From Ornithinibacter aureus (GTDB lineage Bacteria; Actinomycetota; Actinomycetes; Actinomycetales; Dermatophilaceae), in the NCBI RefSeq assembly GCF_009858245.1, contig NZ_VMSB01000001.1, positions 1,736,001-1,800,000 of the forward strand: a DNA stretch of 64,000 nt. Direction: 5' to 3'. The translations under genes and the position numbers were made by a program. The notes under the pieces were generated by a model. The model made no database searches and was not told the DNA's origin. It saw nothing but the letters and a program-made list of their open reading frames with translations. Position 1 is the stretch's first letter; each line of letters begins with the position of its first letter. Of the stretch, positions 1 to 64,000 are shown one piece after another.

Positions 1-163
1 CTGGGTGGGTCTGGGCGCGGGCGCGTTCGGCTTCGGCTTGGAGGTCGGCTGCCTGGTCGGGCAGTCCTGCGCTGCTCAGGATCTTCGCGGAGGCCACGCA
101 GGCGGTGGCGTAGTGCTCCACGGCGCGGTCGGTGTCGCCGTACCGGTGCGGGTAGGTGGTCAT
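1..163 (-). CDS. Small protein of the type IV secretion operon (N-terminal part)
   Basis: The window edge cuts this gene; 54 residues from the start are visible, beginning MTTYPHRYGD and running into an alanine-rich, probably helical stretch. The ATG shares an ATGA overlap with the stop of the SCO6880-like gene, so it is translationally coupled to it. No family is recognised and no signal peptide or membrane segment is visible. It is called a gene because of the overlap, the shared strand and clean coding character up to the edge. Confidence 0.6.
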   Translation of the reverse strand, partial: MTTYPHRYGDTDRAVEHYATACVASAKILSSAGLPDQAADLQAEAERARAQTHP

Positions 164-1665
164 GATGCCCCCTTTCGGGTGAGCGAGGTTCCCAGCGGGA
201 TGCTCGAGGCGGCGAACGCGGCGTCTTGGGACAGGTCCAGGCGCAGGGGGGCGAACCCGGCGGAGCGGATCGCGGCGTCGAGGCGTCGGCCGTGCTCGGC
301 GACCCTTGCGGTCGTGGGCACGGTGACGGTGCACACGGCGTATGGGCGGGTCAGGGCGTTGCCGCGGGCGAGCTTGCGGTCCAGGCCGCGGACCTTGTCG
401 GCCTCGTCGGCGGAGGCCGTGCGCTGTCTCATCTTGGCTTTGTCGCGCAGCCCGTCGGCCATGTCGGCCTTCCACTGCGAGTTCGAGCTCTGCCGGTTGG
501 CGTCGCGGCCGGTGATGATCGGGTAGGCGACCATGAAGGAGCGCCGCTCCCCCGCCCCCGGGATCAGCACCGGCGCCAGGGCGCCCATGACCGCGCCCTT
601 GACGGGGAGCTTGAGCGTGGCCGAGATCGAGTTCCACGCGTCGTGGCGGTAGTGCCGCACCACGGCGCTGGCGCCGGACGGTCCGGCCATCGCCCACGGC
701 ACGTCGGTGTTGACGCCGGGGTCGGTGGTGGCCGCGGCGAGGGCGTCGATGATCCCGACCCGGTCCCCCGGCGCGAACCCGGTCCGGCAGGCCGCGGCCA
801 GCTCCGGGGAGGTCAGCCAGGACACCGAGGTCATGCCGAGCCCGCCGCGCAGGTGCGCCTCCACCTCGGAAGTCAGGGCAGCCAGAACGCGGGCGCGGCC
901 CTCGAACCCGCCCCCGGACTGGCGGGCTTCCTTGGCGAGGCGAGACTCGGGCACGACAACGGTGACGAAGACCTCGGTGCGCACTGACGCGGACGTCAGG
1001 GTGGTCTGCAGGTCGTCGTTGACGGCCCGGGCCGCCCGGGGTGCGCCGGCGCGGCGGTGCCGGGTGATCCACTGGTCGCGTTCGGCGCCGTCGTCAGGGA
1101 CGGTGCGGACCATGACGATGATCTCGTCGATGAGCTCGGTGCGGGCCGCGGCCTCGAGCAGCGCGGGCAGCCCGTCGCCGTACCGGTCGCGCTCGGCCGG
1201 CCCGGCCATCCCGATGCCGGGGTGGACCGCCGCAGCGGTGACCGCCCAGGTCCGGGCGGCGTGGTCCTGGATGAGCGCGACCCGGCGCTGGTCGGGCCCG
1301 GTCGGGGGTGCGTCGTGAACCTGCACCCCGGCCAGGACCCCGGGCAGGTCGGCAACGTCCAGGTCGTCAGCGGCCCCACGGGCGGCATTCGAGGTGAACC
1401 GAGCCCAGCCGGTGATGCTGCCGGCGGTGTGGGCGGCCACGGCGAGCAACCAGCCGGTGGCTGAGCGGCCCCGCACCGGGGTGATCACCAGCACGGTGAG
1501 CAGCGCCCAGGCGAGCAGGCATGCGCCCGCGGGCACCCACGCGCCGCGGCTGGCGTTCCACAGCACCGGCAGACCCCCAAGGGTGACGGCGGCGAGCTGC
1601 CAGGCGGTGAGGCCGAAGAAGAACCCGATCCGGGCCTTGGTGTAGTCGGCGTAGACGTGGCTCAT
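160..1665 (-). CDS. SCO6880-family type IV secretion protein
   Basis: This 501-residue protein begins with two hydrophobic segments (about residues 14-35 and 43-64) and then a long soluble part, the architecture of the SCO6880 family found in actinobacterial conjugative and type IV secretion clusters, where the N-terminus resembles PrgI/VirB3-type inner-membrane components. It would sit in the cytoplasmic membrane as part of the transfer channel. The ATG start has a GGAGG about 10 bases upstream. The gene lies 20 bases downstream of the VirB6-like gene and overlaps the next gene by ATGA. The family call is from recognition of the overall sequence; the molecular role within the channel is inference. 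Confidence 0.75.
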   Translation of the reverse strand: MSHVYADYTKARIGFFFGLTAWQLAAVTLGGLPVLWNASRGAWVPAGACLLAWALLTVLVITPVRGRSATGWLLAVAAHTAGSITGWARFTSNAARGAADDLDVADLPGVLAGVQVHDAPPTGPDQRRVALIQDHAARTWAVTAAAVHPGIGMAGPAERDRYGDGLPALLEAAARTELIDEIIVMVRTVPDDGAERDQWITRHRRAGAPRAARAVNDDLQTTLTSASVRTEVFVTVVVPESRLAKEARQSGGGFEGRARVLAALTSEVEAHLRGGLGMTSVSWLTSPELAAACRTGFAPGDRVGIIDALAAATTDPGVNTDVPWAMAGPSGASAVVRHYRHDAWNSISATLKLPVKGAVMGALAPVLIPGAGERRSFMVAYPIITGRDANRQSSNSQWKADMADGLRDKAKMRQRTASADEADKVRGLDRKLARGNALTRPYAVCTVTVPTTARVAEHGRRLDAAIRSAGFAPLRLDLSQDAAFAASSIPLGTSLTRKGAS

Positions 1666-1685
1666 GAGCGTGGACCTCCAAAGGG

Positions 1686-3161
1686 TCAGACGGGGACGAT
1701 CGGGACGGCGGCAGCCGCACCACCAGCACCAGCGGCGGCCCCCGCACCACCACCACCAGCGCCACTGGCGGCTGCGGGCGACGCGCCGGCCGCAGGGGCC
1801 GCCGACGGCACCGGCGGTGTCGTGCTGGTTGGGGTGCCGGCGCCGGGGGTGTCGCCGCGCACGTCGGGGGCGGTGCTGTCGGCTGGTCCCTGACCGCTGC
1901 CGCGGCGGGAGCTGGTGAAGTCGGGGACATACGTGTTGTGGCCGACGCCCATCAGGTTGGTCGTGTCGGCGGTGACGGCGGCGCCGGTGGTGCCGATCGA
2001 GGCGGCTGCGCTCAGGGCGGTGGAGGCGGCGGCGCCGACCGGGCCGGCGACGGCGCCGAGCAGGCCTCCCATGGAGTGGGCGAAGCGGGCGCCGGTGGCG
2101 TCCTCGCCGGTGGACTCGCCGCTGGCGCGGCCGGTGCTGTCCGTACTTGACGCGGCACCGCTCCCGCCCCCGGTGGCGGCTGCTCCGCCGCCGAGGAGGC
2201 CCTGGACACCGCCGACGGCGGCCATCCCGGAGCGCATCGCGGCGCCGGAGCTGGTGCCGGGGTCGACGAACGCGAGGAGCTTGAACAGGCTCAGCGGCGC
2301 GAACGTGGAGACCAGGAGCAGCATCACCCCGGGCACGGCGGTGCCGATCGCTGACGACAGGGACGCGCTCTCGTCGGTGACGACGGCGGTGGTGAGCTGG
2401 GTGCCGGCGCCGATGACCAGCGCCATGAGCGGTGGGGTGAACGCGGCGGCGTGGGTCCAGCGCACGCTCTTCCAGAACCAGGACTGCCCGACCTCGGAGA
2501 CCAGACCTGCCGCGGCGATCGGGGCGGTCGCGGTCAGAACCACCAAGGCCGCGGCGCGGGTGAGCATGACGACCAGGTGACCGATCGCGGCGAACAACAC
2601 CACGAACCCCATCACCCCGAGCACGGTGGCCAGGGTGCCGTCGCTGAGGTCCTCAACGGAGACCTCGCCCCAGGGCTGCCACGCCACCCAGGTGTCGACG
2701 CCCATCGTGGCCGCCATGATCGCCTTGGTCAGGCCGGAGCAGGCGTACAGCAGCACCAGCACGTAGGAGACCCAGGCGGCCCAGACCATGACGAACTGGG
2801 CCGACCCGACCAGCAGCCGCGCCACGGACCGGCCGTCACGGCGGAACGCCGCTACCCCGGACTGCACCACGGTCAGGGCGACCACCAGGGTGACCGCGAC
2901 CCAGAACGTGGTCCGGTAGGTGGCGCCCACCGGTCCGGACTCGCGAAGGTCGGGGGTGAGAAAGGTGTCGATGAACCCCAGCACCAGCTGGAGGAACCAC
3001 AGCCCGGCGTTCCAGAACGAGAGCATCGCGGCGGTCCAGGCGTCGGCGGCGACCTTGCCGGCGGCGTTGCCAAGGGCGGTGAACGGGTTGACGAGGTGAC
3101 CCCAGCCCTCCCCCGGCACCACGACGGGGACAGCACTGACGGTCACGGGCATGGTGTTCAC
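1686..3161 (-). CDS. VirB6/TrbL-like polytopic membrane protein of the conjugation system
   Basis: The protein (about 491 residues from the GTG) has a hydrophobic N-terminal two thirds with several predicted membrane spans between about residues 45 and 320, and a long disordered tail of about 150 residues rich in Gly, Ala, Ser, Thr and Pro. That layout is typical of VirB6/TrbL proteins, which form the inner-membrane channel of type IV secretion systems. I use the GTG because it forms a GTGA overlap with the stop of the upstream gene; an ATG three codons in (3152) is an alternative, and a longer ORF to 3191 is unlikely. The exact family is uncertain, but the operon context supports the role. 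Confidence 0.7.
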   Translation of the reverse strand: MNTMPVTVSAVPVVVPGEGWGHLVNPFTALGNAAGKVAADAWTAAMLSFWNAGLWFLQLVLGFIDTFLTPDLRESGPVGATYRTTFWVAVTLVVALTVVQSGVAAFRRDGRSVARLLVGSAQFVMVWAAWVSYVLVLLYACSGLTKAIMAATMGVDTWVAWQPWGEVSVEDLSDGTLATVLGVMGFVVLFAAIGHLVVMLTRAAALVVLTATAPIAAAGLVSEVGQSWFWKSVRWTHAAAFTPPLMALVIGAGTQLTTAVVTDESASLSSAIGTAVPGVMLLLVSTFAPLSLFKLLAFVDPGTSSGAAMRSGMAAVGGVQGLLGGGAAATGGGSGAASSTDSTGRASGESTGEDATGARFAHSMGGLLGAVAGPVGAAASTALSAAASIGTTGAAVTADTTNLMGVGHNTYVPDFTSSRRGSGQGPADSTAPDVRGDTPGAGTPTSTTPPVPSAAPAAGASPAAASGAGGGGAGAAAGAGGAAAAVPIVPV

Positions 3162-3961
3162 GGCTGCCCCGTCTCGGCCCAGGCCAGCCACCCAGCCGAA
3201 GCGGCCAGTTCAGTGCCCGGCCACGTCGACGGGGCGGTCGCTGGCTGGGTACCGGGGGCGATCTGCCACCGCCCCTCGTGCCACTGCATCCGTTCGCAGT
3301 GCCCGTACGCGATCGAGGCGGTGCGGGCGATCGTGGCGTCCACCCGCAGCAGCACGCACGCCACCACCCAGTTCGGCCCGTCAGTTCCCTTGACCTGCCC
3401 GCCCGCAGGGATGGCCACCACCGCGGCGGGTGCCCCGGCCGGTGCTGCGGGTCCGGCCGCCGCCAGGAACGCTCGCACGTTCTCGGTCATCACCCACTGC
3501 CCCACGTGCGAGGCGCCGGGCAGCGCCCACCCCCGGTGGACCTGCCAGGTCCGCTCCAGGGACATGCCGGTCAGCACGGTGGTGTCGATCGCGGCGAGCT
3601 GCCCAACCGCCCCGGCGCTGGTGCGCGGGTACCCCGTGGGGACCCCGGCCGGTCCTTCACGGGTCGCCGGCGGGACGACGATGGCCCGGCCCGGGGTCGC
3701 GGCCGGGGTCCCTTCCCGGGCGGCGGCCGGATCGACCCGGAGCATCGGCGCGGCGGCGACCTGGTCGCGCCAACCCAGTCCTGACGCCGGAGAAGCCGTT
3801 GAGGAGACCAGTACGGGGTTTGCGGGGGCTTGGTCGGTGACGGCGTCGACGAGGACGTAGGCCAGCCCGGCGAGCAGGGCCGCCGCCAGCAGCGCCGCCC
3901 CGGTCAGGGCGACGAGCAGCCGCCGGCGCCCCCACCCGGGAGCCTGCTGGATGGTGGTCAT
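3158..3961 (-). CDS. Single-span membrane protein of the secretion operon
   Basis: A 267-residue protein with a short basic cytoplasmic N-terminus, one membrane span at about residues 14-37, and a large extracytoplasmic domain with one or two Cys residues. No catalytic motif is seen. Proteins of this shape accompany SCO6880-type genes and may be VirB8- or VirB10-like bridging factors; that is only inference. The ATG is chosen because it overlaps the stop of the pilin-like gene as ATGA. The open frame runs 190 bases further upstream, but that part reads as an arginine-rich shadow of the neighbour. Confidence 0.65.
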   Translation of the reverse strand: MTTIQQAPGWGRRRLLVALTGAALLAAALLAGLAYVLVDAVTDQAPANPVLVSSTASPASGLGWRDQVAAAPMLRVDPAAAREGTPAATPGRAIVVPPATREGPAGVPTGYPRTSAGAVGQLAAIDTTVLTGMSLERTWQVHRGWALPGASHVGQWVMTENVRAFLAAAGPAAPAGAPAAVVAIPAGGQVKGTDGPNWVVACVLLRVDATIARTASIAYGHCERMQWHEGRWQIAPGTQPATAPSTWPGTELAASAGWLAWAETGQP

Positions 3962-4260
3962 CAGACGCACCCGGACCCGGTCATCGCCCGCACGATCCCG
4001 GGCAGGACGAGGTAGCCGATGATCGCCGCGAACACCAGGACGATCCCGACGACGCCCGCCTTGGACGCGTGCGGCATGGAGAACGCGCGTCCCCCGACGA
4101 TCGCGCCGATGCCCACGACCACCCCGAGGATGAACAGCAGCCCGACGCCCCACAGCAGGTAGCCCATGAGCTGGTCGGCGTACTGCTGAGCACCGGGTGG
4201 GGCGACCGGGCAGATCTGCGCGGCGAGGCCCGCCAACGTGTTTGAGGCAGTGGTGGTCAT
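3961..4260 (-). CDS. Small two-span membrane protein, VirB2/pilin-like
   Basis: A 99-residue protein with two hydrophobic helices (about 34-55 and 68-90) separated by a short polar loop. This is the shape of VirB2-type pilins and of the small membrane components of actinobacterial conjugation systems. There is one Cys at about 17 and one at the end. It overlaps both neighbours by four bases (ATGA at each end), so it is translated as part of the chain. Assignment as a pilin subunit rests on size, topology and context only. Confidence 0.6.
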   Translation of the reverse strand: MTTTASNTLAGLAAQICPVAPPGAQQYADQLMGYLLWGVGLLFILGVVVGIGAIVGGRAFSMPHASKAGVVGIVLVFAAIIGYLVLPGIVRAMTGSGCV

Positions 4261-5054
4261 GACGTGTGGTCCCTTCGGGTCAGGTCAGTGAGGGTCAGGA
4301 GCTCGGTCGCGGCGCGGAGAAGGGCCGGGGGCAGCGGGGTGGAGTCGACGCCCCGCGTTCGCAAGCGGGTGTCGGCGGGGACGTGGACGACGCGCCCTGT
4401 GAGGACGTGAGTTCGGCACAGCGCGGTCAAGGCGCTGGTCACCGGCCGGGGCAAGGCGCGGCGGCGCGGTCCCATGAGCGCGACCACGGGGTGGGCGTGC
4501 TCGAGCATTGCCAGCGCGGCGTCCAGCCGGCGCAGGCCGGGCACCGTCGCCGGTGCGGTCACCACGACGGGACCCGGGCCCTCGAGGAGATCGGTGAGCC
4601 ACCCGTGCCCGGCGAGTACCGTGCCCAGCTCCCAGGCGACGTCGACCACCACAAGGGTGGGGTCGCCGCTCGGGCACGGATGGGGCACCTCGTGGGGCCC
4701 ACCCAGGGTGTCCGCGGGACGCTCGATGAGCACGGCGTCGCGGGTGCCGCGGACCCAGCCGCCCGGGTCGCGACCCAGCTCGGCGGTGGCTGCCGCGGTC
4801 AGGCCGGCTGCCGTTGGGGTGGAGCACTCGACCACGCGGGCCGTCTCGGCCGCGGTCCCCAACGCCAGGGCCAGGGTGGAGGCGCCGGATCCGGAGCAGG
4901 CGCCCACCACGGCGAGCACCGGGCCAGTTGGCGACCACCGAGGGCTTCGGACGTTCGGGTGGTGGCCGCGGCGGAACGTACCCGCCTGCACCGCCCGGTA
5001 GGCCCGTTTCAGCTCGTCGACGCCCACCGGGCGGGTGCTGGTGACCGCGGTCAT
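4257..5054 (-). CDS. ParA/MinD-like ATPase domain protein of the secretion operon
   Basis: A 265-residue protein with a P-loop-like motif GACSGSGAST near residue 50 and a later VVVDVAWELG segment that fits a Walker B position, as in MinD/ParA-type ATPases that act in secretion or cargo positioning. The P-loop lacks the usual lysine before Ser/Thr (GAST rather than GKST), so nucleotide hydrolysis may be weak or lost. The start is the ATG that overlaps the upstream stop as ATGA; the open frame reaches 5078 but no better start is seen there. It may help position or load substrate for the channel, which is inference. Confidence 0.65.
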   Translation of the reverse strand: MTAVTSTRPVGVDELKRAYRAVQAGTFRRGHHPNVRSPRWSPTGPVLAVVGACSGSGASTLALALGTAAETARVVECSTPTAAGLTAAATAELGRDPGGWVRGTRDAVLIERPADTLGGPHEVPHPCPSGDPTLVVVDVAWELGTVLAGHGWLTDLLEGPGPVVVTAPATVPGLRRLDAALAMLEHAHPVVALMGPRRRALPRPVTSALTALCRTHVLTGRVVHVPADTRLRTRGVDSTPLPPALLRAATELLTLTDLTRRDHTS

Positions 5055-5278
5055 GACCGCTCCCTCGACGGAGAGCACTGGCCACGAACACGGACCGGTG
5101 CGGCAGGCCGATCCGGCGAGACGCGGCGGGCCACCGCTGCGGTCGGCCCGAGGCCCGGGAGTCGGGCGAGGTCGTCCTCGTGGCCCACAGCGGCCAGCCG
5201 GGGTACGAGGTTGAGGGGTGCGGCTGCCACCCGGGACTGCGGTGCCTGTTGCTGCCGCCGACCCCCGCCGCTGTTCAT
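5051..5278 (-). CDS. Small basic protein of the secretion operon, function unknown
   Basis: A 75-residue, arginine- and proline-rich protein with no recognisable domain or membrane span. It is supported by an ATGA overlap with the upstream gene and another with the ParA-like gene, so the ribosome would pass through it. The composition is biased, as expected for a short linker ORF in very GC-rich DNA, so it might be weakly conserved. Confidence 0.45.
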   Translation of the reverse strand: MNSGGGRRQQQAPQSRVAAAPLNLVPRLAAVGHEDDLARLPGLGPTAAVARRVSPDRPAAPVRVRGQCSPSRERS

Positions 5279-6069
5279 GCCGTCGCCCTGTGTAGCGCGT
5301 ACGCGCTGGTGAGCGAGTCGAGGCTGCGCTTGGCCCGGCGGCGCACCGTTCGCTCCGCCACCCCCAGCTCGGCCCCGACCGCGACCGTCACCGAGTGGGC
5401 GGTCACCCCACCGCGTGAACATCGGCGTGGAAGGTCCGTGGCGTCGCTGGTGGCGACCAGGCGCAGCAGCAGGTGTCGCGCGGTGGGGCTGATCACCTCG
5501 TCACGGCAGGCCCGGTCCAACAACAGCTCCAGCTCGGCCCGTGCGTGGGCGCCCTCGCCCGGTGCCGGGGTGTCCAGCCACTCCCGCGAGAACGGGTCCA
5601 CCAGGTCGCACCTGGACCACACGGGGTCCCGTGGCGGGACATGTCCCAGCTCGCGCAGGACCTCCCGGTAAGTGTTGCGCAGGATCGTGGCCGCGACCCG
5701 CCCCGTCGCGGTGGGAGGCAGGGTTCGTGCCTCCACCCACAGCTGCGCGGCGGTCAGCTCGTCGATGAGCGGGGAGAGCAGCCGGAGCCGGTGCGCCATC
5801 GCCGTGGCACCGGGCAGCAGCACCCACAGCAGGAGCCCGGCCGCAGCGCAGTCATCTCCCCCACGGGCGGAACCGAGGTGGGCCAGCACGCCGAGCACCG
5901 CGTCGCGTTCATCCGGGTCCTGGCACCTCAGCCAGACGCGCAGGTCCTCCGGGCCAGACGCGACACCCAGACTCGGGTACCGCTCAACCCAGGACGCCCA
6001 GCGCGCCCGCGCCAGCACCCGCAACCCGTCGTTCGGGTCATCCAGACCCAGCTGCTCCGCGACACTCAT
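5275..6069 (-). CDS. Helix-turn-helix protein at the head of the secretion operon
   Basis: A 264-residue soluble protein. The last about 50 residues (VTVAVGAELGVAERTVRRR) read as a sigma-region-4-like helix-turn-helix, so it is probably a DNA-binding regulator of the transfer operon it heads. The remaining 200 residues are helical and not recognised. The start is an ATG preceded by AAGGAG at six bases; the open frame reaches 6096 but lacks a comparable site. Its position as first gene, followed by four-base overlaps, suggests co-transcription with all genes down to the left edge. Confidence 0.6.
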   Translation of the reverse strand: MSVAEQLGLDDPNDGLRVLARARWASWVERYPSLGVASGPEDLRVWLRCQDPDERDAVLGVLAHLGSARGGDDCAAAGLLLWVLLPGATAMAHRLRLLSPLIDELTAAQLWVEARTLPPTATGRVAATILRNTYREVLRELGHVPPRDPVWSRCDLVDPFSREWLDTPAPGEGAHARAELELLLDRACRDEVISPTARHLLLRLVATSDATDLPRRCSRGGVTAHSVTVAVGAELGVAERTVRRRAKRSLDSLTSAYALHRATA

Positions 6070-6539
6070 CTCGAGCTCCTTCCACCGTTGACTCACGGCA
6101 GAAAGATCTCGATCTCATGTACCCGGATTCGTCCCCACAAGAGCCCCATCAGCTAGGAACGAACGTGCCCCGCGGGTAGGAACAATGCTGCTGACCTGCG
6201 AAGACGCAAAGTTCCTAGGATTCTCAGAATTCCTTCGACGCGGGGTACGTCCAGACCAGCCTCGGCCGGGTCGAGGTGCGCGACGACACACGCGGCAGGC
6301 CAAGGCTCACTCGCTGAACTCCATCCACCGAGCGCCTCGGAACTCCACAGGTTGTGGGCGCCGGACCGGCCAGCCCGGCGACTGGACATGCCGGTTCGCG
6401 CGCGTACGCCGCCAACGGGGTGTGGCCAACTGCGCCCACAGGGTGGCGTCCTATCGCCCACAAGGGGCTACCTAGGAAGGTCTCGACCTGCGCCAGGAGA
6501 TGTTGATATCATCGAGGCGATATCGAGAGGAGTGGCGTC
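6070..6539. other. Intergenic control region between the transfer operon and fitAB
   Basis: No convincing gene is seen in these 470 bases; the open frames lack ribosome sites and read as shadow translations. The heptamer TAGGAAC occurs at 6154-6160 and 6177-6183 and in inverted form at 6211-6217, which may be an operator for the divergent transfer operon. The last 40 bases hold the fitA operator and ribosome site. Confidence 0.5.
6504..6525 (+). promoter_or_regulatory. Paired palindromes, probable FitAB operator
   Basis: Two eight-base palindromes, TGATATCA (6504-6511) and CGATATCG (6518-6525), lie 14 bases centre to centre just upstream of the ribosome site AGGAG and the fitA start. Ribbon-helix-helix antitoxins of the FitA type commonly bind paired short palindromes in their own promoters. 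The binding is inferred. Confidence 0.6.
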
Positions 6540-6767
6540 ATGGAGCAGATCCTGATCCGCAACCTACCCGCCGGCACCAAGGCGGCGCTCCGGGCCCGCG
6601 CCGAGCAGCACCACCGATCGGTGGAGGCCGAGGCTCGCGAGATCCTCGCCGAGGCGGTCGCCAGTGAGCCGGCATCGATTGTGGACCTGGTCGCCATGGA
6701 CGAGGGCGCCGAAATCGAGTTCGAGCCGGACCGGCTCGGCCTGACGGCGCGCACCGCTGCGCTGTGA
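6540..6767 (+). CDS. FitA-type ribbon-helix-helix antitoxin
   Basis: A 75-residue protein beginning [10 protein letters not shown], followed by a helix with [17 protein letters not shown]. This is the usual FitA/VapB-like Arc-fold DNA-binding domain: a beta strand followed by two helices. The acidic C-terminal tail should wrap and neutralise the PIN toxin encoded next. An AGGAG lies nine bases before the ATG. The stop overlaps the GTG of the toxin, so the two are translationally coupled, and the complex probably represses its own promoter through the paired palindromes just upstream. Confidence 0.9.
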
Positions 6768-7183
6768 GGTACCTGCTGGACACCAACGTGGTCTCCGCGC
6801 TGCGAGTCCGCGGCCGCGAGCCGCAGGTGCAGGCATGGGTGGCGGCGATGCCGGTGGCCGACCAGTATGTCTCGGCGCTCACTATCGCCGAGATCGAGCG
6901 TGGCGTCGTCGCCAAGGAACGCACCGACCCAGCTCAGGGAGCTGTCCTTCGCCGGTGGCTCGAGGAGCACGTCCTGCCCGCCTTCGCCGGCCGGGTACTC
7001 CCGTTCGACCTGCCCGCCGCGCGGATCCTGGCGACCTACCCCGTCCCCGACCGAGCACCACTGGACGACGCGCTCATCGCCGCCATCGCCCAAAGCGCCG
7101 GCATGACCATCGCCACCCGCAACACCAAGCACTTCGAACCCCTCGGCGTGAGCATCATCAACCCGTGGAACCAACCCGAGTAG
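6764..7183 (+). CDS. FitB/VapC-type PIN-domain toxin
   Basis: A 139-residue single PIN domain. The metal-binding acidic residues are visible: Asp6 in LLDTN, Glu43 in AEIE, and Asp101/102 in PLDDALIAA, followed by [11 protein letters not shown] toxins are Mg-dependent ribonucleases that cut tRNA, rRNA or mRNA; the target here cannot be told. The start is GTG, overlapping the antitoxin stop as GTGA. Length and the FWTP-like C-terminal region fit the FitB branch. Confidence 0.9.
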
Positions 7184-7189
7184 AGGCCC

Positions 7190-7262
7190 TCAGGCAGCCG
7201 TCATACCGCGGTCAGTGGACCGGCCACGCCCGCACACTCGCCCCAGCGGAGTCGGGCTGGGC
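7190..7262 (+). repeat. Possible cassette-boundary hairpin (weak)
   Basis: After the FitB stop, CAGCC-GTCATA-CCGC is matched by GCGG-AGTCG-GGCTG 45 bases later, giving an imperfect hairpin like the sites further right but without the full consensus. It lies between fitAB and the next gene. Confidence 0.3.
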
Positions 7263-7276
7263 ATGAGACTGAGAGG

Positions 7277-7501
7277 ATGTCGTCGATGACGATCCAGAGC
7301 GGGGTGCTGATTCTCGCGCTGCTCTGCCTGGGCGTTGGGATTGTGTCGGATGTCGTGATCTCCGAGAAGGTCAAAGGTCCCAACCGAGGTCCGCTGGACG
7401 GCACCTTCCGGCCACAGTCATGGCGCGGATTCTCGACGGGTCTCCCGTGGTATCTGCTTGGTGCCTTCCTCCTCCTTCTCGTCGCGTGGGGTCACTGGTG
7501 A
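7277..7501 (+). CDS. Small membrane protein, function unknown
   Basis: A 74-residue protein with two hydrophobic helices (about 7-27 and 55-72) joined by a basic, glycine-rich loop. A GAGAGGA lies shortly before the start, though the first ATG (7277) and a second ATG at codon 4 are both possible. No family is recognised. It stands alone between candidate boundary repeats, as a cassette gene would. Confidence 0.5.
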   Translation: MSSMTIQSGVLILALLCLGVGIVSDVVISEKVKGPNRGPLDGTFRPQSWRGFSTGLPWYLLGAFLLLLVAWGHW

Positions 7502-7579
7502 CGTCCTCCCGCCAGGCATCCACCTACCCAACTGGATGTACCCCACATCGCCGCCTGACAGCTGGCGAGCCGTTCGCGC

Positions 7580-8164
7580 TCAGCTCGATGAACGCTGACG
7601 GGGCTCGCGGTACAGCGGCGTCGATTCCCCATACTGGGCCCGCCGCACAGCCCCGGGAAGCGCACTGTCCAGGGCGCGGGCGGCATCGTCGGAACATCCC
7701 ACGGTGAACTCGATCTCCTCGTCGACCTCGCAGGCCAGGCACCACATTCGGTCCTCCGGCCACACCAAGTGCGGTTCCTGATACGTCCCCTGCGCGGAGC
7801 CGAACCACGCTAGGGCGGGCGCGTCTCGGAGCTCATGGACCGGTCCGGTGAACAGCAGCATCGCTCGATGAGGGATCGGCACACGTGGCGCTGGAGGGGC
7901 CGGGGTCTCGCTCGTCCACCCCTCCCAGACCGCGGCGTACCCACGGGCGGGCGTGGCGGTGAATGCGGCGAGCGTCGCGAGCGCCAGGCGAACGGAAGGA
8001 TCTTCTCCGGCCGGACCGGCACTGTCAGGCGCGTGGTCAAAGGCGACGCGCACGTAGACCTCGAAGCACGGCGGGCCGTACCGAACAAGGTCGCGCCAGT
8101 CCACGCCGAATCGAAGCAACCACTTCCCCTCGTCCGAGTTCGCCGCGGGATGGAGGTCGGTCAC
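7580..8164 (-). CDS. Hypothetical protein of 194 residues
   Basis: A soluble, tryptophan-containing alpha/beta-looking protein with no recognised motif. A CLACEVDEEIEFTVGC stretch near residue 150 contains the only cysteines. Coding character is good and no other strand has a competing gene. It is oriented against both neighbours, so it must have its own promoter, probably in 8165-8318. Function is unknown. Confidence 0.5.
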   Translation of the reverse strand: MTDLHPAANSDEGKWLLRFGVDWRDLVRYGPPCFEVYVRVAFDHAPDSAGPAGEDPSVRLALATLAAFTATPARGYAAVWEGWTSETPAPPAPRVPIPHRAMLLFTGPVHELRDAPALAWFGSAQGTYQEPHLVWPEDRMWCLACEVDEEIEFTVGCSDDAARALDSALPGAVRRAQYGESTPLYREPRQRSSS

Positions 8165-8318
8165 TCGGAGCAGTCTTCCGCAACAAGCACACCCACCGCG
8201 CCCGCTCGCCGCCGGACTCGTGCGCAGGGTCGCTCCTCGTGTCTCTGCGTCGCGAGCCGCGCGTACCCGTCAGCCGTCGACCGGTGCACGTGACCAACCT
8301 CGGTTCTACGCTTGGGAG

Positions 8319-8789
8319 ATGCTCGACCTGGATGCCATCGACGTTGAGGAGATCGCCACCGCACTCGCAGACCAGACTGACTACGGGCGCCGCTGGTTGA
8401 TCGACCCGAAGACGGGCGAGGTTGCCTTCTGGACCAGCGATTTGGGAATCGATGGGGAGAACCCGGTCGAGCTCGACGGGCTGGACCTGATCCTGATCGA
8501 CCCCCTGCCGTCCTACGTCTGGTACCAGGACATGGTCGACTTCGCCGACGGCATCAGCGACCGCGGGATCGGCGAGCGCCTGCGCCGCTCGCTGGAGGGC
8601 AAGGGCGCATTCCGGCGCTTCAAGAACGCGCTCTACCAGGGACACCCCGAGCTGATCTCGGCCTGGCAGGCACTGCGCGATTCCCGGGCCCAGATCCGCG
8701 CCATCCAGTGGCTCGCGGACGAAGGACTGATCACGGAAGACGCCGCCCTACAGTTCCAGCAAGACCAGCGCGAGCCCGCTCTGCCGTGA
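8319..8789 (+). CDS. UPF0158 family protein
   Basis: A 156-residue protein. The order of features (LDLDAIDVEEIATAL at the start, then YGRRWLIDPKTGEV, and later YVWYQDMVDFADGISD followed by ALEGKGAFRRFK-like residues) matches the UPF0158 family. The function of that family is not established. The ATG at 8319 follows GGGAG only one base away, so the ribosome site is poor; the open frame continues to 8220 but those residues are not part of the family. A boundary repeat follows at 8831. Confidence 0.75.
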   Translation: MLDLDAIDVEEIATALADQTDYGRRWLIDPKTGEVAFWTSDLGIDGENPVELDGLDLILIDPLPSYVWYQDMVDFADGISDRGIGERLRRSLEGKGAFRRFKNALYQGHPELISAWQALRDSRAQIRAIQWLADEGLITEDAALQFQQDQREPALP

Positions 8790-8830
8790 AGCCCAGCAGT
8801 GCGGAGTCCCCCTGATCTGCGAAGTTCTAC

Positions 8831-8866
8831 CTGCGTCCTAGCGCCGCGAGCCGGCGCGTCGCCGCT
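8831..8866 (+). repeat. Cassette-boundary repeat, site l
   Basis: Left arm CTGCGTC-CTAGC-GCCGC at 8831-8847, followed by GCGAGCC and GGCGC, which can pair with the GCGCC of the left arm. The site lies between UPF0158 and the minus-strand pair ending at 8881. Confidence 0.55.
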
Positions 8867-8880
8867 GCCGTTGAGGGGGC

Positions 8881-9324
8881 TCACTCATCGCATTTGAAGC
8901 AAACTCCGCTCGCGGACAAGACGTACATGCGGCACTTCGGACAGATCTCGGCCGCCTCGTCCTCGATTGGGCTACGGCGGGGTCCGGACTCGCGGCGAGT
9001 TGACAACGCGAGGATCCACCCGTCCCCGTCACGCTCGACACCTTGAGGCAGTTCCGGCGCATAGTCCGCGTGCCACCACAGGTATCCCGCAGCGATGTAG
9101 AGCAGTGCGTGCCCCTGAGTGTCAGTGGCCCGGATGTAGGCGTTGCTTTCAGTCCGCCACAGATACGCCGTCCTGGGAGCCACACGGTCCAGTTCGCGTG
9201 CCACGACCTGCCGGTCGTAGTCCGTCCAATCGCTGTTGTAGGCGATGGCCTGTGGGCGCGTGGCTGCCGATCCGCCCCGAAGCTCGCGGAGGTACGAGCC
9301 GGGCGTAAAGCTGACGTCAGGCAC
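8881..9324 (-). CDS. Hypothetical protein with a C-terminal zinc ribbon
   Basis: A 147-residue protein whose last about 25 residues contain CPKC and CFKC separated by 11 residues, a classical four-cysteine zinc ribbon. The N-terminal part is aromatic-rich (YLWWHADYAPELP) and not recognised. Its start lies inside the end of the upstream gene (8-base overlap), so the two form an operon. Zinc ribbons of this type often bind nucleic acid or partner proteins; the role here is unknown. Confidence 0.55.
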   Translation of the reverse strand: MPDVSFTPGSYLRELRGGSAATRPQAIAYNSDWTDYDRQVVARELDRVAPRTAYLWRTESNAYIRATDTQGHALLYIAAGYLWWHADYAPELPQGVERDGDGWILALSTRRESGPRRSPIEDEAAEICPKCRMYVLSASGVCFKCDE

Positions 9325-9865
9325 CGCGAACCTGCCTCCAGCGCTGGGCCTGTTCCTGGGTCAGAGCCCAATAGATCTGGTTGTCCCTGCCGACCTTGCG
9401 ACCCTCGATGGCCGCCAACGGCCAGTTCCGCACGTTTGGGTAGTGCTTGGCGAGGTGTGCAGGCAGTTTGCGTGGGGCATCACGCCACTGGTTAAGGGTC
9501 ATGCCGGACTCGTTGCAGACCTGCTCCGTTGAGATAAACGGAAAAGGGTCGTCGATGTGTTTAAGGCAAGCGTCCATGGCGAGCGCCCATCGCCTCGCGG
9601 TCTCGAAACGGGTTTCGGGATCAGCAAGACGCTCGAGGTCCTCTAGTTCCCACGCGATCTGACTCTCCAGCGCGGCGGCGGCAGTACGCGCATATTGGTC
9701 GCCGTCGGGGGTGTTCAAGGTTTGGCTCGTTGGTCCCACAACGGCTATCGCCGGCAACTCTGATGCCCCGGAAGCGCCCCGAGCCCTCGCGCGCTCAGCC
9801 ACCATGGCCGTGATCTCGTGGTAGTCCTCGATGTCGACCAGCACTGGTATCCAAGACCGGGCCAT
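9317..9865 (-). CDS. Hypothetical protein with possible HTH, first gene of a two-gene unit
   Basis: A 182-residue soluble protein. The segment from about residue 120 (FISTEQVCNESGMTLNQWR) reads like a helix-turn-helix, followed by a basic C-terminus with WALTQEQAQRWRQ. The ATG at 9865 has GAGGAG seven bases upstream; the open frame extends to 9973 without a better site. A large inverted repeat sits directly upstream, so the protein may autoregulate. No named family is recognised. Confidence 0.55.
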   Translation of the reverse strand: MARSWIPVLVDIEDYHEITAMVAERARARGASGASELPAIAVVGPTSQTLNTPDGDQYARTAAAALESQIAWELEDLERLADPETRFETARRWALAMDACLKHIDDPFPFISTEQVCNESGMTLNQWRDAPRKLPAHLAKHYPNVRNWPLAAIEGRKVGRDNQIYWALTQEQAQRWRQVRGA

Positions 9866-9880
9866 GCCAACTCCTCTGAT

Positions 9881-9918
9881 GTAACCCATTGATGTTGTCC
9901 GCAACAATAATGGGTTAC
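9881..9918. promoter_or_regulatory. Near-perfect 38-base inverted repeat, probable operator
   Basis: GTAACCCATT is matched by AATGGGTTAC, with inner GTTG and CAAC arms around a TCCG centre. It lies 16 bases upstream of the 9865 start. Its position in the promoter region and its symmetry suggest an operator for a dimeric repressor, possibly the product of the adjacent gene. Confidence 0.65.
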
Positions 9919-9990
9919 AAGGCGGCCCGCAAGCCTGAGCCCGTGTGCGGCTAGCAGGTGCGAGGCCAGACATCCGGCCAATCCCTGGAG

Positions 9991-10027
9991 GTGCGTCACT
10001 GCGCCGCTGCGGCCAGAGGCCCCACGA
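9991..10027 (+). repeat. Cassette-boundary repeat, site a
   Basis: Left arm GTGCGTC-ACTGC-GCCGC at 9991-10007, followed after one base by GCGGC, giving a compact hairpin. It lies between the divergent minus-strand pair and the plus-strand glycosylase gene. Confidence 0.6.
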
Positions 10028-10148
10028 GCGTCACAGCATGCGTTTGACCCTTGGGCTCGGGCAGCTTGTCCTGCGGCGGTGTCGGATGTGCTGAGTAGTC
10101 TGGGAGGGCAGTGAACGAAGCTGCCCGTGAGGGAGATTGGGCGATTGG

Positions 10149-11663
10149 ATGGGTGAGATCGGCCAGCGGGACCCCTGGGAGTCCGCGGTTTCAGCGCAAC
10201 AGGAGGGGCTCGCCGGCCTGCCGCCGCGCCGGATGCTAGCTCGCGTCGAAGCCATGGCGAAAGCGGATGCCTACTTTCGCGATCAGGCAATGCCCGACGT
10301 GGCAATCTCGGCGACACCTAACCCGCTCCAGGGACTCTGGATCGTTGGGCATCACGACCCTGACCGTCCCGATGAGGTACTCGTAGGCAACGGGCCTCTT
10401 GTGGTCCCCACGGAGGGCGAGGTCTACATGTCCGGGTCCGCCCCGCCCTGGCCCGAGGAGACTGGCCTGGAGGAACCCGAAATCTGGGCTTTCGAGCGCG
10501 GCGAACCACTCCTCCCGGATGACTGGGGTGATCGCCTCGCAGGGGAGTTCGAGAAGGAGTACTGGTCGAAGCTCCTCGAGTTCGTGGGCGATGAGCGGGG
10601 CAAGCACGAGGTCTACCCGCCGCCGTCTCAGACCTTCAGGGCATTCGAGCTGACCTCCTTCGACAACGTCAAGGTCGTGATCCTCGGACAGGACCCCTAC
10701 CCGAACCCGGGCGAGGCGCATGGGCTGGCCTTCTCGGTCCCAGTCGGCGTCGAGAAGCCTCCCTCGCTCAGGAACGTCCATGCGGTGCTGGAATCTGATC
10801 TTGGTGGGCACGCTCCGGCACACGGCAACTTGGAGGCCTGGGCAAACCAAGGGGTCCTCCTGCTGAACACCGCCCTGACCGTGCGGGCCGGCTCGAAGCA
10901 AGACCACCTGGTTCACCGACGCTGGCGGTGGGAGCGACAGGGATGGGCCACCTTCACGGACGCTGTCATTGACGCCATCAACGCCAAGCCAAAGCGGGTG
11001 GTGTTCATCTTGTGGGGTGCCGACGCCAAGCGGAAGGCCAAGCGCATCACGGCACCTCACATCGTCATCACCTCCTCCCACCCCTCCCCGCTCGGGGCCT
11101 ACCGTGGCTTCCTCGAGAGCACCCCCTTCTCCGACGCAAATAGCGCACTGCCCCCGCCGACGAGGATCGATTGGTGGAGCATCGGAGGCGACCCCGCGAC
11201 CCTCAGCGACGAAGGCTCTTCTGATACCAACCGCAGCGACTTCGCGCTGGCTGACCTCCTTTCAGCGACGCTGGCATCTACCGGAGCCAGCCCGGACGCG
11301 CACGAATGGGGCCGAGCGATCCTCGACGCTGTGGTGCACGTGACTCATGAGCCCGGCGGGTTCCGAGTCGAGCGTGGGTTGGTAGAGGCCATGAAGAGCA
11401 CCGCCAGCCTTCTGCAAAGGGGCATCACCCCGTTCCAAGGACTGCTTGAGGCACCGCGCAGCGTTGCCGCCGTCTACCAGAAGCACCGGATCGCTCTGGG
11501 CGACCTGGTGATGGAACGAGACCAGCTTCTGAACGCAGTTCTCGGCGACCTCGGAGCCGCCGTCATGGACCAGCTGCACGGCGTGACTTGGCGTGATCTC
11601 GAGAAGCTTGGAGCGGTTCGGGAACAGGCCGACGGTGTAGGCGGAACTGGCATCGGAGCCTGA
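10149..11663 (+). CDS. Family 1 uracil-DNA glycosylase with N- and C-terminal extensions
   Basis: About 504 residues, more than twice the length of a normal Ung. The central part (about residues 125-345) carries all family 1 hallmarks: the water-activating loop GQDPYP at about 180-185 with its catalytic Asp, LLLNTALTVRAG, and the DNA-intercalating loop HPSPLGAYRG at about 311-320. The enzyme should excise uracil from DNA. The first about 110 residues resemble the Imm35/YrhB type fold (VGNGPLVVPTEGEVYMSG). The last about 150 residues are helical and unrecognised. The start is uncertain: a TTG at 10137 and an ATG at 10149 share the same weak GGGAG. A cassette location suggests acquired rather than housekeeping function. 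Confidence 0.85.
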   Translation: MGEIGQRDPWESAVSAQQEGLAGLPPRRMLARVEAMAKADAYFRDQAMPDVAISATPNPLQGLWIVGHHDPDRPDEVLVGNGPLVVPTEGEVYMSGSAPPWPEETGLEEPEIWAFERGEPLLPDDWGDRLAGEFEKEYWSKLLEFVGDERGKHEVYPPPSQTFRAFELTSFDNVKVVILGQDPYPNPGEAHGLAFSVPVGVEKPPSLRNVHAVLESDLGGHAPAHGNLEAWANQGVLLLNTALTVRAGSKQDHLVHRRWRWERQGWATFTDAVIDAINAKPKRVVFILWGADAKRKAKRITAPHIVITSSHPSPLGAYRGFLESTPFSDANSALPPPTRIDWWSIGGDPATLSDEGSSDTNRSDFALADLLSATLASTGASPDAHEWGRAILDAVVHVTHEPGGFRVERGLVEAMKSTASLLQRGITPFQGLLEAPRSVAAVYQKHRIALGDLVMERDQLLNAVLGDLGAAVMDQLHGVTWRDLEKLGAVREQADGVGGTGIGA

Positions 11664-11689
11664 CGCACGAGTAGGTCGACGTTACAAAC

Positions 11690-11706
11690 GTGCGTCTCTT
11701 CGCCGC
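11690..11706 (+). repeat. Cassette-boundary repeat, site n
   Basis: Left arm GTGCGTC-TCTTC-GCCGC. Just upstream, GACGCACG at 11662-11669 is an exact inverse of CGTGCGTC in the arm, so this copy can form an additional eight-pair stem. It lies between the glycosylase stop and the minus-strand ABM gene. Confidence 0.55.
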
Positions 11707-11780
11707 GAGATGAGCGTGGAGGCGTCGCTGATGTCGACTGCCGAAGGCGAATAGCGGTGACCCGGCCCAGGTCGGCATCG

Positions 11781-12077
11781 TCAGATCTGCTGTTCGCCGA
11801 TCCAGGCGATGGCGGTTTCGATGTCACGGACGACAGGGGGTTGGGTGAACCCGCGGTCACCAAGACCAGCGACCGCGGGGAAGAAGACCTCGCGGTTGAA
11901 ACCCTCGAGGCCCTCGCGGCTGTCCCACAACTGCATCACCTGCCAACCGTCCTCAACGGGTCCGGCGGCAAAGGCACGCCGGCCCTCCGGCGATGAGACG
12001 TCACCAACGGCTCCAACGACAGCCGCCCACTGCTCAGTTGTGCCGCCGGGGAAGAACGCAAGCCGCATGAATGCCAT
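11781..12077 (-). CDS. Small ABM-like (dimeric alpha/beta barrel) protein
   Basis: A 98-residue protein with the pattern of antibiotic-biosynthesis-monooxygenase/dimeric alpha-beta-barrel proteins: beta strand MAFMRLAFFPGG, helix EQWAAVVGAV, then GWQVMQLWDSREGLEGF and a closing helix. Such proteins are small dimers that handle quinones, haem or are simply structural; no catalytic residue can be assigned. The ATG at 12077 is used; a GTG three codons upstream (12086) is possible. Confidence 0.55.
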   Translation of the reverse strand: MAFMRLAFFPGGTTEQWAAVVGAVGDVSSPEGRRAFAAGPVEDGWQVMQLWDSREGLEGFNREVFFPAVAGLGDRGFTQPPVVRDIETAIAWIGEQQI

Positions 12078-12120
12078 GTGCCCCACGCTAGGCGTTGAGC
12101 CGCGTCCAACAACGGCATCA

Positions 12121-12185
12121 GTGCGTCACTACGCCGCCTGATCGCGTCGTATGCGCCCGCCCGGATCGCGGCAAATGAGGAAACG
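12121..12185 (+). repeat. Cassette-boundary repeat, site b (full-length)
   Basis: A 53-base core (12121-12173) is identical to 21185-21237 and nearly identical to 29827-29879. Left arm GTGCGTC-ACTAC-GCCGC, right arm GCGGCA followed by AATGAGGAAACGTCC. The arms are imperfect inverse copies separated by about 30 bases. Confidence 0.75.
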
Positions 12186-12343
12186 TCCAAGCCTCGCCGT
12201 ACGTGCGGCCGCTGATCGAGGTTAGCGGCAAGCAGCATCAGCGTTGAGAGCCGCCAGCCGGGACGACACAAGCGGTCGCATCGGTATGCCTGAGAAGGTT
12301 GTCCGACAGATCTGGGTCGTAATGCCATGCTGGGGGCACGTCG

Positions 12344-13806
12344 GAGCAATGATCAGAACCTGTGGATGGGCCTCGGCGAGGTGTCGTGAAGAGGGCGTAC
12401 CTCCCGAGCAAGATCTGAAGCCCATGCAAGTCTGATCAGGGTCGGCGTTGGCGCGCCGGCTCGGGAAGGTACGCCCATGCTCAAGGTAGTCCACGAGGAG
12501 AACGAGTCGCACGAGAAGGGCACCGGGTGTGGCGGGTCGTTGCTCGACCAGGTCGTGCGTGATGGTGCCCGGCAGCTGCTCGCGGTGGCGTTGCAGGCCG
12601 AGGTTGCCGCGTACATCGAGGCCCACGCGCACGAGCGTGATGAGGCCGGTCGGCGGTTGGTGGTCCGTAACGGGTTCCACGAGCCGCGGGAGGTGACCAC
12701 CGCTGCTGGGGCGGTGCCGGTGCGGGCGCCGCGGGTCAACGACAGGCGGGTCGATGAGGTCAGCGGGCAGCGGGTCCGGTTCTCCTCGGCGATCCTGCCG
12801 GCGTGGGCGCGCAAGTCCCCGCAGGTGGCGGAGGTGTTGCCGCTGTTGTACCTACACGGGCTGTCGAGCTTGGATTTCGCGCCGGCGTTGACGCAGTTCC
12901 TGGGCACCGGCCACGGGCTGTCGCCGACGACGATCACGAGGTTGACCAAGGCCTGGCAGGACGAGGCCAGGGCGTTCAACCAACGCTCCTTGGCTGAGGT
13001 CGACTACGTGTACGTGTGGGTCGACGGGATCCACCTCAAGGTCCGCCTCGAGCAGGACAAGGTGTGTCTGCTGGTGATGATCGGGGTGCGCGCTGACGGC
13101 ACCAAGGAGCTCATCGCCCTGGACGACGGGCACCGCGAGTCCACCGAGTCGTGGGCGGACCTGCTGCGCTCGTGCCAGCGGCGCGGGATGAGGGCACCGG
13201 TGCTCGCGGTCGGCGATGGGGCGTTGGGGTTCTGGGCCGCGGTGCGGCAGGTGTTCCCGGGCACCCGTGAGCAGCGCTGCTGGTTCCACAAGATCGCCAA
13301 CGTCCTCAACTGCCTCCCGAAGTCGGCGCAGCCGGGCGCGAAGGCCGCCCTCGCGGAGATCTGGAACGCCGAAGACCGTGAACATGCCGCCGCGGCGGCG
13401 AGGGCGTTCGCGGCGCAGTACGGGGTCAAGTGGCCCAAGGCGGCCGCGAAGATCATCGATGACCTCGACGTGCTGCTGGCGTTCTTCGACTTCCCCGCCG
13501 AGCACTGGGTCCACCTGCGCACGACGAACCCGATCGAGTCGACGTTCGCGACCGTGCGGCTGCGTCAGCGGGTCACCAAGGGCCCTGGCTCGCGCGCTGC
13601 TGGGGTCGCGATGGCGTTCAAGCTGATCCAGGCCGCGCAGGCCCGGTGGCGGGCGGTCAACGCGCCCCATCTCGTCGCGCTCGTGCGAGCCGGAGCCACC
13701 TTCGAGCGAGGGATCCTCGTCGAACGACCCGAAGACACGAGCCTCGAATCAGGAGGTGATCAGCAAGTCGCGTGACACGCCGATCCACAGGTCTTGACTA
13801 TTGCTC
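12344..13806 (+). mobile_element. IS256-family insertion sequence with 9-base target duplication
   Basis: The element is 1463 bases, ends GAGCAAT...ATTGCTC, and has imperfect terminal inverted repeats of about 29 bases sharing ACCTGTGGAT. GGCACGTCG is duplicated at 12335-12343 and 13807-13815. It contains one transposase gene. The intact repeats and duplication indicate recent insertion. Confidence 0.9.
12477..13775 (+). CDS. IS256-family (Mutator-type) transposase
   Basis: A 432-residue DDE transposase. The catalytic triad is visible: the first Asp in VWVDGIHLKVR (about 181), the second in AVGDGALGFW (about 248), and the Glu in NPIESTFATVRLR (about 354), with the C/H region QRCWFHKIANVLN between. 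It has full length for the family and no frameshift, so it is probably functional and should move the element between its 29-base inverted repeats. Confidence 0.93.
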   Translation: MLKVVHEENESHEKGTGCGGSLLDQVVRDGARQLLAVALQAEVAAYIEAHAHERDEAGRRLVVRNGFHEPREVTTAAGAVPVRAPRVNDRRVDEVSGQRVRFSSAILPAWARKSPQVAEVLPLLYLHGLSSLDFAPALTQFLGTGHGLSPTTITRLTKAWQDEARAFNQRSLAEVDYVYVWVDGIHLKVRLEQDKVCLLVMIGVRADGTKELIALDDGHRESTESWADLLRSCQRRGMRAPVLAVGDGALGFWAAVRQVFPGTREQRCWFHKIANVLNCLPKSAQPGAKAALAEIWNAEDREHAAAAARAFAAQYGVKWPKAAAKIIDDLDVLLAFFDFPAEHWVHLRTTNPIESTFATVRLRQRVTKGPGSRAAGVAMAFKLIQAAQARWRAVNAPHLVALVRAGATFERGILVERPEDTSLESGGDQQVA

Positions 13807-14020
13807 GGCACGTCGACTCCTGGCGCCGAGAACGGAGTGTTCACATGCGTAGGTTCCTGACAGCAGCGCAGTCGAGTGGCCGATGGTTACTCCGCCAGTT
13901 GGGGCGAGTCGTCAATGACAGTCCAGCGTCCACGAGGCCGCCCGGCAGCAACTACATGCCGAACAGCAGCGGCGAGGGTGGCCGAGTCATCTCGAGCGGC
14001 GACTCCGGCGCACAGTAGGC

Positions 14021-14045
14021 GGACCGCGGCAGATCCGGACGTTCA
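14021..14045 (+). repeat. Cassette-boundary repeat, site i1 (right arm)
   Basis: GGACCGCGGCA-GATCC-GGACGTT matches the right-arm consensus GCGGCA-N5-GGAC. The first 18 bases recur exactly at 20579-20596. The likely left arm lies in 13995-14010 but is degenerate. It separates the IS256-split gene from the next plus-strand gene. Confidence 0.5.
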
Positions 14046-14114
14046 TTGCTGTCGAGCATGAGCATGGCTCGGCAACCTTCTCGACCGCCGGGATCGTCCT
14101 GGATACTGCGACAC

Positions 14115-14699
14115 ATGAGGCCCAAGAAGGTACGCAAGCTGCTCGCCGAAGCGCTCAAGGCACATCGGGTTGCTCGGGTGTGGCGAGACCTTGACGACTC
14201 CGGATTCACGGATGGCTTCATCATCGAGCTCACCAGCGACTGGGTAGTCATGCATGTCCTCGACGACGGGGTCTACCTCGACAGCCTGCTCATGATGAGG
14301 GTGAGGGACATCAGCACCGTCATCGATGGACACCATGGCTACATCGATCGGGCACTCCGGGGGCTGGGTCAGTCGGTCGCTGAGTTTGCCTGTCCCGAGG
14401 ACGCGACGGTTCGGGACCTTGTTGTTGCCTCTGCCGATCTTCACCCGCTCTCAGCCTTCGCGCTCGGTGACGAGGGCGAGGAGCAACTCATGGTCGGCCG
14501 CCTGGTCAAGGCCGGCAAGAACCGTGTCTGGCACCACTTCTTGCGACCTGACGGGACGTGGGCAGCCGACGTCGACCGGTGGAGGTACGAACAGATCTCA
14601 AGCATCCAGATCGGCGGTCGCTATCTCGAAGCGCTGGCTCAGTTCGGAGACCCGTATCCGGGCGACGGCCCGGTTGCGGCGCCTGAACTCGGGCGCTGA
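14115..14699 (+). CDS. Hypothetical protein of 194 residues
   Basis: A soluble alpha/beta protein starting MRPKKVRKLLAEALKAHR. It has alternating strand-like segments (GFIIELTSDWVVMHVLDDG) and a long C-terminal part with VWHHFLRPDGTW. No known family is recognised. The chosen ATG follows GGATACTGCGACAC without a clear ribosome site; an earlier in-frame start at 14046 would overlap the boundary repeat. Function unknown. Confidence 0.5.
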   Translation: MRPKKVRKLLAEALKAHRVARVWRDLDDSGFTDGFIIELTSDWVVMHVLDDGVYLDSLLMMRVRDISTVIDGHHGYIDRALRGLGQSVAEFACPEDATVRDLVVASADLHPLSAFALGDEGEEQLMVGRLVKAGKNRVWHHFLRPDGTWAADVDRWRYEQISSIQIGGRYLEALAQFGDPYPGDGPVAAPELGR

Positions 14700-14935
14700 G
14701 GTTACCCACAGAAACGGCTCAATCCCTCCGGCTCCTCGAAGCTGCGTGTCCGGCTGGAGCGGCCGGATCGCAATGCCGACGCCGCGGATCGACGTAGTTC
14801 ACAGGACGATCCATCTGCGGCAAACGCGGACACATCGCGAGCCGGCCTACTCCAAGCCTCTGCGGCATCGGACATGAGGGCCACCGAGGTGTTGTGGAAA
14901 ACTACGTTGAGTCGTCCAGATCAATGGCGAGAAGG
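14700..14935. other. Spacer containing boundary-repeat-like right arms
   Basis: No gene is seen. GCGGCA-AACGC-GGAC at about 14820 and GCGGC-ATCG-GAC at about 14863 resemble the right arm of the cassette-boundary repeats. They fall between the plus-strand gene ending at 14699 and the minus-strand pair ending at 14936. Confidence 0.4.
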
Positions 14936-15406
14936 TCAAACGGCGAAAGCGGCACCGCACAGCAGACAGTGAAGTCTGCCAGTCCGCTCCTCCGGCACTT
15001 TGATTGGCTCCCACGCATGGCATGGGGAAGTGACGATGACCATGTCGTTGGGCTCCGTTATCGGCATCGGGGGTTCCGGAGTGTGCAGCCGCCCGGTCCT
15101 GGTGACTTTGATGTTCGTGCTCTTGACGCCCTTGAACATCTTGTCAACCTCTGCATCCATCGCCTCCATGATCGTCGGCGTGGCTGCCTCCTCCGCGTAT
15201 TCCAACTGCTCCCTCGTCCACCAGGAGTCCAGTCCGGCAGGCTGCCCGCACAAGGGGCAGTAGTAGGTCTCCGGGGCTGGCTGCTGTTCGGCTTCGGCAT
15301 TCGCGGGACCGGAGTGCCACTTGAACTTCTGCTCGCAGTGAGGACACTCGCGGCGAATGAAGCCGTCGGCGTCCAGGGGCAGCTCCACGGGTATCGAGAA
15401 CTCCAT
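14936..15406 (-). CDS. Zinc-ribbon partner of the TIR-like protein
   Basis: A 156-residue protein with CPHC near residue 24 and CPLC near 52, an evident zinc ribbon, and a further C-terminal pair CLLC. The central part is helical (LEYAEEAATPTIMEAMDAEVDKMF). The ATG has GAGGTG six bases upstream, while a GTG at 15424 would overlap the TIR gene by eight bases; either way the two genes are coupled. The conserved layout suggests that it is a partner, sensor or inhibitor of the TIR-like protein, which is inference. Confidence 0.55.
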   Translation of the reverse strand: MEFSIPVELPLDADGFIRRECPHCEQKFKWHSGPANAEAEQQPAPETYYCPLCGQPAGLDSWWTREQLEYAEEAATPTIMEAMDAEVDKMFKGVKSTNIKVTRTGRLHTPEPPMPITEPNDMVIVTSPCHAWEPIKVPEERTGRLHCLLCGAAFAV

Positions 15407-15416
15407 ATCGCTCACC

Positions 15417-16322
15417 TCAATCACCGCTCACGAATTCGGTCTGCTCCAGCGGCGTACCGTCGGCGGTCTTTCCACTGATGACCACGTTGAAGTATGTCTT
15501 CCGGCTCGATCCCATCGACATCGGCATGCGGTAGAGCGCGGTAACCGACTTGCCCGCAGGGAGCTTGGGTATCGGGAAATCGGAAGCTTCCCGAAAGAGG
15601 CCTGACTCCTCGCCCTCGGCCGGATGGACATCTAGGTCGTAGACGTCGCCGGGGCCGTGGTTCGTGATGGTCACAGGAGTGGTCTTGTTGCCGCCGCGGG
15701 AGGTGACCCGAGCGGTCAACTGGGGCTGACCGGAGGCCCTCGTTGAGGGCAGTTTCCTTCCCAGTGGCAGCCCACCACCAGGTGCGACTGGAGGGGTGAG
15801 GTCCCCCCCTGTATGCCAGTCCGTGCCGTCGGTGTTCACTGCGCAACCGGCCACCCGGAGTCGCGTTGCCAGCTCTTGGCGTCGCTGAGTCGAGTTATCG
15901 AGGCGCACGACGTGACGACCGTGAATGTCGCTGAAGCTCTTCACAGTTCCGAGCTCGACGATGATAGTGCGCTGCTCGTCGCGCCCCATGGCCATTCCTG
16001 CCTCGAAGAGGACGTTGGGACGCGGCTGCATCTGTGGATCGCATTCGGGATCCCCGGGAAAGGTGAGCGACTCGTGCAGGTGGGCGATGTCATCCGGCGT
16101 CTGCAAAACGACCACCGCCTGGGCCGCGCCGAATGCTGCATCTAAGACCTCGCCGATGTACGGCGAACCCTTACCAGTCATCGTGATCGCCTGGGACCAC
16201 TCAATGGGGTCCAACCCGATGGAGCGTAAGAAGTCGAACATCGCCTTTCGGGCCAACTCGTTCCGTCCGTGGATCACAAAGACCTTGCGGGGGTCCACGA
16301 CGGCTAGATCATCGTTGGCCAT
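15417..16322 (-). CDS. TIR-like nucleotide-binding domain protein (PCTIR/CAP12-type) with beta-sandwich tail
   Basis: A 301-residue protein. Residues about 8-160 match the predicted nucleotide-binding TIR-like (CAP12/Pycsar-type) family: KVFVIHGRNELARKAMFDFL at the start, then AQAVVVLQTPDD, and PNVLFEAGMAMGR, where the Glu of FEAG is the expected NAD-cleaving residue. Residues about 175-301 look like an Ig-type beta sandwich. Such proteins are effectors or standalone NADases in phage defence. There is a good AAGGGAG before the ATG. The zinc-ribbon gene follows immediately. The NADase activity is inferred from the family. Confidence 0.8.
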   Translation of the reverse strand: MANDDLAVVDPRKVFVIHGRNELARKAMFDFLRSIGLDPIEWSQAITMTGKGSPYIGEVLDAAFGAAQAVVVLQTPDDIAHLHESLTFPGDPECDPQMQPRPNVLFEAGMAMGRDEQRTIIVELGTVKSFSDIHGRHVVRLDNSTQRRQELATRLRVAGCAVNTDGTDWHTGGDLTPPVAPGGGLPLGRKLPSTRASGQPQLTARVTSRGGNKTTPVTITNHGPGDVYDLDVHPAEGEESGLFREASDFPIPKLPAGKSVTALYRMPMSMGSSRKTYFNVVISGKTADGTPLEQTEFVSGD

Positions 16323-16352
16323 GTAGTGCTCCCTTCTCCATCCTCAGGAAGG

Positions 16353-16405
16353 TACCCGTCGCCGCCGACATCCCTGCAACGGCTCGCGGCAAAGTCGGAC
16401 GTCGC
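16353..16405 (+). repeat. Cassette-boundary repeat, site q
   Basis: A degenerate left arm (CCGTC-GCCGCC) is followed about 25 bases later by the right arm GCTCGCGGCA-AAGTC-GGACGTC, which matches the consensus exactly in spacing. It lies between the start of the TIR gene and the first IS1182 copy. Confidence 0.5.
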
Positions 16406-16443
16406 ACCAAAGGGCGAAGGTTGTGAAGTCGACATCCTCCTAG

Positions 16444-18194
16444 GAGCGTGGGTCAGTAACACGCCAGTCGGGTTCCGCTGCTGAGGTGGGCGCTTGGGGG
16501 AGAATCTGGTGTGCCTGATGATGACGCGCGGGTGTTGTTCGAGTTGTGCGATGAGTCGACCGGTCGGGGCTCGGCGCCGGCGGAGCCGGCGGCGGGAGTG
16601 CCGGTGAGCAAGACGTTCCGGGCGTTCGCGCCGGAGCAGGACTTGTTGTTGCCGCCGTCGCTGGATGACTGGCTGCCGTCCGAGCACTTGGCTCGGTTTA
16701 TCGCCGAGCTGGTTGATGAGCACCTGGACTTGTCCCGGATCCGCGCCTCGTACACCAAGGCCAAGGGCGCCCCACCGTACGACCCACGGTTGATGGTGCG
16801 GATCCTGCTGTACGGGTACACCACCGGGGTGCGCTCCTCACGCCAGTTGGAGGCGTCGTGTCAGGACGTGGTCGCGTTCCGGTGGCTCGCGGCCGGGGCG
16901 GGTCCGGACTTCCGGTCGATCGCGCGGTTTCGCAAGCGGCACCTGTCCGCATTGGGCCACCTGTTCGTGCAGGCGTTGGCGTTGTGCCAGGCCGCGGGGA
17001 TGGTCAAGCTGGGCCGGGTCGCGTTGGACGGGACGAAGCTGCGCGCGAACGCCTCGCGGCGCAAGGCCATGAGCTACGCGCGGATGAGCGAGAAGGAGAA
17101 GATCCTCGCCGACGAGGTGTCCGAGTTGCTCGCGCAGGCCGAGGCGATCGACCAGAGCGAGGATGCCCGGTTCGGCAAGGACTCACGCGGGGACGAACTG
17201 CCGCAGGAGCTGCGGCGCCGCGAGTCGCGGCTGGCCAAGATCCGGGAAGCGAAGCAGGCACTCGAGGACGAGGCTCGGGAGCGCGCCGAGCAGGAGGCCC
17301 GAAAGAGGGCCGCCACGCGGGGTGAGGGCGAGGACACTACCGCGCAGCGGGTCGCCGACGCGGTCGCGGCGGCGGTGCCGAAACCGAAGGCGCAGCGCAA
17401 CTTCACCGACCCGCAGTCGCGGATCATGAAGACCTCCGACGGGTCATTCCACCAGTGCTTCAACGCCCAGGCGGTCGTCGATGACGGCCATCAGGTGATC
17501 GTCGCGGCCGAGGTGAGCGACTGCGCCGCGGACGTTGCCAACCTGATGCCGATGACCGAACAAACCACCGTGAACACCGGACATGCGCCGGGTGAGGTGC
17601 TCGCCGACGCCGGGTACTGCTCGGCCGACAACCTGGAGCAGGCCGCCACGGTCAGCGCAGCGAGCGGGACCGAGTTCTTCATCGCCACCGGCCGCTCCAA
17701 GCACGACGCGCCGCTCCCGGCCGCGCCGCGAGGCCGGATCCGCAAGGACGCGACACCACGTGAACGGATGGCCCGCAAACTCACCACCAAGAAGGGCCGG
17801 ACCGCCTACGCGCGACGCAAGGTCATCGTGGAACCGGTGTTCGGGCAGATGGCCACCCTGCAGAACGCGAAACACCTCCTGCTCCGCGGGATCGACGGCG
17901 CCCGCGGCGAGTGGCTCCTGCTCGCGGCCTGCCACAACCTACGCAAGCTGCACGGTCACATCGGCGTCGCTGGCCTGAACGGGCTCCGGACCGCCTGACC
18001 CGGCCCCCCGAGGTCACGAATCCGCCTGTCAGCGGACCTGACTCGCTCCTCAAAGGCCACTCAGGGGTTTCACCGGCGGGGATCACCCGCTCAGCTGCCC
18101 GAACCGGCCAAAACCGGCAGATCCCGGTCCGATTGCTCCACGGCACACCATGGTCCCCGTGACGGACCCGCTGGCGTGTTACTGACCCACGCTC
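16444..18194 (+). mobile_element. IS1182-family insertion sequence, copy 1
   Basis: The element is 1751 bases and is bounded by 24-base perfect inverted repeats beginning GAGCGTGGGTCAG. A 4-base palindromic target duplication CTAG flanks it (16440-16443 and 18195-18198). It is inserted just upstream of the start of the split 197-residue gene. Confidence 0.92.
16511..17998 (+). CDS. IS1182-family transposase, copy 1
   Basis: A 495-residue DDE transposase starting at GTG. It has the IS1182-typical N-terminus (DDWLPSEHLARFIAELVDE), first Asp in VALDGTKLRANASR, second in LADAGYCSADN and the Glu in VIVEPVFGQM. A coiled-coil-like acidic/basic stretch lies at about 195-270. The protein is identical to that of copy 2, and both are full length, so at least one is probably active. 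Confidence 0.93.
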   Translation: MPDDDARVLFELCDESTGRGSAPAEPAAGVPVSKTFRAFAPEQDLLLPPSLDDWLPSEHLARFIAELVDEHLDLSRIRASYTKAKGAPPYDPRLMVRILLYGYTTGVRSSRQLEASCQDVVAFRWLAAGAGPDFRSIARFRKRHLSALGHLFVQALALCQAAGMVKLGRVALDGTKLRANASRRKAMSYARMSEKEKILADEVSELLAQAEAIDQSEDARFGKDSRGDELPQELRRRESRLAKIREAKQALEDEARERAEQEARKRAATRGEGEDTTAQRVADAVAAAVPKPKAQRNFTDPQSRIMKTSDGSFHQCFNAQAVVDDGHQVIVAAEVSDCAADVANLMPMTEQTTVNTGHAPGEVLADAGYCSADNLEQAATVSAASGTEFFIATGRSKHDAPLPAAPRGRIRKDATPRERMARKLTTKKGRTAYARRKVIVEPVFGQMATLQNAKHLLLRGIDGARGEWLLLAACHNLRKLHGHIGVAGLNGLRTA

Positions 18195-18350
18195 CTAGCA
18201 TGTGGACGTGGCCTATGACGCGTTCGCTGAGAGCGTCCGGTTGATCCAGTCCGAGCACCTGGAGCCCGTGTTTCGGCTGAGCCGGCGGCGTCGGTTTGCT
18301 CCAATGGCCGTTGACGTCGCGGACGACGTAGCGGTCACCCTGTTCGCTAG

Positions 18351-20101
18351 GAGCGTGGGTCAGTAACACGCCAGTCGGGTTCCGCTGCTGAGGTGGGCGC
18401 TTGGGGGAGAATCTGGTGTGCCTGATGATGACGCGCGGGTGTTGTTCGAGTTGTGCGATGAGTCGACCGGTCGGGGCTCGGCGCCGGCGGAGCCGGCGGC
18501 GGGAGTGCCGGTGAGCAAGACGTTCCGGGCGTTCGCGCCGGAGCAGGACTTGTTGTTGCCGCCGTCGCTGGATGACTGGCTGCCGTCCGAGCACTTGGCT
18601 CGGTTTATCGCCGAGCTGGTTGATGAGCACCTGGACTTGTCCCGGATCCGCGCCTCGTACACCAAGGCCAAGGGCGCCCCACCGTACGACCCACGGTTGA
18701 TGGTGCGGATCCTGCTGTACGGGTACACCACCGGGGTGCGCTCCTCACGCCAGTTGGAGGCGTCGTGTCAGGACGTGGTCGCGTTCCGGTGGCTCGCGGC
18801 CGGGGCGGGTCCGGACTTCCGGTCGATCGCGCGGTTTCGCAAGCGGCACCTGTCCGCATTGGGCCACCTGTTCGTGCAGGCGTTGGCGTTGTGCCAGGCC
18901 GCGGGGATGGTCAAGCTGGGCCGGGTCGCGTTGGACGGGACGAAGCTGCGCGCGAACGCCTCGCGGCGCAAGGCCATGAGCTACGCGCGGATGAGCGAGA
19001 AGGAGAAGATCCTCGCCGACGAGGTGTCCGAGTTGCTCGCGCAGGCCGAGGCGATCGACCAGAGCGAGGATGCCCGGTTCGGCAAGGACTCACGCGGGGA
19101 CGAACTGCCGCAGGAGCTGCGGCGCCGCGAGTCGCGGCTGGCCAAGATCCGGGAAGCGAAGCAGGCACTCGAGGACGAGGCTCGGGAGCGCGCCGAGCAG
19201 GAGGCCCGAAAGAGGGCCGCCACGCGGGGTGAGGGCGAGGACACTACCGCGCAGCGGGTCGCCGACGCGGTCGCGGCGGCGGTGCCGAAACCGAAGGCGC
19301 AGCGCAACTTCACCGACCCGCAGTCGCGGATCATGAAGACCTCCGACGGGTCATTCCACCAGTGCTTCAACGCCCAGGCGGTCGTCGATGACGGCCATCA
19401 GGTGATCGTCGCGGCCGAGGTGAGCGACTGCGCCGCGGACGTTGCCAACCTGATGCCGATGACCGAACAAACCACCGTGAACACCGGACATGCGCCGGGT
19501 GAGGTGCTCGCCGACGCCGGGTACTGCTCGGCCGACAACCTGGAGCAGGCCGCCACGGTCAGCGCAGCGAGCGGGACCGAGTTCTTCATCGCCACCGGCC
19601 GCTCCAAGCACGACGCGCCGCTCCCGGCCGCGCCGCGAGGCCGGATCCGCAAGGACGCGACACCACGTGAACGGATGGCCCGCAAACTCACCACCAAGAA
19701 GGGCCGGACCGCCTACGCGCGACGCAAGGTCATCGTGGAACCGGTGTTCGGGCAGATGGCCACCCTGCAGAACGCGAAACACCTCCTGCTCCGCGGGATC
19801 GACGGCGCCCGCGGCGAGTGGCTCCTGCTCGCGGCCTGCCACAACCTACGCAAGCTGCACGGTCACATCGGCGTCGCTGGCCTGAACGGGCTCCGGACCG
19901 CCTGACCCGGCCCCCCGAGGTCACGAATCCGCCTGTCAGCGGACCTGACTCGCTCCTCAAAGGCCACTCAGGGGTTTCACCGGCGGGGATCACCCGCTCA
20001 GCTGCCCGAACCGGCCAAAACCGGCAGATCCCGGTCCGATTGCTCCACGGCACACCATGGTCCCCGTGACGGACCCGCTGGCGTGTTACTGACCCACGCT
20101 C
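18351..20101 (+). mobile_element. IS1182-family insertion sequence, copy 2
   Basis: The element is 1751 bases, same orientation as copy 1, with the same 24-base inverted repeats and its own CTAG duplications (18347-18350 and 20102-20105). Only 152 bases of host sequence lie between the two copies. All open frames read identically in both copies. Confidence 0.92.
18418..19905 (+). CDS. IS1182-family transposase, copy 2
   Basis: A 495-residue DDE transposase, residue for residue the same as copy 1, including the catalytic Asp, Asp and Glu motifs. The identity of the overlapping shadow frames implies that the DNA is also identical, so the duplication is recent. Two identical direct copies can recombine to delete the DNA between them, or together carry the intervening segment as a composite unit. 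Confidence 0.93.
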   Translation: MPDDDARVLFELCDESTGRGSAPAEPAAGVPVSKTFRAFAPEQDLLLPPSLDDWLPSEHLARFIAELVDEHLDLSRIRASYTKAKGAPPYDPRLMVRILLYGYTTGVRSSRQLEASCQDVVAFRWLAAGAGPDFRSIARFRKRHLSALGHLFVQALALCQAAGMVKLGRVALDGTKLRANASRRKAMSYARMSEKEKILADEVSELLAQAEAIDQSEDARFGKDSRGDELPQELRRRESRLAKIREAKQALEDEARERAEQEARKRAATRGEGEDTTAQRVADAVAAAVPKPKAQRNFTDPQSRIMKTSDGSFHQCFNAQAVVDDGHQVIVAAEVSDCAADVANLMPMTEQTTVNTGHAPGEVLADAGYCSADNLEQAATVSAASGTEFFIATGRSKHDAPLPAAPRGRIRKDATPRERMARKLTTKKGRTAYARRKVIVEPVFGQMATLQNAKHLLLRGIDGARGEWLLLAACHNLRKLHGHIGVAGLNGLRTA

Positions 20102-20578
20102 CTAGGCGAGGCGTGGGTTGCGTCCTATCTGAGACCTGGGTCCTGGCCAAGCGGGGCGCGAGCTGGCACATGCTCGGTGGCGGCAGTGGCTCTGCTGACG
20201 ATGACCTCCTCGCCCCGCGCCCCGCCCGACTACCGGACTACCTTGGCCTGCCATGGACCGCGGGTACCGGCCTTGATCCCGGGCTGATCGTGATCGACGG
20301 CAGCGGCGGGGTCCATGACAGCCAGGGCAGAGCGGAGAGGTGGCCATGGAGCGGTCGCTGGATACGCCACGTCGGTTTGCGGACCAGCGCCGACGTCGAG
20401 TCCGTCAGCATTGATGACCGAACAGTCCGGGTGCCTTGGCACGGCCGGGTCATCCTTGCCTCGAGCAGACGTCGATCGCCACGAGTCCTCGTCAACGGCA
20501 AGCAAGGGGCTGTCCTCGGCGAAATTCGCCCCTTCGAGCCCGCAAGGTGAACCGTCGCCACCGTGAGAGAACAAGCAC

Positions 20579-20603
20579 GGACCGCGGCAGATCCGGTTGT
20601 GTC
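20579..20603 (+). repeat. Cassette-boundary repeat, site i2 (right arm)
   Basis: GGACCGCGGCA-GATCC-GG repeats the sequence at 14021 exactly over 18 bases. It lies directly after the split 197-residue gene and before the next plus-strand gene. Confidence 0.5.
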
Positions 20604-20679
20604 ATGCATGTTGTCCCGGCGGGCAAAGGCGCCATAGGTAGATTTCGGGCGTGAGGACATCGGAACTGAGGATCGCGTG

Positions 20680-21114
20680 ATGACCAGGCATCGGGTGGCT
20701 GACTTCGTCGGCGTGTCAACCGAACCCCGGCGCGGGGTCGAGAAGCCAGTGGGACCCTACGAGTTCTTCACGGATGGCGGCGTCCACGTCTATCTCCACG
20801 ACGCCGATTTCCTTGGCTTGGTGTGGCTGCCGAGTGGGACGTTCCGCTTCTATTTCGTTTACTCGGCTGAGTGGACACCTCCCGAGGCCCTTGCTACTCC
20901 CGTGGTCGAGCTGACGTTTTCAAAGGTGGAGGTGTCTCGGTGGGAGACCGACATGGATGTGCTGCAGGACACTGAACATGGTGGTCAGGTCTCCGACTTC
21001 GCCTGGGACGGGGCCGACGGATTCGATTTCTCGACCTTCACTTTGGATCTCTCGTTCTCGGCTGCTCGCATGGAGGCGCGTTTGCTTGAGGCCGCACCGT
21101 CCGCCCTCAGCTGA
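20680..21114 (+). CDS. Hypothetical protein of 144 residues
   Basis: A soluble, beta-rich protein with many aromatic residues (YEFFTDGGVHVYLHDADFLGLVWLPSG, split by turns) and a C-terminal strand-helix LSFSAARMEARLLEAA. No family is recognised. The ATG has GAGGA eight bases upstream, and the GTG immediately before it is possible. It is bounded by boundary repeats on both sides. Confidence 0.5.
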   Translation: MTRHRVADFVGVSTEPRRGVEKPVGPYEFFTDGGVHVYLHDADFLGLVWLPSGTFRFYFVYSAEWTPPEALATPVVELTFSKVEVSRWETDMDVLQDTEHGGQVSDFAWDGADGFDFSTFTLDLSFSAARMEARLLEAAPSALS

Positions 21115-21184
21115 AGTGTCCCGATCCCTCGACGTGCGAGGCGCAGCAAATCGTCCGCTATTCGGCATGTGCGCGAACATCGAG

Positions 21185-21250
21185 GTGCGTCACTACGCCG
21201 CCTGATCGCGTCGTATGCGCCCGCCCGGATCGCGGCATTTCCGGAAACAC
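21185..21250 (+). repeat. Cassette-boundary repeat, site c (full-length)
   Basis: The 53-base core (21185-21237) is identical to site b. The right arm is GCGGCA-TTTCC-GGAAAC. Upstream, ATGTGCGCGAACATCGAG is also shared with the site at 32519. It lies between two convergent genes, so it is not a promoter element. Confidence 0.75.
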
Positions 21251-21277
21251 ATCGTTTGCGGCCACCGATCCGGACCG

Positions 21278-21880
21278 TCAGAAGTCGATACGCATCACGG
21301 CCCGGCGGGGGGTGGGTCTGGCGACTTCGATGAAGCCAGCGGCCGCGTACGTGCTGCACGTGCCCACATGCAGCTCTTCAGCGATGACGTTCGAGTGAGT
21401 CAGCGGGTACGCCTCGATGGCCCGAGCACCCCGGTCACGGGCGAAATCGACAGCCGCGCGTGCCATGGCTCGGCTGATGCCACGACGCCTGAACCCCGCA
21501 CGAGCGAACAGGCAGGTCACAGCCCACACGCTGTCGTCACTCTTCTCTTCGTCGCGCCCCAGCCACGGGATACGGCTGTTGCGCACAAGCCCGCCGAATG
21601 CCGGTCTCGGCTCAACGGCACACCAGCCGACCGCTCGGTCGTCGAGGTAGGCAACCAGCCCACTCGTTTCAGCAGAGTCCGGATCACCGCAGTTGGTCTG
21701 CTCCCAAAGCCGGTGAGCACGCTCTTCGACGGGGAGAGCGTTGAACGATTCCTTAGGCCGCAGTTTGTACCGTTGGCACTGGCAGTTCGCTGCTGCGCCA
21801 CGGCTGCCGAACACAGCCCGCAGGTCATCGCAGGCAACCTGGTTCGCGGCGACGATCGAGAACTGCTCATCAGCGGTCAT
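21278..21880 (-). CDS. GNAT-family N-acetyltransferase
   Basis: A 200-residue protein of the Gcn5-related acetyltransferase fold. The acetyl-CoA loop is visible as FARAGFRRRGISRAMARAAV, preceded by strand SVWAVTCL and followed by GARAIEAYPL. The acceptor substrate cannot be told. The N-terminus has CQCQRYKL, typical of one subgroup that acts on small molecules or proteins. The ATG at 21880 is preferred over the open frame to 22018. Confidence 0.85.
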   Translation of the reverse strand: MTADEQFSIVAANQVACDDLRAVFGSRGAAANCQCQRYKLRPKESFNALPVEERAHRLWEQTNCGDPDSAETSGLVAYLDDRAVGWCAVEPRPAFGGLVRNSRIPWLGRDEEKSDDSVWAVTCLFARAGFRRRGISRAMARAAVDFARDRGARAIEAYPLTHSNVIAEELHVGTCSTYAAAGFIEVARPTPRRAVMRIDF

Positions 21881-22018
21881 CACGACCCAGTATGCAGTCC
21901 GTCCGCGAGCGCTCCGCTTCCAGAACGGCCCGCCAACCAGCTGTCCACTTTCGTCCGAACACACCACCGCCGTGTCCATGCTCGACCGGCTCCTGCACCA
22001 CGCCACCACCGTGGTCAC

Positions 22019-22261
22019 CAGCGGCCAGTCCTACCGCATGCTCCAGGCCCGAACCCGCACAGGAGGGCGCCCCACCACGAGCTGAACAACCCGCGAGGAG
22101 TGGGGACTTCTACTTGGCCACCAGCGGTGACCTAGGACTGGCCATTGACAAGTGTCGACCTGCGTCACTGCGCCGCCAGGCGCCGTCATTCGGGCCAGCT
22201 GCCGGCGCGTGTGGCGGCACCCCAGTGGCTCTCATGAGTGAGCTTGCGCAACCATGGCGGC
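22019..22261. other. Spacer holding boundary repeat d
   Basis: No gene is supported here. It contains the divergent promoter region of the GNAT gene and, at 22160-22231, boundary repeat d. Confidence 0.5.
22160..22231 (+). repeat. Cassette-boundary repeat, site d
   Basis: Left arm CTGCGTC-ACTGC-GCCGCC at 22160-22177; GGCGGC with CAGTG about 35 bases later (22212-22227) can pair with CACTG and GCCGCC. Confidence 0.55.
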
Positions 22262-22633
22262 ATGTTTGACGCCCTACAGCTCATCGAAGATCTTCAGGCC
22301 GCGGTACAACGAGGCGACCGGGAGCGCGTGGAGGCGATGGTGAGCGACCGCATGATCTGGGTCATGCCGTTGAAGGACAACGCGCGCGGCAAGGTGCAGT
22401 GGATCGAAGCCTCCTTGGGTGTCACGTGGAACTGGTTCCGGGTTTCCGTTCACCGCGAGGTAGACCTTGGCCAGACCCGCATTGTCGAGTCTTGGATCAA
22501 GCAGTCCCGCGAACCCGTAGGTGATGAGGACTCGTCTGCGCCCGTGATCGCCGAGGGAGTAGTGGTGGACGTTTGGACCGAGGAAGACGGTGCTTGGCGG
22601 TTGGTGTCACGCCACCCGCAGCGAACCACCTGA
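22262..22633 (+). CDS. NTF2-like (SnoaL/DUF4440-type) protein
   Basis: A 123-residue protein with the cone-shaped NTF2-like pattern: helix FDALQLIEDLQAAVQRGD, then VEAMVSDRMIWVMP, and closing strands VVVDVWTEEDGAWRLVSRH. Members are ketosteroid-isomerase-like enzymes or small-ligand or immunity proteins; no catalytic residues can be assigned. It starts at an ATG without a clear ribosome site and stands alone between repeats d and e. Confidence 0.65.
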   Translation: MFDALQLIEDLQAAVQRGDRERVEAMVSDRMIWVMPLKDNARGKVQWIEASLGVTWNWFRVSVHREVDLGQTRIVESWIKQSREPVGDEDSSAPVIAEGVVVDVWTEEDGAWRLVSRHPQRTT

Positions 22634-22647
22634 CCCCTGCAGCTGTC

Positions 22648-22705
22648 CTGCGTCACTGCGCCGCCTGTCCGCTCTTCCGACTGGGCGGCAGACGCGGAAG
22701 AGCGC
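22648..22705 (+). repeat. Cassette-boundary repeat, site e
   Basis: GCGTC-ACTGC-GCCGCC (from 22650) is followed by GGCGGC-A-GACGC; both arm boxes are exactly complementary. A second inner stem, GCTCTTCC with GGAAGAGC, lies within and beside it. This is the clearest two-box hairpin of the set. Confidence 0.7.
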
Positions 22706-22760
22706 ACTTGGGCGCGACGCCACCGTGCGGGGCGCAGTCGGGGGTTCTACCGACGCCGCG

Positions 22761-23237
22761 CTAGATCCAAGCCACGAGTTCATCGTGTGCTGCGTGGTCC
22801 CCCAGTAGAGCACGCAGCCCGGCCGCGTCGAAAAAGTGCCAGGTTTGCGGCGGCGTGTATCGCCTCCGTGACCGCAAGTGTGACAGAGTGACGCGGTTTT
22901 GCAGGGGCGCTACATCTCGAAGGTGGACGGCAACAGCCCGGTCAGTGCCAGTGAAGTAGGCGTCGTACTCCCGCTCGGAGACCCTGGCGTCGAGCAATAG
23001 GGACGGGGTTCGAAGTGCAGACGGGGTGCTCACCTGGACGCGATCCACAGAGCCTACGGCGACAAGCGCGGACTCCGGGCTTGTCGAGTAGATGGCGATG
23101 GGCTGCCCTGCCGCGACGTGAGGACGCGTACGTCGGAGCTCAACGGTCTTCTCGCCAGACAGGATGGTGGCCACGTGCCGCGGATGGATTGAAACGACCA
23201 TGAGGTCCGTGTCGGGGGCGGACAAGTCAGCGGTCAC
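22761..23237 (-). CDS. ASCH-domain protein
   Basis: A 158-residue protein with the ASCH/PUA-like pattern: VVSIHPRHVATILSGEKTVE-LRR at about 14-36, the conserved strand-turn signature of ASCH, then QPIAIYSTSP and VGSVDRV. These domains bind RNA or nucleotides and often sit beside GNAT or toxin genes. It starts at a GTG inside the end of the split PIN-GNAT gene (11-base overlap), so both were once one operon; the IS1380 insertion probably now separates it from its promoter. Confidence 0.8.
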   Translation of the reverse strand: MTADLSAPDTDLMVVSIHPRHVATILSGEKTVELRRTRPHVAAGQPIAIYSTSPESALVAVGSVDRVQVSTPSALRTPSLLLDARVSEREYDAYFTGTDRAVAVHLRDVAPLQNRVTLSHLRSRRRYTPPQTWHFFDAAGLRALLGDHAAHDELVAWI

Positions 23238-24192
23238 CGTCGTAGCCTCTCATCAGCAGGTCTGCCGCAAGGGGGGGCTGCAGCAGCGTCGGCCACTGTA
23301 CTGAGAACGACTGACGGTGCTCTTGGTAGAGGGCGCGAAGGACTCGACCGCTGATGGGACGCCGGAACTGGTGAGTGTCTATGACGTGCAGGGCTCTCGC
23401 CATCCCCGTGGGCTCAGCGGCTTCCGCGACGTCTGCGTAGGAGTAGACGCCAAGTCGACGAAAACGTCTGTACAGGGTCTTGGGCTGCGCATCAACCGCC
23501 TCGATCAGGGTGCTGCAGGCGAAGACCTCACTGAACTTCTCGCCTGAGAGATACCAAAGGATCCGTGCTGGCCCTTGCTCGTTGCCGTTCGCCGCCCTGT
23601 AGTAGACATGTTCCATGCTGATGCCGAGCTGGTGTGGCCTCTCGAAAAGGTGGGAGGGGTATCCAAAGAGGTCGGAGCTGTACTTCGGTTTTATGGGGAC
23701 AATGAACGTGGGTATCTCGGCATCGGCCAATCGAAGGGGTCGGAGTTTGTGCTCTATCGCCCGAGCTTGCTCCGCCGAAGGAATCTCAGGGAGAACTGGC
23801 CATAGATCATCACCTGGTGGGTTCAAGCCCAAAGCGCTCGCAGATCTCGCGACGATCTCGGCAACTTCCCTTGTTCGGAGCGCTCGCCGAATGGTGATTC
23901 CGATCCATCCGCTGTCCGTAGCTACAAATCCGTCATCTGTTAGCGCCTGCCCAAGGGTGGGGCCGCAGTGCTGGTCGGTTACTCGGATGACGTTCACATC
24001 GGATTTCCCTGCTGACTCCCGTACTAGGTTCACAAGTTGCGCCGCGATCGTCCCCTCGAGGGCCTGCGCCTCCACGCGCAGTAACGGAACTTCGAGAACG
24101 CCTCGATGTGGGTTTGTGCCGACAGCCGCCACGGTGTGGCCGTTTGGATCAGTAAGCACGAGACGCGAGGACTTGGGCCGGTCGCGAGCGAG

Positions 24193-25882
24193 CCTCGGCC
24201 CTTCACGATTGAGGGGGTGACTCACCCCCGGAATGCACCAAAGTGCCTGTCCTGCAACGAGATACTTGACTTGCGAAGGTCCAAGAATCTCGAGCTGGAA
24301 GGCACCTGGTAAGTGAAGAGTACAGCGTGGTCGGCAGGGTTGGTCGTGTCTGGGGACGGCACCGGCGTGGTGGCGCACGCAGGGAGCGTGGCGGTGCGGA
24401 TGCTGGCCGACCGCACGGGTCTGACCGCAGCGTTGTCGGGGGCCCTGGCTCGGCGGGGGTTCACCCCTGGGCACGACCGGGGGCGGGTCCTGGTCGATCT
24501 GGCCACGATGGTCACCGCTGGTGGCGAGGCCATCGCTGACATCGACACGCTGCGCCACCAGCAGGGGGTGCTGGGGTCGGTCGCGTCCCCACCGACGGCG
24601 TGGCGCGCCCTGGACGAGCTAACCCCGGCATCGTTGAAGCGGGTCGCCACGGCAAAGGCGAAGACCCGGGCCCGGGTGTGGGACCTGATCCGCGGCGGGG
24701 TCCCCGCCTCGAAGGTGGCCGGGACCGTCCTGCCTGCCGACGTCATCGTGCTGGACGTGGACGCCACGATCGTGCCCGTCCACTCCGAAAAGGAGAACGC
24801 CGCGGCCACGTTCAAACGGACCTTCGGGTACCACCCGCTGGCGGTGTGGTGCGACAACACCCAGGAACTGCTGGCCGGGGTGCTGCGCCCGGGCAACGCC
24901 GGGTCCAACACCGCCGCCGACCACATCGCCGTCCTCGGCGAGGCGATCGGCCAGGTCCCCGCCGAGCACCGGCGCAACCTGCTGGTGCGCGCCGACGGTG
25001 CCGGCGCGTCCCACGACCTGGTGGACTGGCTCACCGGGTTGAACACCGCACGCAAGCACGGGCGCCGGGGTCGCGCCGTGGAGTACTCGGTCGGGTTCGC
25101 GGTCACCGAAGCCGTCCGGGACGCGATCAACCTGGTACCGAAGAAGGTGTGGTCGGTCGCCTTGGATGCTGACGGGGACGTGCGTGAGCACGCCGACGTC
25201 GTGGAGATCACCGGCCTGCTCCCGGCCACCATCCGTGAAGCCTGGCCCGATGACATGCGGGTAATCGTCCGCCGGGAGCACCCCCACCCCGGGGCGCAGC
25301 TGTCGCTGTTCGAAGCCGAGCACGGGTGGCGCTACCAGGCGTTCGCGACCAACACCACGACCGGGCAGGTCGCCTTCCTCGAAGCCCGCCACCGCGCCCA
25401 CGCCCGCGTCGAGGACCGGATCCGGGTCGCGAAGGACATGGGGCTCGGTCGATTTCCCTCCCGCGAGTACGCCATCAACGACGCGTGGTTGACCGTCGTC
25501 GCGATCGCCGCCGACCTCACCGCGTGGCTGCGCCTGCTCGCACTGCCCGACCGATTGGTGGCGTGCGAGCCGAAAGCGCTGCGGTACCGGTTCCTGCACG
25601 TCCCCGCCCGCCTGACCACCGGTGCCCGGCGGCGACACCTGCGCCTGCCGGCATCCTGGCCCTGGGTCAGCGACGCCGTGACCACGTTCGCCAACGTCAT
25701 GGCCATCCCCCTGCGGACCTGAACCCGAGCGCCCGTCGCTGACCACCCACCACCAGCACCACCCGGAGACCCGCACCGCAGCGCCACGCGGCCATCCACC
25801 ACGCCCGAAACCACGCGGACGACCACGACTCACGTCGACCAGCTCAAGACCGCCGACCGCGGACTCTCATGAAAGAGGGAGG
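24193..25882 (+). mobile_element. IS1380-family insertion sequence with CGAG target duplication
   Basis: The element is 1690 bases. Its ends read CCTCGGCCCTTCACGA and, on the other strand, CCTCCCTCTTTCATGA, an imperfect 16-base inverted repeat. CGAG is duplicated at 24189-24192 and 25883-25886. It is inserted antisense to the host gene. Confidence 0.88.
24313..25722 (+). CDS. IS1380-family transposase
   Basis: A 469-residue DDE transposase starting at GTG. It has the IS1380 landmarks: the N-terminal LADRTGLTAALSGAL region, the first catalytic Asp in VIVLDVDATIV (about 155), the second in LLVRADGAGASH (about 230), and the C-terminal REYAINDAWLTVVAIAADLTAW block. Full length without frameshift, so it is probably active. 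Confidence 0.92.
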   Translation: MKSTAWSAGLVVSGDGTGVVAHAGSVAVRMLADRTGLTAALSGALARRGFTPGHDRGRVLVDLATMVTAGGEAIADIDTLRHQQGVLGSVASPPTAWRALDELTPASLKRVATAKAKTRARVWDLIRGGVPASKVAGTVLPADVIVLDVDATIVPVHSEKENAAATFKRTFGYHPLAVWCDNTQELLAGVLRPGNAGSNTAADHIAVLGEAIGQVPAEHRRNLLVRADGAGASHDLVDWLTGLNTARKHGRRGRAVEYSVGFAVTEAVRDAINLVPKKVWSVALDADGDVREHADVVEITGLLPATIREAWPDDMRVIVRREHPHPGAQLSLFEAEHGWRYQAFATNTTTGQVAFLEARHRAHARVEDRIRVAKDMGLGRFPSREYAINDAWLTVVAIAADLTAWLRLLALPDRLVACEPKALRYRFLHVPARLTTGARRRHLRLPASWPWVSDAVTTFANVMAIPLRT

Positions 25883-27093
25883 CGAGCAGGTCAAGCCGGT
25901 GATCAAAGTCAACTCGCCGCTCGCCTCCCCCGTGGTCGAGGAGATGCCTCACTTGGGCTCTCATCCCCGCGGTCATCTCGGTCAACTGATATCCAGTTCC
26001 GAGCAGAGCTTCCGGTGCGTACGCGGGTTGGTTCTCTTGGGCGTCGATTAGCGGCACTAGCTCGTCCACGCTGGTGACCTGGACACCTAGATCCCCAGCG
26101 ATACGTTCGTATCTGCGCCGCGCAGGCCGATCTCGCGTGACCAGAACTCCGACTCCCGCGCTCACGGCGTAGGCAACATGGCGAAGGTCGCTAACGTCCT
26201 GGTCGCGCGTCAACGGCTTCCCCACCAGGCTCTGGATCCGCCTTTCCCAATCCTCGAGAACCGAGGGCTTCACCACTAGGCGCGGGTAATTGTTGGCAAT
26301 CGCTCGCAGGCGCGCGCGCTCGGCAACTATTGGATTTCGCTGTATCTCGTTCAGCGTTTCGGGGCTTAGTAAGATATCTAAGCGATCTCCCTCGAAATCC
26401 TTCAGAATCTCTACCGACGGCGAACACCTGCTCCCTGCCGGAGGATGCAGGTCGATGAAGACGTTGGAATCGATCAGGACCGGCACGACCTGAGGCTTAG
26501 AACCTTGCCAAGTCATCAGGTCAGCGTGCCCGTGATCGCGCCACCACTCCGTGAGTGTCGAGCCGACGGCTCTCCTTCCGGGTCGCTCTCCGCGCGAGAC
26601 GAATCCCAAGCGCGGCCACATGCGATTGACATCAAAGTCCTGCCGGCACCGGAGGCGGATTCCGCGTAAATGGGCATATCGGTCTGACAGTTCGTGAATC
26701 AGCGCACGCGCAATCCCAGAATCGCGATAGTTGGGTTCAACCACGAGCTGCGCGATTGCAACTTCGTCTCTGGGTAGACGATAGAGGACAAAGCCCATCA
26801 AGCCGTCTACTGCAGAAGTTCCGTCAGTCGCTGCGAGGATGCGACCCGCCTCCGCGTAATCATCCCAAGCCGCGAACGGCAAGTGCCCTACCGTGCTCGC
26901 AAACTGGTCACCGAGAGTCCGCGCGCGGACGAACAGGTCCGACCCCTTGGTCGGCTCGACCCAGGTAATGTCAACGCCGCCCCGAGTCACCCACTATTGG
27001 TAGCAGATTTGAGACCCTCAATCGTCAAGACTCGCAGGGAGACCATGTTCAACCAAGGCAGAGCGATCATCGGCCTATCCGGTGGGGGTCGAC

Positions 27094-27122
27094 GCACGTC
27101 ACTCGCCGCGAGAGGCGAGCAC
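27094..27122 (+). repeat. Cassette-boundary repeat, site r
   Basis: GCACGTC-ACTC-GCCGCG with CTCGCC and GGCGAG (27102-27119) forming a six-pair hairpin. It lies between the GNAT-PIN gene and the 3' end of the next minus-strand gene. Confidence 0.5.
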
Positions 27123-27127
27123 CTTGC

Positions 27128-27805
27128 CTAGGTTTCGTGAGACCGGGAGGTCGGGCTCGCCGGGCTCCGGCCGAGTTGACTAGCGATGCTCGTGGCGGCG
27201 GCTGACAGTCGCCTGAGACTCTTGTCGATGGTCTCGAGCCGCCCGGGCAGAGAGTCAGACGACACTTCGTACGTGGTCATCTTCACGATGTCGACGTGTA
27301 ATGAGTAGGTGTCGGAGTACCGGCGACGGCCGGGTCCTCGGTAGGTCACTGACACCTTGACTTCGTCGGTGGTGGGCTCCCGGTTCTGGAGTTCTATGCT
27401 GCCTGTAACGACCTCACCTGACCACCAGATGTTTCGCAATTCCTGACCGGGAGCCAAAACGGGGATCGGCTGCGCGTACCGCCTCAGCATGAAGGGCGTC
27501 ACGTACGGGCCCCCTTCGGCAGGGACAACGGGAAGGGGGTCGAGGCGGACGGCCAGGTCCCGGGCAACGGTCAACCCGGAGTTCCGCACGACAAGGTCGA
27601 TGACGCTATGACTGTTGGGTCCTCGCTGAAGCTCGGCAGTGACCATCGGTCGTGAGCGTTCTCGGCTGTCTTCGGCGGTACGGAAAAGCGCGGCTACCGC
27701 CACTAGTCCCGTAACGATGACGGCGATGGCTTGCAGGCCGGCGCCGTTGTCGTTGACCCACGTCCAGATGTCCCCCAGCGGCATGAACACAGTCCACCAC
27801 GCCAT
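27128..27805 (-). CDS. Membrane-anchored hypothetical protein
   Basis: About 225 residues: one N-terminal membrane span (about 22-43, LQAIAVIVTGLVAVAALF), then an Ig-like beta sandwich (VIDLVVRNSGLTVARDLAV) and a basic, Ser/Thr-rich tail. The topology suggests a small anchored domain of unknown function. The ATG at 27805 is chosen over a TTG at 27829; neither has a good ribosome site. Confidence 0.5.
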   Translation of the reverse strand: MAWWTVFMPLGDIWTWVNDNGAGLQAIAVIVTGLVAVAALFRTAEDSRERSRPMVTAELQRGPNSHSVIDLVVRNSGLTVARDLAVRLDPLPVVPAEGGPYVTPFMLRRYAQPIPVLAPGQELRNIWWSGEVVTGSIELQNREPTTDEVKVSVTYRGPGRRRYSDTYSLHVDIVKMTTYEVSSDSLPGRLETIDKSLRRLSAAATSIASQLGRSPASPTSRSHET

Positions 27806-27887
27806 GCGCTCGGAGGTGGATCGGGTCAAGCCGGGCGTGTCGCCCAGGCCACGGCGCTGATTGCTGGTCGGCCTCCGGTCCGGGAAG

Positions 27888-27930
27888 GTGCGTCCTTGCG
27901 CCGCGGGCCGTCGGGCAAACGCGGCGCCGT
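27888..27930 (+). repeat. Cassette-boundary repeat, site j
   Basis: Left arm GTGCGTC-CTTGC-GCCGCG at 27888-27905; CGCGGCG at about 27917 pairs with CGCCGCG. It lies between two minus-strand membrane-protein genes, so the two are separate cassettes. Confidence 0.55.
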
Positions 27931-27958
27931 CGAACTGTCACAGATCGCCAGAGGTGGT

Positions 27959-29518
27959 CTAGCTGGACCAATGGGTATTCGGCGGTTCGGTCGGCCTGTA
28001 GCGGCCTGGATCTGCCGTCGCCAGCACCTCGGCGACCTGTCGGTACACCTCGCTCTCGCTTGGCTTGGTCTCAGACAGGTCGGGCTGATGCCATTCCTCT
28101 AGGCGCAATATCTCCGGAAGATCCGCCGGGATCCTGCGGCGGAGCTCCACGGCATCGGCGAAAAGCAGGTCGCGGTACCCGGGGACCAGCCTGCGGAATA
28201 CGTTTGTCAGGTCTTCGCCCGGAACGGCGCTCAGGTCGAGCCGATGCATGCGAACAACAACAGCCGCGCCGCTGGCGGTCCCGGGCTCGTCTTTGTCCTG
28301 GATATCGTCAGAGTTCTCGATACGGCCGAGAAAGTCCGAGCTCTCCAAGCCGGGTTGGCCACGCGTGAGGCAGTTGCCGTAGGTGTGAAGGACGTCGAGG
28401 ACCTCACCATGAAGGGGTTTGCAGCCAACGGTTTCCACGATCAATGCCCAACGACTCGCATCTGCAAAGCAATGAAGGCGACAATCGATAGTGAGGTAGT
28501 TCGGATGCCGAATATCGGGAAAAGTGAAGTCCTCTGCAGACGCATCGAGCTGGTCCAAGATCCGTGCTAGGCCATCCACTCGATTCCGAGAGCGCGCGAG
28601 TCCGCGACGCCTAACCAACTTCACGAGACGGATTGCGGCCCCGCATATAGCGACTATTGCCGCTACCGTGGCGGCCAATGAGATAAAGGATCCGCTGATA
28701 GCGTTCCAGAAGTTGACAAATCGATTTCGCCAAGTTTGTTCCGCGTAACCAGCTTCAATCACTGTTGACCTCCGGCTCACAATGTCGCCATTCTTCGTAG
28801 GCACCGTGAGGCTGAGATCTGCGCGCAGGTGCACCTCGCCGGGCTTGTCCGGGGTGAATACGAATGAATTGTCGGGCAGCGAGGGCCGGGCTAGGTCCAG
28901 TGACTGCTTGAGGCACCGCGCGGGCTCGTCGCCTAGTCTCAAGCAGAGCTCTGCCGAGGCGAGGTCTCCAGGAGGACCGCTTTGCACCGCACTGGCCGGA
29001 AATGAACTCGCGATCGATACGTCTGTCTCTTCGCCCACGGTCAAACGTCTCTTCTCACCCAAGACCTCCCATGCGCCCAATGCTTTCGCCAACCGGCTAA
29101 GTCTTGCCTTATCCGAAAGATCAGAGGTTGCGATCAACGTTTCAGCCTGTGGCATATCCCGCTGTTTATCTACGGCGACCCAGTAGTTGTAGGTTCCCTC
29201 AGGAATAGATGCGAGCCAAGATTCTTCTCCGGTTCTGACAACTTCAACACCGGCGGTGGGGAAAACGTGCAACTCCAACTTGTCGCTCTCACAACTCGAA
29301 ACTTCAGCAGTTATAGTTATCGGAGTGCCAGGCTCTACTATCCTGGGGTTTTCCCCCGATATCTCCGCACCGCAAAACTGAAATAAGTTCTGAGGCGGGT
29401 CCTGCCGATCGCTCTCCAGCAGCGAGCCGATCAGAGTCAATAGCACCCAAGTGACGCTGAGCAGGCCGAGAATTGTCGCGAAGCGGCGGCCCCGCCCCCT
29501 CGCTTCTCGTTCTGCCAT
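27959..29518 (-). CDS. Two-span membrane protein with long extracytoplasmic domain
   Basis: About 519 residues. A first membrane span (about 11-32) follows a basic N-terminus; a second (about 285-306, SFISLAATVAAIVAICGAAI) is followed by a basic stop-transfer and a cytoplasmic domain of about 210 residues. The region between the spans looks beta-rich. No family is recognised. The gene's middle (about 28.6-29.4 kb) is visibly less GC-rich than its neighbours, a sign of separate origin. The start codon is uncertain: the ATG at 29518 lacks a clear ribosome site. Confidence 0.55.
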   Translation of the reverse strand: MAEREARGRGRRFATILGLLSVTWVLLTLIGSLLESDRQDPPQNLFQFCGAEISGENPRIVEPGTPITITAEVSSCESDKLELHVFPTAGVEVVRTGEESWLASIPEGTYNYWVAVDKQRDMPQAETLIATSDLSDKARLSRLAKALGAWEVLGEKRRLTVGEETDVSIASSFPASAVQSGPPGDLASAELCLRLGDEPARCLKQSLDLARPSLPDNSFVFTPDKPGEVHLRADLSLTVPTKNGDIVSRRSTVIEAGYAEQTWRNRFVNFWNAISGSFISLAATVAAIVAICGAAIRLVKLVRRRGLARSRNRVDGLARILDQLDASAEDFTFPDIRHPNYLTIDCRLHCFADASRWALIVETVGCKPLHGEVLDVLHTYGNCLTRGQPGLESSDFLGRIENSDDIQDKDEPGTASGAAVVVRMHRLDLSAVPGEDLTNVFRRLVPGYRDLLFADAVELRRRIPADLPEILRLEEWHQPDLSETKPSESEVYRQVAEVLATADPGRYRPTEPPNTHWSS

Positions 29519-29826
29519 CGCCGCGCGCACAGGCGCAACGATGCCACCTTTCGTGGGTAGAGGACCTCGACCTCGCTCCCGGCGCGCCCGCGGACCAAAT
29601 GACAGAGACGCCAGGCGGTAGACGGGGGCCGGAAGATTGGCGGCCAAGCCCATCCCACAGCGCCTGCGGAGGTCTCAGGATCTTCGTGCGCGGCGGGTGA
29701 CTCACGCGCCAAGGTGCGGATCGAAGTCGAACGACTCCCGGATCGGTACCTGCATCCCCGTGACCCGTGCGGTGAAGGGCGCTCAAAAGGTGGGCAGGCA
29801 AGACGAGCCCCGGCGCGAGTCACAGC

Positions 29827-29893
29827 CTGCGTCTTACCGCCGCCTGATCGCGTCGTATGCGCCCGCCCGGATCGCGGCAGAACAGGACGTTCC
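29827..29893 (+). repeat. Cassette-boundary repeat, site f (full-length)
   Basis: A third long copy: CTGCGTC-TTACC-GCCGC at the left, then 36 bases identical to sites b and c, and the right arm GCGGCA-GAACA-GGACGTT. It lies between divergent genes. Confidence 0.72.
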
Positions 29894-29940
29894 AAAAATG
29901 GTTGCGGCCGCGCCTGGGTGCTCGTGAGAAGGTCTGGTGC

Positions 29941-30321
29941 ATGTCGTGGCGACCTCCCAACCAGCACACGGCCAGAGACGCCCGGCTTGATCCCTACCGA
30001 GAGCGTGCCGCGATCCTCACCAGCCGCGGCGACCGGGACGGAACGCTCTTCCTGCGCATGGAGACGCGTTGGACGCAGACAGGTGGTCACTTGTGGTGGC
30101 GGAGGTGGTCCGACGCACATGAAGTACCGCACGGCTACGTCATCTTTGCCGACGGCGGATTCGACGACTGGCTTGTCGGCCCGGACATGCTGGACGAGGA
30201 GCTCGCCGACTGGTCCCAAAACAGGTTGCGCTACACGGGCGAACTTCTTGAAGTCGAATGGCTCGACGATGAGGCCTCTCGTTACTTCCGCGATCGCGTC
30301 CTGGGTCTCGGTGCCGAATAG
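29941..30321 (+). CDS. Hypothetical protein of 126 residues
   Basis: A soluble, tryptophan-rich protein (WWRRWSDAHEVPHGYVIFADGG) with an acidic C-terminal half. No known family is recognised. The ATG follows GAGAAGG at eight bases, which is acceptable. It occupies the whole space between sites f and h. Confidence 0.5.
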   Translation: MSWRPPNQHTARDARLDPYRERAAILTSRGDRDGTLFLRMETRWTQTGGHLWWRRWSDAHEVPHGYVIFADGGFDDWLVGPDMLDEELADWSQNRLRYTGELLEVEWLDDEASRYFRDRVLGLGAE

Positions 30322-30327
30322 CCTCGA

Positions 30328-30373
30328 ACGGAGTCCTCGCCTGCTCGCGGATCGCGGCAGTTGCGGACGGGCC
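30328..30373 (+). repeat. Cassette-boundary repeat, site h
   Basis: A degenerate left arm GGAGTC-CTC-GCC is followed by the right arm GATCGCGGCA-GTTGC-GGACG, matching the consensus spacing. It lies just after the 126-residue gene. Confidence 0.5.
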
Positions 30374-30445
30374 CTGATCGGCCTTCAATGCGGTGATCTC
30401 GGTTGCTCGAGTTCGCCTTGCGAGTTTGGCCTAGGCTCTCGACTT

Positions 30446-30679
30446 GTGAGCGATACGGCCCTCAGGGCAATCACCTGGGTTGTGGCGTTCTTACCTGTGG
30501 CGCTGTTCACCGCGATCGTCTTCGACCGCATGAGTGACACGCTGCCGATCGGCAGTGCGACGCGTTCGTTCTTCATCGTGGGCTTGCTGGCTCTGACGGG
30601 GCTAGCGGCGGCGACCATTCGGCGTGCCATCCGAAACCAGCTCGATCGACGCCGTCAGACCGGTAGAACGGCGGAGTAG
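30446..30679 (+). CDS. Small two-span membrane protein
   Basis: A 77-residue protein from a GTG: VSDTALRAITWVVAFLPVAL begins the first span (about 6-24) and FFIVGLLALTGLAAATI the second (about 42-58), followed by a strongly basic tail. The GTG lies about 10 bases after TAGGCT, so the mRNA may be leaderless. Function unknown. Confidence 0.45.
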   Translation: MSDTALRAITWVVAFLPVALFTAIVFDRMSDTLPIGSATRSFFIVGLLALTGLAAATIRRAIRNQLDRRRQTGRTAE

Positions 30680-30756
30680 CGTTCACCGCCTCGCGGCATG
30701 ACCGAGCGGAGCCTGAGCGGCGGCGCAATACTGAGCCAACGAAGGGAAGTGCCTCA

Positions 30757-30975
30757 ATGGGCAACGGTGGATTCGGCTCCGACCTGTGGAAGAACGTGCA
30801 GGCCGTCAAGCTCGGTAGGCACGGGGGTATCGAGGCCCCCGTGCGCGCGAACTCACGCCAAGGCATCGTCCTCGGACAGGATGCGGTGGCCAAGAGCGAC
30901 GCCGCTGAGGCCATCGCGGCGCCGGCGACCGACCGCAAAGCCCGTCGACGGTGGAGTCGCCTATTCCGACGGTAG
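30757..30975 (+). CDS. Small soluble hypothetical protein
   Basis: A 72-residue, basic protein (MGNGGFGSDLWKNVQAVK at the start, RKARRRWSRLFRR at the end) with an alanine-rich middle. GAAGGGAAG lies just before the ATG, a good ribosome site. Not recognised. Confidence 0.4.
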   Translation: MGNGGFGSDLWKNVQAVKLGRHGGIEAPVRANSRQGIVLGQDAVAKSDAAEAIAAPATDRKARRRWSRLFRR

Positions 30976-30986
30976 GAAACGCCGAC

Positions 30987-31010
30987 ATCGCGGCATGAGA
31001 GTGCGTCAGG
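30987..31010 (+). repeat. Cassette-boundary repeat fragment, site k
   Basis: ATCGCGGCA followed by GTGCGTC (31001-31007): right-arm-like and left-arm-like boxes in abutting order. It lies between the 72-residue gene and the convergent HxlR gene. Confidence 0.35.
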
Positions 31011-31064
31011 GGCGTGGATATTGGTTGCTCTCCACGCTCTCTCGACTGGCTGCTCCACGCATGC

Positions 31065-31754
31065 TCAGGCGGAAGTTGGCTGGAGCCGCGTTGCGTCGAG
31101 CAGGGCCTGCGCAGCAACGCTGCTGCCGGCGACGGCGATGTTGGGTTCATCTCCGATGGCAGCCGTCGCCGACATGATGACGTGTTTCCAGCCTCGTGTT
31201 GTCGCGGACACTTTGGAGTGTGCCCTCCCGTCGGGGCCTCGACCTCGGAGGACGGTGGTACCCGCCGACGTGAGTTTGGCGTGGTAGGTGACCGGATCTG
31301 CGGCCGTTCGCGAGTCGGTGAGGACGAGCTCCACGACCCAGTCCTGGCTTCGAGTTGGCAAGGGACGCGCATGCGCCCGCATGGCTAATACCAAGGCGTC
31401 AGGTGACATGTCCGCGTTCCACGGAAGGCCAGGCGAGGACACGGCCCATGCGGAAAGCGCCGCGTTCACGGCTTCAAGCTCGTATCCCCACTCGGTGAGG
31501 GCGTACAGGCCCGCCCGTACCGGGGGTCCGAAGGTTTCGCGTCGGACGACTCCCGCCCGCTCGAGTGCGCCGAGCTTCTGGGTCAGGACCGACGGGCCGA
31601 TGCCAGGGACATCACGCTCAAGATCAACGAAGCGCTTAGGTCCCAAGAGCAGTTCTCGGACAACGATGAGGGTCCATCGATCCCCGATCAGGTCGAGCGC
31701 GTGCGCAGCCGCGCAACCGTCGTTGTAGGAGCCGTAGGTCCGTCGCGATGCCAC
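31065..31754 (-). CDS. HxlR-family winged-helix transcriptional regulator
   Basis: A 229-residue protein. The first about 100 residues are a typical HxlR winged helix: CAAAHALDLIGDRWTLIVVRELLLG, then VPGIGPSVLTQKLGALERAGVVRRE. The C-terminal half (about 100-229) is an SCP2-like/unknown ligand domain seen in longer members. It is transcribed divergently from the DinB-like gene, and both start beside tandem palindromes, so it probably represses both. The start is GTG. Confidence 0.85.
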   Translation of the reverse strand: MASRRTYGSYNDGCAAAHALDLIGDRWTLIVVRELLLGPKRFVDLERDVPGIGPSVLTQKLGALERAGVVRRETFGPPVRAGLYALTEWGYELEAVNAALSAWAVSSPGLPWNADMSPDALVLAMRAHARPLPTRSQDWVVELVLTDSRTAADPVTYHAKLTSAGTTVLRGRGPDGRAHSKVSATTRGWKHVIMSATAAIGDEPNIAVAGSSVAAQALLDATRLQPTSA

Positions 31755-31765
31755 ATCCTCAATCT

Positions 31766-31803
31766 ACTACTTGATTAGTAGTGGCAACTACTGTTTTAGT
31801 AGT
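31766..31803. promoter_or_regulatory. Tandem HxlR-type operators
   Basis: Two palindromes: ACTAC-N7-GTAGT at 31766-31782 and ACTACT-N5-AGTAGT at 31787-31803, together filling the 52-base gap between divergent start codons. HxlR dimers bind such TACT/AGTA dyads, so autorepression and control of the neighbour are likely. Confidence 0.75.
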
Positions 31804-31806
31804 GAC

Positions 31807-32439
31807 ATGGGCAACGAAATGCTTTGGGCAGCGGTGCACGCCGAGAGAACAGCGCTGGCTCGCGACCTGGATTCCCTTAGCGACCAGCAATGGTCGGCAC
31901 CGACCGCGTGCCCTGGTTGGGACGTTCACGACGTCTTAGCGCACCTGGTCGATTCCGCGAAGACGACTCGAATCGGGTTTGTGCTCGACATGCTCGCCTG
32001 CCGGTTCGACTTCGACAAGGCGAACGAGCGGGGCATTCGGCGAGAACGCCGTGCGGACCCCCGCGAGACACTCGCGAGCCTGAGCGGGGTCATCAATCGA
32101 ACGACAACGCCTCCAGCCCCGCTGGCCACCCGGCTCGTAGAGGCCTTCGTCCACGGCGAAGACATCAGGCGCGCGATCGGGCTGCATGGCAGTTACCCGG
32201 CGGAGCACGTGGCGACAGCTCTCCGTTACCAGGTCCGCACCTCGTTCGCCTGGGGAGGCGGCAGGGAGCGTTGTGAACGGCTCCGCCTGGTTGCATCTGA
32301 CTCTGACTTCGTGGTCGGCGACGGTTCACAAGTCTGCGGCACGAGCATCGCGCTGCTGCTCGCAGTATCGGGACGCCCCGTGAAAGACGGCGAACTAACT
32401 GGCGACGGGGCCGGAGCGCTGATGGAAGCCCGCCGCTGA
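31807..32439 (+). CDS. DinB-like/maleylpyruvate-isomerase N-terminal domain protein (TIGR03083 type)
   Basis: A 210-residue helical-bundle protein with the signature CPGWDVHDVLAHL near residue 38, including His residues that bind a metal, and a later VEAFVHGEDIRRAIG. The family comprises mycothiol-dependent metalloenzymes in actinobacteria that detoxify or isomerise small molecules. The ATG lies three bases after the second operator palindrome, so transcription is probably repressed by the HxlR protein and the mRNA is near-leaderless. Confidence 0.82.
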   Translation: MGNEMLWAAVHAERTALARDLDSLSDQQWSAPTACPGWDVHDVLAHLVDSAKTTRIGFVLDMLACRFDFDKANERGIRRERRADPRETLASLSGVINRTTTPPAPLATRLVEAFVHGEDIRRAIGLHGSYPAEHVATALRYQVRTSFAWGGGRERCERLRLVASDSDFVVGDGSQVCGTSIALLLAVSGRPVKDGELTGDGAGALMEARR

Positions 32440-32518
32440 GCCGCAGGAATTCAGCGGTTGACGTCATCAACGGCAAGTAGTTCCACACGCGCTCATCGGC
32501 ATGTGCGCGAGCATCGAG

Positions 32519-32581
32519 GTGCGTCATAGCGCCGCGAGTCGACCGGACTGGAGGCGCAAGCCGCCCGCCGGACGCTGCGAC
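32519..32581 (+). repeat. Cassette-boundary repeat, site g
   Basis: GTGCGTC-ATAGC-GCCGCG at 32519-32536, preceded by ATGTGCGCGAGCATCGAG, which it shares (one change) with site c. GGCGC and GGACGC about 20-45 bases on can pair back. This is the last site before the pilus operon. Confidence 0.6.
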
Positions 32582-32667
32582 GCCGACCGCGATTGCCATC
32601 GCGCGCTCCGCCGTTGGTGCCGGATCCCCCCGGTGATGTTGTCGAGACGCTGCTCGCGAGTGTGGCG

Positions 32668-35600
32668 CTACGTGGAGCCGATGCGAGGGGCTACCCGCGC
32701 GTGGGAAACCACTTCGGGTGATGCCTGGTCGGCGGGTGGGCCGTCAGTCCTCTCGTGTCCGGTCCATCCACGCGTTTGCAGGATGGTGTGTGAACGCTGT
32801 GACAGGTCCAGGGGTGGCCCTTCGTCGTCGGTGCGGTTGCACACCTGGTCGCGCAGGATTCGGTTCGCCTGGCCCGGGCTGCCTTCGGCGCGGGTGACGG
32901 CTGCGAGGTCGAGGTGCGGGATCTCCTCGGCGGGGGCGGCGAGCAGGGCGGTCTCTGTGGCGGTGCGCGCGGTGCGGGTGTCGCCGGCACTGAGGGCGTG
33001 GGTGGTGACGGTGTGGGCGACGTCGACGATGGCGCAGGTCAGGTGGTGGTCGAGGCGGTCTCCTTCGTAGAGCCAGGCCCAGGCGTCTCCGTTGAGCTGG
33101 CTGAACGGGGGGCCTTGGACGAGGTCGAGGGCTCGGGTCAGGTCGGCGAGGCCGTCGTGGCCGCGGGCTTGGCCGCGGGCGCGCAGGCGGCGGAAGAGGT
33201 CTGCGTCGACGAGCAGGTCCTGGACCTGGTAGATCGCGACGCCGCGGCTGATGGCTTCGGGGGTGCGGCGGGCGTCGGGGAGGTGCGGCTGGCCGGTGCG
33301 GGGGTTGGTGCCGAGCCAGTCGCGCACGGTCTTGGCGTACCCGCGGGCTTTGCTCGTCGTGAGGCCCAGTGCGTCGGCGAGCTCGTCGGGGGTGGCGCCG
33401 TACGGTCGGGTGCTCAGGTAGGTCAGGACGCCGGTCATGTACGCCTTGCGCACGGCCAGGGGTGTGCCGCGGGTGCGGGCCCGTACTGGCCCGAGCAGGG
33501 TTAGGCGGGGTAGGGGGCAGTCGTCGGCGAACCAGGCGGCGACGTCATCGTCGAGGGTGGGGTCAGCTTCGTGCAGGGCGTCGCGCACGGTCGTGGGGAC
33601 CTTGGGGGCGAGGGCGGCGAGGTCGTCTGGGGTGGTGGCGGCGTGGGCGACGTAGTCCTCGTCGGGGTCGGGCAGCAGGGTCGTGGTGGCGACGAGGATG
33701 TCCTTGTCGAGGGTCTGCCGGGCAACCGTGTGCTGGGGGCGTATGGCGCCGGCGGCGTCGGTGTAGGAGCGCCACCCGGTCGTGGCGGTTTCGTCGACCG
33801 GCATGGGGGTGTCGTCGTAGTCGGTGCTGGCGGCGATCAGGGCCGCGCAGCCTTGGGCCTCGTCGCTGGTGAGGCCGACCGCGACGAGGTCGAGACCGGC
33901 GTGCGGGAGGCGGGCCCGGCCGGCAGCGGTGAGCTCGACGACCACTCCGCCCGCAGGTGTGGTGTCGGTGCCGCCGAGGACGACGCCCGTGCCGGTGGCG
34001 CCCGGGTGGGCGTCGATGAGGGCGAGGAGCTGGGTCAGGGCTGGGGTGGGCTGCGCGCTGCCGTCCAGGACCAGCATGCTGGGTGCCCAGCTGTCGTCAC
34101 CGGCGCCGTGGGCGCGGGCGGTGGCCACGTCGTCGTTGTGGTCGTGGGCGCGGTCGATGGTGTTGACGGCGTGGGCCAGGATGCCGGTGGCCGGGTCGGT
34201 AGCACCGGTGTGCGGGCGGATCCGGTCGGGGTTGAGCCCGGCGACCTGGGTCGCGACGCCGACACAGTTCAGGGCCACCGAGTAGGACCAGGGGTTGCAG
34301 GCGACCTCGGCGGTGAGGTAGCGGGCGAAGTCGTCGCGGTAGGTGGGGTCTCCGGTCAGGGAGATCGTGAGGTCCTCGCAGTTGATCAGCCACACGTTGC
34401 CGGTGTCGCTCGTGCCGATGGTGACGAGCAGCGGGTAGGGGGCGACCTGGTCGGGGATGAGGTCCCCAAGGACTGCGGGGTCGGTGCCGGACGGCAGCGA
34501 CCAGCGGGTCTGGTTCCCGAGGTCGGCCCACGGTGGCGAAAGCTGCGCTGGTGCGTGCAGGTGCAAGGTCAGGCCGTGGCGGCCGAGCTCGACGGCGGCC
34601 ACAGCGGGCATGGGCAGCCCGGCGTGGGCCCGGCCGGAGGCGAGGTGGCGCAGGACCGCGTCGACGAACTCGACGCTGGGCGTCATTGCGGAGCCGGCGG
34701 TGGCCAGCGTCTTCTCCACGGGGGCGAGGACCGGCGGCGGGGTGGAGACCGTGCGGCCGGGGCGGCGGTGGCGCACCTGCATGGCGCGGCGTTGCCGCAG
34801 CAGGATCCACATCGACCCGGCCAGGACCGGACCACCCGCCAGGCCGGCGAGCAGCCATGGCGCGGGGGTCTCGGCGCTGTCGTCTGGGCTGGTGGTCGTG
34901 GCGGCGTGGCTCGGGTCGACGGCTGGTGTGGGGGCGGGACTGGTGGCGGCGGAGGTCGAGCGTGTCGGTGTAACGGACCCGTTGGCCGAAGCGGCGCCGC
35001 TGCTGAGGGCCGCGGGCGACGACGGGCCGGGGTCCGCCGGCTTGCTCCCGGTCCCAGGTGTGCCGGGGACTACGGCCACCGGTGCATCGTTCGGGGGCGT
35101 CGCCGTCGGCGACCGCTCAGGCGTCGAGGTTCCCTGGGTGGTGGCGGTGGTATCGGGGATGGTCAGGTGCCACCCCGGGTAGATCAGGTCGGGATCGCGC
35201 AGGTGCCGCCCGTCGGGCTGCCGCTGGTGGCGGGAGGCCTCGACGATGTCTGGGTACCGCTCGGCGTCGCCGAGGTGGTCGTGCGCGATCTGGCTGAGGG
35301 TGTCCCCAACCTCGACGGTGTACCTCTGCCCGTTCTTGGGTGGCTGCGTGGCGGCCGTTGCGGAGGCGGGAAGGGTCAGGACGGTGCCGGGGTGGATGAC
35401 CCAGTCGGGTCCGTGCGTGTCGGGGTTGAGGTCGGCGAGCTCGCGCCAGCGGTGCCCGTCGCCGAGCTGAGTGGCGGCGATCGACCACAGCGACTCGCCC
35501 CGGGTCACGGTGTGGGTGCCGGTGGGGTCGACGCTTCTCGCCGGTGGCGTGCTCGTGGCCCGATGTGTCGTGGTCTGCTGCGCGCTGGCGGTGGACTGTG

Positions 35601-36039
35601 CGGTCTGTGCCACGGTGCCGGCCCAGGCAGGGGCTGCGGCGGCGGCCGGTGCGGCCACCATGCTCGGAAGGGCGAGGGTGGGGGCGGCGACGAAGAGGAG
35701 GACGGCGGCGCCGACCAGGCCGCGGGCGGCGGACTGAGGCAGCGCGAGACCAGGGACACGTGGCGCGGTGACGCCGCGGAGGCGGGCGGCCAGCTCGAGG
35801 GTGATGGTCGCGGCCAGGAACGCCCAAGCGAGCCACGCCGCGACGGTCAGCACTCGCAGGGTCAGTGTGCCGTCGTCACGCGTGGTCAGGGCGGTGGTGA
35901 GCTGGTCGAGCGTGGGCAGCCCGTTGGGGATGGGGTTGGCGCCGATCGCGACGAGGGTGGCCGGGATGCCGATCAGGACGGTCAGAATCGCCACGGTGGC
36001 GGCCAGGCCGAGAAGGCGGGCGCGGATGGGGTGGGTCAT
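32668..36039 (-). CDS. Large membrane protein with LysM domains and a C-terminal BTAD-like region
   Basis: A 1123-residue protein. Two to four N-terminal membrane spans (residues about 10-110), two LysM-type peptidoglycan-binding domains (HTVTRGESLWSIAATQLG and YTVEVGDTLSQIAHDHLG), a long Ser/Thr/Pro linker, another span (about 435-455), and a C-terminal part with DNA-binding and bacterial transcriptional-activation (BTAD)-like helices (DALGLTTSKARGYAKTVRDWL, then the ALDLVQGPPFSQL block). It may link cell wall, pilus and signalling. The ATG forms an ATGA overlap with the TadG-like gene, so it is last in the pilus operon. Confidence 0.75.
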   Translation of the reverse strand: MTHPIRARLLGLAATVAILTVLIGIPATLVAIGANPIPNGLPTLDQLTTALTTRDDGTLTLRVLTVAAWLAWAFLAATITLELAARLRGVTAPRVPGLALPQSAARGLVGAAVLLFVAAPTLALPSMVAAPAAAAAPAWAGTVAQTAQSTASAQQTTTHRATSTPPARSVDPTGTHTVTRGESLWSIAATQLGDGHRWRELADLNPDTHGPDWVIHPGTVLTLPASATAATQPPKNGQRYTVEVGDTLSQIAHDHLGDAERYPDIVEASRHQRQPDGRHLRDPDLIYPGWHLTIPDTTATTQGTSTPERSPTATPPNDAPVAVVPGTPGTGSKPADPGPSSPAALSSGAASANGSVTPTRSTSAATSPAPTPAVDPSHAATTTSPDDSAETPAPWLLAGLAGGPVLAGSMWILLRQRRAMQVRHRRPGRTVSTPPPVLAPVEKTLATAGSAMTPSVEFVDAVLRHLASGRAHAGLPMPAVAAVELGRHGLTLHLHAPAQLSPPWADLGNQTRWSLPSGTDPAVLGDLIPDQVAPYPLLVTIGTSDTGNVWLINCEDLTISLTGDPTYRDDFARYLTAEVACNPWSYSVALNCVGVATQVAGLNPDRIRPHTGATDPATGILAHAVNTIDRAHDHNDDVATARAHGAGDDSWAPSMLVLDGSAQPTPALTQLLALIDAHPGATGTGVVLGGTDTTPAGGVVVELTAAGRARLPHAGLDLVAVGLTSDEAQGCAALIAASTDYDDTPMPVDETATTGWRSYTDAAGAIRPQHTVARQTLDKDILVATTTLLPDPDEDYVAHAATTPDDLAALAPKVPTTVRDALHEADPTLDDDVAAWFADDCPLPRLTLLGPVRARTRGTPLAVRKAYMTGVLTYLSTRPYGATPDELADALGLTTSKARGYAKTVRDWLGTNPRTGQPHLPDARRTPEAISRGVAIYQVQDLLVDADLFRRLRARGQARGHDGLADLTRALDLVQGPPFSQLNGDAWAWLYEGDRLDHHLTCAIVDVAHTVTTHALSAGDTRTARTATETALLAAPAEEIPHLDLAAVTRAEGSPGQANRILRDQVCNRTDDEGPPLDLSQRSHTILQTRGWTGHERTDGPPADQASPEVVSHARVAPRIGST

Positions 36040-36473
36040 TGCTCGACGCCTTCCACGGATCGGGTGATGCGGGCTTGGCCTCGACCGGTGACGGTCATCG
36101 AGCTGATGCCGATGATCCCCAGGAACGTGGTGGGGTAGGTGTCGCGGACGTTGACGGTGACTGTGGTGCCGCCGGTGACTGCGACGGTGCCGGTGAGCCC
36201 GGACGCGGTCAGGTACGCAGTGGCGGCCTGCCGGGCCAAGTGCGTGTCGGTCACGGCCCCGTCGCCGCGCACGGCTACGGCTGCGTCGAGCTGTTGCCCG
36301 CCGGTGCGGGCTGCCTGGTCGGCGACGGCGCGGGCGTGCTGTTGCGCGTGGACCTGCCCGCCGAGGTCGACGGCCAACCCGACGAGGACGATCATCGCGA
36401 AGCCGGTGGTGACCAGCCAGATGCTGATCGACCCCCGCTCCCCGTGTCGGCTCGTTGGTTGCTGTCGTGTCAT
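36036..36473 (-). CDS. TadG/TadE-like pilus assembly protein
   Basis: A 145-residue protein: basic N-terminus, GERGSISIWLVTTGFAMIVLVGLAVDLG as a class III signal-like segment, then an extracytoplasmic domain. Pseudopilin-like proteins of this shape belong to Tad/Flp pilus systems. The gene overlaps both neighbours by four bases. Confidence 0.75.
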   Translation of the reverse strand: MTRQQPTSRHGERGSISIWLVTTGFAMIVLVGLAVDLGGQVHAQQHARAVADQAARTGGQQLDAAVAVRGDGAVTDTHLARQAATAYLTASGLTGTVAVTGGTTVTVNVRDTYPTTFLGIIGISSMTVTGRGQARITRSVEGVEQ

Positions 36474-36916
36474 TGGCGTTCCCGGAACGTGTCGACGGGT
36501 GAGCTGGCACTGGCGGTGACGGTGCGGGTGCCGGGCACTCCGGGCACGGCCAGGTCGGCGAGGTTGACCACGCAGCGTACGGTCGCGGTGACGGTGGCCG
36601 GGGTCCCCACAGGTGCGGCGAAACCGGCGGTGTCGACGGTGACGGCGGTGCTCACGCAGTTGACCTGCTGGCTGGTCAGGGACGAGGTGGCGGCGGAGCG
36701 GGCGGTGGCTCCGGCGTCGGTGGCGGTGCGGGCGATGGAGGCGGTGCGGGCGGCCTGGGTGGCGGCGGAGTCCACGGCCTGGGTGGCGATGGCGACCCGC
36801 CCGGCGAAGATGATGAGCCCGACGAACAGCAGGAACGCGGGGAGACCGATCGCGGCCTCGAGCGCGGCCGAGCCCCGCTCGGACCCACCACGACGGCTCA
36901 CTGCGCTCCTAGACAT
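36470..36916 (-). CDS. TadE-like pseudopilin
   Basis: A 148-residue protein with SERGSAALEAAIGLPAFLLFVGL near residue 14, the TadE signature: a charged stretch ending in Gly-Ser, then a Glu-containing hydrophobic helix. The rest is Ala/Thr-rich. The ATG at 36916 overlaps the upstream stop by eight bases; an earlier in-frame start at 36928 is less likely. Confidence 0.75.
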   Translation of the reverse strand: MSRSAVSRRGGSERGSAALEAAIGLPAFLLFVGLIIFAGRVAIATQAVDSAATQAARTASIARTATDAGATARSAATSSLTSQQVNCVSTAVTVDTAGFAAPVGTPATVTATVRCVVNLADLAVPGVPGTRTVTASASSPVDTFRERQ

Positions 36917-37380
36917 GAGAGGTGCCACCCCCGGGGCGTCCAGCGTCGAGCAGCAGCCCGGTGGATTGGGTGATCCGTTCGACGGTGACGGACGCGGACT
37001 GGGTGATCGCTGGGCGCCACCCGGGCAGGACGCTGAGCGCGACCCCGCGCACCGTGACCGTGGCGGTGGTGGCGGTGCGCGTGCCGGTGACGGTGGAGGA
37101 GGTCAGGGCGTCCCCGGCGGTCTCCGCCAGGTAGGTGCGGGCGGTGCTGATCCCGGCGGCGGTGGTGCCGTTCTCGGCGCCGGCGGCGCGCGCCCCTTCC
37201 TGGGCGGAGGCGATCGCGAGAGTGCGGGCGTGGTAGATCAGCGCGGCCTGCATCCCCAGGAACATCACGGCGAACAGGGCCGGCATGAGGATGACCATCT
37301 GGATCGAGGTCGACCCGCGCTCGCCCGCCCTCGCCCGCGCGGTAGCGGGTGGGTGACGGTTGTCGGGGTGGTGGCTCATG
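36909..37380 (-). CDS. TadE-like pseudopilin
   Basis: A 156-residue protein: GERGSTSIQMVILMPALFAVMFLG forms the class III prepilin-like N-terminal helix (about 20-42), followed by an Ala/Thr-rich soluble part. TadE proteins are processed by TadV-like peptidase and sit at the pilus base. The ATG at 37380 is chosen over the long open frame to 37478. Confidence 0.75.
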
Positions 37381-37390
37381 GTGGGGGTCC

Positions 37391-37579
37391 TCAGGTGATC
37401 TTGGCGGCCTCGCTGGTGACGTAGTTGGTGACGGCGAGCACGACGATCCCGACGATGGCGATGACGGCCACGGCCCACAGGACCTGTTCGATGGTCACCG
37501 ACCCCCGCTCGGGGCGGGTGACGGCCTTGTCTCGGAGGCGGATGCCGAGGGTGTGCAGGGCGGCTGCGAGGTGGTGCAT
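37391..37579 (-). CDS. Flp-type small pilin
   Basis: A 62-residue protein with RGSVTIEQVLWAVAVIAIVG: the conserved Glu at the fifth residue after the cleavage site, within a single hydrophobic helix, is characteristic of Flp/class IV small pilins. GGAAGGA lies 10 bases before this ATG. An alternative start at 37675 overlaps TadC as ATGA and would add 32 residues. Confidence 0.7.
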   Translation of the reverse strand: MHHLAAALHTLGIRLRDKAVTRPERGSVTIEQVLWAVAVIAIVGIVVLAVTNYVTSEAAKIT

Positions 37580-37671
37580 GGGCGCTGTTCCTTCCGGTGT
37601 GGTGGCCCCGGCCGGGCGGCCAGGGCGCGAGGTCGTGCCTGTGGTTGGTGGGTGGGGTGCGGCTGAGCGGG

Positions 37672-38583
37672 TCATGGTGTGCCTGCCATGACGCGCAGGA
37701 GGGCGGGGGTGACGAGGATGGCCAGGAAGATGACGCCGAGCAGGCTCATCGGGATGGTCATTCGTTCGGCGACCTCGTTGGCCTTGGCCTTCTCGTGGTT
37801 GAGCATCGCGGCGCGCATCCCGGCGGAGCGTGCCCGCAGGGAGGCGTACACCTGCGCGCCTTCTTCCCCGGACAGGCGCATGATGTCGGCGAGGTCGTCT
37901 AGCTCGGGCAGGCCGAGCTCGGCGCCCAGGGCTCGCAGGGACTCCCACGGGGTGAGCCCGGACCAGCGGGTGCGGGCCAGCTCCTCGCTCAGGCGGGCGA
38001 ACACCCACGAGTCGCCGACGGCTGCGGCGGCCTCCATGGCCTGGCGGGGGCCGGAGCCGTTGTGCCGTTCGAGGGCGACGAGGTCGATGTAGGCGCCCAG
38101 GGCCCGGCTGAACTCGGCGCGGGCGCGTTTGGCGTCGTCGCGGGCGTTGTAGTCCGGGACCATGAACAGCACCCCAGCCAGCACCACACTGCCGGCGAGC
38201 GGGACGGGCAGCGGCAGGTTGGCGCCGAAGATGGTGAACAGCACGGTCAGCACCGGCGGGATGACCAGCCCGAGCAGGGCGAAGCTGACTTTCTCCCCGT
38301 AGAACCTGGTCACCGGTTTGCGCAGGATCGCCAGCTCCGCTGTCGGGGCGCGCCCCCACACCGCTGGTGGCAGAACACGCAGCCCCCACGCCCCGAGACG
38401 CTGCGTGGGCTCCCCCGCCACCGGTGCGCTGGCGTGGCGGCGGGCATGCTCTGGCGAAAGCCGTTCCAGGGCGTCGCGCAGGTCCGGCTGCGCCGGCACC
38501 AGCCGCCACGTCAGCAGGGCGACGCCGAGCCCGATGAGGGAGCCGGCGGCGATGGCGAGCTGGACGCTGGTTGGGGCGGTCAT
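37672..38583 (-). CDS. TadC-like type II secretion F-domain protein
   Basis: A 303-residue inner-membrane protein with spans at about 5-25, 105-130 and 280-300 and a large cytoplasmic helical domain between, the GspF/TadC fold. It forms the pilus platform with TadB and is driven by TadA. It overlaps TadB as ATGA. Confidence 0.8.
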   Translation of the reverse strand: MTAPTSVQLAIAAGSLIGLGVALLTWRLVPAQPDLRDALERLSPEHARRHASAPVAGEPTQRLGAWGLRVLPPAVWGRAPTAELAILRKPVTRFYGEKVSFALLGLVIPPVLTVLFTIFGANLPLPVPLAGSVVLAGVLFMVPDYNARDDAKRARAEFSRALGAYIDLVALERHNGSGPRQAMEAAAAVGDSWVFARLSEELARTRWSGLTPWESLRALGAELGLPELDDLADIMRLSGEEGAQVYASLRARSAGMRAAMLNHEKAKANEVAERMTIPMSLLGVIFLAILVTPALLRVMAGTP

Positions 38584-39437
38584 GACGCGCCCTGCGTGAC
38601 GGTGTTGCCGATGAACCGGGGAAGGGGTGCGCCGGTGGCCATCCGCCGCATCCACACCAGGGTGGCCACGTACAGCGCGAGGAGGGCGGTGAGGATGAGC
38701 TGCCCGATCGGGGTGCCGAAGGGGGCGACGTAGTCCCCGGAGAGCGCCAGGAAGGCCAGTACGGTGACGGTGATGATGGTGACCCAGCGGGCGGTGGCGC
38801 GCGGTTTGGCCCGGTCGGCCTCGATCTCCCGTCGGGCGCGAACGTCGGCGGCGACCGACTCGGCCAGGGACTCCAGGACGGCGGCCAGGCCGCTCCCGCG
38901 GCGGCGGGCGCCGAGGATGAGGTTGGCGGCGATGACGTCACCGGTGGCGTCGTCAAGGTCGTCGGCGAACGCCCGCAGCGCGTCCTCGGTGGCCCACCGG
39001 GCCCGCAGCCGGGACACCAGACGGGTCACCTCGGGTCGGATCGCCTGCGGGGTGGAGCGCAGCGTGGACAGCAGCGCCTGCTCCAGTCCGACACCGACGG
39101 TCAGGACCCCGGACAGGGCGCGGGTCCACTCCTCCATCGCCTCGAGCCGGTCGATCCGGGCGGTGGACGGCGGCGCCGACAGCAGCACCGGCAGCCCCGC
39201 CGCGGCCGCGGGCAGGACGAGGGCGGCGACCCACCACCCGGTCAGCACCGCGACGACCACCCCGGCGGTGAGCCCGGTCAGCAGCAGCGCCCGGGTGCGC
39301 GGGGTGACCGCTGCGATCCGGGCCAGGCCGGGGCGGGCACGCCGCGGTGTGGGTGGGGTGCGTCGCAGCCCGAGGGTCAGGCCGATCAGGCCGGCGACGA
39401 CCAAGGCCCCGGCGACGGCGGGCACCAGCGGGGTCAT
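38580..39437 (-). CDS. TadB-like type II secretion F-domain protein
   Basis: A 285-residue membrane protein. Hydrophobic segments lie at about 7-24, 50-82 and 225-265; the central part (RIDRLEAMEEWTRALSGVLTVGVGLEQALL) is the GspF-type cytoplasmic helical bundle. It partners with TadC. ATGA overlap with the TadA gene. Confidence 0.82.
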   Translation of the reverse strand: MTPLVPAVAGALVVAGLIGLTLGLRRTPPTPRRARPGLARIAAVTPRTRALLLTGLTAGVVVAVLTGWWVAALVLPAAAAGLPVLLSAPPSTARIDRLEAMEEWTRALSGVLTVGVGLEQALLSTLRSTPQAIRPEVTRLVSRLRARWATEDALRAFADDLDDATGDVIAANLILGARRRGSGLAAVLESLAESVAADVRARREIEADRAKPRATARWVTIITVTVLAFLALSGDYVAPFGTPIGQLILTALLALYVATLVWMRRMATGAPLPRFIGNTVTQGAS

Positions 39438-40993
39438 GACGTGGGCCCGCGGGTGGCGGCGAAGAAGCCTTGCAGGTCGAACCCGTACCGGGTCAGGTCC
39501 CGGTAGGAGTCGTCCAAGACGTGCGGGGTCGCCGCCTGCTCACCGGGGGCGGTGCGGAACACGTGCTGGATCGCGTACCCCTTGTCCTTCTCCCCGGGGG
39601 CGACGGTGATGATCTCGGCGACCCACCGGTTGCGCTGCCACACCCCCTCGGAGGTGGGCGCGGTCTCCAGGTGGACGTGCACGACGACGTCGATGGCGGC
39701 GGCGATCGCCCGCACCGCGTAGTCGTGGGTGACGTGTGGCCCGGCCTCCATCGCGCAGGTGACGAGCTTGGCGATGGCACCCTCGGCGGTCGGGGCGTGG
39801 GTGGTGGAGATGGACCCGGCCCCGGACTCCATCGCCTTGAGCATGGCCAGGATCTCGTGGCCGCGGACCTCGCCGACGATCTGTCGGGACAGGTTGAACC
39901 GGAAGGAGTCGAACAAGGCCTGGGACAGGGTGAACTCCCCTGCCTGAGAGCCGTCCGGGCCGCGCTCGCCCGAGCCGGGGCGTGCCTCCCACGCGAACAC
40001 GATCGGGTGCTGGTCGCGCAGCTCGTGCAGGTGCAGCTCGTACTCGGTCTCGAAGGTGCCGATCGCCTCGTGCGGGGGGATCTCCGCGCACAGCGCCCGC
40101 ACCAGGGTGGTCTTGCCGGCGCCCTGGGCGACGACGATGGACTTGCGGGCCTTGACCGCGGCGGACAGGAACGACGCGGCGACGTCGGTCAGGGTGCCGA
40201 GCCCGACCAGGTCCTCCAAGGTGATGCGGCGCAGCCGGTGACGGCGGATCACCACGGACGGGCGGGGCGTCACCCACGCCGCCGCGGCCAGGCGGGCCCC
40301 GCCGTCCAGCCGCAGGTGCAGCCGCGGCTGGGCCTGGGAGAAGGGTCGGGCGTTGACCTCGCTGCGCGAGGCCAGGAAGACGAGGAAGTCGATGAGCTCG
40401 GCGTCGCTGTCTGCCACGGGCGGCCCGGGGATCAGCCGTCCGTCGCTCAGCTCGAGGGTGACCTGGTCGTGGCCGGTGATGATGATGTTCTCCACCATCT
40501 CGTCGTCCACCAGCGGTTGGAGCCGGCCGAGCCCGAACAGGGCGTTGTCGACGGCGGCCACCAGCGCGTCCTGCTCAGTGGCCGACCAGGTCGGCACCCC
40601 GGCACCGATGCGTTCCGCAGCCTCGGCCTCGAGCAGGTCGACGATGATCGCCCTCCCCCGGGAGCGCTGGTCCGTGCTGGTGGTGCGGGTGCGGTCCTCC
40701 CCCAGCGCCGCGGAGAGCCGGTCCGAGGCCTGCTGCCGCAAGGCCGCGACCAGGGGCCAGTCCAGCTCCCCCACGAACGGGCGCGGCAGCGGCCGCGCAA
40801 CCAGCCCCGCGTGGCCATTCACGTGGCCGCTGCCATGGCCGTTGGTGTGGCTCGTGGAAGCGGACGTTGTCGGGGTTGGGTTCATGGAGAACGACCCGCG
40901 GACCCGGCCGGGGCGCTGCGCGGGCAGGGTCGCGAACAGCGGCAGGTCGCTGGGGTCCGGGCCTGCCGTGGTGTCGACCCTGTCGGTGCTCAT
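39434..40993 (-). CDS. TadA/CpaF-type pilus assembly ATPase
   Basis: A 519-residue secretion ATPase. The Asp/His boxes (TFETEYELHLHELRD), the Walker B-like RQIVGEVRGHE and the ISTTHAPTAEGAI segment are present. The P-loop reads KSIVVAQGAGKTT at about 284-296: GKT is intact, but the first glycine of the usual GxxxxGKT is replaced by Val, as if two residues were missing. The ATG at 40993 overlaps the TadZ-like gene as ATGA. It should power assembly if the P-loop is functional. Confidence 0.85.
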   Translation of the reverse strand: MSTDRVDTTAGPDPSDLPLFATLPAQRPGRVRGSFSMNPTPTTSASTSHTNGHGSGHVNGHAGLVARPLPRPFVGELDWPLVAALRQQASDRLSAALGEDRTRTTSTDQRSRGRAIIVDLLEAEAAERIGAGVPTWSATEQDALVAAVDNALFGLGRLQPLVDDEMVENIIITGHDQVTLELSDGRLIPGPPVADSDAELIDFLVFLASRSEVNARPFSQAQPRLHLRLDGGARLAAAAWVTPRPSVVIRRHRLRRITLEDLVGLGTLTDVAASFLSAAVKARKSIVVAQGAGKTTLVRALCAEIPPHEAIGTFETEYELHLHELRDQHPIVFAWEARPGSGERGPDGSQAGEFTLSQALFDSFRFNLSRQIVGEVRGHEILAMLKAMESGAGSISTTHAPTAEGAIAKLVTCAMEAGPHVTHDYAVRAIAAAIDVVVHVHLETAPTSEGVWQRNRWVAEIITVAPGEKDKGYAIQHVFRTAPGEQAATPHVLDDSYRDLTRYGFDLQGFFAATRGPTS

Positions 40994-41829
40994 GAGCGTG
41001 TCCCCATCCGGCGCTGACCCGCATGCTGGTCTCCCGCGGCCGGTGGTGAGGCCTCGGTGGTCCCGGTGAGCTGGTCTCGGGCACTGCTGATGCGGGAGCG
41101 GGCTGCGTCCGCGGTGGTGCGCAGCGACCTCAGCAGCGGGGACCGGTCGAACCCGCGGGGTGCGGTGCCGCCGTGGGAGAACACCGCGGCGGGCTCCTCG
41201 TCCCACGCCAGGGACGCCAGGATCGGCAGTTGGAGGACCTTGCTCACTTCTCGGGCACGGTAGGGGCGGCCCTCCCCCACGGTGAGCAGGGCCAGTGATG
41301 GCCCGGCGCCGCGCTGTTCGAACCCGCCGCGCAGGGTCTGCGCCCACGACCGGGCCCCGGACAACGCGACCAGGTCGGTGCGGGTCACCAGCAGGCACAG
41401 GTCGGAGGCGAACAGCAACGGTTCGGGGGTGCCGGCCAGGCCGAGCCGGCCGGCGTCGACGATCACGTCCTGCCCCAATGTGTCCAGGCTCTTCAACACG
41501 GTCGCGAGCGGCTCCCACAGGGACTCCAGGGACCGGGCCTGCCCGTGGGCGGTGGTGCCCGCGATCATGGTCACGCTGGTGTCCGGGACCTGCATCGACA
41601 CCGCCGGGATCGCCTGCCCCAGGCCGCCGGCGCGGTGCGCGAACGCGAGGTCGATCAGGGACTGCGTGGGGGCGGCCTGTCCACGGAAGTACCCAGCCAA
41701 CAGGCCGGACCCGCCAGTCGGGTCCGCCTCCACGAGAAGGACGGGGCGGACCCAGGTCAGGGCCAGCCCGAGCGCGGTTGTGGTCACCCCCGGCGACCCG
41801 GAGGCGGACGTCAGCACGATCAGCGCCAT
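40990..41829 (-). CDS. TadZ/CpaE-like MinD-family protein
   Basis: A 279-residue protein of the MinD/ParA fold with a degenerate P-loop SASGSPGVTTT at about 8-18 (no lysine) and VIVDAGRLG as the Walker B strand. Such proteins localise the Tad machinery rather than hydrolyse ATP efficiently. The ATG overlaps the SAF-domain gene by one base. Confidence 0.78.
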   Translation of the reverse strand: MALIVLTSASGSPGVTTTALGLALTWVRPVLLVEADPTGGSGLLAGYFRGQAAPTQSLIDLAFAHRAGGLGQAIPAVSMQVPDTSVTMIAGTTAHGQARSLESLWEPLATVLKSLDTLGQDVIVDAGRLGLAGTPEPLLFASDLCLLVTRTDLVALSGARSWAQTLRGGFEQRGAGPSLALLTVGEGRPYRAREVSKVLQLPILASLAWDEEPAAVFSHGGTAPRGFDRSPLLRSLRTTADAARSRISSARDQLTGTTEASPPAAGDQHAGQRRMGTRS

Positions 41830-42512
41830 CAGCGCTCCCGGGAGTCCAGGACCAGGGCCACGTTCCCGGTGGCGGCGCGTGCGGCGAGCTCGGCCGCGTC
41901 CTGCTCGGGAACTTGGACGCTGACGACGTTCTGCCCGTTCTCGTTGTTCACGCGGACCCCGACGACCGTGGCGGCGATTGTCACCTGCTCCCCCGCGGTG
42001 ACCTCGCCGGACTGGCCGGGGGTGGCGACGACGCGCACCCGGTCACCGACCAGAAGAGGTTCTCCGGGCATCTGGGACGCCGGCAGTCCCACACCCACGA
42101 TCGACATGCCCGCCGCGGGCAGGACCGCATCGCTGACCTGCTCACTGGTCACGAGGGTGCCGGCGGCGATGTCGGTCGCGGCCTGCTGACCGACCACCGT
42201 CGACGCCTCGGACGCGGGCACCGGCCGAAGGGCCGGGTCGGTGCTGACCTGAACAGTCATCACGTCGTCCGGCCCGATCACGGCGCCGCGTTCGACCGCG
42301 ACCCGCATGGCGAGCACGGACTGGGTGTTGCTGGTCGCGGTCCACGCGAACGCCGCCAGCAGCCCCCCCAGACAAATCGCCGCGACCGAGGCCGCGATCA
42401 ACGCCGGGCGGCGACGCAGCTTGGGCGCAGGCGCCACACGCACCGCCGCCTCCGCGCGCGACGGCGCGACACCGGCCTGCGTCGCCCCATTGGGGTTGGT
42501 CGTCGTCGTCAT
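41829..42512 (-). CDS. SAF-domain (CpaB/RcpC-like) pilus protein
   Basis: A 227-residue protein with one N-terminal span (about 38-60) and a SAF domain (RVAVERGAVIGPDDVMTVQV, then DIAAGTLVTSEQVS), as in CpaB/RcpC proteins that act in the periplasmic part of the Tad system. GAGGGGATC before the ATG is a good ribosome site. Confidence 0.78.
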   Translation of the reverse strand: MTTTTNPNGATQAGVAPSRAEAAVRVAPAPKLRRRPALIAASVAAICLGGLLAAFAWTATSNTQSVLAMRVAVERGAVIGPDDVMTVQVSTDPALRPVPASEASTVVGQQAATDIAAGTLVTSEQVSDAVLPAAGMSIVGVGLPASQMPGEPLLVGDRVRVVATPGQSGEVTAGEQVTIAATVVGVRVNNENGQNVVSVQVPEQDAAELAARAATGNVALVLDSRER

Positions 42513-42537
42513 CTGGATCCCCTCGTTCGTGGACCGG

Positions 42538-43455
42538 CTACTGGGTGAGCACCTGCGCCTCACCCACGGTGATGCGCACGGAGTTGGCGAACTGCAACGG
42601 GATGGACCCGCTCTGGCCCAGGCCAGACCAATCCACGGACCAGTACGAACGGGCCCACACCCGGTACACGCCCTGGCGGGAGTAGGTGTACCCGCAGTCC
42701 GGGCTGTCCTGACGGCCGTAGGAATCCTCGTAGGGGGTGCCCGGGGTGCGGCAGACCACGACCTCGCCGTCGCCCATCGACCACACCACCTTGGTCGCCT
42801 TCGCGGTCGCGGTCACCGTGTACCCGCCAGCCGACGCAGTCTTGGTCATCGGGCCCCACGTCGACGGGCCAGGGTTGGCGTCCCACATCCACACCGGCAT
42901 CCCCACCAGGCCGACACGCCCGGGCGCCGGCTCAGGGACGATGCCGATGGACACCGCTTTGAGGTTCATCGTCGCCACCGCTTGCTGGGCCAGCACCCGC
43001 GGGTCCGGTGGCGCCCCAGCCGGTGGTTGCGCCAACCAGATCAGGAAGACCGGCGCGACGACCCCGAACGCGGCGCCCGGGCGGGTGCACTCATAGACCT
43101 GCCCCTCCGTTCGGCCACCCCACACCGGATCGCTCAACGGCGGCTGCGGAGACGCCGCCTCGCAGTACGCCTGCTGCGACTGAGACCACCAACCGCCATC
43201 GCTCGAGCACGGCATCTCCCTCGACGAACCAAGCAGGGTGAACGTGCACGTCCGCTGCGCAGCTGGCTTGGTTGCACCACCACCACTCCCTCCGCTCGAC
43301 ACAGGCTCTGGGGTGGTCACGGTGATGATGCAAATGCCGCCCCTCGCGTCGGGCTCCGACCCGGGGGGACACACGATCGGCTCGGCCGCCGAAACGGTGG
43401 GCACACCGACAACAAGCATGAAGAGCGCAGCCGCAACGAGAGCTGCGGTCCTCAT
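42538..43455 (-). CDS. Secreted protein of the pilus operon
   Basis: A 305-residue protein with a clear signal peptide (MRTAALVAAALFMLVVGVPTVSA) and a beta-rich, tryptophan-containing exported domain with several Cys pairs. No enzyme motif is seen. Probably an outer or cell-wall-exposed component. The ATG abuts the upstream stop (TGATG). Confidence 0.65.
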   Translation of the reverse strand: MRTAALVAAALFMLVVGVPTVSAAEPIVCPPGSEPDARGGICIITVTTPEPVSSGGSGGGATKPAAQRTCTFTLLGSSREMPCSSDGGWWSQSQQAYCEAASPQPPLSDPVWGGRTEGQVYECTRPGAAFGVVAPVFLIWLAQPPAGAPPDPRVLAQQAVATMNLKAVSIGIVPEPAPGRVGLVGMPVWMWDANPGPSTWGPMTKTASAGGYTVTATAKATKVVWSMGDGEVVVCRTPGTPYEDSYGRQDSPDCGYTYSRQGVYRVWARSYWSVDWSGLGQSGSIPLQFANSVRITVGEAQVLTQ

Positions 43456-44042
43456 CAGCACGACGACCCCTTGAGCGAGTCACGAGTGACGAAGAAGCCG
43501 CCATCAGCCTTGACAACGGTGTAGCTGAATGACTGTTGCTCAGGCCTATCCGGGTTCACCTGAGACACGCCTTGCTCGTTGACGAGGTCGACGCCGCTGA
43601 CATCAACGCACGCGGACACGGCGAATGACTTCCCGTCGTCGGTGGTCGCTTGCAAGTCAGTGAGGGAAGACCTCCCCGTCTGGGTCAAGCCCTTCGCAGC
43701 GTAGGTACCCAACAGCGTCTGCATCTGAGCTCGAGCTTGGTCCCGAGCCACGGGGTCAAGCAGATTGAGGCTCTTCGTCGGGTTGGCAGCGAGGTCGTCA
43801 ACGACGGCCCAGTACTTCACGACCGCCTCCCCTGCGAGGCGGGCGTCTCGCTCGGCAGGGGTCTCGACCTTGGTCTCCGACGGGGACGCCGTCGGCGTGG
43901 CCGTCGAGGTCGTCACCGTCGCCTGCGACGTGGTCGCTGTCGGGTCGGGCGTGTCTGCCCCGTTGCAGGCCGTGGCCATCAGGACGGCCATGCCGGCGGC
44001 CGCCGGGAACCGCCTCAGTGCGTCAGCTGCCCGATCGCGCAT
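43455..44042 (-). CDS. Lipoprotein of the pilus operon
   Basis: A 195-residue protein with a lipobox-like ATACNG at about 24-27, then a Thr/Ser/Pro-rich linker and a soluble domain (VVKYWAVVDDLAANPTKSLN) that resembles NTF2-like proteins. It should be anchored to the outer face of the membrane. GGAGG lies five bases before the ATG. Confidence 0.65.
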   Translation of the reverse strand: MRDRAADALRRFPAAAGMAVLMATACNGADTPDPTATTSQATVTTSTATPTASPSETKVETPAERDARLAGEAVVKYWAVVDDLAANPTKSLNLLDPVARDQARAQMQTLLGTYAAKGLTQTGRSSLTDLQATTDDGKSFAVSACVDVSGVDLVNEQGVSQVNPDRPEQQSFSYTVVKADGGFFVTRDSLKGSSC

Positions 44043-44242
44043 GAGAACCTCCGAAACGGATTCCACCCACCCGCCAGGCCCGCGGGCTGCAACCACGGTG
44101 GCACGCGTCCCGGAGAATTTCCTGTTGAAAGAGGCCCTGTGGAAAACCGAGGCGCCCGCGGTGGCCCTGTGGGCAACCCACCCGGACAACGCGCTCTGGC
44201 GGGCGCCCGGCATGCGCCCGTGCCCGCCCATGCTGCTGCCCT

Positions 44243-44443
44243 TCACAGTCGCGAGAAGCCGGTCGGGATGGGCGCCAGGAGCCGGTCGACGTCCCCGGGA
44301 TCAACCCGGATCAGTCGCCCAGTGCGGTAGGCCGCCAGCTGACCGCACGCGATGCGCCGTCGCAACGTGCGGATGCTGACGCCCGTGCGGTCGGCAGCAT
44401 GGGCGAGGGACTCGTAGGACCGGTGGTGAATCGTCGGGTTCAT
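44243..44443 (-). CDS. Excisionase-like MerR-type HTH protein
   Basis: A 66-residue protein: a basic N-terminus, SLAHAADRTGVSIRTLRRRIACGQL as the helix-turn-helix, and GRLIRVDPGDVDRLL as the wing, typical of excisionase/AlpA-like or helix-turn-helix DNA-binding proteins used by integrative elements. AGGAGG lies seven bases before the ATG. It is 200 bases upstream of the lipoprotein gene on the same strand and may control either pilus expression or excision. Confidence 0.75.
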   Translation of the reverse strand: MNPTIHHRSYESLAHAADRTGVSIRTLRRRIACGQLAAYRTGRLIRVDPGDVDRLLAPIPTGFSRL

Positions 44444-44618
44444 GTGGGCACCTCCTACTATCCCTACGCACGAGAACCAGCCCTTGGGGGCCACTTTCGA
44501 CCAACCGATTTTGCGGACTCCGCCGCGGACCGTGCGCTCCGCGTGCCCCAGGTCGCGCCTGGCGTCCCCGCCTGCGGACATCACGTCGGGTCCGATTTGA
44601 GGCCAAGAAGTGCCACCG

Positions 44619-44720
44619 ATCCGACACGTATCCGACACGCCGGACAAGCGACACGGCCCCTGAGCCGCGTTTCCGCAGTTCAGGGGCCGTGTGTGGTGGT
44701 GGATGTGGAGGGACTCGAAG
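44619..44720 (-). repeat. Degenerate copy of the tRNA-Tyr 3' end plus terminator, att-like
   Basis: Read on the minus strand, CTTCGAGTCCCTC and CCACCA are followed by a hairpin whose loop holds CTGCGGAAACGCGG. The same loop and order (TTCGAATCC, CACCA, hairpin) occur at tRNA-Tyr (53920-54000). Beside both is a doubled CACGTATC motif (44619-44640 here). This fits a second attachment site of an element integrated at tRNA-Tyr, though divergence is substantial. Confidence 0.5.
44651..44692. terminator. Strong hairpin, bidirectional terminator-like
   Basis: A 13-base perfect stem (ACACGGCCCCTGA with TCAGGGGCCGTGT) around a 16-base loop. No T-tract of note. It lies downstream of the CBASS operon only after its last stop at 45005. 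Confidence 0.65.
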
Positions 44721-45004
44721 CGTTCCGCCGCTGATCACGAGCGGGAAGACGCACCTCCTGACCGTCTTTCGTCACAGGAGGTAGTCAACTGAGCGTCGCC
44801 GACACTGAGCCCACACCAGCTACGCGACCCGATGGGCAGTCTGCCGTTGGAAGACCGCAAGGCCGCCCGCGAAGCCCGGCTGGAGTAGCCCTACTCGCGA
44901 CGAAGAGACACACCCAAGAGACACACCGAGCTGTTCTCGCTCATCCCGGAGCGCAGGAGCCTCCACGGTTGGAGCTTGTGCTGCGGAACCCGTGAGCACA
45001 GGGG

Positions 45005-46000
45005 TTACGGGTTCGAAGCACCTGTTGGAGACAACGGTGCCGCAGGTGCTGCCAGACGGGCGCGGTGCTCCTCAGCCAGGTCCTGCATCTGGGCTTCGTC
45101 CCGGTTCTTGAACATGGCGTAGACCGGCCCCGGCACTCGCCCGAACTGGGAGCGCGTCCGGAAGATCCCGTCCTGCACTTGTCGCGCCAGAACCATCAGG
45201 CGGGTGAGCTCGGCCTGGTGGATGGCACCACTCTGGGCATGCGCCAGGACGTCGGTGACGAGGAGGACCAGTCGGGAGCGCTCGTCCATCACCTGCTGCT
45301 GCACCCTCCACCGCTCCCGACCAAGGTCGAAGGCCGCTGCTGCAGGAACGAACGCCACCATCAGTGTCTGCGCCACTTTGGCATCAGCCAGGACGGCGAC
45401 GAGCACTCCGAGCGATACCCAGCACAGGCCGGTGAGGATGAGGAAACGCCGGAAGCGCCGACGAAGGCGCACGTCCCAGTTCAGGTTCTGCTCCTGAGAG
45501 ATGAACACATCCAGGGGGTAGTGCACTCGGTCGGTGTTGTCGTACCACCCTTCCTGGATGCGCTGCTCGGCGCCCGAGGTCGGCTTCAGAGAACCGGCCA
45601 GTTGCAGCATCCGGTCGGGGGTGACGCGCTGGGATGACCCCAAAGTCTCGTTCCACGGCAGCGCGAAGAGCCGACAGTCGAAGACCTCCTGGATCGTTGC
45701 CGCCTCCTCGGTCGAGGCCTTCGCCAGAGCGCCCAGTACGAACGCGGACACCAGAAACCACGCGAACCCCGAAAGGGTCACCGGCCCTTGCCATTTCCCG
45801 GTGTATGCCGAGACCATGCCCACGATCGCAAGGACCACCGCGCCGGTCTCCTGAGCAGTGGCGAACCACTGCGTGCGCCGGTGCACAACGGCTGCCGCTC
45901 GCTGCAAGCTGACCTCATCTGTCTCGAGTTGGCGCAAGTGCAGGGGCGCCGGCGGAATGCCCGTCGGCTGGCTGAGATTGACCAGGTAGGGAGAGCTCAT
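45005..46000 (-). CDS. S-4TM family CBASS effector
   Basis: A 331-residue protein with four predicted membrane spans in two pairs (about 49-67 and 73-94; about 187-207 and 211-228) and a large middle domain, matching the S-4TM family of predicted pore-forming effectors next to cyclic-nucleotide synthases. On activation by the second messenger it should permeabilise the membrane and kill the infected cell. The ATG overlaps the CD-NTase stop as ATGA; the frame is open to 46036 but the overlap decides. It is the last gene of the operon. Confidence 0.82.
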   Translation of the reverse strand: MSSPYLVNLSQPTGIPPAPLHLRQLETDEVSLQRAAAVVHRRTQWFATAQETGAVVLAIVGMVSAYTGKWQGPVTLSGFAWFLVSAFVLGALAKASTEEAATIQEVFDCRLFALPWNETLGSSQRVTPDRMLQLAGSLKPTSGAEQRIQEGWYDNTDRVHYPLDVFISQEQNLNWDVRLRRRFRRFLILTGLCWVSLGVLVAVLADAKVAQTLMVAFVPAAAAFDLGRERWRVQQQVMDERSRLVLLVTDVLAHAQSGAIHQAELTRLMVLARQVQDGIFRTRSQFGRVPGPVYAMFKNRDEAQMQDLAEEHRARLAAPAAPLSPTGASNP

Positions 46001-46860
46001 GGGTTGGACATTCTGGTCCCGAACAGCTTTTGCCACTCCTTGACCGCGGCACGCTCGGACCCGGCGTCGGCCAGGTCGACGGCCCTCTCCGCGATGCGAC
46101 GAGCGTCGCCCAGCGCCTGCTGAGCCTCCGCCCGCTGCGCGGCGGTCATCGTGTTGACGTCCCCACCCAACCCCGCCGGGTCGTCGAACACCTCGTGGAC
46201 GCGGTCGGCGGCGTTTGCGAAGAAGAAGACGAGCTCGTCGGAGTGCAGCCCATAGGGGGAGCGCACGATGTCGTGAGCCATCACCTCGAGCAGGAATGAG
46301 GGTGTGACCGTGCCGCCGAGCTCGCGGTTCGCGGCCTTAACCATCTTCACGAAGGGCACGAAATTGCCGTCACACTCTTGGTTTTTCGAGGTGGTGAGCT
46401 TGTGGTGGTCCTTGGGGTTGGTCGCCAGCCAACGACTGCGGTCAGGGTCGGGGATGACCCAGCCGCCCTCGCTGCGCTCGAACGCGGGGACCACCTCGAT
46501 CGAGGTGACAACGGAGTCGGTGCCGAAGGGAATGACGACAGCCATCCCGTCGAGGACCGCGTCGGGCCACTTGTCGTTCACGACCGCCTTCAGCTCGTCC
46601 AGGACGACGTGGGGCTCCTTGTAGCGCAGCTGGCCCTGGGGCCCGTCGGGGTCAATCACAACGAAGACGTCGACATCGGACATCGGCTTGGTCTTGGTGT
46701 GGCGCCGGTAGGAACCGGTGAGGAAGTCCTCGATCAGGTCCCACTGGGTCCGCACATGGTCCCGGATGCGGTGGTGGCGCCGGATGGCGGTCGCCTGCTC
46801 GGTGGCAGTGATCTCCAGGTTACTGCTCAGATTCTTGAACGCCTCGGCGATCACACTCAT
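45997..46860 (-). CDS. CD-NTase (cyclic oligonucleotide synthase) of CBASS
   Basis: A 287-residue nucleotidyltransferase. The active-site pattern is complete: GS at 49-50, the Asp pair in SDVDVFVV (62 and 64), and the third acid in SIEVVP (Glu122). With the TRIP13-like and HORMA-like partners, it should make a cyclic oligonucleotide when phage protein is sensed. The long open frame to 47217 is rejected: the HORMA gene occupies that stretch, and AGGAG lies 12 bases before the ATG at 46860. The clade cannot be assigned from reading alone; systems with HORMA are usually clades C or D. Confidence 0.88.
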   Translation of the reverse strand: MSVIAEAFKNLSSNLEITATEQATAIRRHHRIRDHVRTQWDLIEDFLTGSYRRHTKTKPMSDVDVFVVIDPDGPQGQLRYKEPHVVLDELKAVVNDKWPDAVLDGMAVVIPFGTDSVVTSIEVVPAFERSEGGWVIPDPDRSRWLATNPKDHHKLTTSKNQECDGNFVPFVKMVKAANRELGGTVTPSFLLEVMAHDIVRSPYGLHSDELVFFFANAADRVHEVFDDPAGLGGDVNTMTAAQRAEAQQALGDARRIAERAVDLADAGSERAAVKEWQKLFGTRMSNP

Positions 46861-46874
46861 CGGTCTCGTTCTCC

Positions 46875-47384
46875 TCAGTCGTAGATGGTCATGGAGGCGG
46901 ATGCGCCCGGCGCGGATGCGAGCGTGCCGGCACTGGTGGAGCGCAGCCCCTTGCGGTCCGCAGAAGTGCCGGGGCTCCAACCGGGCATGATGCTTCGTGG
47001 GCCGTGGAACTGGACGAACAAGCGTGTCTTTGTACCGGCTGGTAGGCGGGGCAGCTTCGTCAGGAAGCGCCGGATCCTGTCCTTGGAGGCGGCGAATACC
47101 ACGTCGTCGACGCCGCCGGCGTGGTAAGTGACCGGAAACTCGACGACGGTGAGCAGCCTCCCTGCGGGAGAGGTGAACTCGACGCTGACCGCCTTCAGCG
47201 ACCGTTCGCTGATCCACTGGGTCACCGCCGCCTCGTTGTTCTCCCAGTCATCGGTGACCACGTTCGGCGCCAGGCCGAGCTGGGCGATCGCTTCGGCGAG
47301 CGTGCCCAAGATGTTGCTCGTTAGGTGCGTCGCGACCTGGGTCCAGGTGGCGACGTAGCTGTTCGTCGACGTCCAGGTACTCAC
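46875..47384 (-). CDS. cap7: Bacterial HORMA-domain protein of type III CBASS
   Basis: A 169-residue protein that begins with the pattern of bacterial HORMA family 1: a Tyr/Thr-rich strand, HLTSNILGTLAEAIAQLGL, then DDWENNEAAVTQWISERSLKAVSVEF, and a C-terminal Ser/Ala-rich safety-belt region. It would bind a peptide of phage origin and activate the CD-NTase; TRIP13 remodels it. The ATG overlaps the previous gene as ATGA; 14 bases separate it from the CD-NTase start. Confidence 0.75.
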   Translation of the reverse strand: MSTWTSTNSYVATWTQVATHLTSNILGTLAEAIAQLGLAPNVVTDDWENNEAAVTQWISERSLKAVSVEFTSPAGRLLTVVEFPVTYHAGGVDDVVFAASKDRIRRFLTKLPRLPAGTKTRLFVQFHGPRSIMPGWSPGTSADRKGLRSTSAGTLASAPGASASMTIYD

Positions 47385-47857
47385 CGCAGCCCCCTGAGGG
47401 CATCGGCGTTAACGAGTGGGGCGGATGCCGACAAGGTCGCCTTCGGTGCGTGGTCGGGCGCGGGATCGGTGGTTAGGTGCTGGTTGCTCGCAGCGACGGT
47501 CTCGATGGTCGTCCCCAGTTGGTCGGGAGTGGGCAGGTGGAGCGTGAAACTGTTCGCGGCGCTGACGCCCGAGACCGCTTGGAGGTTCTCCTCACCGTCG
47601 ATGGCGTCTTCGTCGTAGCGACACAGGATCTCGCACACGGCCTGGCCGGCCACGAGCACGACGGGCACGGTCTTGAGGTGTCGGGAGGACACGAGGAGCA
47701 GCAGGGCGGGGCGCGCGGCGGACAGCGCGAAGTCCACCGCCTGGGTGTCGACGCGTTTGGCCGTCGCCAAGGTGGTGGCTATCAGGTCGGTGATCGCCGT
47801 CACCGTCTGCGAGGTGCTGCGTGCTGGGGAGGCGTTCAGGGTCCGACGGCGCTTCAT
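47381..47857 (-). CDS. Second small CBASS protein, possibly HORMA-like
   Basis: A 158-residue protein between the TRIP13-like and HORMA genes, overlapping both as ATGA. It starts with helices (TVTAITDLIATTLATAKRVDTQ), then a beta region VPVVLVAGQAVCEILCR, and ends in a Pro/Ala-rich tail. Some type III CBASS systems encode two HORMA proteins, so this may be a divergent second one; the evidence is mostly position and size. Confidence 0.6.
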   Translation of the reverse strand: MKRRRTLNASPARSTSQTVTAITDLIATTLATAKRVDTQAVDFALSAARPALLLLVSSRHLKTVPVVLVAGQAVCEILCRYDEDAIDGEENLQAVSGVSAANSFTLHLPTPDQLGTTIETVAASNQHLTTDPAPDHAPKATLSASAPLVNADALRGLR

Positions 47858-48738
47858 GATGCGGCCCCCGCGGCGTCCACGACGTCCGCGGCAGCCAGCA
47901 GCTGCCTCATGGTCAACTTCGCCGGGTCCACGGTTGTGGCCGTCGCCGAGGCCAGGGAGCCGATGACAAACTTGCGCGCCATGCGCCCGTCGAGGCCGTC
48001 TAGCCGTGCGGCGACCTCGGGCAAGGCCGGGTCTTCCGCCAGGGTACGCAGTGCGGGGTAGAGAGCGCCGAGTTCGTGCAAGGTAGACCGAATGATGGCG
48101 GCCAGCGCCTGCTGGTTGGGGGCGGGGACGAGTATGGCGGCGTCCGCCCGGGACATGAAGGCCTCGTCGAGGCCGGCCATGAAGTTGCTGGTGGCGACGA
48201 AGAGCAGGTGTGGACACTTGCGCGTGTTGGTGTCGAGCGCGGTCAGGACGGCGCCGGTGGCGCGGTGGACGTCGGCGGGGTTCGCACCCAGTGATGCCTC
48301 GGACCGGGCGACGACCATCGACTCGACCTCATCGAGGACGACCACAGTCGGCTGGCCGTCGTCGGCCAGGCCTGGGATGTAGTCGCTGAGCAGCTCGTGG
48401 ACCTGCTGCTGGGACTTCCCGTGCTCGCCGGACATCAGCCCATGCGGGTTGATCTCGATCCGCCGCACCCGCCGTCCCGTGACGTACGGGGCAAGCTGGA
48501 AGGGCAGTCCCCGGGCGAGCGAAGTCTTGCCCGTGCCCGGTGGTCCGTGGAGCACGATCTGGCCGTGCAGGCCGGTAGACGCAAACGGCATCTGCTGGCG
48601 CAGCGTGAGTGCGAGCAGCGCGTGGTTGCGGATCTGGTCCTTTATGGCGTCATCCATAACGATGCCGGACCAAGGGCTGTCATCAGCGGATGCGGTGGTG
48701 ATCGTCTCGTTGGCGATCACGCACTCTTCGACCTGCAT
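47854..48738 (-). CDS. cap6: TRIP13/Pch2-like AAA+ ATPase of type III CBASS
   Basis: A 294-residue AAA+ protein: Walker A GPPGTGKT at 65-72, Walker B VVVLDEVES at 132-140, sensor-like FVATSNFMAGLDEAFMSRAD. It should disassemble HORMA-peptide complexes and so keep the synthase off in uninfected cells. It is the first gene of the five-gene operon. Start at ATG 48738; a strong terminator separates it from the upstream operon, so it must have its own promoter. Confidence 0.85.
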   Translation of the reverse strand: MQVEECVIANETITTASADDSPWSGIVMDDAIKDQIRNHALLALTLRQQMPFASTGLHGQIVLHGPPGTGKTSLARGLPFQLAPYVTGRRVRRIEINPHGLMSGEHGKSQQQVHELLSDYIPGLADDGQPTVVVLDEVESMVVARSEASLGANPADVHRATGAVLTALDTNTRKCPHLLFVATSNFMAGLDEAFMSRADAAILVPAPNQQALAAIIRSTLHELGALYPALRTLAEDPALPEVAARLDGLDGRMARKFVIGSLASATATTVDPAKLTMRQLLAAADVVDAAGAAS

Positions 48739-48831
48739 CGTGGGCTTGCCTCCGTCGGTTGTCCTGGGAGGCCTGCCGGTTGCACGGGCCTCGACCAGTC
48801 CAAGGGCAGGTTCGCCGACCGGATGTCAAAA

Positions 48832-48878
48832 GGTCCGGCCCGGTAAATGCCACCGTTGGCATTCACCGGGCCGGAACC
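48832..48878. terminator. Terminator between the two defence operons
   Basis: TCCGGCCCGGT-AATGCCA pairs with TGGCATT-ACCGGGCCGGA (one mismatch) around a four-base loop, a 20-pair hairpin located 34 bases after the ATPase stop. It indicates that the upstream operon ends here. Confidence 0.8.
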
Positions 48879-48912
48879 CGTGGTCGTGGTCGCTCGGAGG
48901 ATCGAGGGTCGG

Positions 48913-50742
48913 TCAGGGCTTGAGGTGCCCCAGAAGGGACTCCAGCAACGCCGCCGAGTCCTCGGCCGACTCGTCGAAGAACCCCTCGGGCCAGTTCGAC
49001 ATGGACCCGTCGAGCTCGGGCTGGACCGCGATGTAGCGAGTCGCTCCCTTATGCCGTTCGGCAAAGACCAGCCCCACCCGGCGCTGCACCCGACCGGTGC
49101 GGTCCTCGGCAGTGCGCCGACGAAGTCGCGTCACCAAGTAGTCGCTGTGGGTCTCCACGATGAGCTGGCGGCCGCTGCCCGCCACAGCCAGGAGGAAGTC
49201 GGCCAGTCGCTGCTGAACCCCGGGGTTGAGGTGGAGCTCGGGTTGCTCGATGAGCAGCAGGGACCCCGGCGGTGCCTGGAGGCACATCACTAGAACCGGC
49301 AGCAGTTGGCTGACCCCCGTACCGACGCTGGTCAGGTCCAGCTCTGCGTCGACGTCCGGCTGTCTAACGGACAGCTGCAGCCCGAGACGCCCACGGTCCT
49401 CGGTGGTAAACGCGTCAGCGATTCCCAGGTGAGCAGCCCACGCGTTAACCGCCTCCGACAGGCTGTGCGGTCTGATGGACCTGCCCGGGATAGGGGGGAA
49501 GGAGTGCACCGGCTGGCGACCGTTCGTGTCGAGCACGGAGGCGGTGTACTCGCCTTTGTCGCCGATGAAGCCGGGGTGGACGGCGGGCGAGGACCGGTAG
49601 ACCACGGCAGGATCCATTCGCAGCGGTCCCAGATGTTGCACGCGGGTGCTGAGGAAGTCGCGGGCGTCGGCGATGGCGTCGCGCAGGATCTCCGGCGGGG
49701 TCTCGATCCGGGGGGCGCTTCGGTCGCCAACGCGTAACGCCGTGGTCACCATGTCGTACACATGGACTAGCTGGGACGAGGTCCAGTCCCCCTGTGCCAG
49801 CGTCGGGTTCGACCGTTCGAGCTCGCGGATGTGTGCCCGGATCAGCCGTTCAGCATGGATGCTTTCAAGCATGGTGTCTGGCGCCTCGTCGATGATCGAC
49901 TGCAATGCCCCAGTAATCCTCTGTGCGGCTGCTTGAGGGTCTGTTCGCTCGCGGTTGGTGGCCGTGCGGAGTTCCCTTCCTCGAGGGTCGTGGGGGCCGG
50001 TCCCGCGTTTGGGCAGGTTGGCCCGAACCGCCTCGGAGCGCACGTCGAACCAGATCTGAAAGAGCATGTCCGCCAAGGGGAGGGTGAACAGGTAGGACAT
50101 GGGAAAGCCGCCGAGGATGTTGGCGTCGATGAAGGACGCGACCTGCTCGTCGTACTCGCGGACGGCCCCTTCGTATTGCACTTGGTGTCCGAACGAGTGC
50201 GTGGGCCGTTTCCGTTTGGCCTGCGTCGCCGACAGGCTTGCGTGCTCCATACCCTCGACGAGCGCCCTTACCTTGACTCCGACGATGTTGCTTGCTGCGC
50301 TCTGACCTTTCGGTGAGCCCTTCAAGGTGACGTCCCACTCCAGGCGGGTGTCATCGGCCAGCTCGAGCCGCCGCCGTGCCCGGCGCCTGGCGGATGCGGC
50401 AAAAGGCAGGTAGGAGTCAGTTGAGGCGTAGAACTCGGGCGAGCCGAGGTGGAAGCATCCGCCGATCTCGATGGGCTCGTCCGGGGCGGCGGCGCTGAAG
50501 CGCGTCTCTTCGAAGGTCCCCAACCGGATCTGCTCGCCGTTGAGCGGAAACGCGTCGCCGCTGGAGTTCGCCGCCTGCGCAGCGACGCGAATCGACTGCA
50601 GCAGTGTGCTCTTCCCTGCTGAGTTCGCCCCAACCACCACAGTCAGCGGCGCAAGGTGGACCTCCGCGTTGGCTACTGACTTGAAGTTGCGCAGGCGCCA
50701 GCTTCGCAGTGACAGCCCCTCGTGCCATTCGGACTCAGACAT
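48913..50742 (-). CDS. DUF3696-type ABC/RecF-like ATPase, probable defence protein
   Basis: A 609-residue SMC/ABC-like ATPase. Walker A GANSAGKST near residue 38, the signature-like SVGTGVSQLLPVLV near 490, Walker B LLLIEQPELHLNP near 515, and ETHSDYLVTRLRRR. This order, with the C-terminal block about 60 residues long, fits DUF3696-type ATPases, which occur in several phage-defence systems (as I recall, including Menshen NsnC). It overlaps the gene before it by eight bases (ATGTCTGA) and is the last of four. Confidence 0.8.
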   Translation of the reverse strand: MSESEWHEGLSLRSWRLRNFKSVANAEVHLAPLTVVVGANSAGKSTLLQSIRVAAQAANSSGDAFPLNGEQIRLGTFEETRFSAAAPDEPIEIGGCFHLGSPEFYASTDSYLPFAASARRRARRRLELADDTRLEWDVTLKGSPKGQSAASNIVGVKVRALVEGMEHASLSATQAKRKRPTHSFGHQVQYEGAVREYDEQVASFIDANILGGFPMSYLFTLPLADMLFQIWFDVRSEAVRANLPKRGTGPHDPRGRELRTATNRERTDPQAAAQRITGALQSIIDEAPDTMLESIHAERLIRAHIRELERSNPTLAQGDWTSSQLVHVYDMVTTALRVGDRSAPRIETPPEILRDAIADARDFLSTRVQHLGPLRMDPAVVYRSSPAVHPGFIGDKGEYTASVLDTNGRQPVHSFPPIPGRSIRPHSLSEAVNAWAAHLGIADAFTTEDRGRLGLQLSVRQPDVDAELDLTSVGTGVSQLLPVLVMCLQAPPGSLLLIEQPELHLNPGVQQRLADFLLAVAGSGRQLIVETHSDYLVTRLRRRTAEDRTGRVQRRVGLVFAERHKGATRYIAVQPELDGSMSNWPEGFFDESAEDSAALLESLLGHLKP

Positions 50743-51700
50743 GGGCTGCCTTCCCTCGGTCAGCTTCGGAGACGACCACTTGGTGCCGGCGGCCACCAAT
50801 CACCACTGACTGGTACCAGACTTCTGGTCCATGGGGACTGGATCCCCACAAGGTCGATACCGACTCCACCGTGATGCAGCGGACATGTGCCGGGAGCTCG
50901 GCGGCAAGGTCCCACAGGACCGCCACCAACGTGTCGTCTCGAACGTCCCGAAGTGCCCCTACTTGCTCGGCCGCCCCATCGCGCAGCGCATGAGGGCGTA
51001 GGAGCAACTTGTGTCGGCGGTGGACCTGGTCGCGCACTGCGGCCCACAGGGCAAAGGAGACGTCTCGGTGTGGAACCGGCAGGGCGGGTAGGACCTGCGC
51101 CGGCAACCGCACCTGGTCGCAGGCCAGCAGCCGAGTGGCGACCCGGGCCAGCTGGGCACGCGCAGCGAGCGGCACCTGGGCGGAGTCGAACGCCATGGGG
51201 TCGATGACCCGGGCCACGTCCTCGGTGCCGTCAACGAGCTGGTAACGGCATTCGGAGGTAAGGGCGACAAGTGCGTCGAGCTCGTTCTCTTTCCAACGCC
51301 ATCGTCCGTCCAGCTCATCGCGGAGCGCAACACCAGCGACCGTGGCCTCATCGAGGTCGGTGGCGGCATGCCCCAGCACTGGGCCGACCTGAACGAGCCA
51401 GGCGAGGCCGGTGATGTCGGGTAGCGCGATGACGTCGTAGCCCAGCCCGGTGTCGGCTCCGCGAAGTAGCCGATCCGTCGACGTGCCCTGCTCAAGCTCG
51501 GGGGAGAGCAAGACCACGGTTGCAGACGCGGACCAGTTGCTTACAGCGGTGATGAGGACCAGACGAGGCGGCGTTCCTGGGTCCATCGGCTCGAGCCGTC
51601 GAATTTGGCCGGCAGCCACAACACTGTCGTCGACAGGTGTCGGGGCTGTTCGGTGCTGTGAAAGAACCTCACGAAGCCAAGCAGGCCGCTGGTCGCTCAC
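50735..51700 (-). CDS. Unknown protein of the ATPase operon
   Basis: A 321-residue soluble protein rich in Leu, Ala and Val. LVLITAVSNWSASATVVLLSPELE and similar strands alternate with helices, and no catalytic motif is seen. It sits between the sigma-like and ATPase genes, overlapping the first by four and the second by eight bases, so all are made together. It may be a sensor or adaptor, which is inference. Confidence 0.65.
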   Translation of the reverse strand: MSDQRPAWLREVLSQHRTAPTPVDDSVVAAGQIRRLEPMDPGTPPRLVLITAVSNWSASATVVLLSPELEQGTSTDRLLRGADTGLGYDVIALPDITGLAWLVQVGPVLGHAATDLDEATVAGVALRDELDGRWRWKENELDALVALTSECRYQLVDGTEDVARVIDPMAFDSAQVPLAARAQLARVATRLLACDQVRLPAQVLPALPVPHRDVSFALWAAVRDQVHRRHKLLLRPHALRDGAAEQVGALRDVRDDTLVAVLWDLAAELPAHVRCITVESVSTLWGSSPHGPEVWYQSVVIGGRRHQVVVSEADRGKAAHV

Positions 51701-52620
51701 GGAGCGCTCCCGTCGGAGATCTCGGGGAGGTGCTTGTTGAGCAAGAAGGCGCCGAGCTGCGTCACGACCTCATTCTGCAGCCGGTCGTCCAGAGGGCGAA
51801 GCGCTGCATTGAGGGTCGCGGACGCCTCCTTGAACCGTTTCGCCGCGGTCGGTCGCGAGATCGAGAAGTGCCGCGCGACCACCGTGTCGGAGTGGTCGGC
51901 CATCTTCAGCGCGAGCAGCTGCATCGTCGCCTCCGGCAGAGTTCTAAGGTACGTCATCACATCGTTCACTATCGTCTCCTCAGCAGGGGTAAAGGAGCGA
52001 TCGGGTTCGTCGTGGCCCCCGTCATCTAGTACAAGGATGGTTGGGACGTAATCTGTCAACGCACGCTCAAGAACTCGAGACATGTCGTTCCGCGAGCATG
52101 ATGTCCCGACCAGGTCGACGACGATCCCCACGACACGCTCGAGAGTGGAGGCGTCGAACACTATGGGTGCGCGGTCGCTATTGATGATCCGCACTCGGGG
52201 CAGGTTCATCACCGCTGCAGCGGCCGCGAACAGGACAGAGTCGGCGACGGTAGGTCCGCGCGGAGTGGTCGGGAACGGGCGGATCTTCTCGATGCGGTCG
52301 AGGAGGTTGTCCACGATGGTGCGCCGGCGGGTCAAGCTGATCTGCCGTCTCACGGATAGATGCAGGAGTGCTCGGGCGTGGGAGAGGTTGGCGACAGTGT
52401 CGACGATGTACTTCAGCTGCAGGGCCTCCAGCAGCTGGGTGGCCGTGACCTCCTGAACTAGGTTCTCCCGGGCCGCGTCGTCCCACACGCCCGTCTCGCT
52501 GTAGGTGTCGGGGTTGTACCGGCGGACCGTGGACGCGACGGCTCGCTCGATCTCGGCGAGCCAAAGTGGTCCGATGATCCACTCCTCATACTCGTCGCGC
52601 AGGTCCTCCCACGTCGTCAT
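51697..52620 (-). CDS. Sigma-factor-like protein of the ATPase operon
   Basis: A 307-residue protein. Residues about 40-110 (WDDAARENLVQEVTATQLLEAL, then HARALLHLSVRR and TVVDNLLDR-like text) read like a sigma-70 region 2, and residues about 245-290 (ADHSDTVVARHFSISRPTAAKR) like region 4 with an HTH. The order matches sigma factors, but with a long insertion between. It may therefore recruit RNA polymerase, or use the fold to recognise phage DNA. It overlaps its neighbours by four bases. Confidence 0.65.
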   Translation of the reverse strand: MTTWEDLRDEYEEWIIGPLWLAEIERAVASTVRRYNPDTYSETGVWDDAARENLVQEVTATQLLEALQLKYIVDTVANLSHARALLHLSVRRQISLTRRRTIVDNLLDRIEKIRPFPTTPRGPTVADSVLFAAAAAVMNLPRVRIINSDRAPIVFDASTLERVVGIVVDLVGTSCSRNDMSRVLERALTDYVPTILVLDDGGHDEPDRSFTPAEETIVNDVMTYLRTLPEATMQLLALKMADHSDTVVARHFSISRPTAAKRFKEASATLNAALRPLDDRLQNEVVTQLGAFLLNKHLPEISDGSAP

Positions 52621-53006
52621 CGCGACCCCGGGCGCAAGGATTCGGCGCCCATCACGGCGGCCGTGATGCCTGCGTCTGGCTCGTCACACATTGCGGTGGT
52701 GTGGTCCAGATCCCGCTTCTTCGCTGGGACGGGGACGGCGATGACGATACGACCGTCGACGTCGATGCGGCACCTTGGGTACTCGACTTGGTGACCGTGC
52801 GGTCGCTGTGAAAGTCCCGTCGAGCTGGAGGCTGAGCGGGCGAAGACGCACGCGATCGGACTGTTGTCGAGCCACTCGCGCAGGATGACCCGACGCAGGC
52901 CGTGCTTGTGCTGCGCGAAAGGCACGGCCGACTCGTCGACGGCGAACCAGGCGACACCCTCTTGGGGGGCGATGTTCAGTCGCCGCCGTATCTCGCTCAC
53001 ATCCAC
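52617..53006 (-). CDS. Small first protein of the ATPase operon
   Basis: A 129-residue protein with VAWFAVDESAVPFAQHKHGL near residue 18 and CRIDVDGRIVIAVPVPAKKRD near 78. No known family is recognised. The ATG overlap with the sigma-like gene (ATGA, at 52617-52620) makes it the first gene of the operon. Its size fits a sensor or inhibitor, as does its being outermost, but this is speculative. Confidence 0.55.
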   Translation of the reverse strand: MDVSEIRRRLNIAPQEGVAWFAVDESAVPFAQHKHGLRRVILREWLDNSPIACVFARSASSSTGLSQRPHGHQVEYPRCRIDVDGRIVIAVPVPAKKRDLDHTTAMCDEPDAGITAAVMGAESLRPGSR

Positions 53007-53470
53007 AGCCCCACCCCCTCGCGTCGCAAGAGCGCCGCAACTCAGCCAGGCGGCGATTGCGTCACTGTAGCCGGGCCAGGCTCGTGTCCTTGCGAGTATT
53101 CCGGCATCAGACCTTCATGCGAACTTGAGCCAGCCCGCCGACGGTCCTTCCAGCGTCGGCGCAAAGCCTTGGTTCGAGGCAAATCCGATCGGTCCAAGAG
53201 CGTCACTCGACGAGAAAGGTGCGCGGGGTAAGTGCCTCGGGAAGTGGACCACGTTAGCCGCGATTCGAGCGTCCGTTTGGGGTTCATGCAAGTCTTCGGC
53301 TGTGTAGCCAAGATCCGGCCAGTGGACCGATGGGGCGTCAAAGTGCGCCGGTAGGCCCACGGCCCGTGGGTGCCGAGCGCCGATGCTCGTACAGCGTGGT
53401 TGCCCTCCAACCTCAAATGCCGGAAGAGCCCGATCGGTAGCCGGTGAAGGCCGGGCCAACTGAATCCTTG

Positions 53471-53490
53471 TGGCACGTATGTGGCACGCG
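53471..53490. repeat. Arm-type direct repeat copy 1 near tRNA-Tyr
   Basis: GTGGCACGTA and TGTGGCACGC repeat the same 9-base core. The same doubled motif appears at 53891 and, with changes, at 44619. It resembles integrase arm-binding repeats. Confidence 0.4.
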
Positions 53491-53890
53491 GCGCATGCTT
53501 GAGCATCGATGAATGTGAATACTTGCTGTTCATGAGGTGTAAGCGGGCATTGTGACACGATACCTCCTAATGAGGGAGTCACCGGCTGGGCTGCCACCGG
53601 GCCGCCGAGCGGGGTCCGTCCGCTGCAGTCACCTCGACTCGGCAGGTGGTCGCCTGCCTCCCAGGCCCGCATCGAGCTCTCGCCCCTCGTCGACCGACCG
53701 TCGACTGGTCCGTGCAACGCCCTTACACGACAGGCGGGGGCGCCAACCCGTCGTCGGGTCCTGAGGACTGGACGGTGACGACCCACCGGATCCATGCGGG
53801 ACCCGCCCCATCTCAGCGCGCGGACACGTCGCGGCAGTAACCGCCGAGCTGGGTTCACCGCCTCAGGGCCTGCGATCGCGGCCAACGATC

Positions 53891-53910
53891 TGGCACGTAT
53901 CTGGCACGCG
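53891..53910. repeat. Arm-type direct repeat copy 2 near tRNA-Tyr
   Basis: TGGCACGTAT and CTGGCACGCG, doubled core as in copy 1, only 60 bases from the tRNA 3' end. Confidence 0.4.
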
Positions 53911-53919
53911 AGGCAAATG

Positions 53920-53961
53920 AAGGACCCCTTGGCACCGCGTTTCCGCAGGTCAAGGGGCCTT
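53920..53961 (-). terminator. tRNA-Tyr terminator
   Basis: On the minus strand, AAAGGCCCCTTGA and CCAAGGGGTCCTT flank a loop with CTGCGGAAACGCGG. It lies directly after the CCA end of the tRNA. Confidence 0.75.
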
Positions 53962-53967
53962 TCGCAC

Positions 53968-54051
53968 TGGTGGCAGGTGAAGGATTCGAACCTTCGAAGC
54001 TTTCGCGACGGATTTACAGTCCGCTCCCATTGGCCGCTCGGGCAACCTGCC
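53968..54051 (-). tRNA. tRNA-Tyr (GTA anticodon)
   Basis: On the minus strand the gene starts GGCAGGTTGCCCGAGC and ends with TTCGAATCC, CACCTGCC and an encoded CCA. The acceptor stem GGCAGGT pairs with ACCTGCC. The anticodon loop reads CTGTAAA, so the anticodon is GTA. A long variable arm (GTCGCGAAAGC) fits the class II tRNA-Tyr. It is the likely integration site of the accessory segment to its left. Confidence 0.95.
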
Positions 54052-54114
54052 GTGGTGCGCATGGAAGGATAGCAAGCCGCAACCCGGCACACCGAATCGA
54101 CTCCAGGAGGACCC

Positions 54115-54609
54115 GTGGCGGACAGCTCGTTCGACATCGTCAGCAAGTTCGACAAGCAGGAGGTCGCCAACGCCGTGAACACCGCGGCCAAGGAGATCTC
54201 GAACCGCTACGACTTCAAGGGCGTGGGGGCCACCGTCGAGCTGGCCGGCGAGGTCATCAAGATCGAGGCGAACAGCGACGAGCGCTGCAAGGCCGTCCTC
54301 GACGTCGTCGAGACCTGGCTGATCAAGCGTGGCGTCTCGCTCAAGCACCTCGACATCCCCGAGGCCGGCCCCCGCCTGTCGGGCAAGGAGTACAAGCTCG
54401 ACGTGCCGCTGAAGGAGGGCATCACCTCCGAGAACGCGAAGAAGATCACGAAGATCATCCGCGACGAGGGGCCCAAGAGCGTGAAGACCCAGATCCAGGG
54501 TGACGAGGTGCGGGTGACGAGCAAGTCGCGCGATGACCTCCAGGAGGTGCAGCGCCTGCTCAAGGCCGCCGACCTCGACATCGCGCTGAGCTTCACCAAC
54601 CGCCGCTGA
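54115..54609 (+). CDS. YajQ-family nucleotide-binding protein
   Basis: A 164-residue protein with the YajQ landmarks: SSFDIVSKFDKQEVANAVN at the start, ISNRYDFKG, then LSGKEYKLDVPLKEGI and a C-terminal DLDIALSFTNRR. It has two RNP-like alpha/beta units and in some bacteria binds cyclic di-GMP. The start is GTG with CAGGAGG five bases upstream. It is close to the tRNA on the opposite strand. Confidence 0.92.
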   Translation: MADSSFDIVSKFDKQEVANAVNTAAKEISNRYDFKGVGATVELAGEVIKIEANSDERCKAVLDVVETWLIKRGVSLKHLDIPEAGPRLSGKEYKLDVPLKEGITSENAKKITKIIRDEGPKSVKTQIQGDEVRVTSKSRDDLQEVQRLLKAADLDIALSFTNRR

Positions 54610-54616
54610 GCCGGCG

Positions 54617-54684
54617 CCCCTCGCGCGAACGTGGGTGATTATCGTCGTCCAGCCGACGATAATCACCCACGTTCGCGCGAGGGG
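54617..54684. terminator. Perfect 31-pair hairpin between convergent genes
   Basis: Arms at 54617-54647 and 54654-54684 match without a mismatch around a six-base loop. It lies between the yajQ stop and the pepN stop, so it can end transcription in both directions. The length and perfection are unusual for a simple terminator. Confidence 0.85.
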
Positions 54685-54709
54685 TGAGGGGTGGGGTGGG
54701 GTCAGGGCC

Positions 54710-57190
<2,481 letters not shown>

Positions 57191-57219
57191 CCCCCCACCC
57201 AACCAGACGACGCCCGGCA

Positions 57220-57263
57220 GTGAGTGCGGAAGTGGTGGCCCTGGCGACCACTTCCGCACTCAC
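57220..57263. repeat. 17-pair perfect hairpin upstream of pepN
   Basis: GTGAGTGCGGAAGTGGT (57220-57236) and its exact inverse (57247-57263) around ten bases. It lies 30 bases upstream of the pepN start, in its promoter region, so it may regulate, insulate or be a mobile repeat. It resembles the hairpin at 54617 in design but not in sequence. Confidence 0.7.
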
Positions 57264-57276
57264 CGCGGAACGGGGG

Positions 57277-57453
57277 ATGCTCTCCATCGTCATGCTGCTC
57301 CAGCTCATCTGGGACGTGCGCGTCGTCACCCAGATCAAGCTGCTCCAGGATGCCGGCGGTGTCGCCAACGAGACCAACCTGCTCGGCCCCTACGTCTACC
57401 AGCTCGGCACCGGCAAGGTGACTTCGGTACCGCGAGTGCCGATCAGGGGTTGA
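57277..57453 (+). CDS. Possible small membrane-protein gene or fragment
   Basis: A 58-residue frame, [20 protein letters not shown] then [20 protein letters not shown], ends 11 bases into the htpX 3' end. Hydrophobic N-terminus and normal amino-acid usage are in its favour; lack of a good ribosome site (GGGGG only) is against. It may be a remnant of a longer gene. Confidence 0.3.
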
Positions 57454-58333
57454 TGCGGTGGCCGTACGCCATCTGCTCGAGCCGCGCGATGCGCTCGGCC
57501 ATCGGCGGGTGGGTCGCGGTGAGGCGGGAGATGTCCTGCGCCCGGAAGGGGTTCGCGATCATCATGTGGCTGGCGTTGACGAGGTCCTGGGTCGGGGCCA
57601 GTGGCGCGCGGGCCACGCCGAGCTCGAGCTTGCGCAGCGCCGACGCGAGCGCCAGCGGGTCGCCGGTGAGTTCGGCGCCGTCCTGGTCGGCGTCGTACTC
57701 ACGGGTGCGCGAGATCGCCAGCTGGACGACCATGGCCGCGAACGGAGCGAGGATGGCGAGCGCGAGACCCGCGATGGGGTTGCGGTTCTCGTTGTCCGAG
57801 CCGCCACCGCCGAAGATCATCCCCCACGACAGGAACTGGGCGATCGTGGAGATGACACCGGCGATCGCCGCGGCCACCGAGCTCGTGAGGATGTCGCGGT
57901 TGTACACGTGCATGAGCTCGTGCCCGAGCACCCCGCGCAGCTCACGCTCGTCGAGCAGGGCGAGGATGCCCTGGGTGCAGCACACCGCGGCGTTCTCGGG
58001 GTTGCGGCCGGTGGCGAAGGCGTTGGGCGCCTGGGTCGGTGAGATGTAGAGGCGGGGCATCGGCTTGCCGGCCTTGGTCGACAGCTCGCGCACGATCCGG
58101 TACATCTGCGGGGCCTCGGCCTCGCTGACCGGTTGGGCGTGCATCGCCTTGATGGCGAGCTTGTCGGAGTTCCAGTAGCCGTAGAACGTCGTCGCCACGC
58201 CGATGAACGCGAAGACGAGGAGGAAGATGCTGCTGCCGGTCATCTGGGCGACCATCCAGCCGATGGCGAGCAGGATCGCCCACATGCCGCCGAACAACGC
58301 GGCGGTCTTCAGTCCGTTGTGGTGCCTGTGCAT
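57443..58333 (-). CDS. htpX: HtpX-family membrane zinc metalloprotease
   Basis: A 296-residue protein with two N-terminal spans (about 10-45), the zinc motif HELMH near residue 135, a second hydrophobic pair (about 150-175 and 195-215), and the Glu-containing [17 protein letters not shown] that supplies the third ligand. It degrades misfolded membrane proteins. GGAGGAAAC just before the ATG decides the start. [15 protein letters not shown] is typical of the family. Confidence 0.95.
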
Positions 58334-58370
58334 GTTTCCTCCAACGCAGCGAGCAGGCCGGTTCGTTCCG

Positions 58371-59879
58371 TCATGACACCAGACCGAGGAGCAATCCCGG
58401 TAGGGCACTGAGCAGCACGAGCAGCACCGTTCCCGCCACGAGGACCACCCTCGCCCCACCACCGGATGCCGGGGTGCTCACCTCGTGCGTCGCGGCGCCC
58501 GGTTCGCTGCCCTCGTCGGCATCCCCGCGTGCGCCCGCGTCGCCGATCAGCACCGCGAACCAGCGCAGGTACACGGCGATGCCGAGCACCACCGCCACGA
58601 CGGCCACGAACACCAGCGGCCACAGCCCCTGCTCCACGGCCGGGCGGAGCGCGACGACCTTGGCGACGAGGCCGATGACGCCCGGCGGCAGCCCGGCGAG
58701 CACGAGCAGCGCGAACGCGAGCGCACCCCCGGTCATCCGGTCACGCCGCAGCAGCCCACGCATCCGGGACAGCGGCCCCGCCCCCACCGCGGCGACGGCG
58801 GCGAACGCCACGACGGTGGCCACGGCATACGTCAGCACGTACACGGCGGCAGCGTTCATGCCGGCGGTCGTCAGCGCCGCCAGCGGCAGCACCACCCATC
58901 CAGCCTGCGCGACGGTGGACCACGCGAGCAGTCGGGTCACGTCGTCCTGACGCAGGGCCATGACGTTGCCGAGCAGCATGGATGCCGCGGCGAGCGTGCC
59001 GAGCACGATGCTCACCTGCCGCAGGTCCCCGGGCACCCCGACGAAGGCCTGCACGACGACGAGGAGGGCTGCCGCGGCAGAGATCTTCGAGGCCGCCGCG
59101 AGGGCGGTGGCGGTGCCGAGGTCGGCGGTGGAGTACGCCTGCGGTGTCCAGGCGTGGAACGGCACGAGCGAGAGTTTGAACCCGAGCCCGGCGAGCAGCA
59201 CGACCGCCGCGAGCACGAGCACGCCGCGTCGGTTCAGGTCCGCCCAGGCGAGCGCCACGGTGTCGGTGCCGAACGCGGCATCACCCGTCGCGGTCATCCA
59301 CAGGGCCACCCCGAGGACGAGCAGCGCGAACGACGTCACCGAGGTGACGAGCAGCGTGAGCGCGCCGTGGGCGGCGGAGCGGGTGCCACGAAGCGCCACG
59401 AGCGCGACCAGGGGGATCGTGGCGAGCTCGAGCGTGACCAGCCAGGTGCCGAGATCGCGCGAGGCCGCGACGCCGGCACCGCCCGTCGCAGCGGCGAGCA
59501 GCAGGGCGGTCGTCACCGTCGTGTCGCGCGGGCCGCCGTCCCGGTCGTGCAGCAGGGCGAGCGCCGCGGCCGTCGCTGCGAGGATGCCGACCTGGAGGGT
59601 GCCGGTCATCGGGCTCCCGGTCCACAGGCAGGCCCCCTCGGGCGCCGGGAGGCACAGCGTGCGCACCGCATCGTCCGCGGCCTGCACCGCCGAGATCAGG
59701 GCACCGACGACTCCGACGACGAGCACGGTCAGCCCCAGACCGACCTGCCAGTCGCGGCGCCCGGGCAGAAGCGCGTCACCGAGGAGCACGAGCACGCCCC
59801 CGATGGCGGGCAGCAGCGCCGGCGCCAGCGCAATGGCGTCGATGCTCACGAGGGATGCCGTGCTCAGGGCCGTCATCAT
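58371..59879 (-). CDS. nuoN: NADH-quinone oxidoreductase subunit N
   Basis: A 502-residue polytopic protein, about 14 membrane helices. [26 protein letters not shown]-type text around residue 240 includes the conserved Lys/His region of the antiporter-like complex I subunits. It moves protons as part of complex I. The ATG at 59879 overlaps nuoM as ATGA; another ATG lies one codon on. It is the last gene of the run, and htpX follows after 37 bases. Confidence 0.92.
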
Positions 59880-61357
59880 GGCCACCACGCGATCAGCTGG
59901 CTGACCGCACCGGCGGTGCGGTCGAGCACGATCCCCGGGAAGACTCCGAGGACGATGACGGATGCCGCGAGCACCCCGAGGATGCCGAGTTCGGTTCCGT
60001 GGGCGTCGGGGGTCACCCGCTCCCCCTCCCTCAGGGCGTCACCGACCCAGATGGTGCGGGCCACCCGGAGGGAGTAGGCGGCAGCGAGTGCGGCTCCCAC
60101 GGCCGCGAGGACCGCGCAGACGATGAACTGCGCACGGGGGCGACCGTCGGCCGGCGACCACGCGGCATACACGGCGAAGAACTCACCCCAGAACCCGGCC
60201 AGGCCGGGCAGCCCCAGGCTCGCGGCGAGGCCGAGCACGAGCAGGAAGCCCAGCCGCGGCGACGACTCCCGAAGAGCTGGTCGCGACACCGTGAGGTCGA
60301 CGCCGCCCCACCGTGCCTTGAGGCCGCCGACGAGGAAGAACAGCAGGGCCGAGATGACGCCGTGGGCGATGTTCGCGAACAGGGCCGCCTGCAGACCGGT
60401 CTCGGAGCCGGCTGCGAGGGCCAGCACGACGAATCCCATGTGGGCGACGGAGGAGTAGGCGATGAGGCGCTTGAGGTCGCGCTCGACGAGGCAGATCAGA
60501 CCACCCCAGATGATCCCGACGACACCGAGGACCGCGAGGACCGGGGCGAGCCGGGCGAACCCGTCGGGCACGGTGGCCACGGGGAGGCGGACCAGGCCGT
60601 AGGTACCCATCTTCAGCAGCACGGCGGCCAGCAGCACCGACCCGGCGGTGGGGGCGGTGGTGTGCGCCGACGGCAGCCAGGTGTGCAGGGGGACAACGGG
60701 CACCTTGACGGCGAGCCCGGCGACGAGCAGGCCTGCGACGAGCAGCTGGCGATCCGCGGTGAGCGCCCGGCTCGCACCGTCGGCCAGGGCCCACAGGTCG
60801 GAGGTGCCGGCCGAGGTGACGAGGGTGAGGATGCCGACGAGCATCAGGGTGGAGCCGACCGCCGTGTAGAGCACGAACCGGTAGCCCGCCTCGGTGCGGG
60901 CGGCGGCGTCGTGCGGGTCGCCGTACCGGCTGATCAGCACCCACATCGGCACGAGGACGAGTTCGAAGGCGACGAAGAACAGCACGGCGTCGCGGGCGGT
61001 GAAGGTCGCGAGCGCACCGGCCTCGACGAGCAGGAGGCACCCGAGGAACGCTGCGGGACTGCCTCCGGCCGGCAGGTCGACCCAGGCGTGGGCGGCCACG
61101 AGCACCCCGATGGCGGCGGTGAGGAGCACGAGCGGGACGGCGATGCCGTCGACGCCAAAGGACCAGCGCACCCCGAGGTCGGGCAGCCACGCGCGGTCGA
61201 CGCTGGACCCGGCAGCACTGACGACGACTGCGACCCCGAGCGTGAGCACGGCGGACACCGCGGTGACGATCCGGGCGAGCGCCACCGACACGTCGCGTCC
61301 CGCGGTCACGAGCCACAACCCGACGGCTGCGGGCAGGGCGAGCAGCAGGCTGATCAT
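59876..61357 (-). CDS. nuoM: NADH-quinone oxidoreductase subunit M
   Basis: A 493-residue, about 14-helix protein. FGVDGIAVPLVLLTAAIG near 70 and the VPLHTWLPSAHTTAPTAGSVLLA signature near 225 are diagnostic of NuoM; FEL near 150 holds the conserved Glu. The ATG overlaps the nuoL stop as ATGA. Complex I proton channel. Confidence 0.94.
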   Translation of the reverse strand: MISLLLALPAAVGLWLVTAGRDVSVALARIVTAVSAVLTLGVAVVVSAAGSSVDRAWLPDLGVRWSFGVDGIAVPLVLLTAAIGVLVAAHAWVDLPAGGSPAAFLGCLLLVEAGALATFTARDAVLFFVAFELVLVPMWVLISRYGDPHDAAARTEAGYRFVLYTAVGSTLMLVGILTLVTSAGTSDLWALADGASRALTADRQLLVAGLLVAGLAVKVPVVPLHTWLPSAHTTAPTAGSVLLAAVLLKMGTYGLVRLPVATVPDGFARLAPVLAVLGVVGIIWGGLICLVERDLKRLIAYSSVAHMGFVVLALAAGSETGLQAALFANIAHGVISALLFFLVGGLKARWGGVDLTVSRPALRESSPRLGFLLVLGLAASLGLPGLAGFWGEFFAVYAAWSPADGRPRAQFIVCAVLAAVGAALAAAYSLRVARTIWVGDALREGERVTPDAHGTELGILGVLAASVIVLGVFPGIVLDRTAGAVSQLIAWWP

Positions 61358-63192
61358 GAGGCGAGCACCCCGACCATCGCGAGCACGACGACGGCCCCGA
61401 GGACGAGCCCGATGGCCGAACTCGGCCGCTCCCCGTGGTGGGCCCGGGCTCCGAGCCACCCGGCGGCCCGGGTGGCGACGGCCGCACCCCGCACGTAGAG
61501 GTCGACGACCTCGGTGTCGAGGAACGCGACGACGCGGGCGAGCCCGAGCACCGGTGTGACGGCGACGGCGCGGTAGAACGCGTCGGCGCCCAGCCCGGCA
61601 TCCGCGTGGGGAACCAGGCGGGCCGCGAGCACCTGCGCCGGGTCCTTGTCGAGGCCGCCACGCAGGGCCGCGGCGACACCGACGGCGATGATGAGCGCGG
61701 TGATCGCGATCCAGGCGAGCGAGGCCGACCCGACGTCGAAGGCGTCGGTGAACAGGACGAGGCCGCCGATCGCACTCAGCACGACGAGCCCCCCGAGCAC
61801 GACCCGGACCACGGGTGGCACCGGCGTCGCCCCGACCCGCTCCCCCACCTCGCTGCTGCGGACGTGGGCGGTGAGCAGGAGGTAGGCACGGGTGCAGTAG
61901 GCGGCGGTGACGGCGACCGTGACCAGCAGGGCGACGAGGACGACCAGCCCCGGCCCGGACTCGACGGCACCGTGCCACGCCGCGGCGATCACGTGTTCCT
62001 TGGACAGGCCACCGACGACGAAGGGCACCCCGGCGAGCGACAACAACCCGAAGAGGAAGGAGACCCGCAGGATCGGGATCGCGGCGGCGCTGCCGCGCAG
62101 GGTCGTGACCGCCGTGCCACCGGCGATGACCGACGCCCACCCGATCGCGAGGAACAGCAGGGCCTTGAAGATGGCGTGCGACCACAGGTGGAACAGACCG
62201 GCATCCGGCCCTTCGGCCAACGGCGCGGCGGCCAGGGCCGACAGCATGACCCCCACCTGGCTGACCGTCGACCACGCGAGCAGGCGCTTGAGGTCGCTCT
62301 GGGCGAAGGCGAGCACCGCGGCGAGCACCATCGTCACGGCGACCGAGAGGCCGAGCACCCAGCGCGCCGGGTGGCTCAGGGCGAGGACGGGGAAGAGCCC
62401 GGCGAGCACCACGGTGCCGGCCGCGACCATCGTGGCCGCGTGGATGAGGGCACTGGCGGGGGTCGGGCCCTCCATGGCGTCGGCGAGCCAGTCCTGGAAG
62501 GGCACCTGCGCGGACTTGCCGAGCACACCGATGACGACGAGCGTCATCGCGACGGCCCGCGCGGCGCCATCGGCACCGTCGGCGCCCTCGCTGGACCAGG
62601 CGTCGACGACGCCGGTCAGGCTGGTCGTGCCGGCTCCGGCGGCGAGGCCGACCATCCCGAGGACGAACCCGATGTCGGCGACGCGAGTGACGAGGAACGC
62701 CTTGTGGGCGGCCCGGCGGGCGCTGTGCCGACGCGACCAGTGCCCGATGAGCAGGTAGGAGCACCAGCCCATGACCTCCCACCCGATGACCGTCAGCACG
62801 AGGTCGCCGGAGAACACGACGAGGAGCATGGCCGCGGTGAACAACGACACGGTGGCGGCGAACCGGGGGTAGCGGTCGTCGGTGCGCAGGTAGATCGCCG
62901 AGTAGGCCTGCACGCACAGCGCGACGAGGGCGACGACGGCGCCGACGGCCAGACGGGTCGGGTCGCTGAGCAGGGCGAGCGGCACGCTCAGCTCACCGGC
63001 GGCGACTCCCGGCCCGGCCGCCTCGAGGGCCTCGGCACCAGCGGCCCAGGCCACGAGAACGAGCACGAGGGATGCCGCGCTCGCGCCCACCGCGAGCCCC
63101 TTGGCCAGCCGCTGGTCGCGCAGGTTCTGCCCGGCGAACAGACCGATCAGCGATGCGAGGGCGGGAAGGGCCACCACCGGCCACGGGTTCAC
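61354..63192 (-). CDS. nuoL: NADH-quinone oxidoreductase subunit L
   Basis: A 612-residue polytopic protein. WEVMGWCSYLLIGHW near 130, then KSAQVPFQDWLADAMEGPTPASALIHAATMV near 225 and the long C-terminal amphipathic helix region are the NuoL signature. The start is GTG, overlapping nuoK as GTGA. It is the distal proton channel of complex I. Confidence 0.95.
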   Translation of the reverse strand: MNPWPVVALPALASLIGLFAGQNLRDQRLAKGLAVGASAASLVLVLVAWAAGAEALEAAGPGVAAGELSVPLALLSDPTRLAVGAVVALVALCVQAYSAIYLRTDDRYPRFAATVSLFTAAMLLVVFSGDLVLTVIGWEVMGWCSYLLIGHWSRRHSARRAAHKAFLVTRVADIGFVLGMVGLAAGAGTTSLTGVVDAWSSEGADGADGAARAVAMTLVVIGVLGKSAQVPFQDWLADAMEGPTPASALIHAATMVAAGTVVLAGLFPVLALSHPARWVLGLSVAVTMVLAAVLAFAQSDLKRLLAWSTVSQVGVMLSALAAAPLAEGPDAGLFHLWSHAIFKALLFLAIGWASVIAGGTAVTTLRGSAAAIPILRVSFLFGLLSLAGVPFVVGGLSKEHVIAAAWHGAVESGPGLVVLVALLVTVAVTAAYCTRAYLLLTAHVRSSEVGERVGATPVPPVVRVVLGGLVVLSAIGGLVLFTDAFDVGSASLAWIAITALIIAVGVAAALRGGLDKDPAQVLAARLVPHADAGLGADAFYRAVAVTPVLGLARVVAFLDTEVVDLYVRGAAVATRAAGWLGARAHHGERPSSAIGLVLGAVVVLAMVGVLAS

Positions 63193-63497
63193 GGGGCCTC
63201 CCCGCTGCGCTCGTCGAGGTCGATGCGCTCGCGCTGCCGGAAGGCCGCGAGGATGACCGCGAGGGCGACGACGACCTCGGCCGCCGCGATGGTGATGACG
63301 AACAGGGGCAGGATGCTGCCCGCCGCCCACCGGTCGGCCGCGGCTGCCTGGGTCGTGACGAGCAGGACGAGCGACCCGCTCAGCACCAGCTCGACCCCGA
63401 CGAGCACGAGCACGGCGTTGCGGCGTACGGCGATGCCGAAGACGCCGAGCCCGACGAGGGCGCTGGCGAGCAGGTAGGGGCCGGCGAGGTGGATCAC
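63189..63497 (-). CDS. nuoK: NADH-quinone oxidoreductase subunit K
   Basis: A 102-residue, three-helix protein with LVGVELVLSGSLVLLV near 32 and ITIAAAEVVVALAVILAAFR near 68, both with the conserved Glu of NuoK. The GTG overlaps nuoJ as GTGA; the longer frame to 63593 is nuoJ in another frame. Confidence 0.94.
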   Translation of the reverse strand: MIHLAGPYLLASALVGLGVFGIAVRRNAVLVLVGVELVLSGSLVLLVTTQAAAADRWAAGSILPLFVITIAAAEVVVALAVILAAFRQRERIDLDERSGEAP

Positions 63498-64000
63498 GAC
63501 GGCCGCCCCTCGCGGGGGATGCGCGACACGGCCAGGGCCGCGACCAGCGCGATGAGCAGCAGCACGGAGAGCAGCTCGAAGGGCCAGACCCACGTGGCGA
63601 ACAGCTGCCCGGCGACCTGGGTGCTCGTGACGTCGGCGCGCTGCACCGGGTCGCCGGCCAGGGGCACCAGCACCGAGCCGAGCAGCACGGCGACGGCGCC
63701 ACCGAGCAGCGCGGCCCCGCCGGTGCGCGCCGGGCCGACGCGGTGGGCCAGGTCGGGGCCGATCGGGGCCCTGGTCAGCATGAGCGCGAAGAGCACCAGC
63801 ACGACGACGGCGCCGACGTAGACGAGCACCAGCACGAGCGCGACGAGTTCTGCTCCGAGCACGAGCAGCGAGCCGGCCACGCCGAGCAGGGCGACGACGA
63901 GCCAGAGCGCCGCGTGCACGACGTGGCGGGTCGTCACGGCGAACAGGCCACCGATGACGGCGAGGAGGGCCGTCGCGGCGAACGCCGTGTCCAGGGCCGT
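63494..64000 (-). CDS. nuoJ: NADH-quinone oxidoreductase subunit J (5' end outside the window)
   Basis: The frame stays open through the window edge (TALDTAFAATALLAV as the first helix). Five hydrophobic helices are visible, with VYVGAVVVLVLFALM, the conserved NuoJ third helix. It starts beyond 64000. An apparent start at 63937 is internal. Confidence 0.92.
   Translation of the reverse strand, partial: TALDTAFAATALLAVIGGLFAVTTRHVVHAALWLVVALLGVAGSLLVLGAELVALVLVLVYVGAVVVLVLFALMLTRAPIGPDLAHRVGPARTGGAALLGGAVAVLLGSVLVPLAGDPVQRADVTSTQVAGQLFATWVWPFELLSVLLLIALVAALAVSRIPREGRPS

Follow-up and report, generated by a model that had tools for sequence, protein, structure and literature searches.

Menshen, whose NsnB component is the nearest profile to the ATPase considered here, has been described as a DUF262 protein together with an OLD nuclease (PMC10952713), and a sigma factor, CASP-sigma, has been described under the control of an inhibitor within the type III-E CRISPR locus (PMC10028731). 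Defence modules built on this ABC ATPase exchange their partner proteins, and it is probably from these that the target can be read; a sigma factor in an immune locus free of CRISPR would be unusual. Here we describe four adjoining genes, p4 to p1, in a 64,000-nucleotide stretch of Ornithinibacter aureus DNA (the window), in which a putative ATPase of the Menshen kind has neither a DUF262 protein nor an OLD-TOPRIM protein beside it, and is accompanied by a predicted descendant of a sigma factor.

Results

The four genes all lie on the minus strand and, by the ORF calls, run in the order p4 (52617..53006, 129 aa), p3 (51697..52620, 307 aa), p2 (50735..51700, 321 aa), and p1 (48913..50742, 609 aa). 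The co-directional reading frames overlap by 4, 4, and 8 bp, respectively, in agreement with the overlaps of 4-8 bases in the first-pass annotation of this DNA. The longest reading of p1 extends to a far-upstream TTG start (up to 50799); the ATG at 50742, behind GAGGGAAGG, yields the 609-aa protein and its 8-bp overlap with p2. Third-position G+C (GC3) is 0.72-0.82 across p1-p4 and exceeds GC2 by 0.24-0.37 in every gene, for which reason all four appear to be coding. Downstream of p1 is a terminator-like hairpin (48829..48879, minus strand), with a perfect 18-bp stem (48835-48874) that folds at -43 kcal/mol and, after it, CCTTTTGAC with a TTTT run. The strong terminator that had been proposed here is thus present as a stem, although its T run is short, and for that reason a strict terminator scan did not list it.

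The same four genes, in the same order, were found on contig SIRV01000009.1 of a metagenome-assembled genome (MAG) of a distant actinobacterium, Actinobacteria bacterium QQ.bins.69, where they overlap by 4, 8, and 4 bp and where the BREX genes for BrxA and BrxC lie immediately downstream of p1. The block is therefore conserved as a unit, one of the checks that the first-pass annotation had proposed, and because it recurs whole in a second genome it is more than a chance arrangement. Between the two loci, the p1 proteins are 57% identical over 253 columns of their C-terminal part, the p3 proteins 36% over 324 aa (E 7e-32), and the p2 proteins 28% over the first 188 columns (E 2e-13), while the p4 proteins are 37% identical over 71 aa, with 25 bits as against 20.4 for the best of 200 shuffles; each of the four pairs scored above the best of 200 shuffles. 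Taken across these two loci, p1-p4 are one translationally coupled, conserved unit. In the MAG, a 245-aa ORF near the contig end (32-769 of SIRV01000009.1; locus L039) stands 22 bp before p4, and that operon may start further upstream.

The block is rare, with two copies in the genomes searched. A search with p2 across 396 genomes of the phylum returned one MAG besides the source genome. No p3 was encountered outside its own genome in samples of 395 genomes from the class and 386 from the order, and a sample of 391 from the phylum gave the MAG alone (these draws partly overlap; about 1,200 actinobacterial genome searches altogether). Scans of plasmids, phages, and viral contigs, p3 included, gave no further copy of the block; in viral contigs, matches to the ATPase profile were limited to three distant ATPases. 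Likewise, a scan of genome contigs with two N-terminal patterns recovered the MAG copy only, though diverged copies may escape such patterns.

The window copy, too, adjoins defence genes. A CBASS system had been noted beside the operon, and Pfam and PADLOC identified the next genes downstream of p1 as a complete type III CBASS (45005..48738, minus strand), which lies outside the module and comprises TRIP13 (47854-48738), two HORMA proteins (47381-47866 and 46875-47384), a CD-NTase (45997-46887), and an S_4TM effector (45005-46036), all on the minus strand. G+C is 0.65-0.67 over about 44-54 kb of the window, compared with 0.69-0.74 in the 2-kb bins just before and 0.70-0.74 in those after, and a tRNA-Tyr gene lies beside the start of this low-G+C island. 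Both features are as expected of an acquired island, and the module was probably acquired horizontally. The window contains no second, perfect copy of the tRNA-Tyr 3' end such as could mark an attachment site. The stretch of about 1 kb between p4 and the tRNA-Tyr gene (53007-53967) holds no convincing gene and may represent a decayed terminus of an integrated element. Elsewhere in the window, two ORFs of equal length (16511-17998 and 18418-19905) are identical over their first 70 residues and probably represent one insertion-sequence transposase present twice.

The p1 product is predicted to be an OLD-like ABC ATPase, DUF3696/NsnB in type, from a family in which defence proteins are numerous. 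Its Pfam matches are to AAA_21 (2e-26), AAA_15, and, at the C-terminus, DUF3696 (PF12476; 23.5 bits, cut-off 22). Among the PADLOC models, NsnB of Menshen scored best (3.4e-68, 229 bits, profile positions 107-344 of 345; 2.2e-71 for the MAG protein), followed by HEC-03B (2.2e-45) and PDC-M55A (3.5e-36); p1 also matches AriA and GajA, as well as the OLD protein of T. scotoductus (6p74). The DUF3696 and NsnB matches thus agree with its earlier assignment to a DUF3696 type of ATPase known from defence. Walker A (GANSAGKST), signature (VSQLLPV), Walker B (LLLIEQPELH), and H-loop (ETHSDY) motifs are intact in both the window and the MAG copy, and no TOPRIM nuclease match was obtained in p1-p4 or in their MAG homologues.

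A tree of 35 DUF3696-type ATPases places the window and MAG p1 proteins as sisters (support 100/98), with the ATPases nearest to both in a clade of six rows (99/97). These nearest relatives come from plasmids, from a P2-like phage, and from a host relative, and the gene after each encodes a different partner, either a DUF2325-like protein or an unrelated one of about 335 aa, suggesting that the ATPase is a modular core and that p2-p4 are one partner set. Two-gene units in which a close DUF3696 ATPase precedes a DUF2325-like protein occur on Rhodococcus plasmid pROB02 (locus L005, 3214-5792) and in the host relative G081 (locus L038, 6085-8549). Another partner of a related DUF3696 ATPase, ORF333 of P2-EC5 in a P2 prophage (locus L010, 1912-2913), shows a weak similarity of the PD-(D/E)XK kind (E 0.08).

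The window p3 alone gave no significant family match. Its MAG homologue, however, matches HTH_23 above the cut-off, Sigma70_r4 just under it (8.9e-5), and PHROG sigma factors at 1e-7; in addition, residues 27-287 match the NCBI sigma70-ECF model (E 9.6e-7, below the curated cut-off), a match that spans both sigma domains. We compared the p3 profile (hhalign) with nine ECF-type sigma factors encoded by the genome from which the window comes, using 100 column shuffles as a control. The C-terminal part scored 38.8 (shuffle maximum 18.2), and in the AlphaFold model (pLDDT 59, of which only the sigma-4 part was used) sigma-4 structures came first in structural alignment (Z 8.3), although Foldseek alone returned nothing at E up to 0.001. 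The sigma-4-like helix-turn-helix domain (51772..52008, minus strand; about residues 205-283) can therefore be assigned firmly by profile comparison, structural alignment, and homologue match. The N-terminal part scored 18.5, with 1 of 100 shuffles higher and a DxxQ motif aligned with region 2, and in the homologue this part is covered by the ECF model; no PF04542 match was found in the own-genome protein. The evidence is no more than suggestive of a probable sigma-2-like segment (52291..52542, minus strand; about residues 27-110). Accordingly, of the sigma-region-2/4-like protein claimed in the first-pass annotation, the region 4 part is well founded and the region 2 part less so. Taken together, the comparisons identify p3 as a predicted sigma-factor descendant. 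Regions 2 and 4 are separated by about 90 residues, more than is usual in an ECF sigma factor; given this long linker and the weaker sigma-2 half, contact of p3 with RNA polymerase may have been lost.

The 321- and 129-residue proteins had been listed as having no recognised role, and neither p2 nor p4 matched a named family among Pfam, PADLOC, NCBI, and PHROG models in the window or the MAG locus, where matches were below threshold only; nor does either protein contain a recognisable nuclease or toxin active site. Conserved His and Cys residues of p4 (H70, H72, C79, and C107) are common to its MAG homologue. As read from the sequence, their spacing is unlike that of the ZAS anti-sigma motif, and this assignment was rejected, as was a MazF-like barrel in p4, for which the hhalign score (10.4) was within shuffle noise. 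At the N-terminus of p2, by contrast with p4, hhalign against MazF/PemK reached 20.7 over 93 of 114 columns, with 1 of 400 shuffles higher. This weak fold prediction suggests a possible, degenerate MazF/PemK-like barrel (51356..51613, minus strand; about residues 30-115), for which the evidence is weak to moderate. The AlphaFold model of p2, built from two sequences (pLDDT 37), was set aside. The catalytic residues of MazF are Arg and Thr. In three p2 sequences, the aligned positions read P/A/A and S/V-G/S, and as the pair is not conserved an active MazF-type RNase is doubtful.

A standalone homologue of the p2 N-terminal domain (149 aa) is encoded on the M. chimaera plasmid NZ_LT703506.1 (locus L004, 7938-8387), with a PemK/MazF toxin gene some 1.5 kb away. 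The ATPase, p3, and p4 are absent there, and with only the p2 N-terminal homologue present the plasmid was not counted as a third copy of the block. A p4-like stretch on it is interrupted by a stop codon, and the resemblance was put down to chance.

Discussion

Judged by their sequences, the four genes are probably a rare, undescribed defence module. Direct support comes from the gene content, order, and coupling that recur in two distant loci, from the defence genes beside both, from the intact ATPase motifs, and from the sigma ancestry of p3. The reading that we prefer, at a probability of roughly 40%, is a coupled defence-type module in which p1-p4 would form an ATP-gated complex acting against phage or other mobile DNA. 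Most likely, p1 would be the sensor or switch of this complex and p3 its docking subunit, the sigma-4 domain binding promoter DNA or RNA polymerase and the sigma-2-like half probably joining in; p3 would, in other words, still contact promoters or the polymerase. The effector and regulatory roles would fall to p2 and p4. Our confidence in the defence reading is moderate, because there are only two instances and the evidence comes from sequence. Possible, if on the doubtful side, is a more specific form, a stand-alone, non-CRISPR immune system in which the sigma-derived subunit places the OLD-type ATPase on promoters or RNA polymerase, such that transcription is monitored or attacked.

The main rival to the docking complex, in our view possible but somewhat unlikely, takes p3 as a working alternative sigma factor that is held inactive by p4, p2, or both; upon infection p1 would bring about its release, and the freed p3 would then activate the operon along with further genes of the host, much as Csx30 and CASP-sigma do in type III-E CRISPR. 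That the ECF-sigma model matched across both domains of the p3 homologue, and that p4 immediately precedes p3 and shares its conservation, are consistent with such a response, and an inhibitor-controlled sigma factor in a defence locus has a precedent (PMC10028731). However, the sigma-2 region is degenerate to the point of lacking a PF04542 match in the window protein, p4 lacks the ZAS spacing of an anti-sigma factor, and the block encodes no protease or other release device. Less likely again is a module in which p2 is the toxic effector, with its MazF/PemK-like barrel and C-terminal domain, p1 its ATP-dependent activator, and p3 and p4 mainly a DNA-binding regulator or antitoxin of the operon. 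The helix-turn-helix domain at the end of p3 would suit this arrangement, as would the MazF/PemK similarity of p2 and the varied partners beside the ATPase relatives, one with a weak nuclease-like match; against it, the barrel is a weak prediction whose MazF Arg and Thr positions are not conserved.

The remaining two alternatives concern whether the block belongs to defence, and whether to a known system. A regulatory or stress operon that stands in the island by chance would fit the fact that there are two loci only and that evidence from neighbourhood is circumstantial, but both known copies adjoin defence genes (type III CBASS and BREX) and the p1 family has many defence members, and we regard this as very unlikely. 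Most improbable of all is a Menshen system with strongly diverged NsnA and NsnC: while NsnB is the closest PADLOC model to p1, no PADLOC model is matched by window p2-p4 even with E allowed up to 1, the only such match among the MAG partners is of the p3 helix-turn-helix domain to CARF models, and the DUF262 protein and OLD nuclease of Menshen are both missing here. With the docking complex retained as the preferred reading, the earlier proposal of a new or divergent defence system holds in part: the block is conserved, matches no described system as a set, and has a defence-type ATPase and a sigma-like protein, all on the strength of two loci, whereas defence against phage and the detection of phage promoters or RNA polymerase changes stand as putative roles.

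When the four genes were compared as a set with described systems by a defence finder (PADLOC), as the first-pass annotation had recommended, no system was matched. The block resembles Menshen in the kind of its ATPase and differs from it in its partners; with E allowed up to 1, neither NsnA nor NsnC was matched by p2-p4 in the window or in the MAG. The same is true of HEC-03 and PDC-M55, whose ATPase components (HEC-03B and PDC-M55A) match p1 and whose partners gave no match at E up to 1 in either locus. Membership in these three systems was therefore rejected, as the ATPase fits and no partner gene does. The nearest ATPases belong to units of a different build, with two genes, the ATPase first, and an unrelated partner that is DUF2325-like in Rhodococcus pROB02 and G081 and about 335 aa long on an Acetobacter plasmid and in a Klebsiella P2-like phage. 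Like OLD, Gabija, and PARIS, p1 falls in the same ABC ATPase superfamily, but it lacks a TOPRIM domain and has no helicase or TOPRIM partner. The block shares with CASP-sigma/Csx30 of type III-E CRISPR (PMC10028731) a sigma-type protein inside an immune locus, yet contains neither a CRISPR effector nor a protease, and p3 is far more diverged from ECF sigma factors. Such an operon is described nowhere in the literature that we searched, which covers the relevant papers incompletely. Within that literature, the block is, on present sequence comparisons, an undescribed set of partners on a known defence ATPase, and one that, if the role of the sigma-derived partner holds true, would link this ATPase family to transcription.
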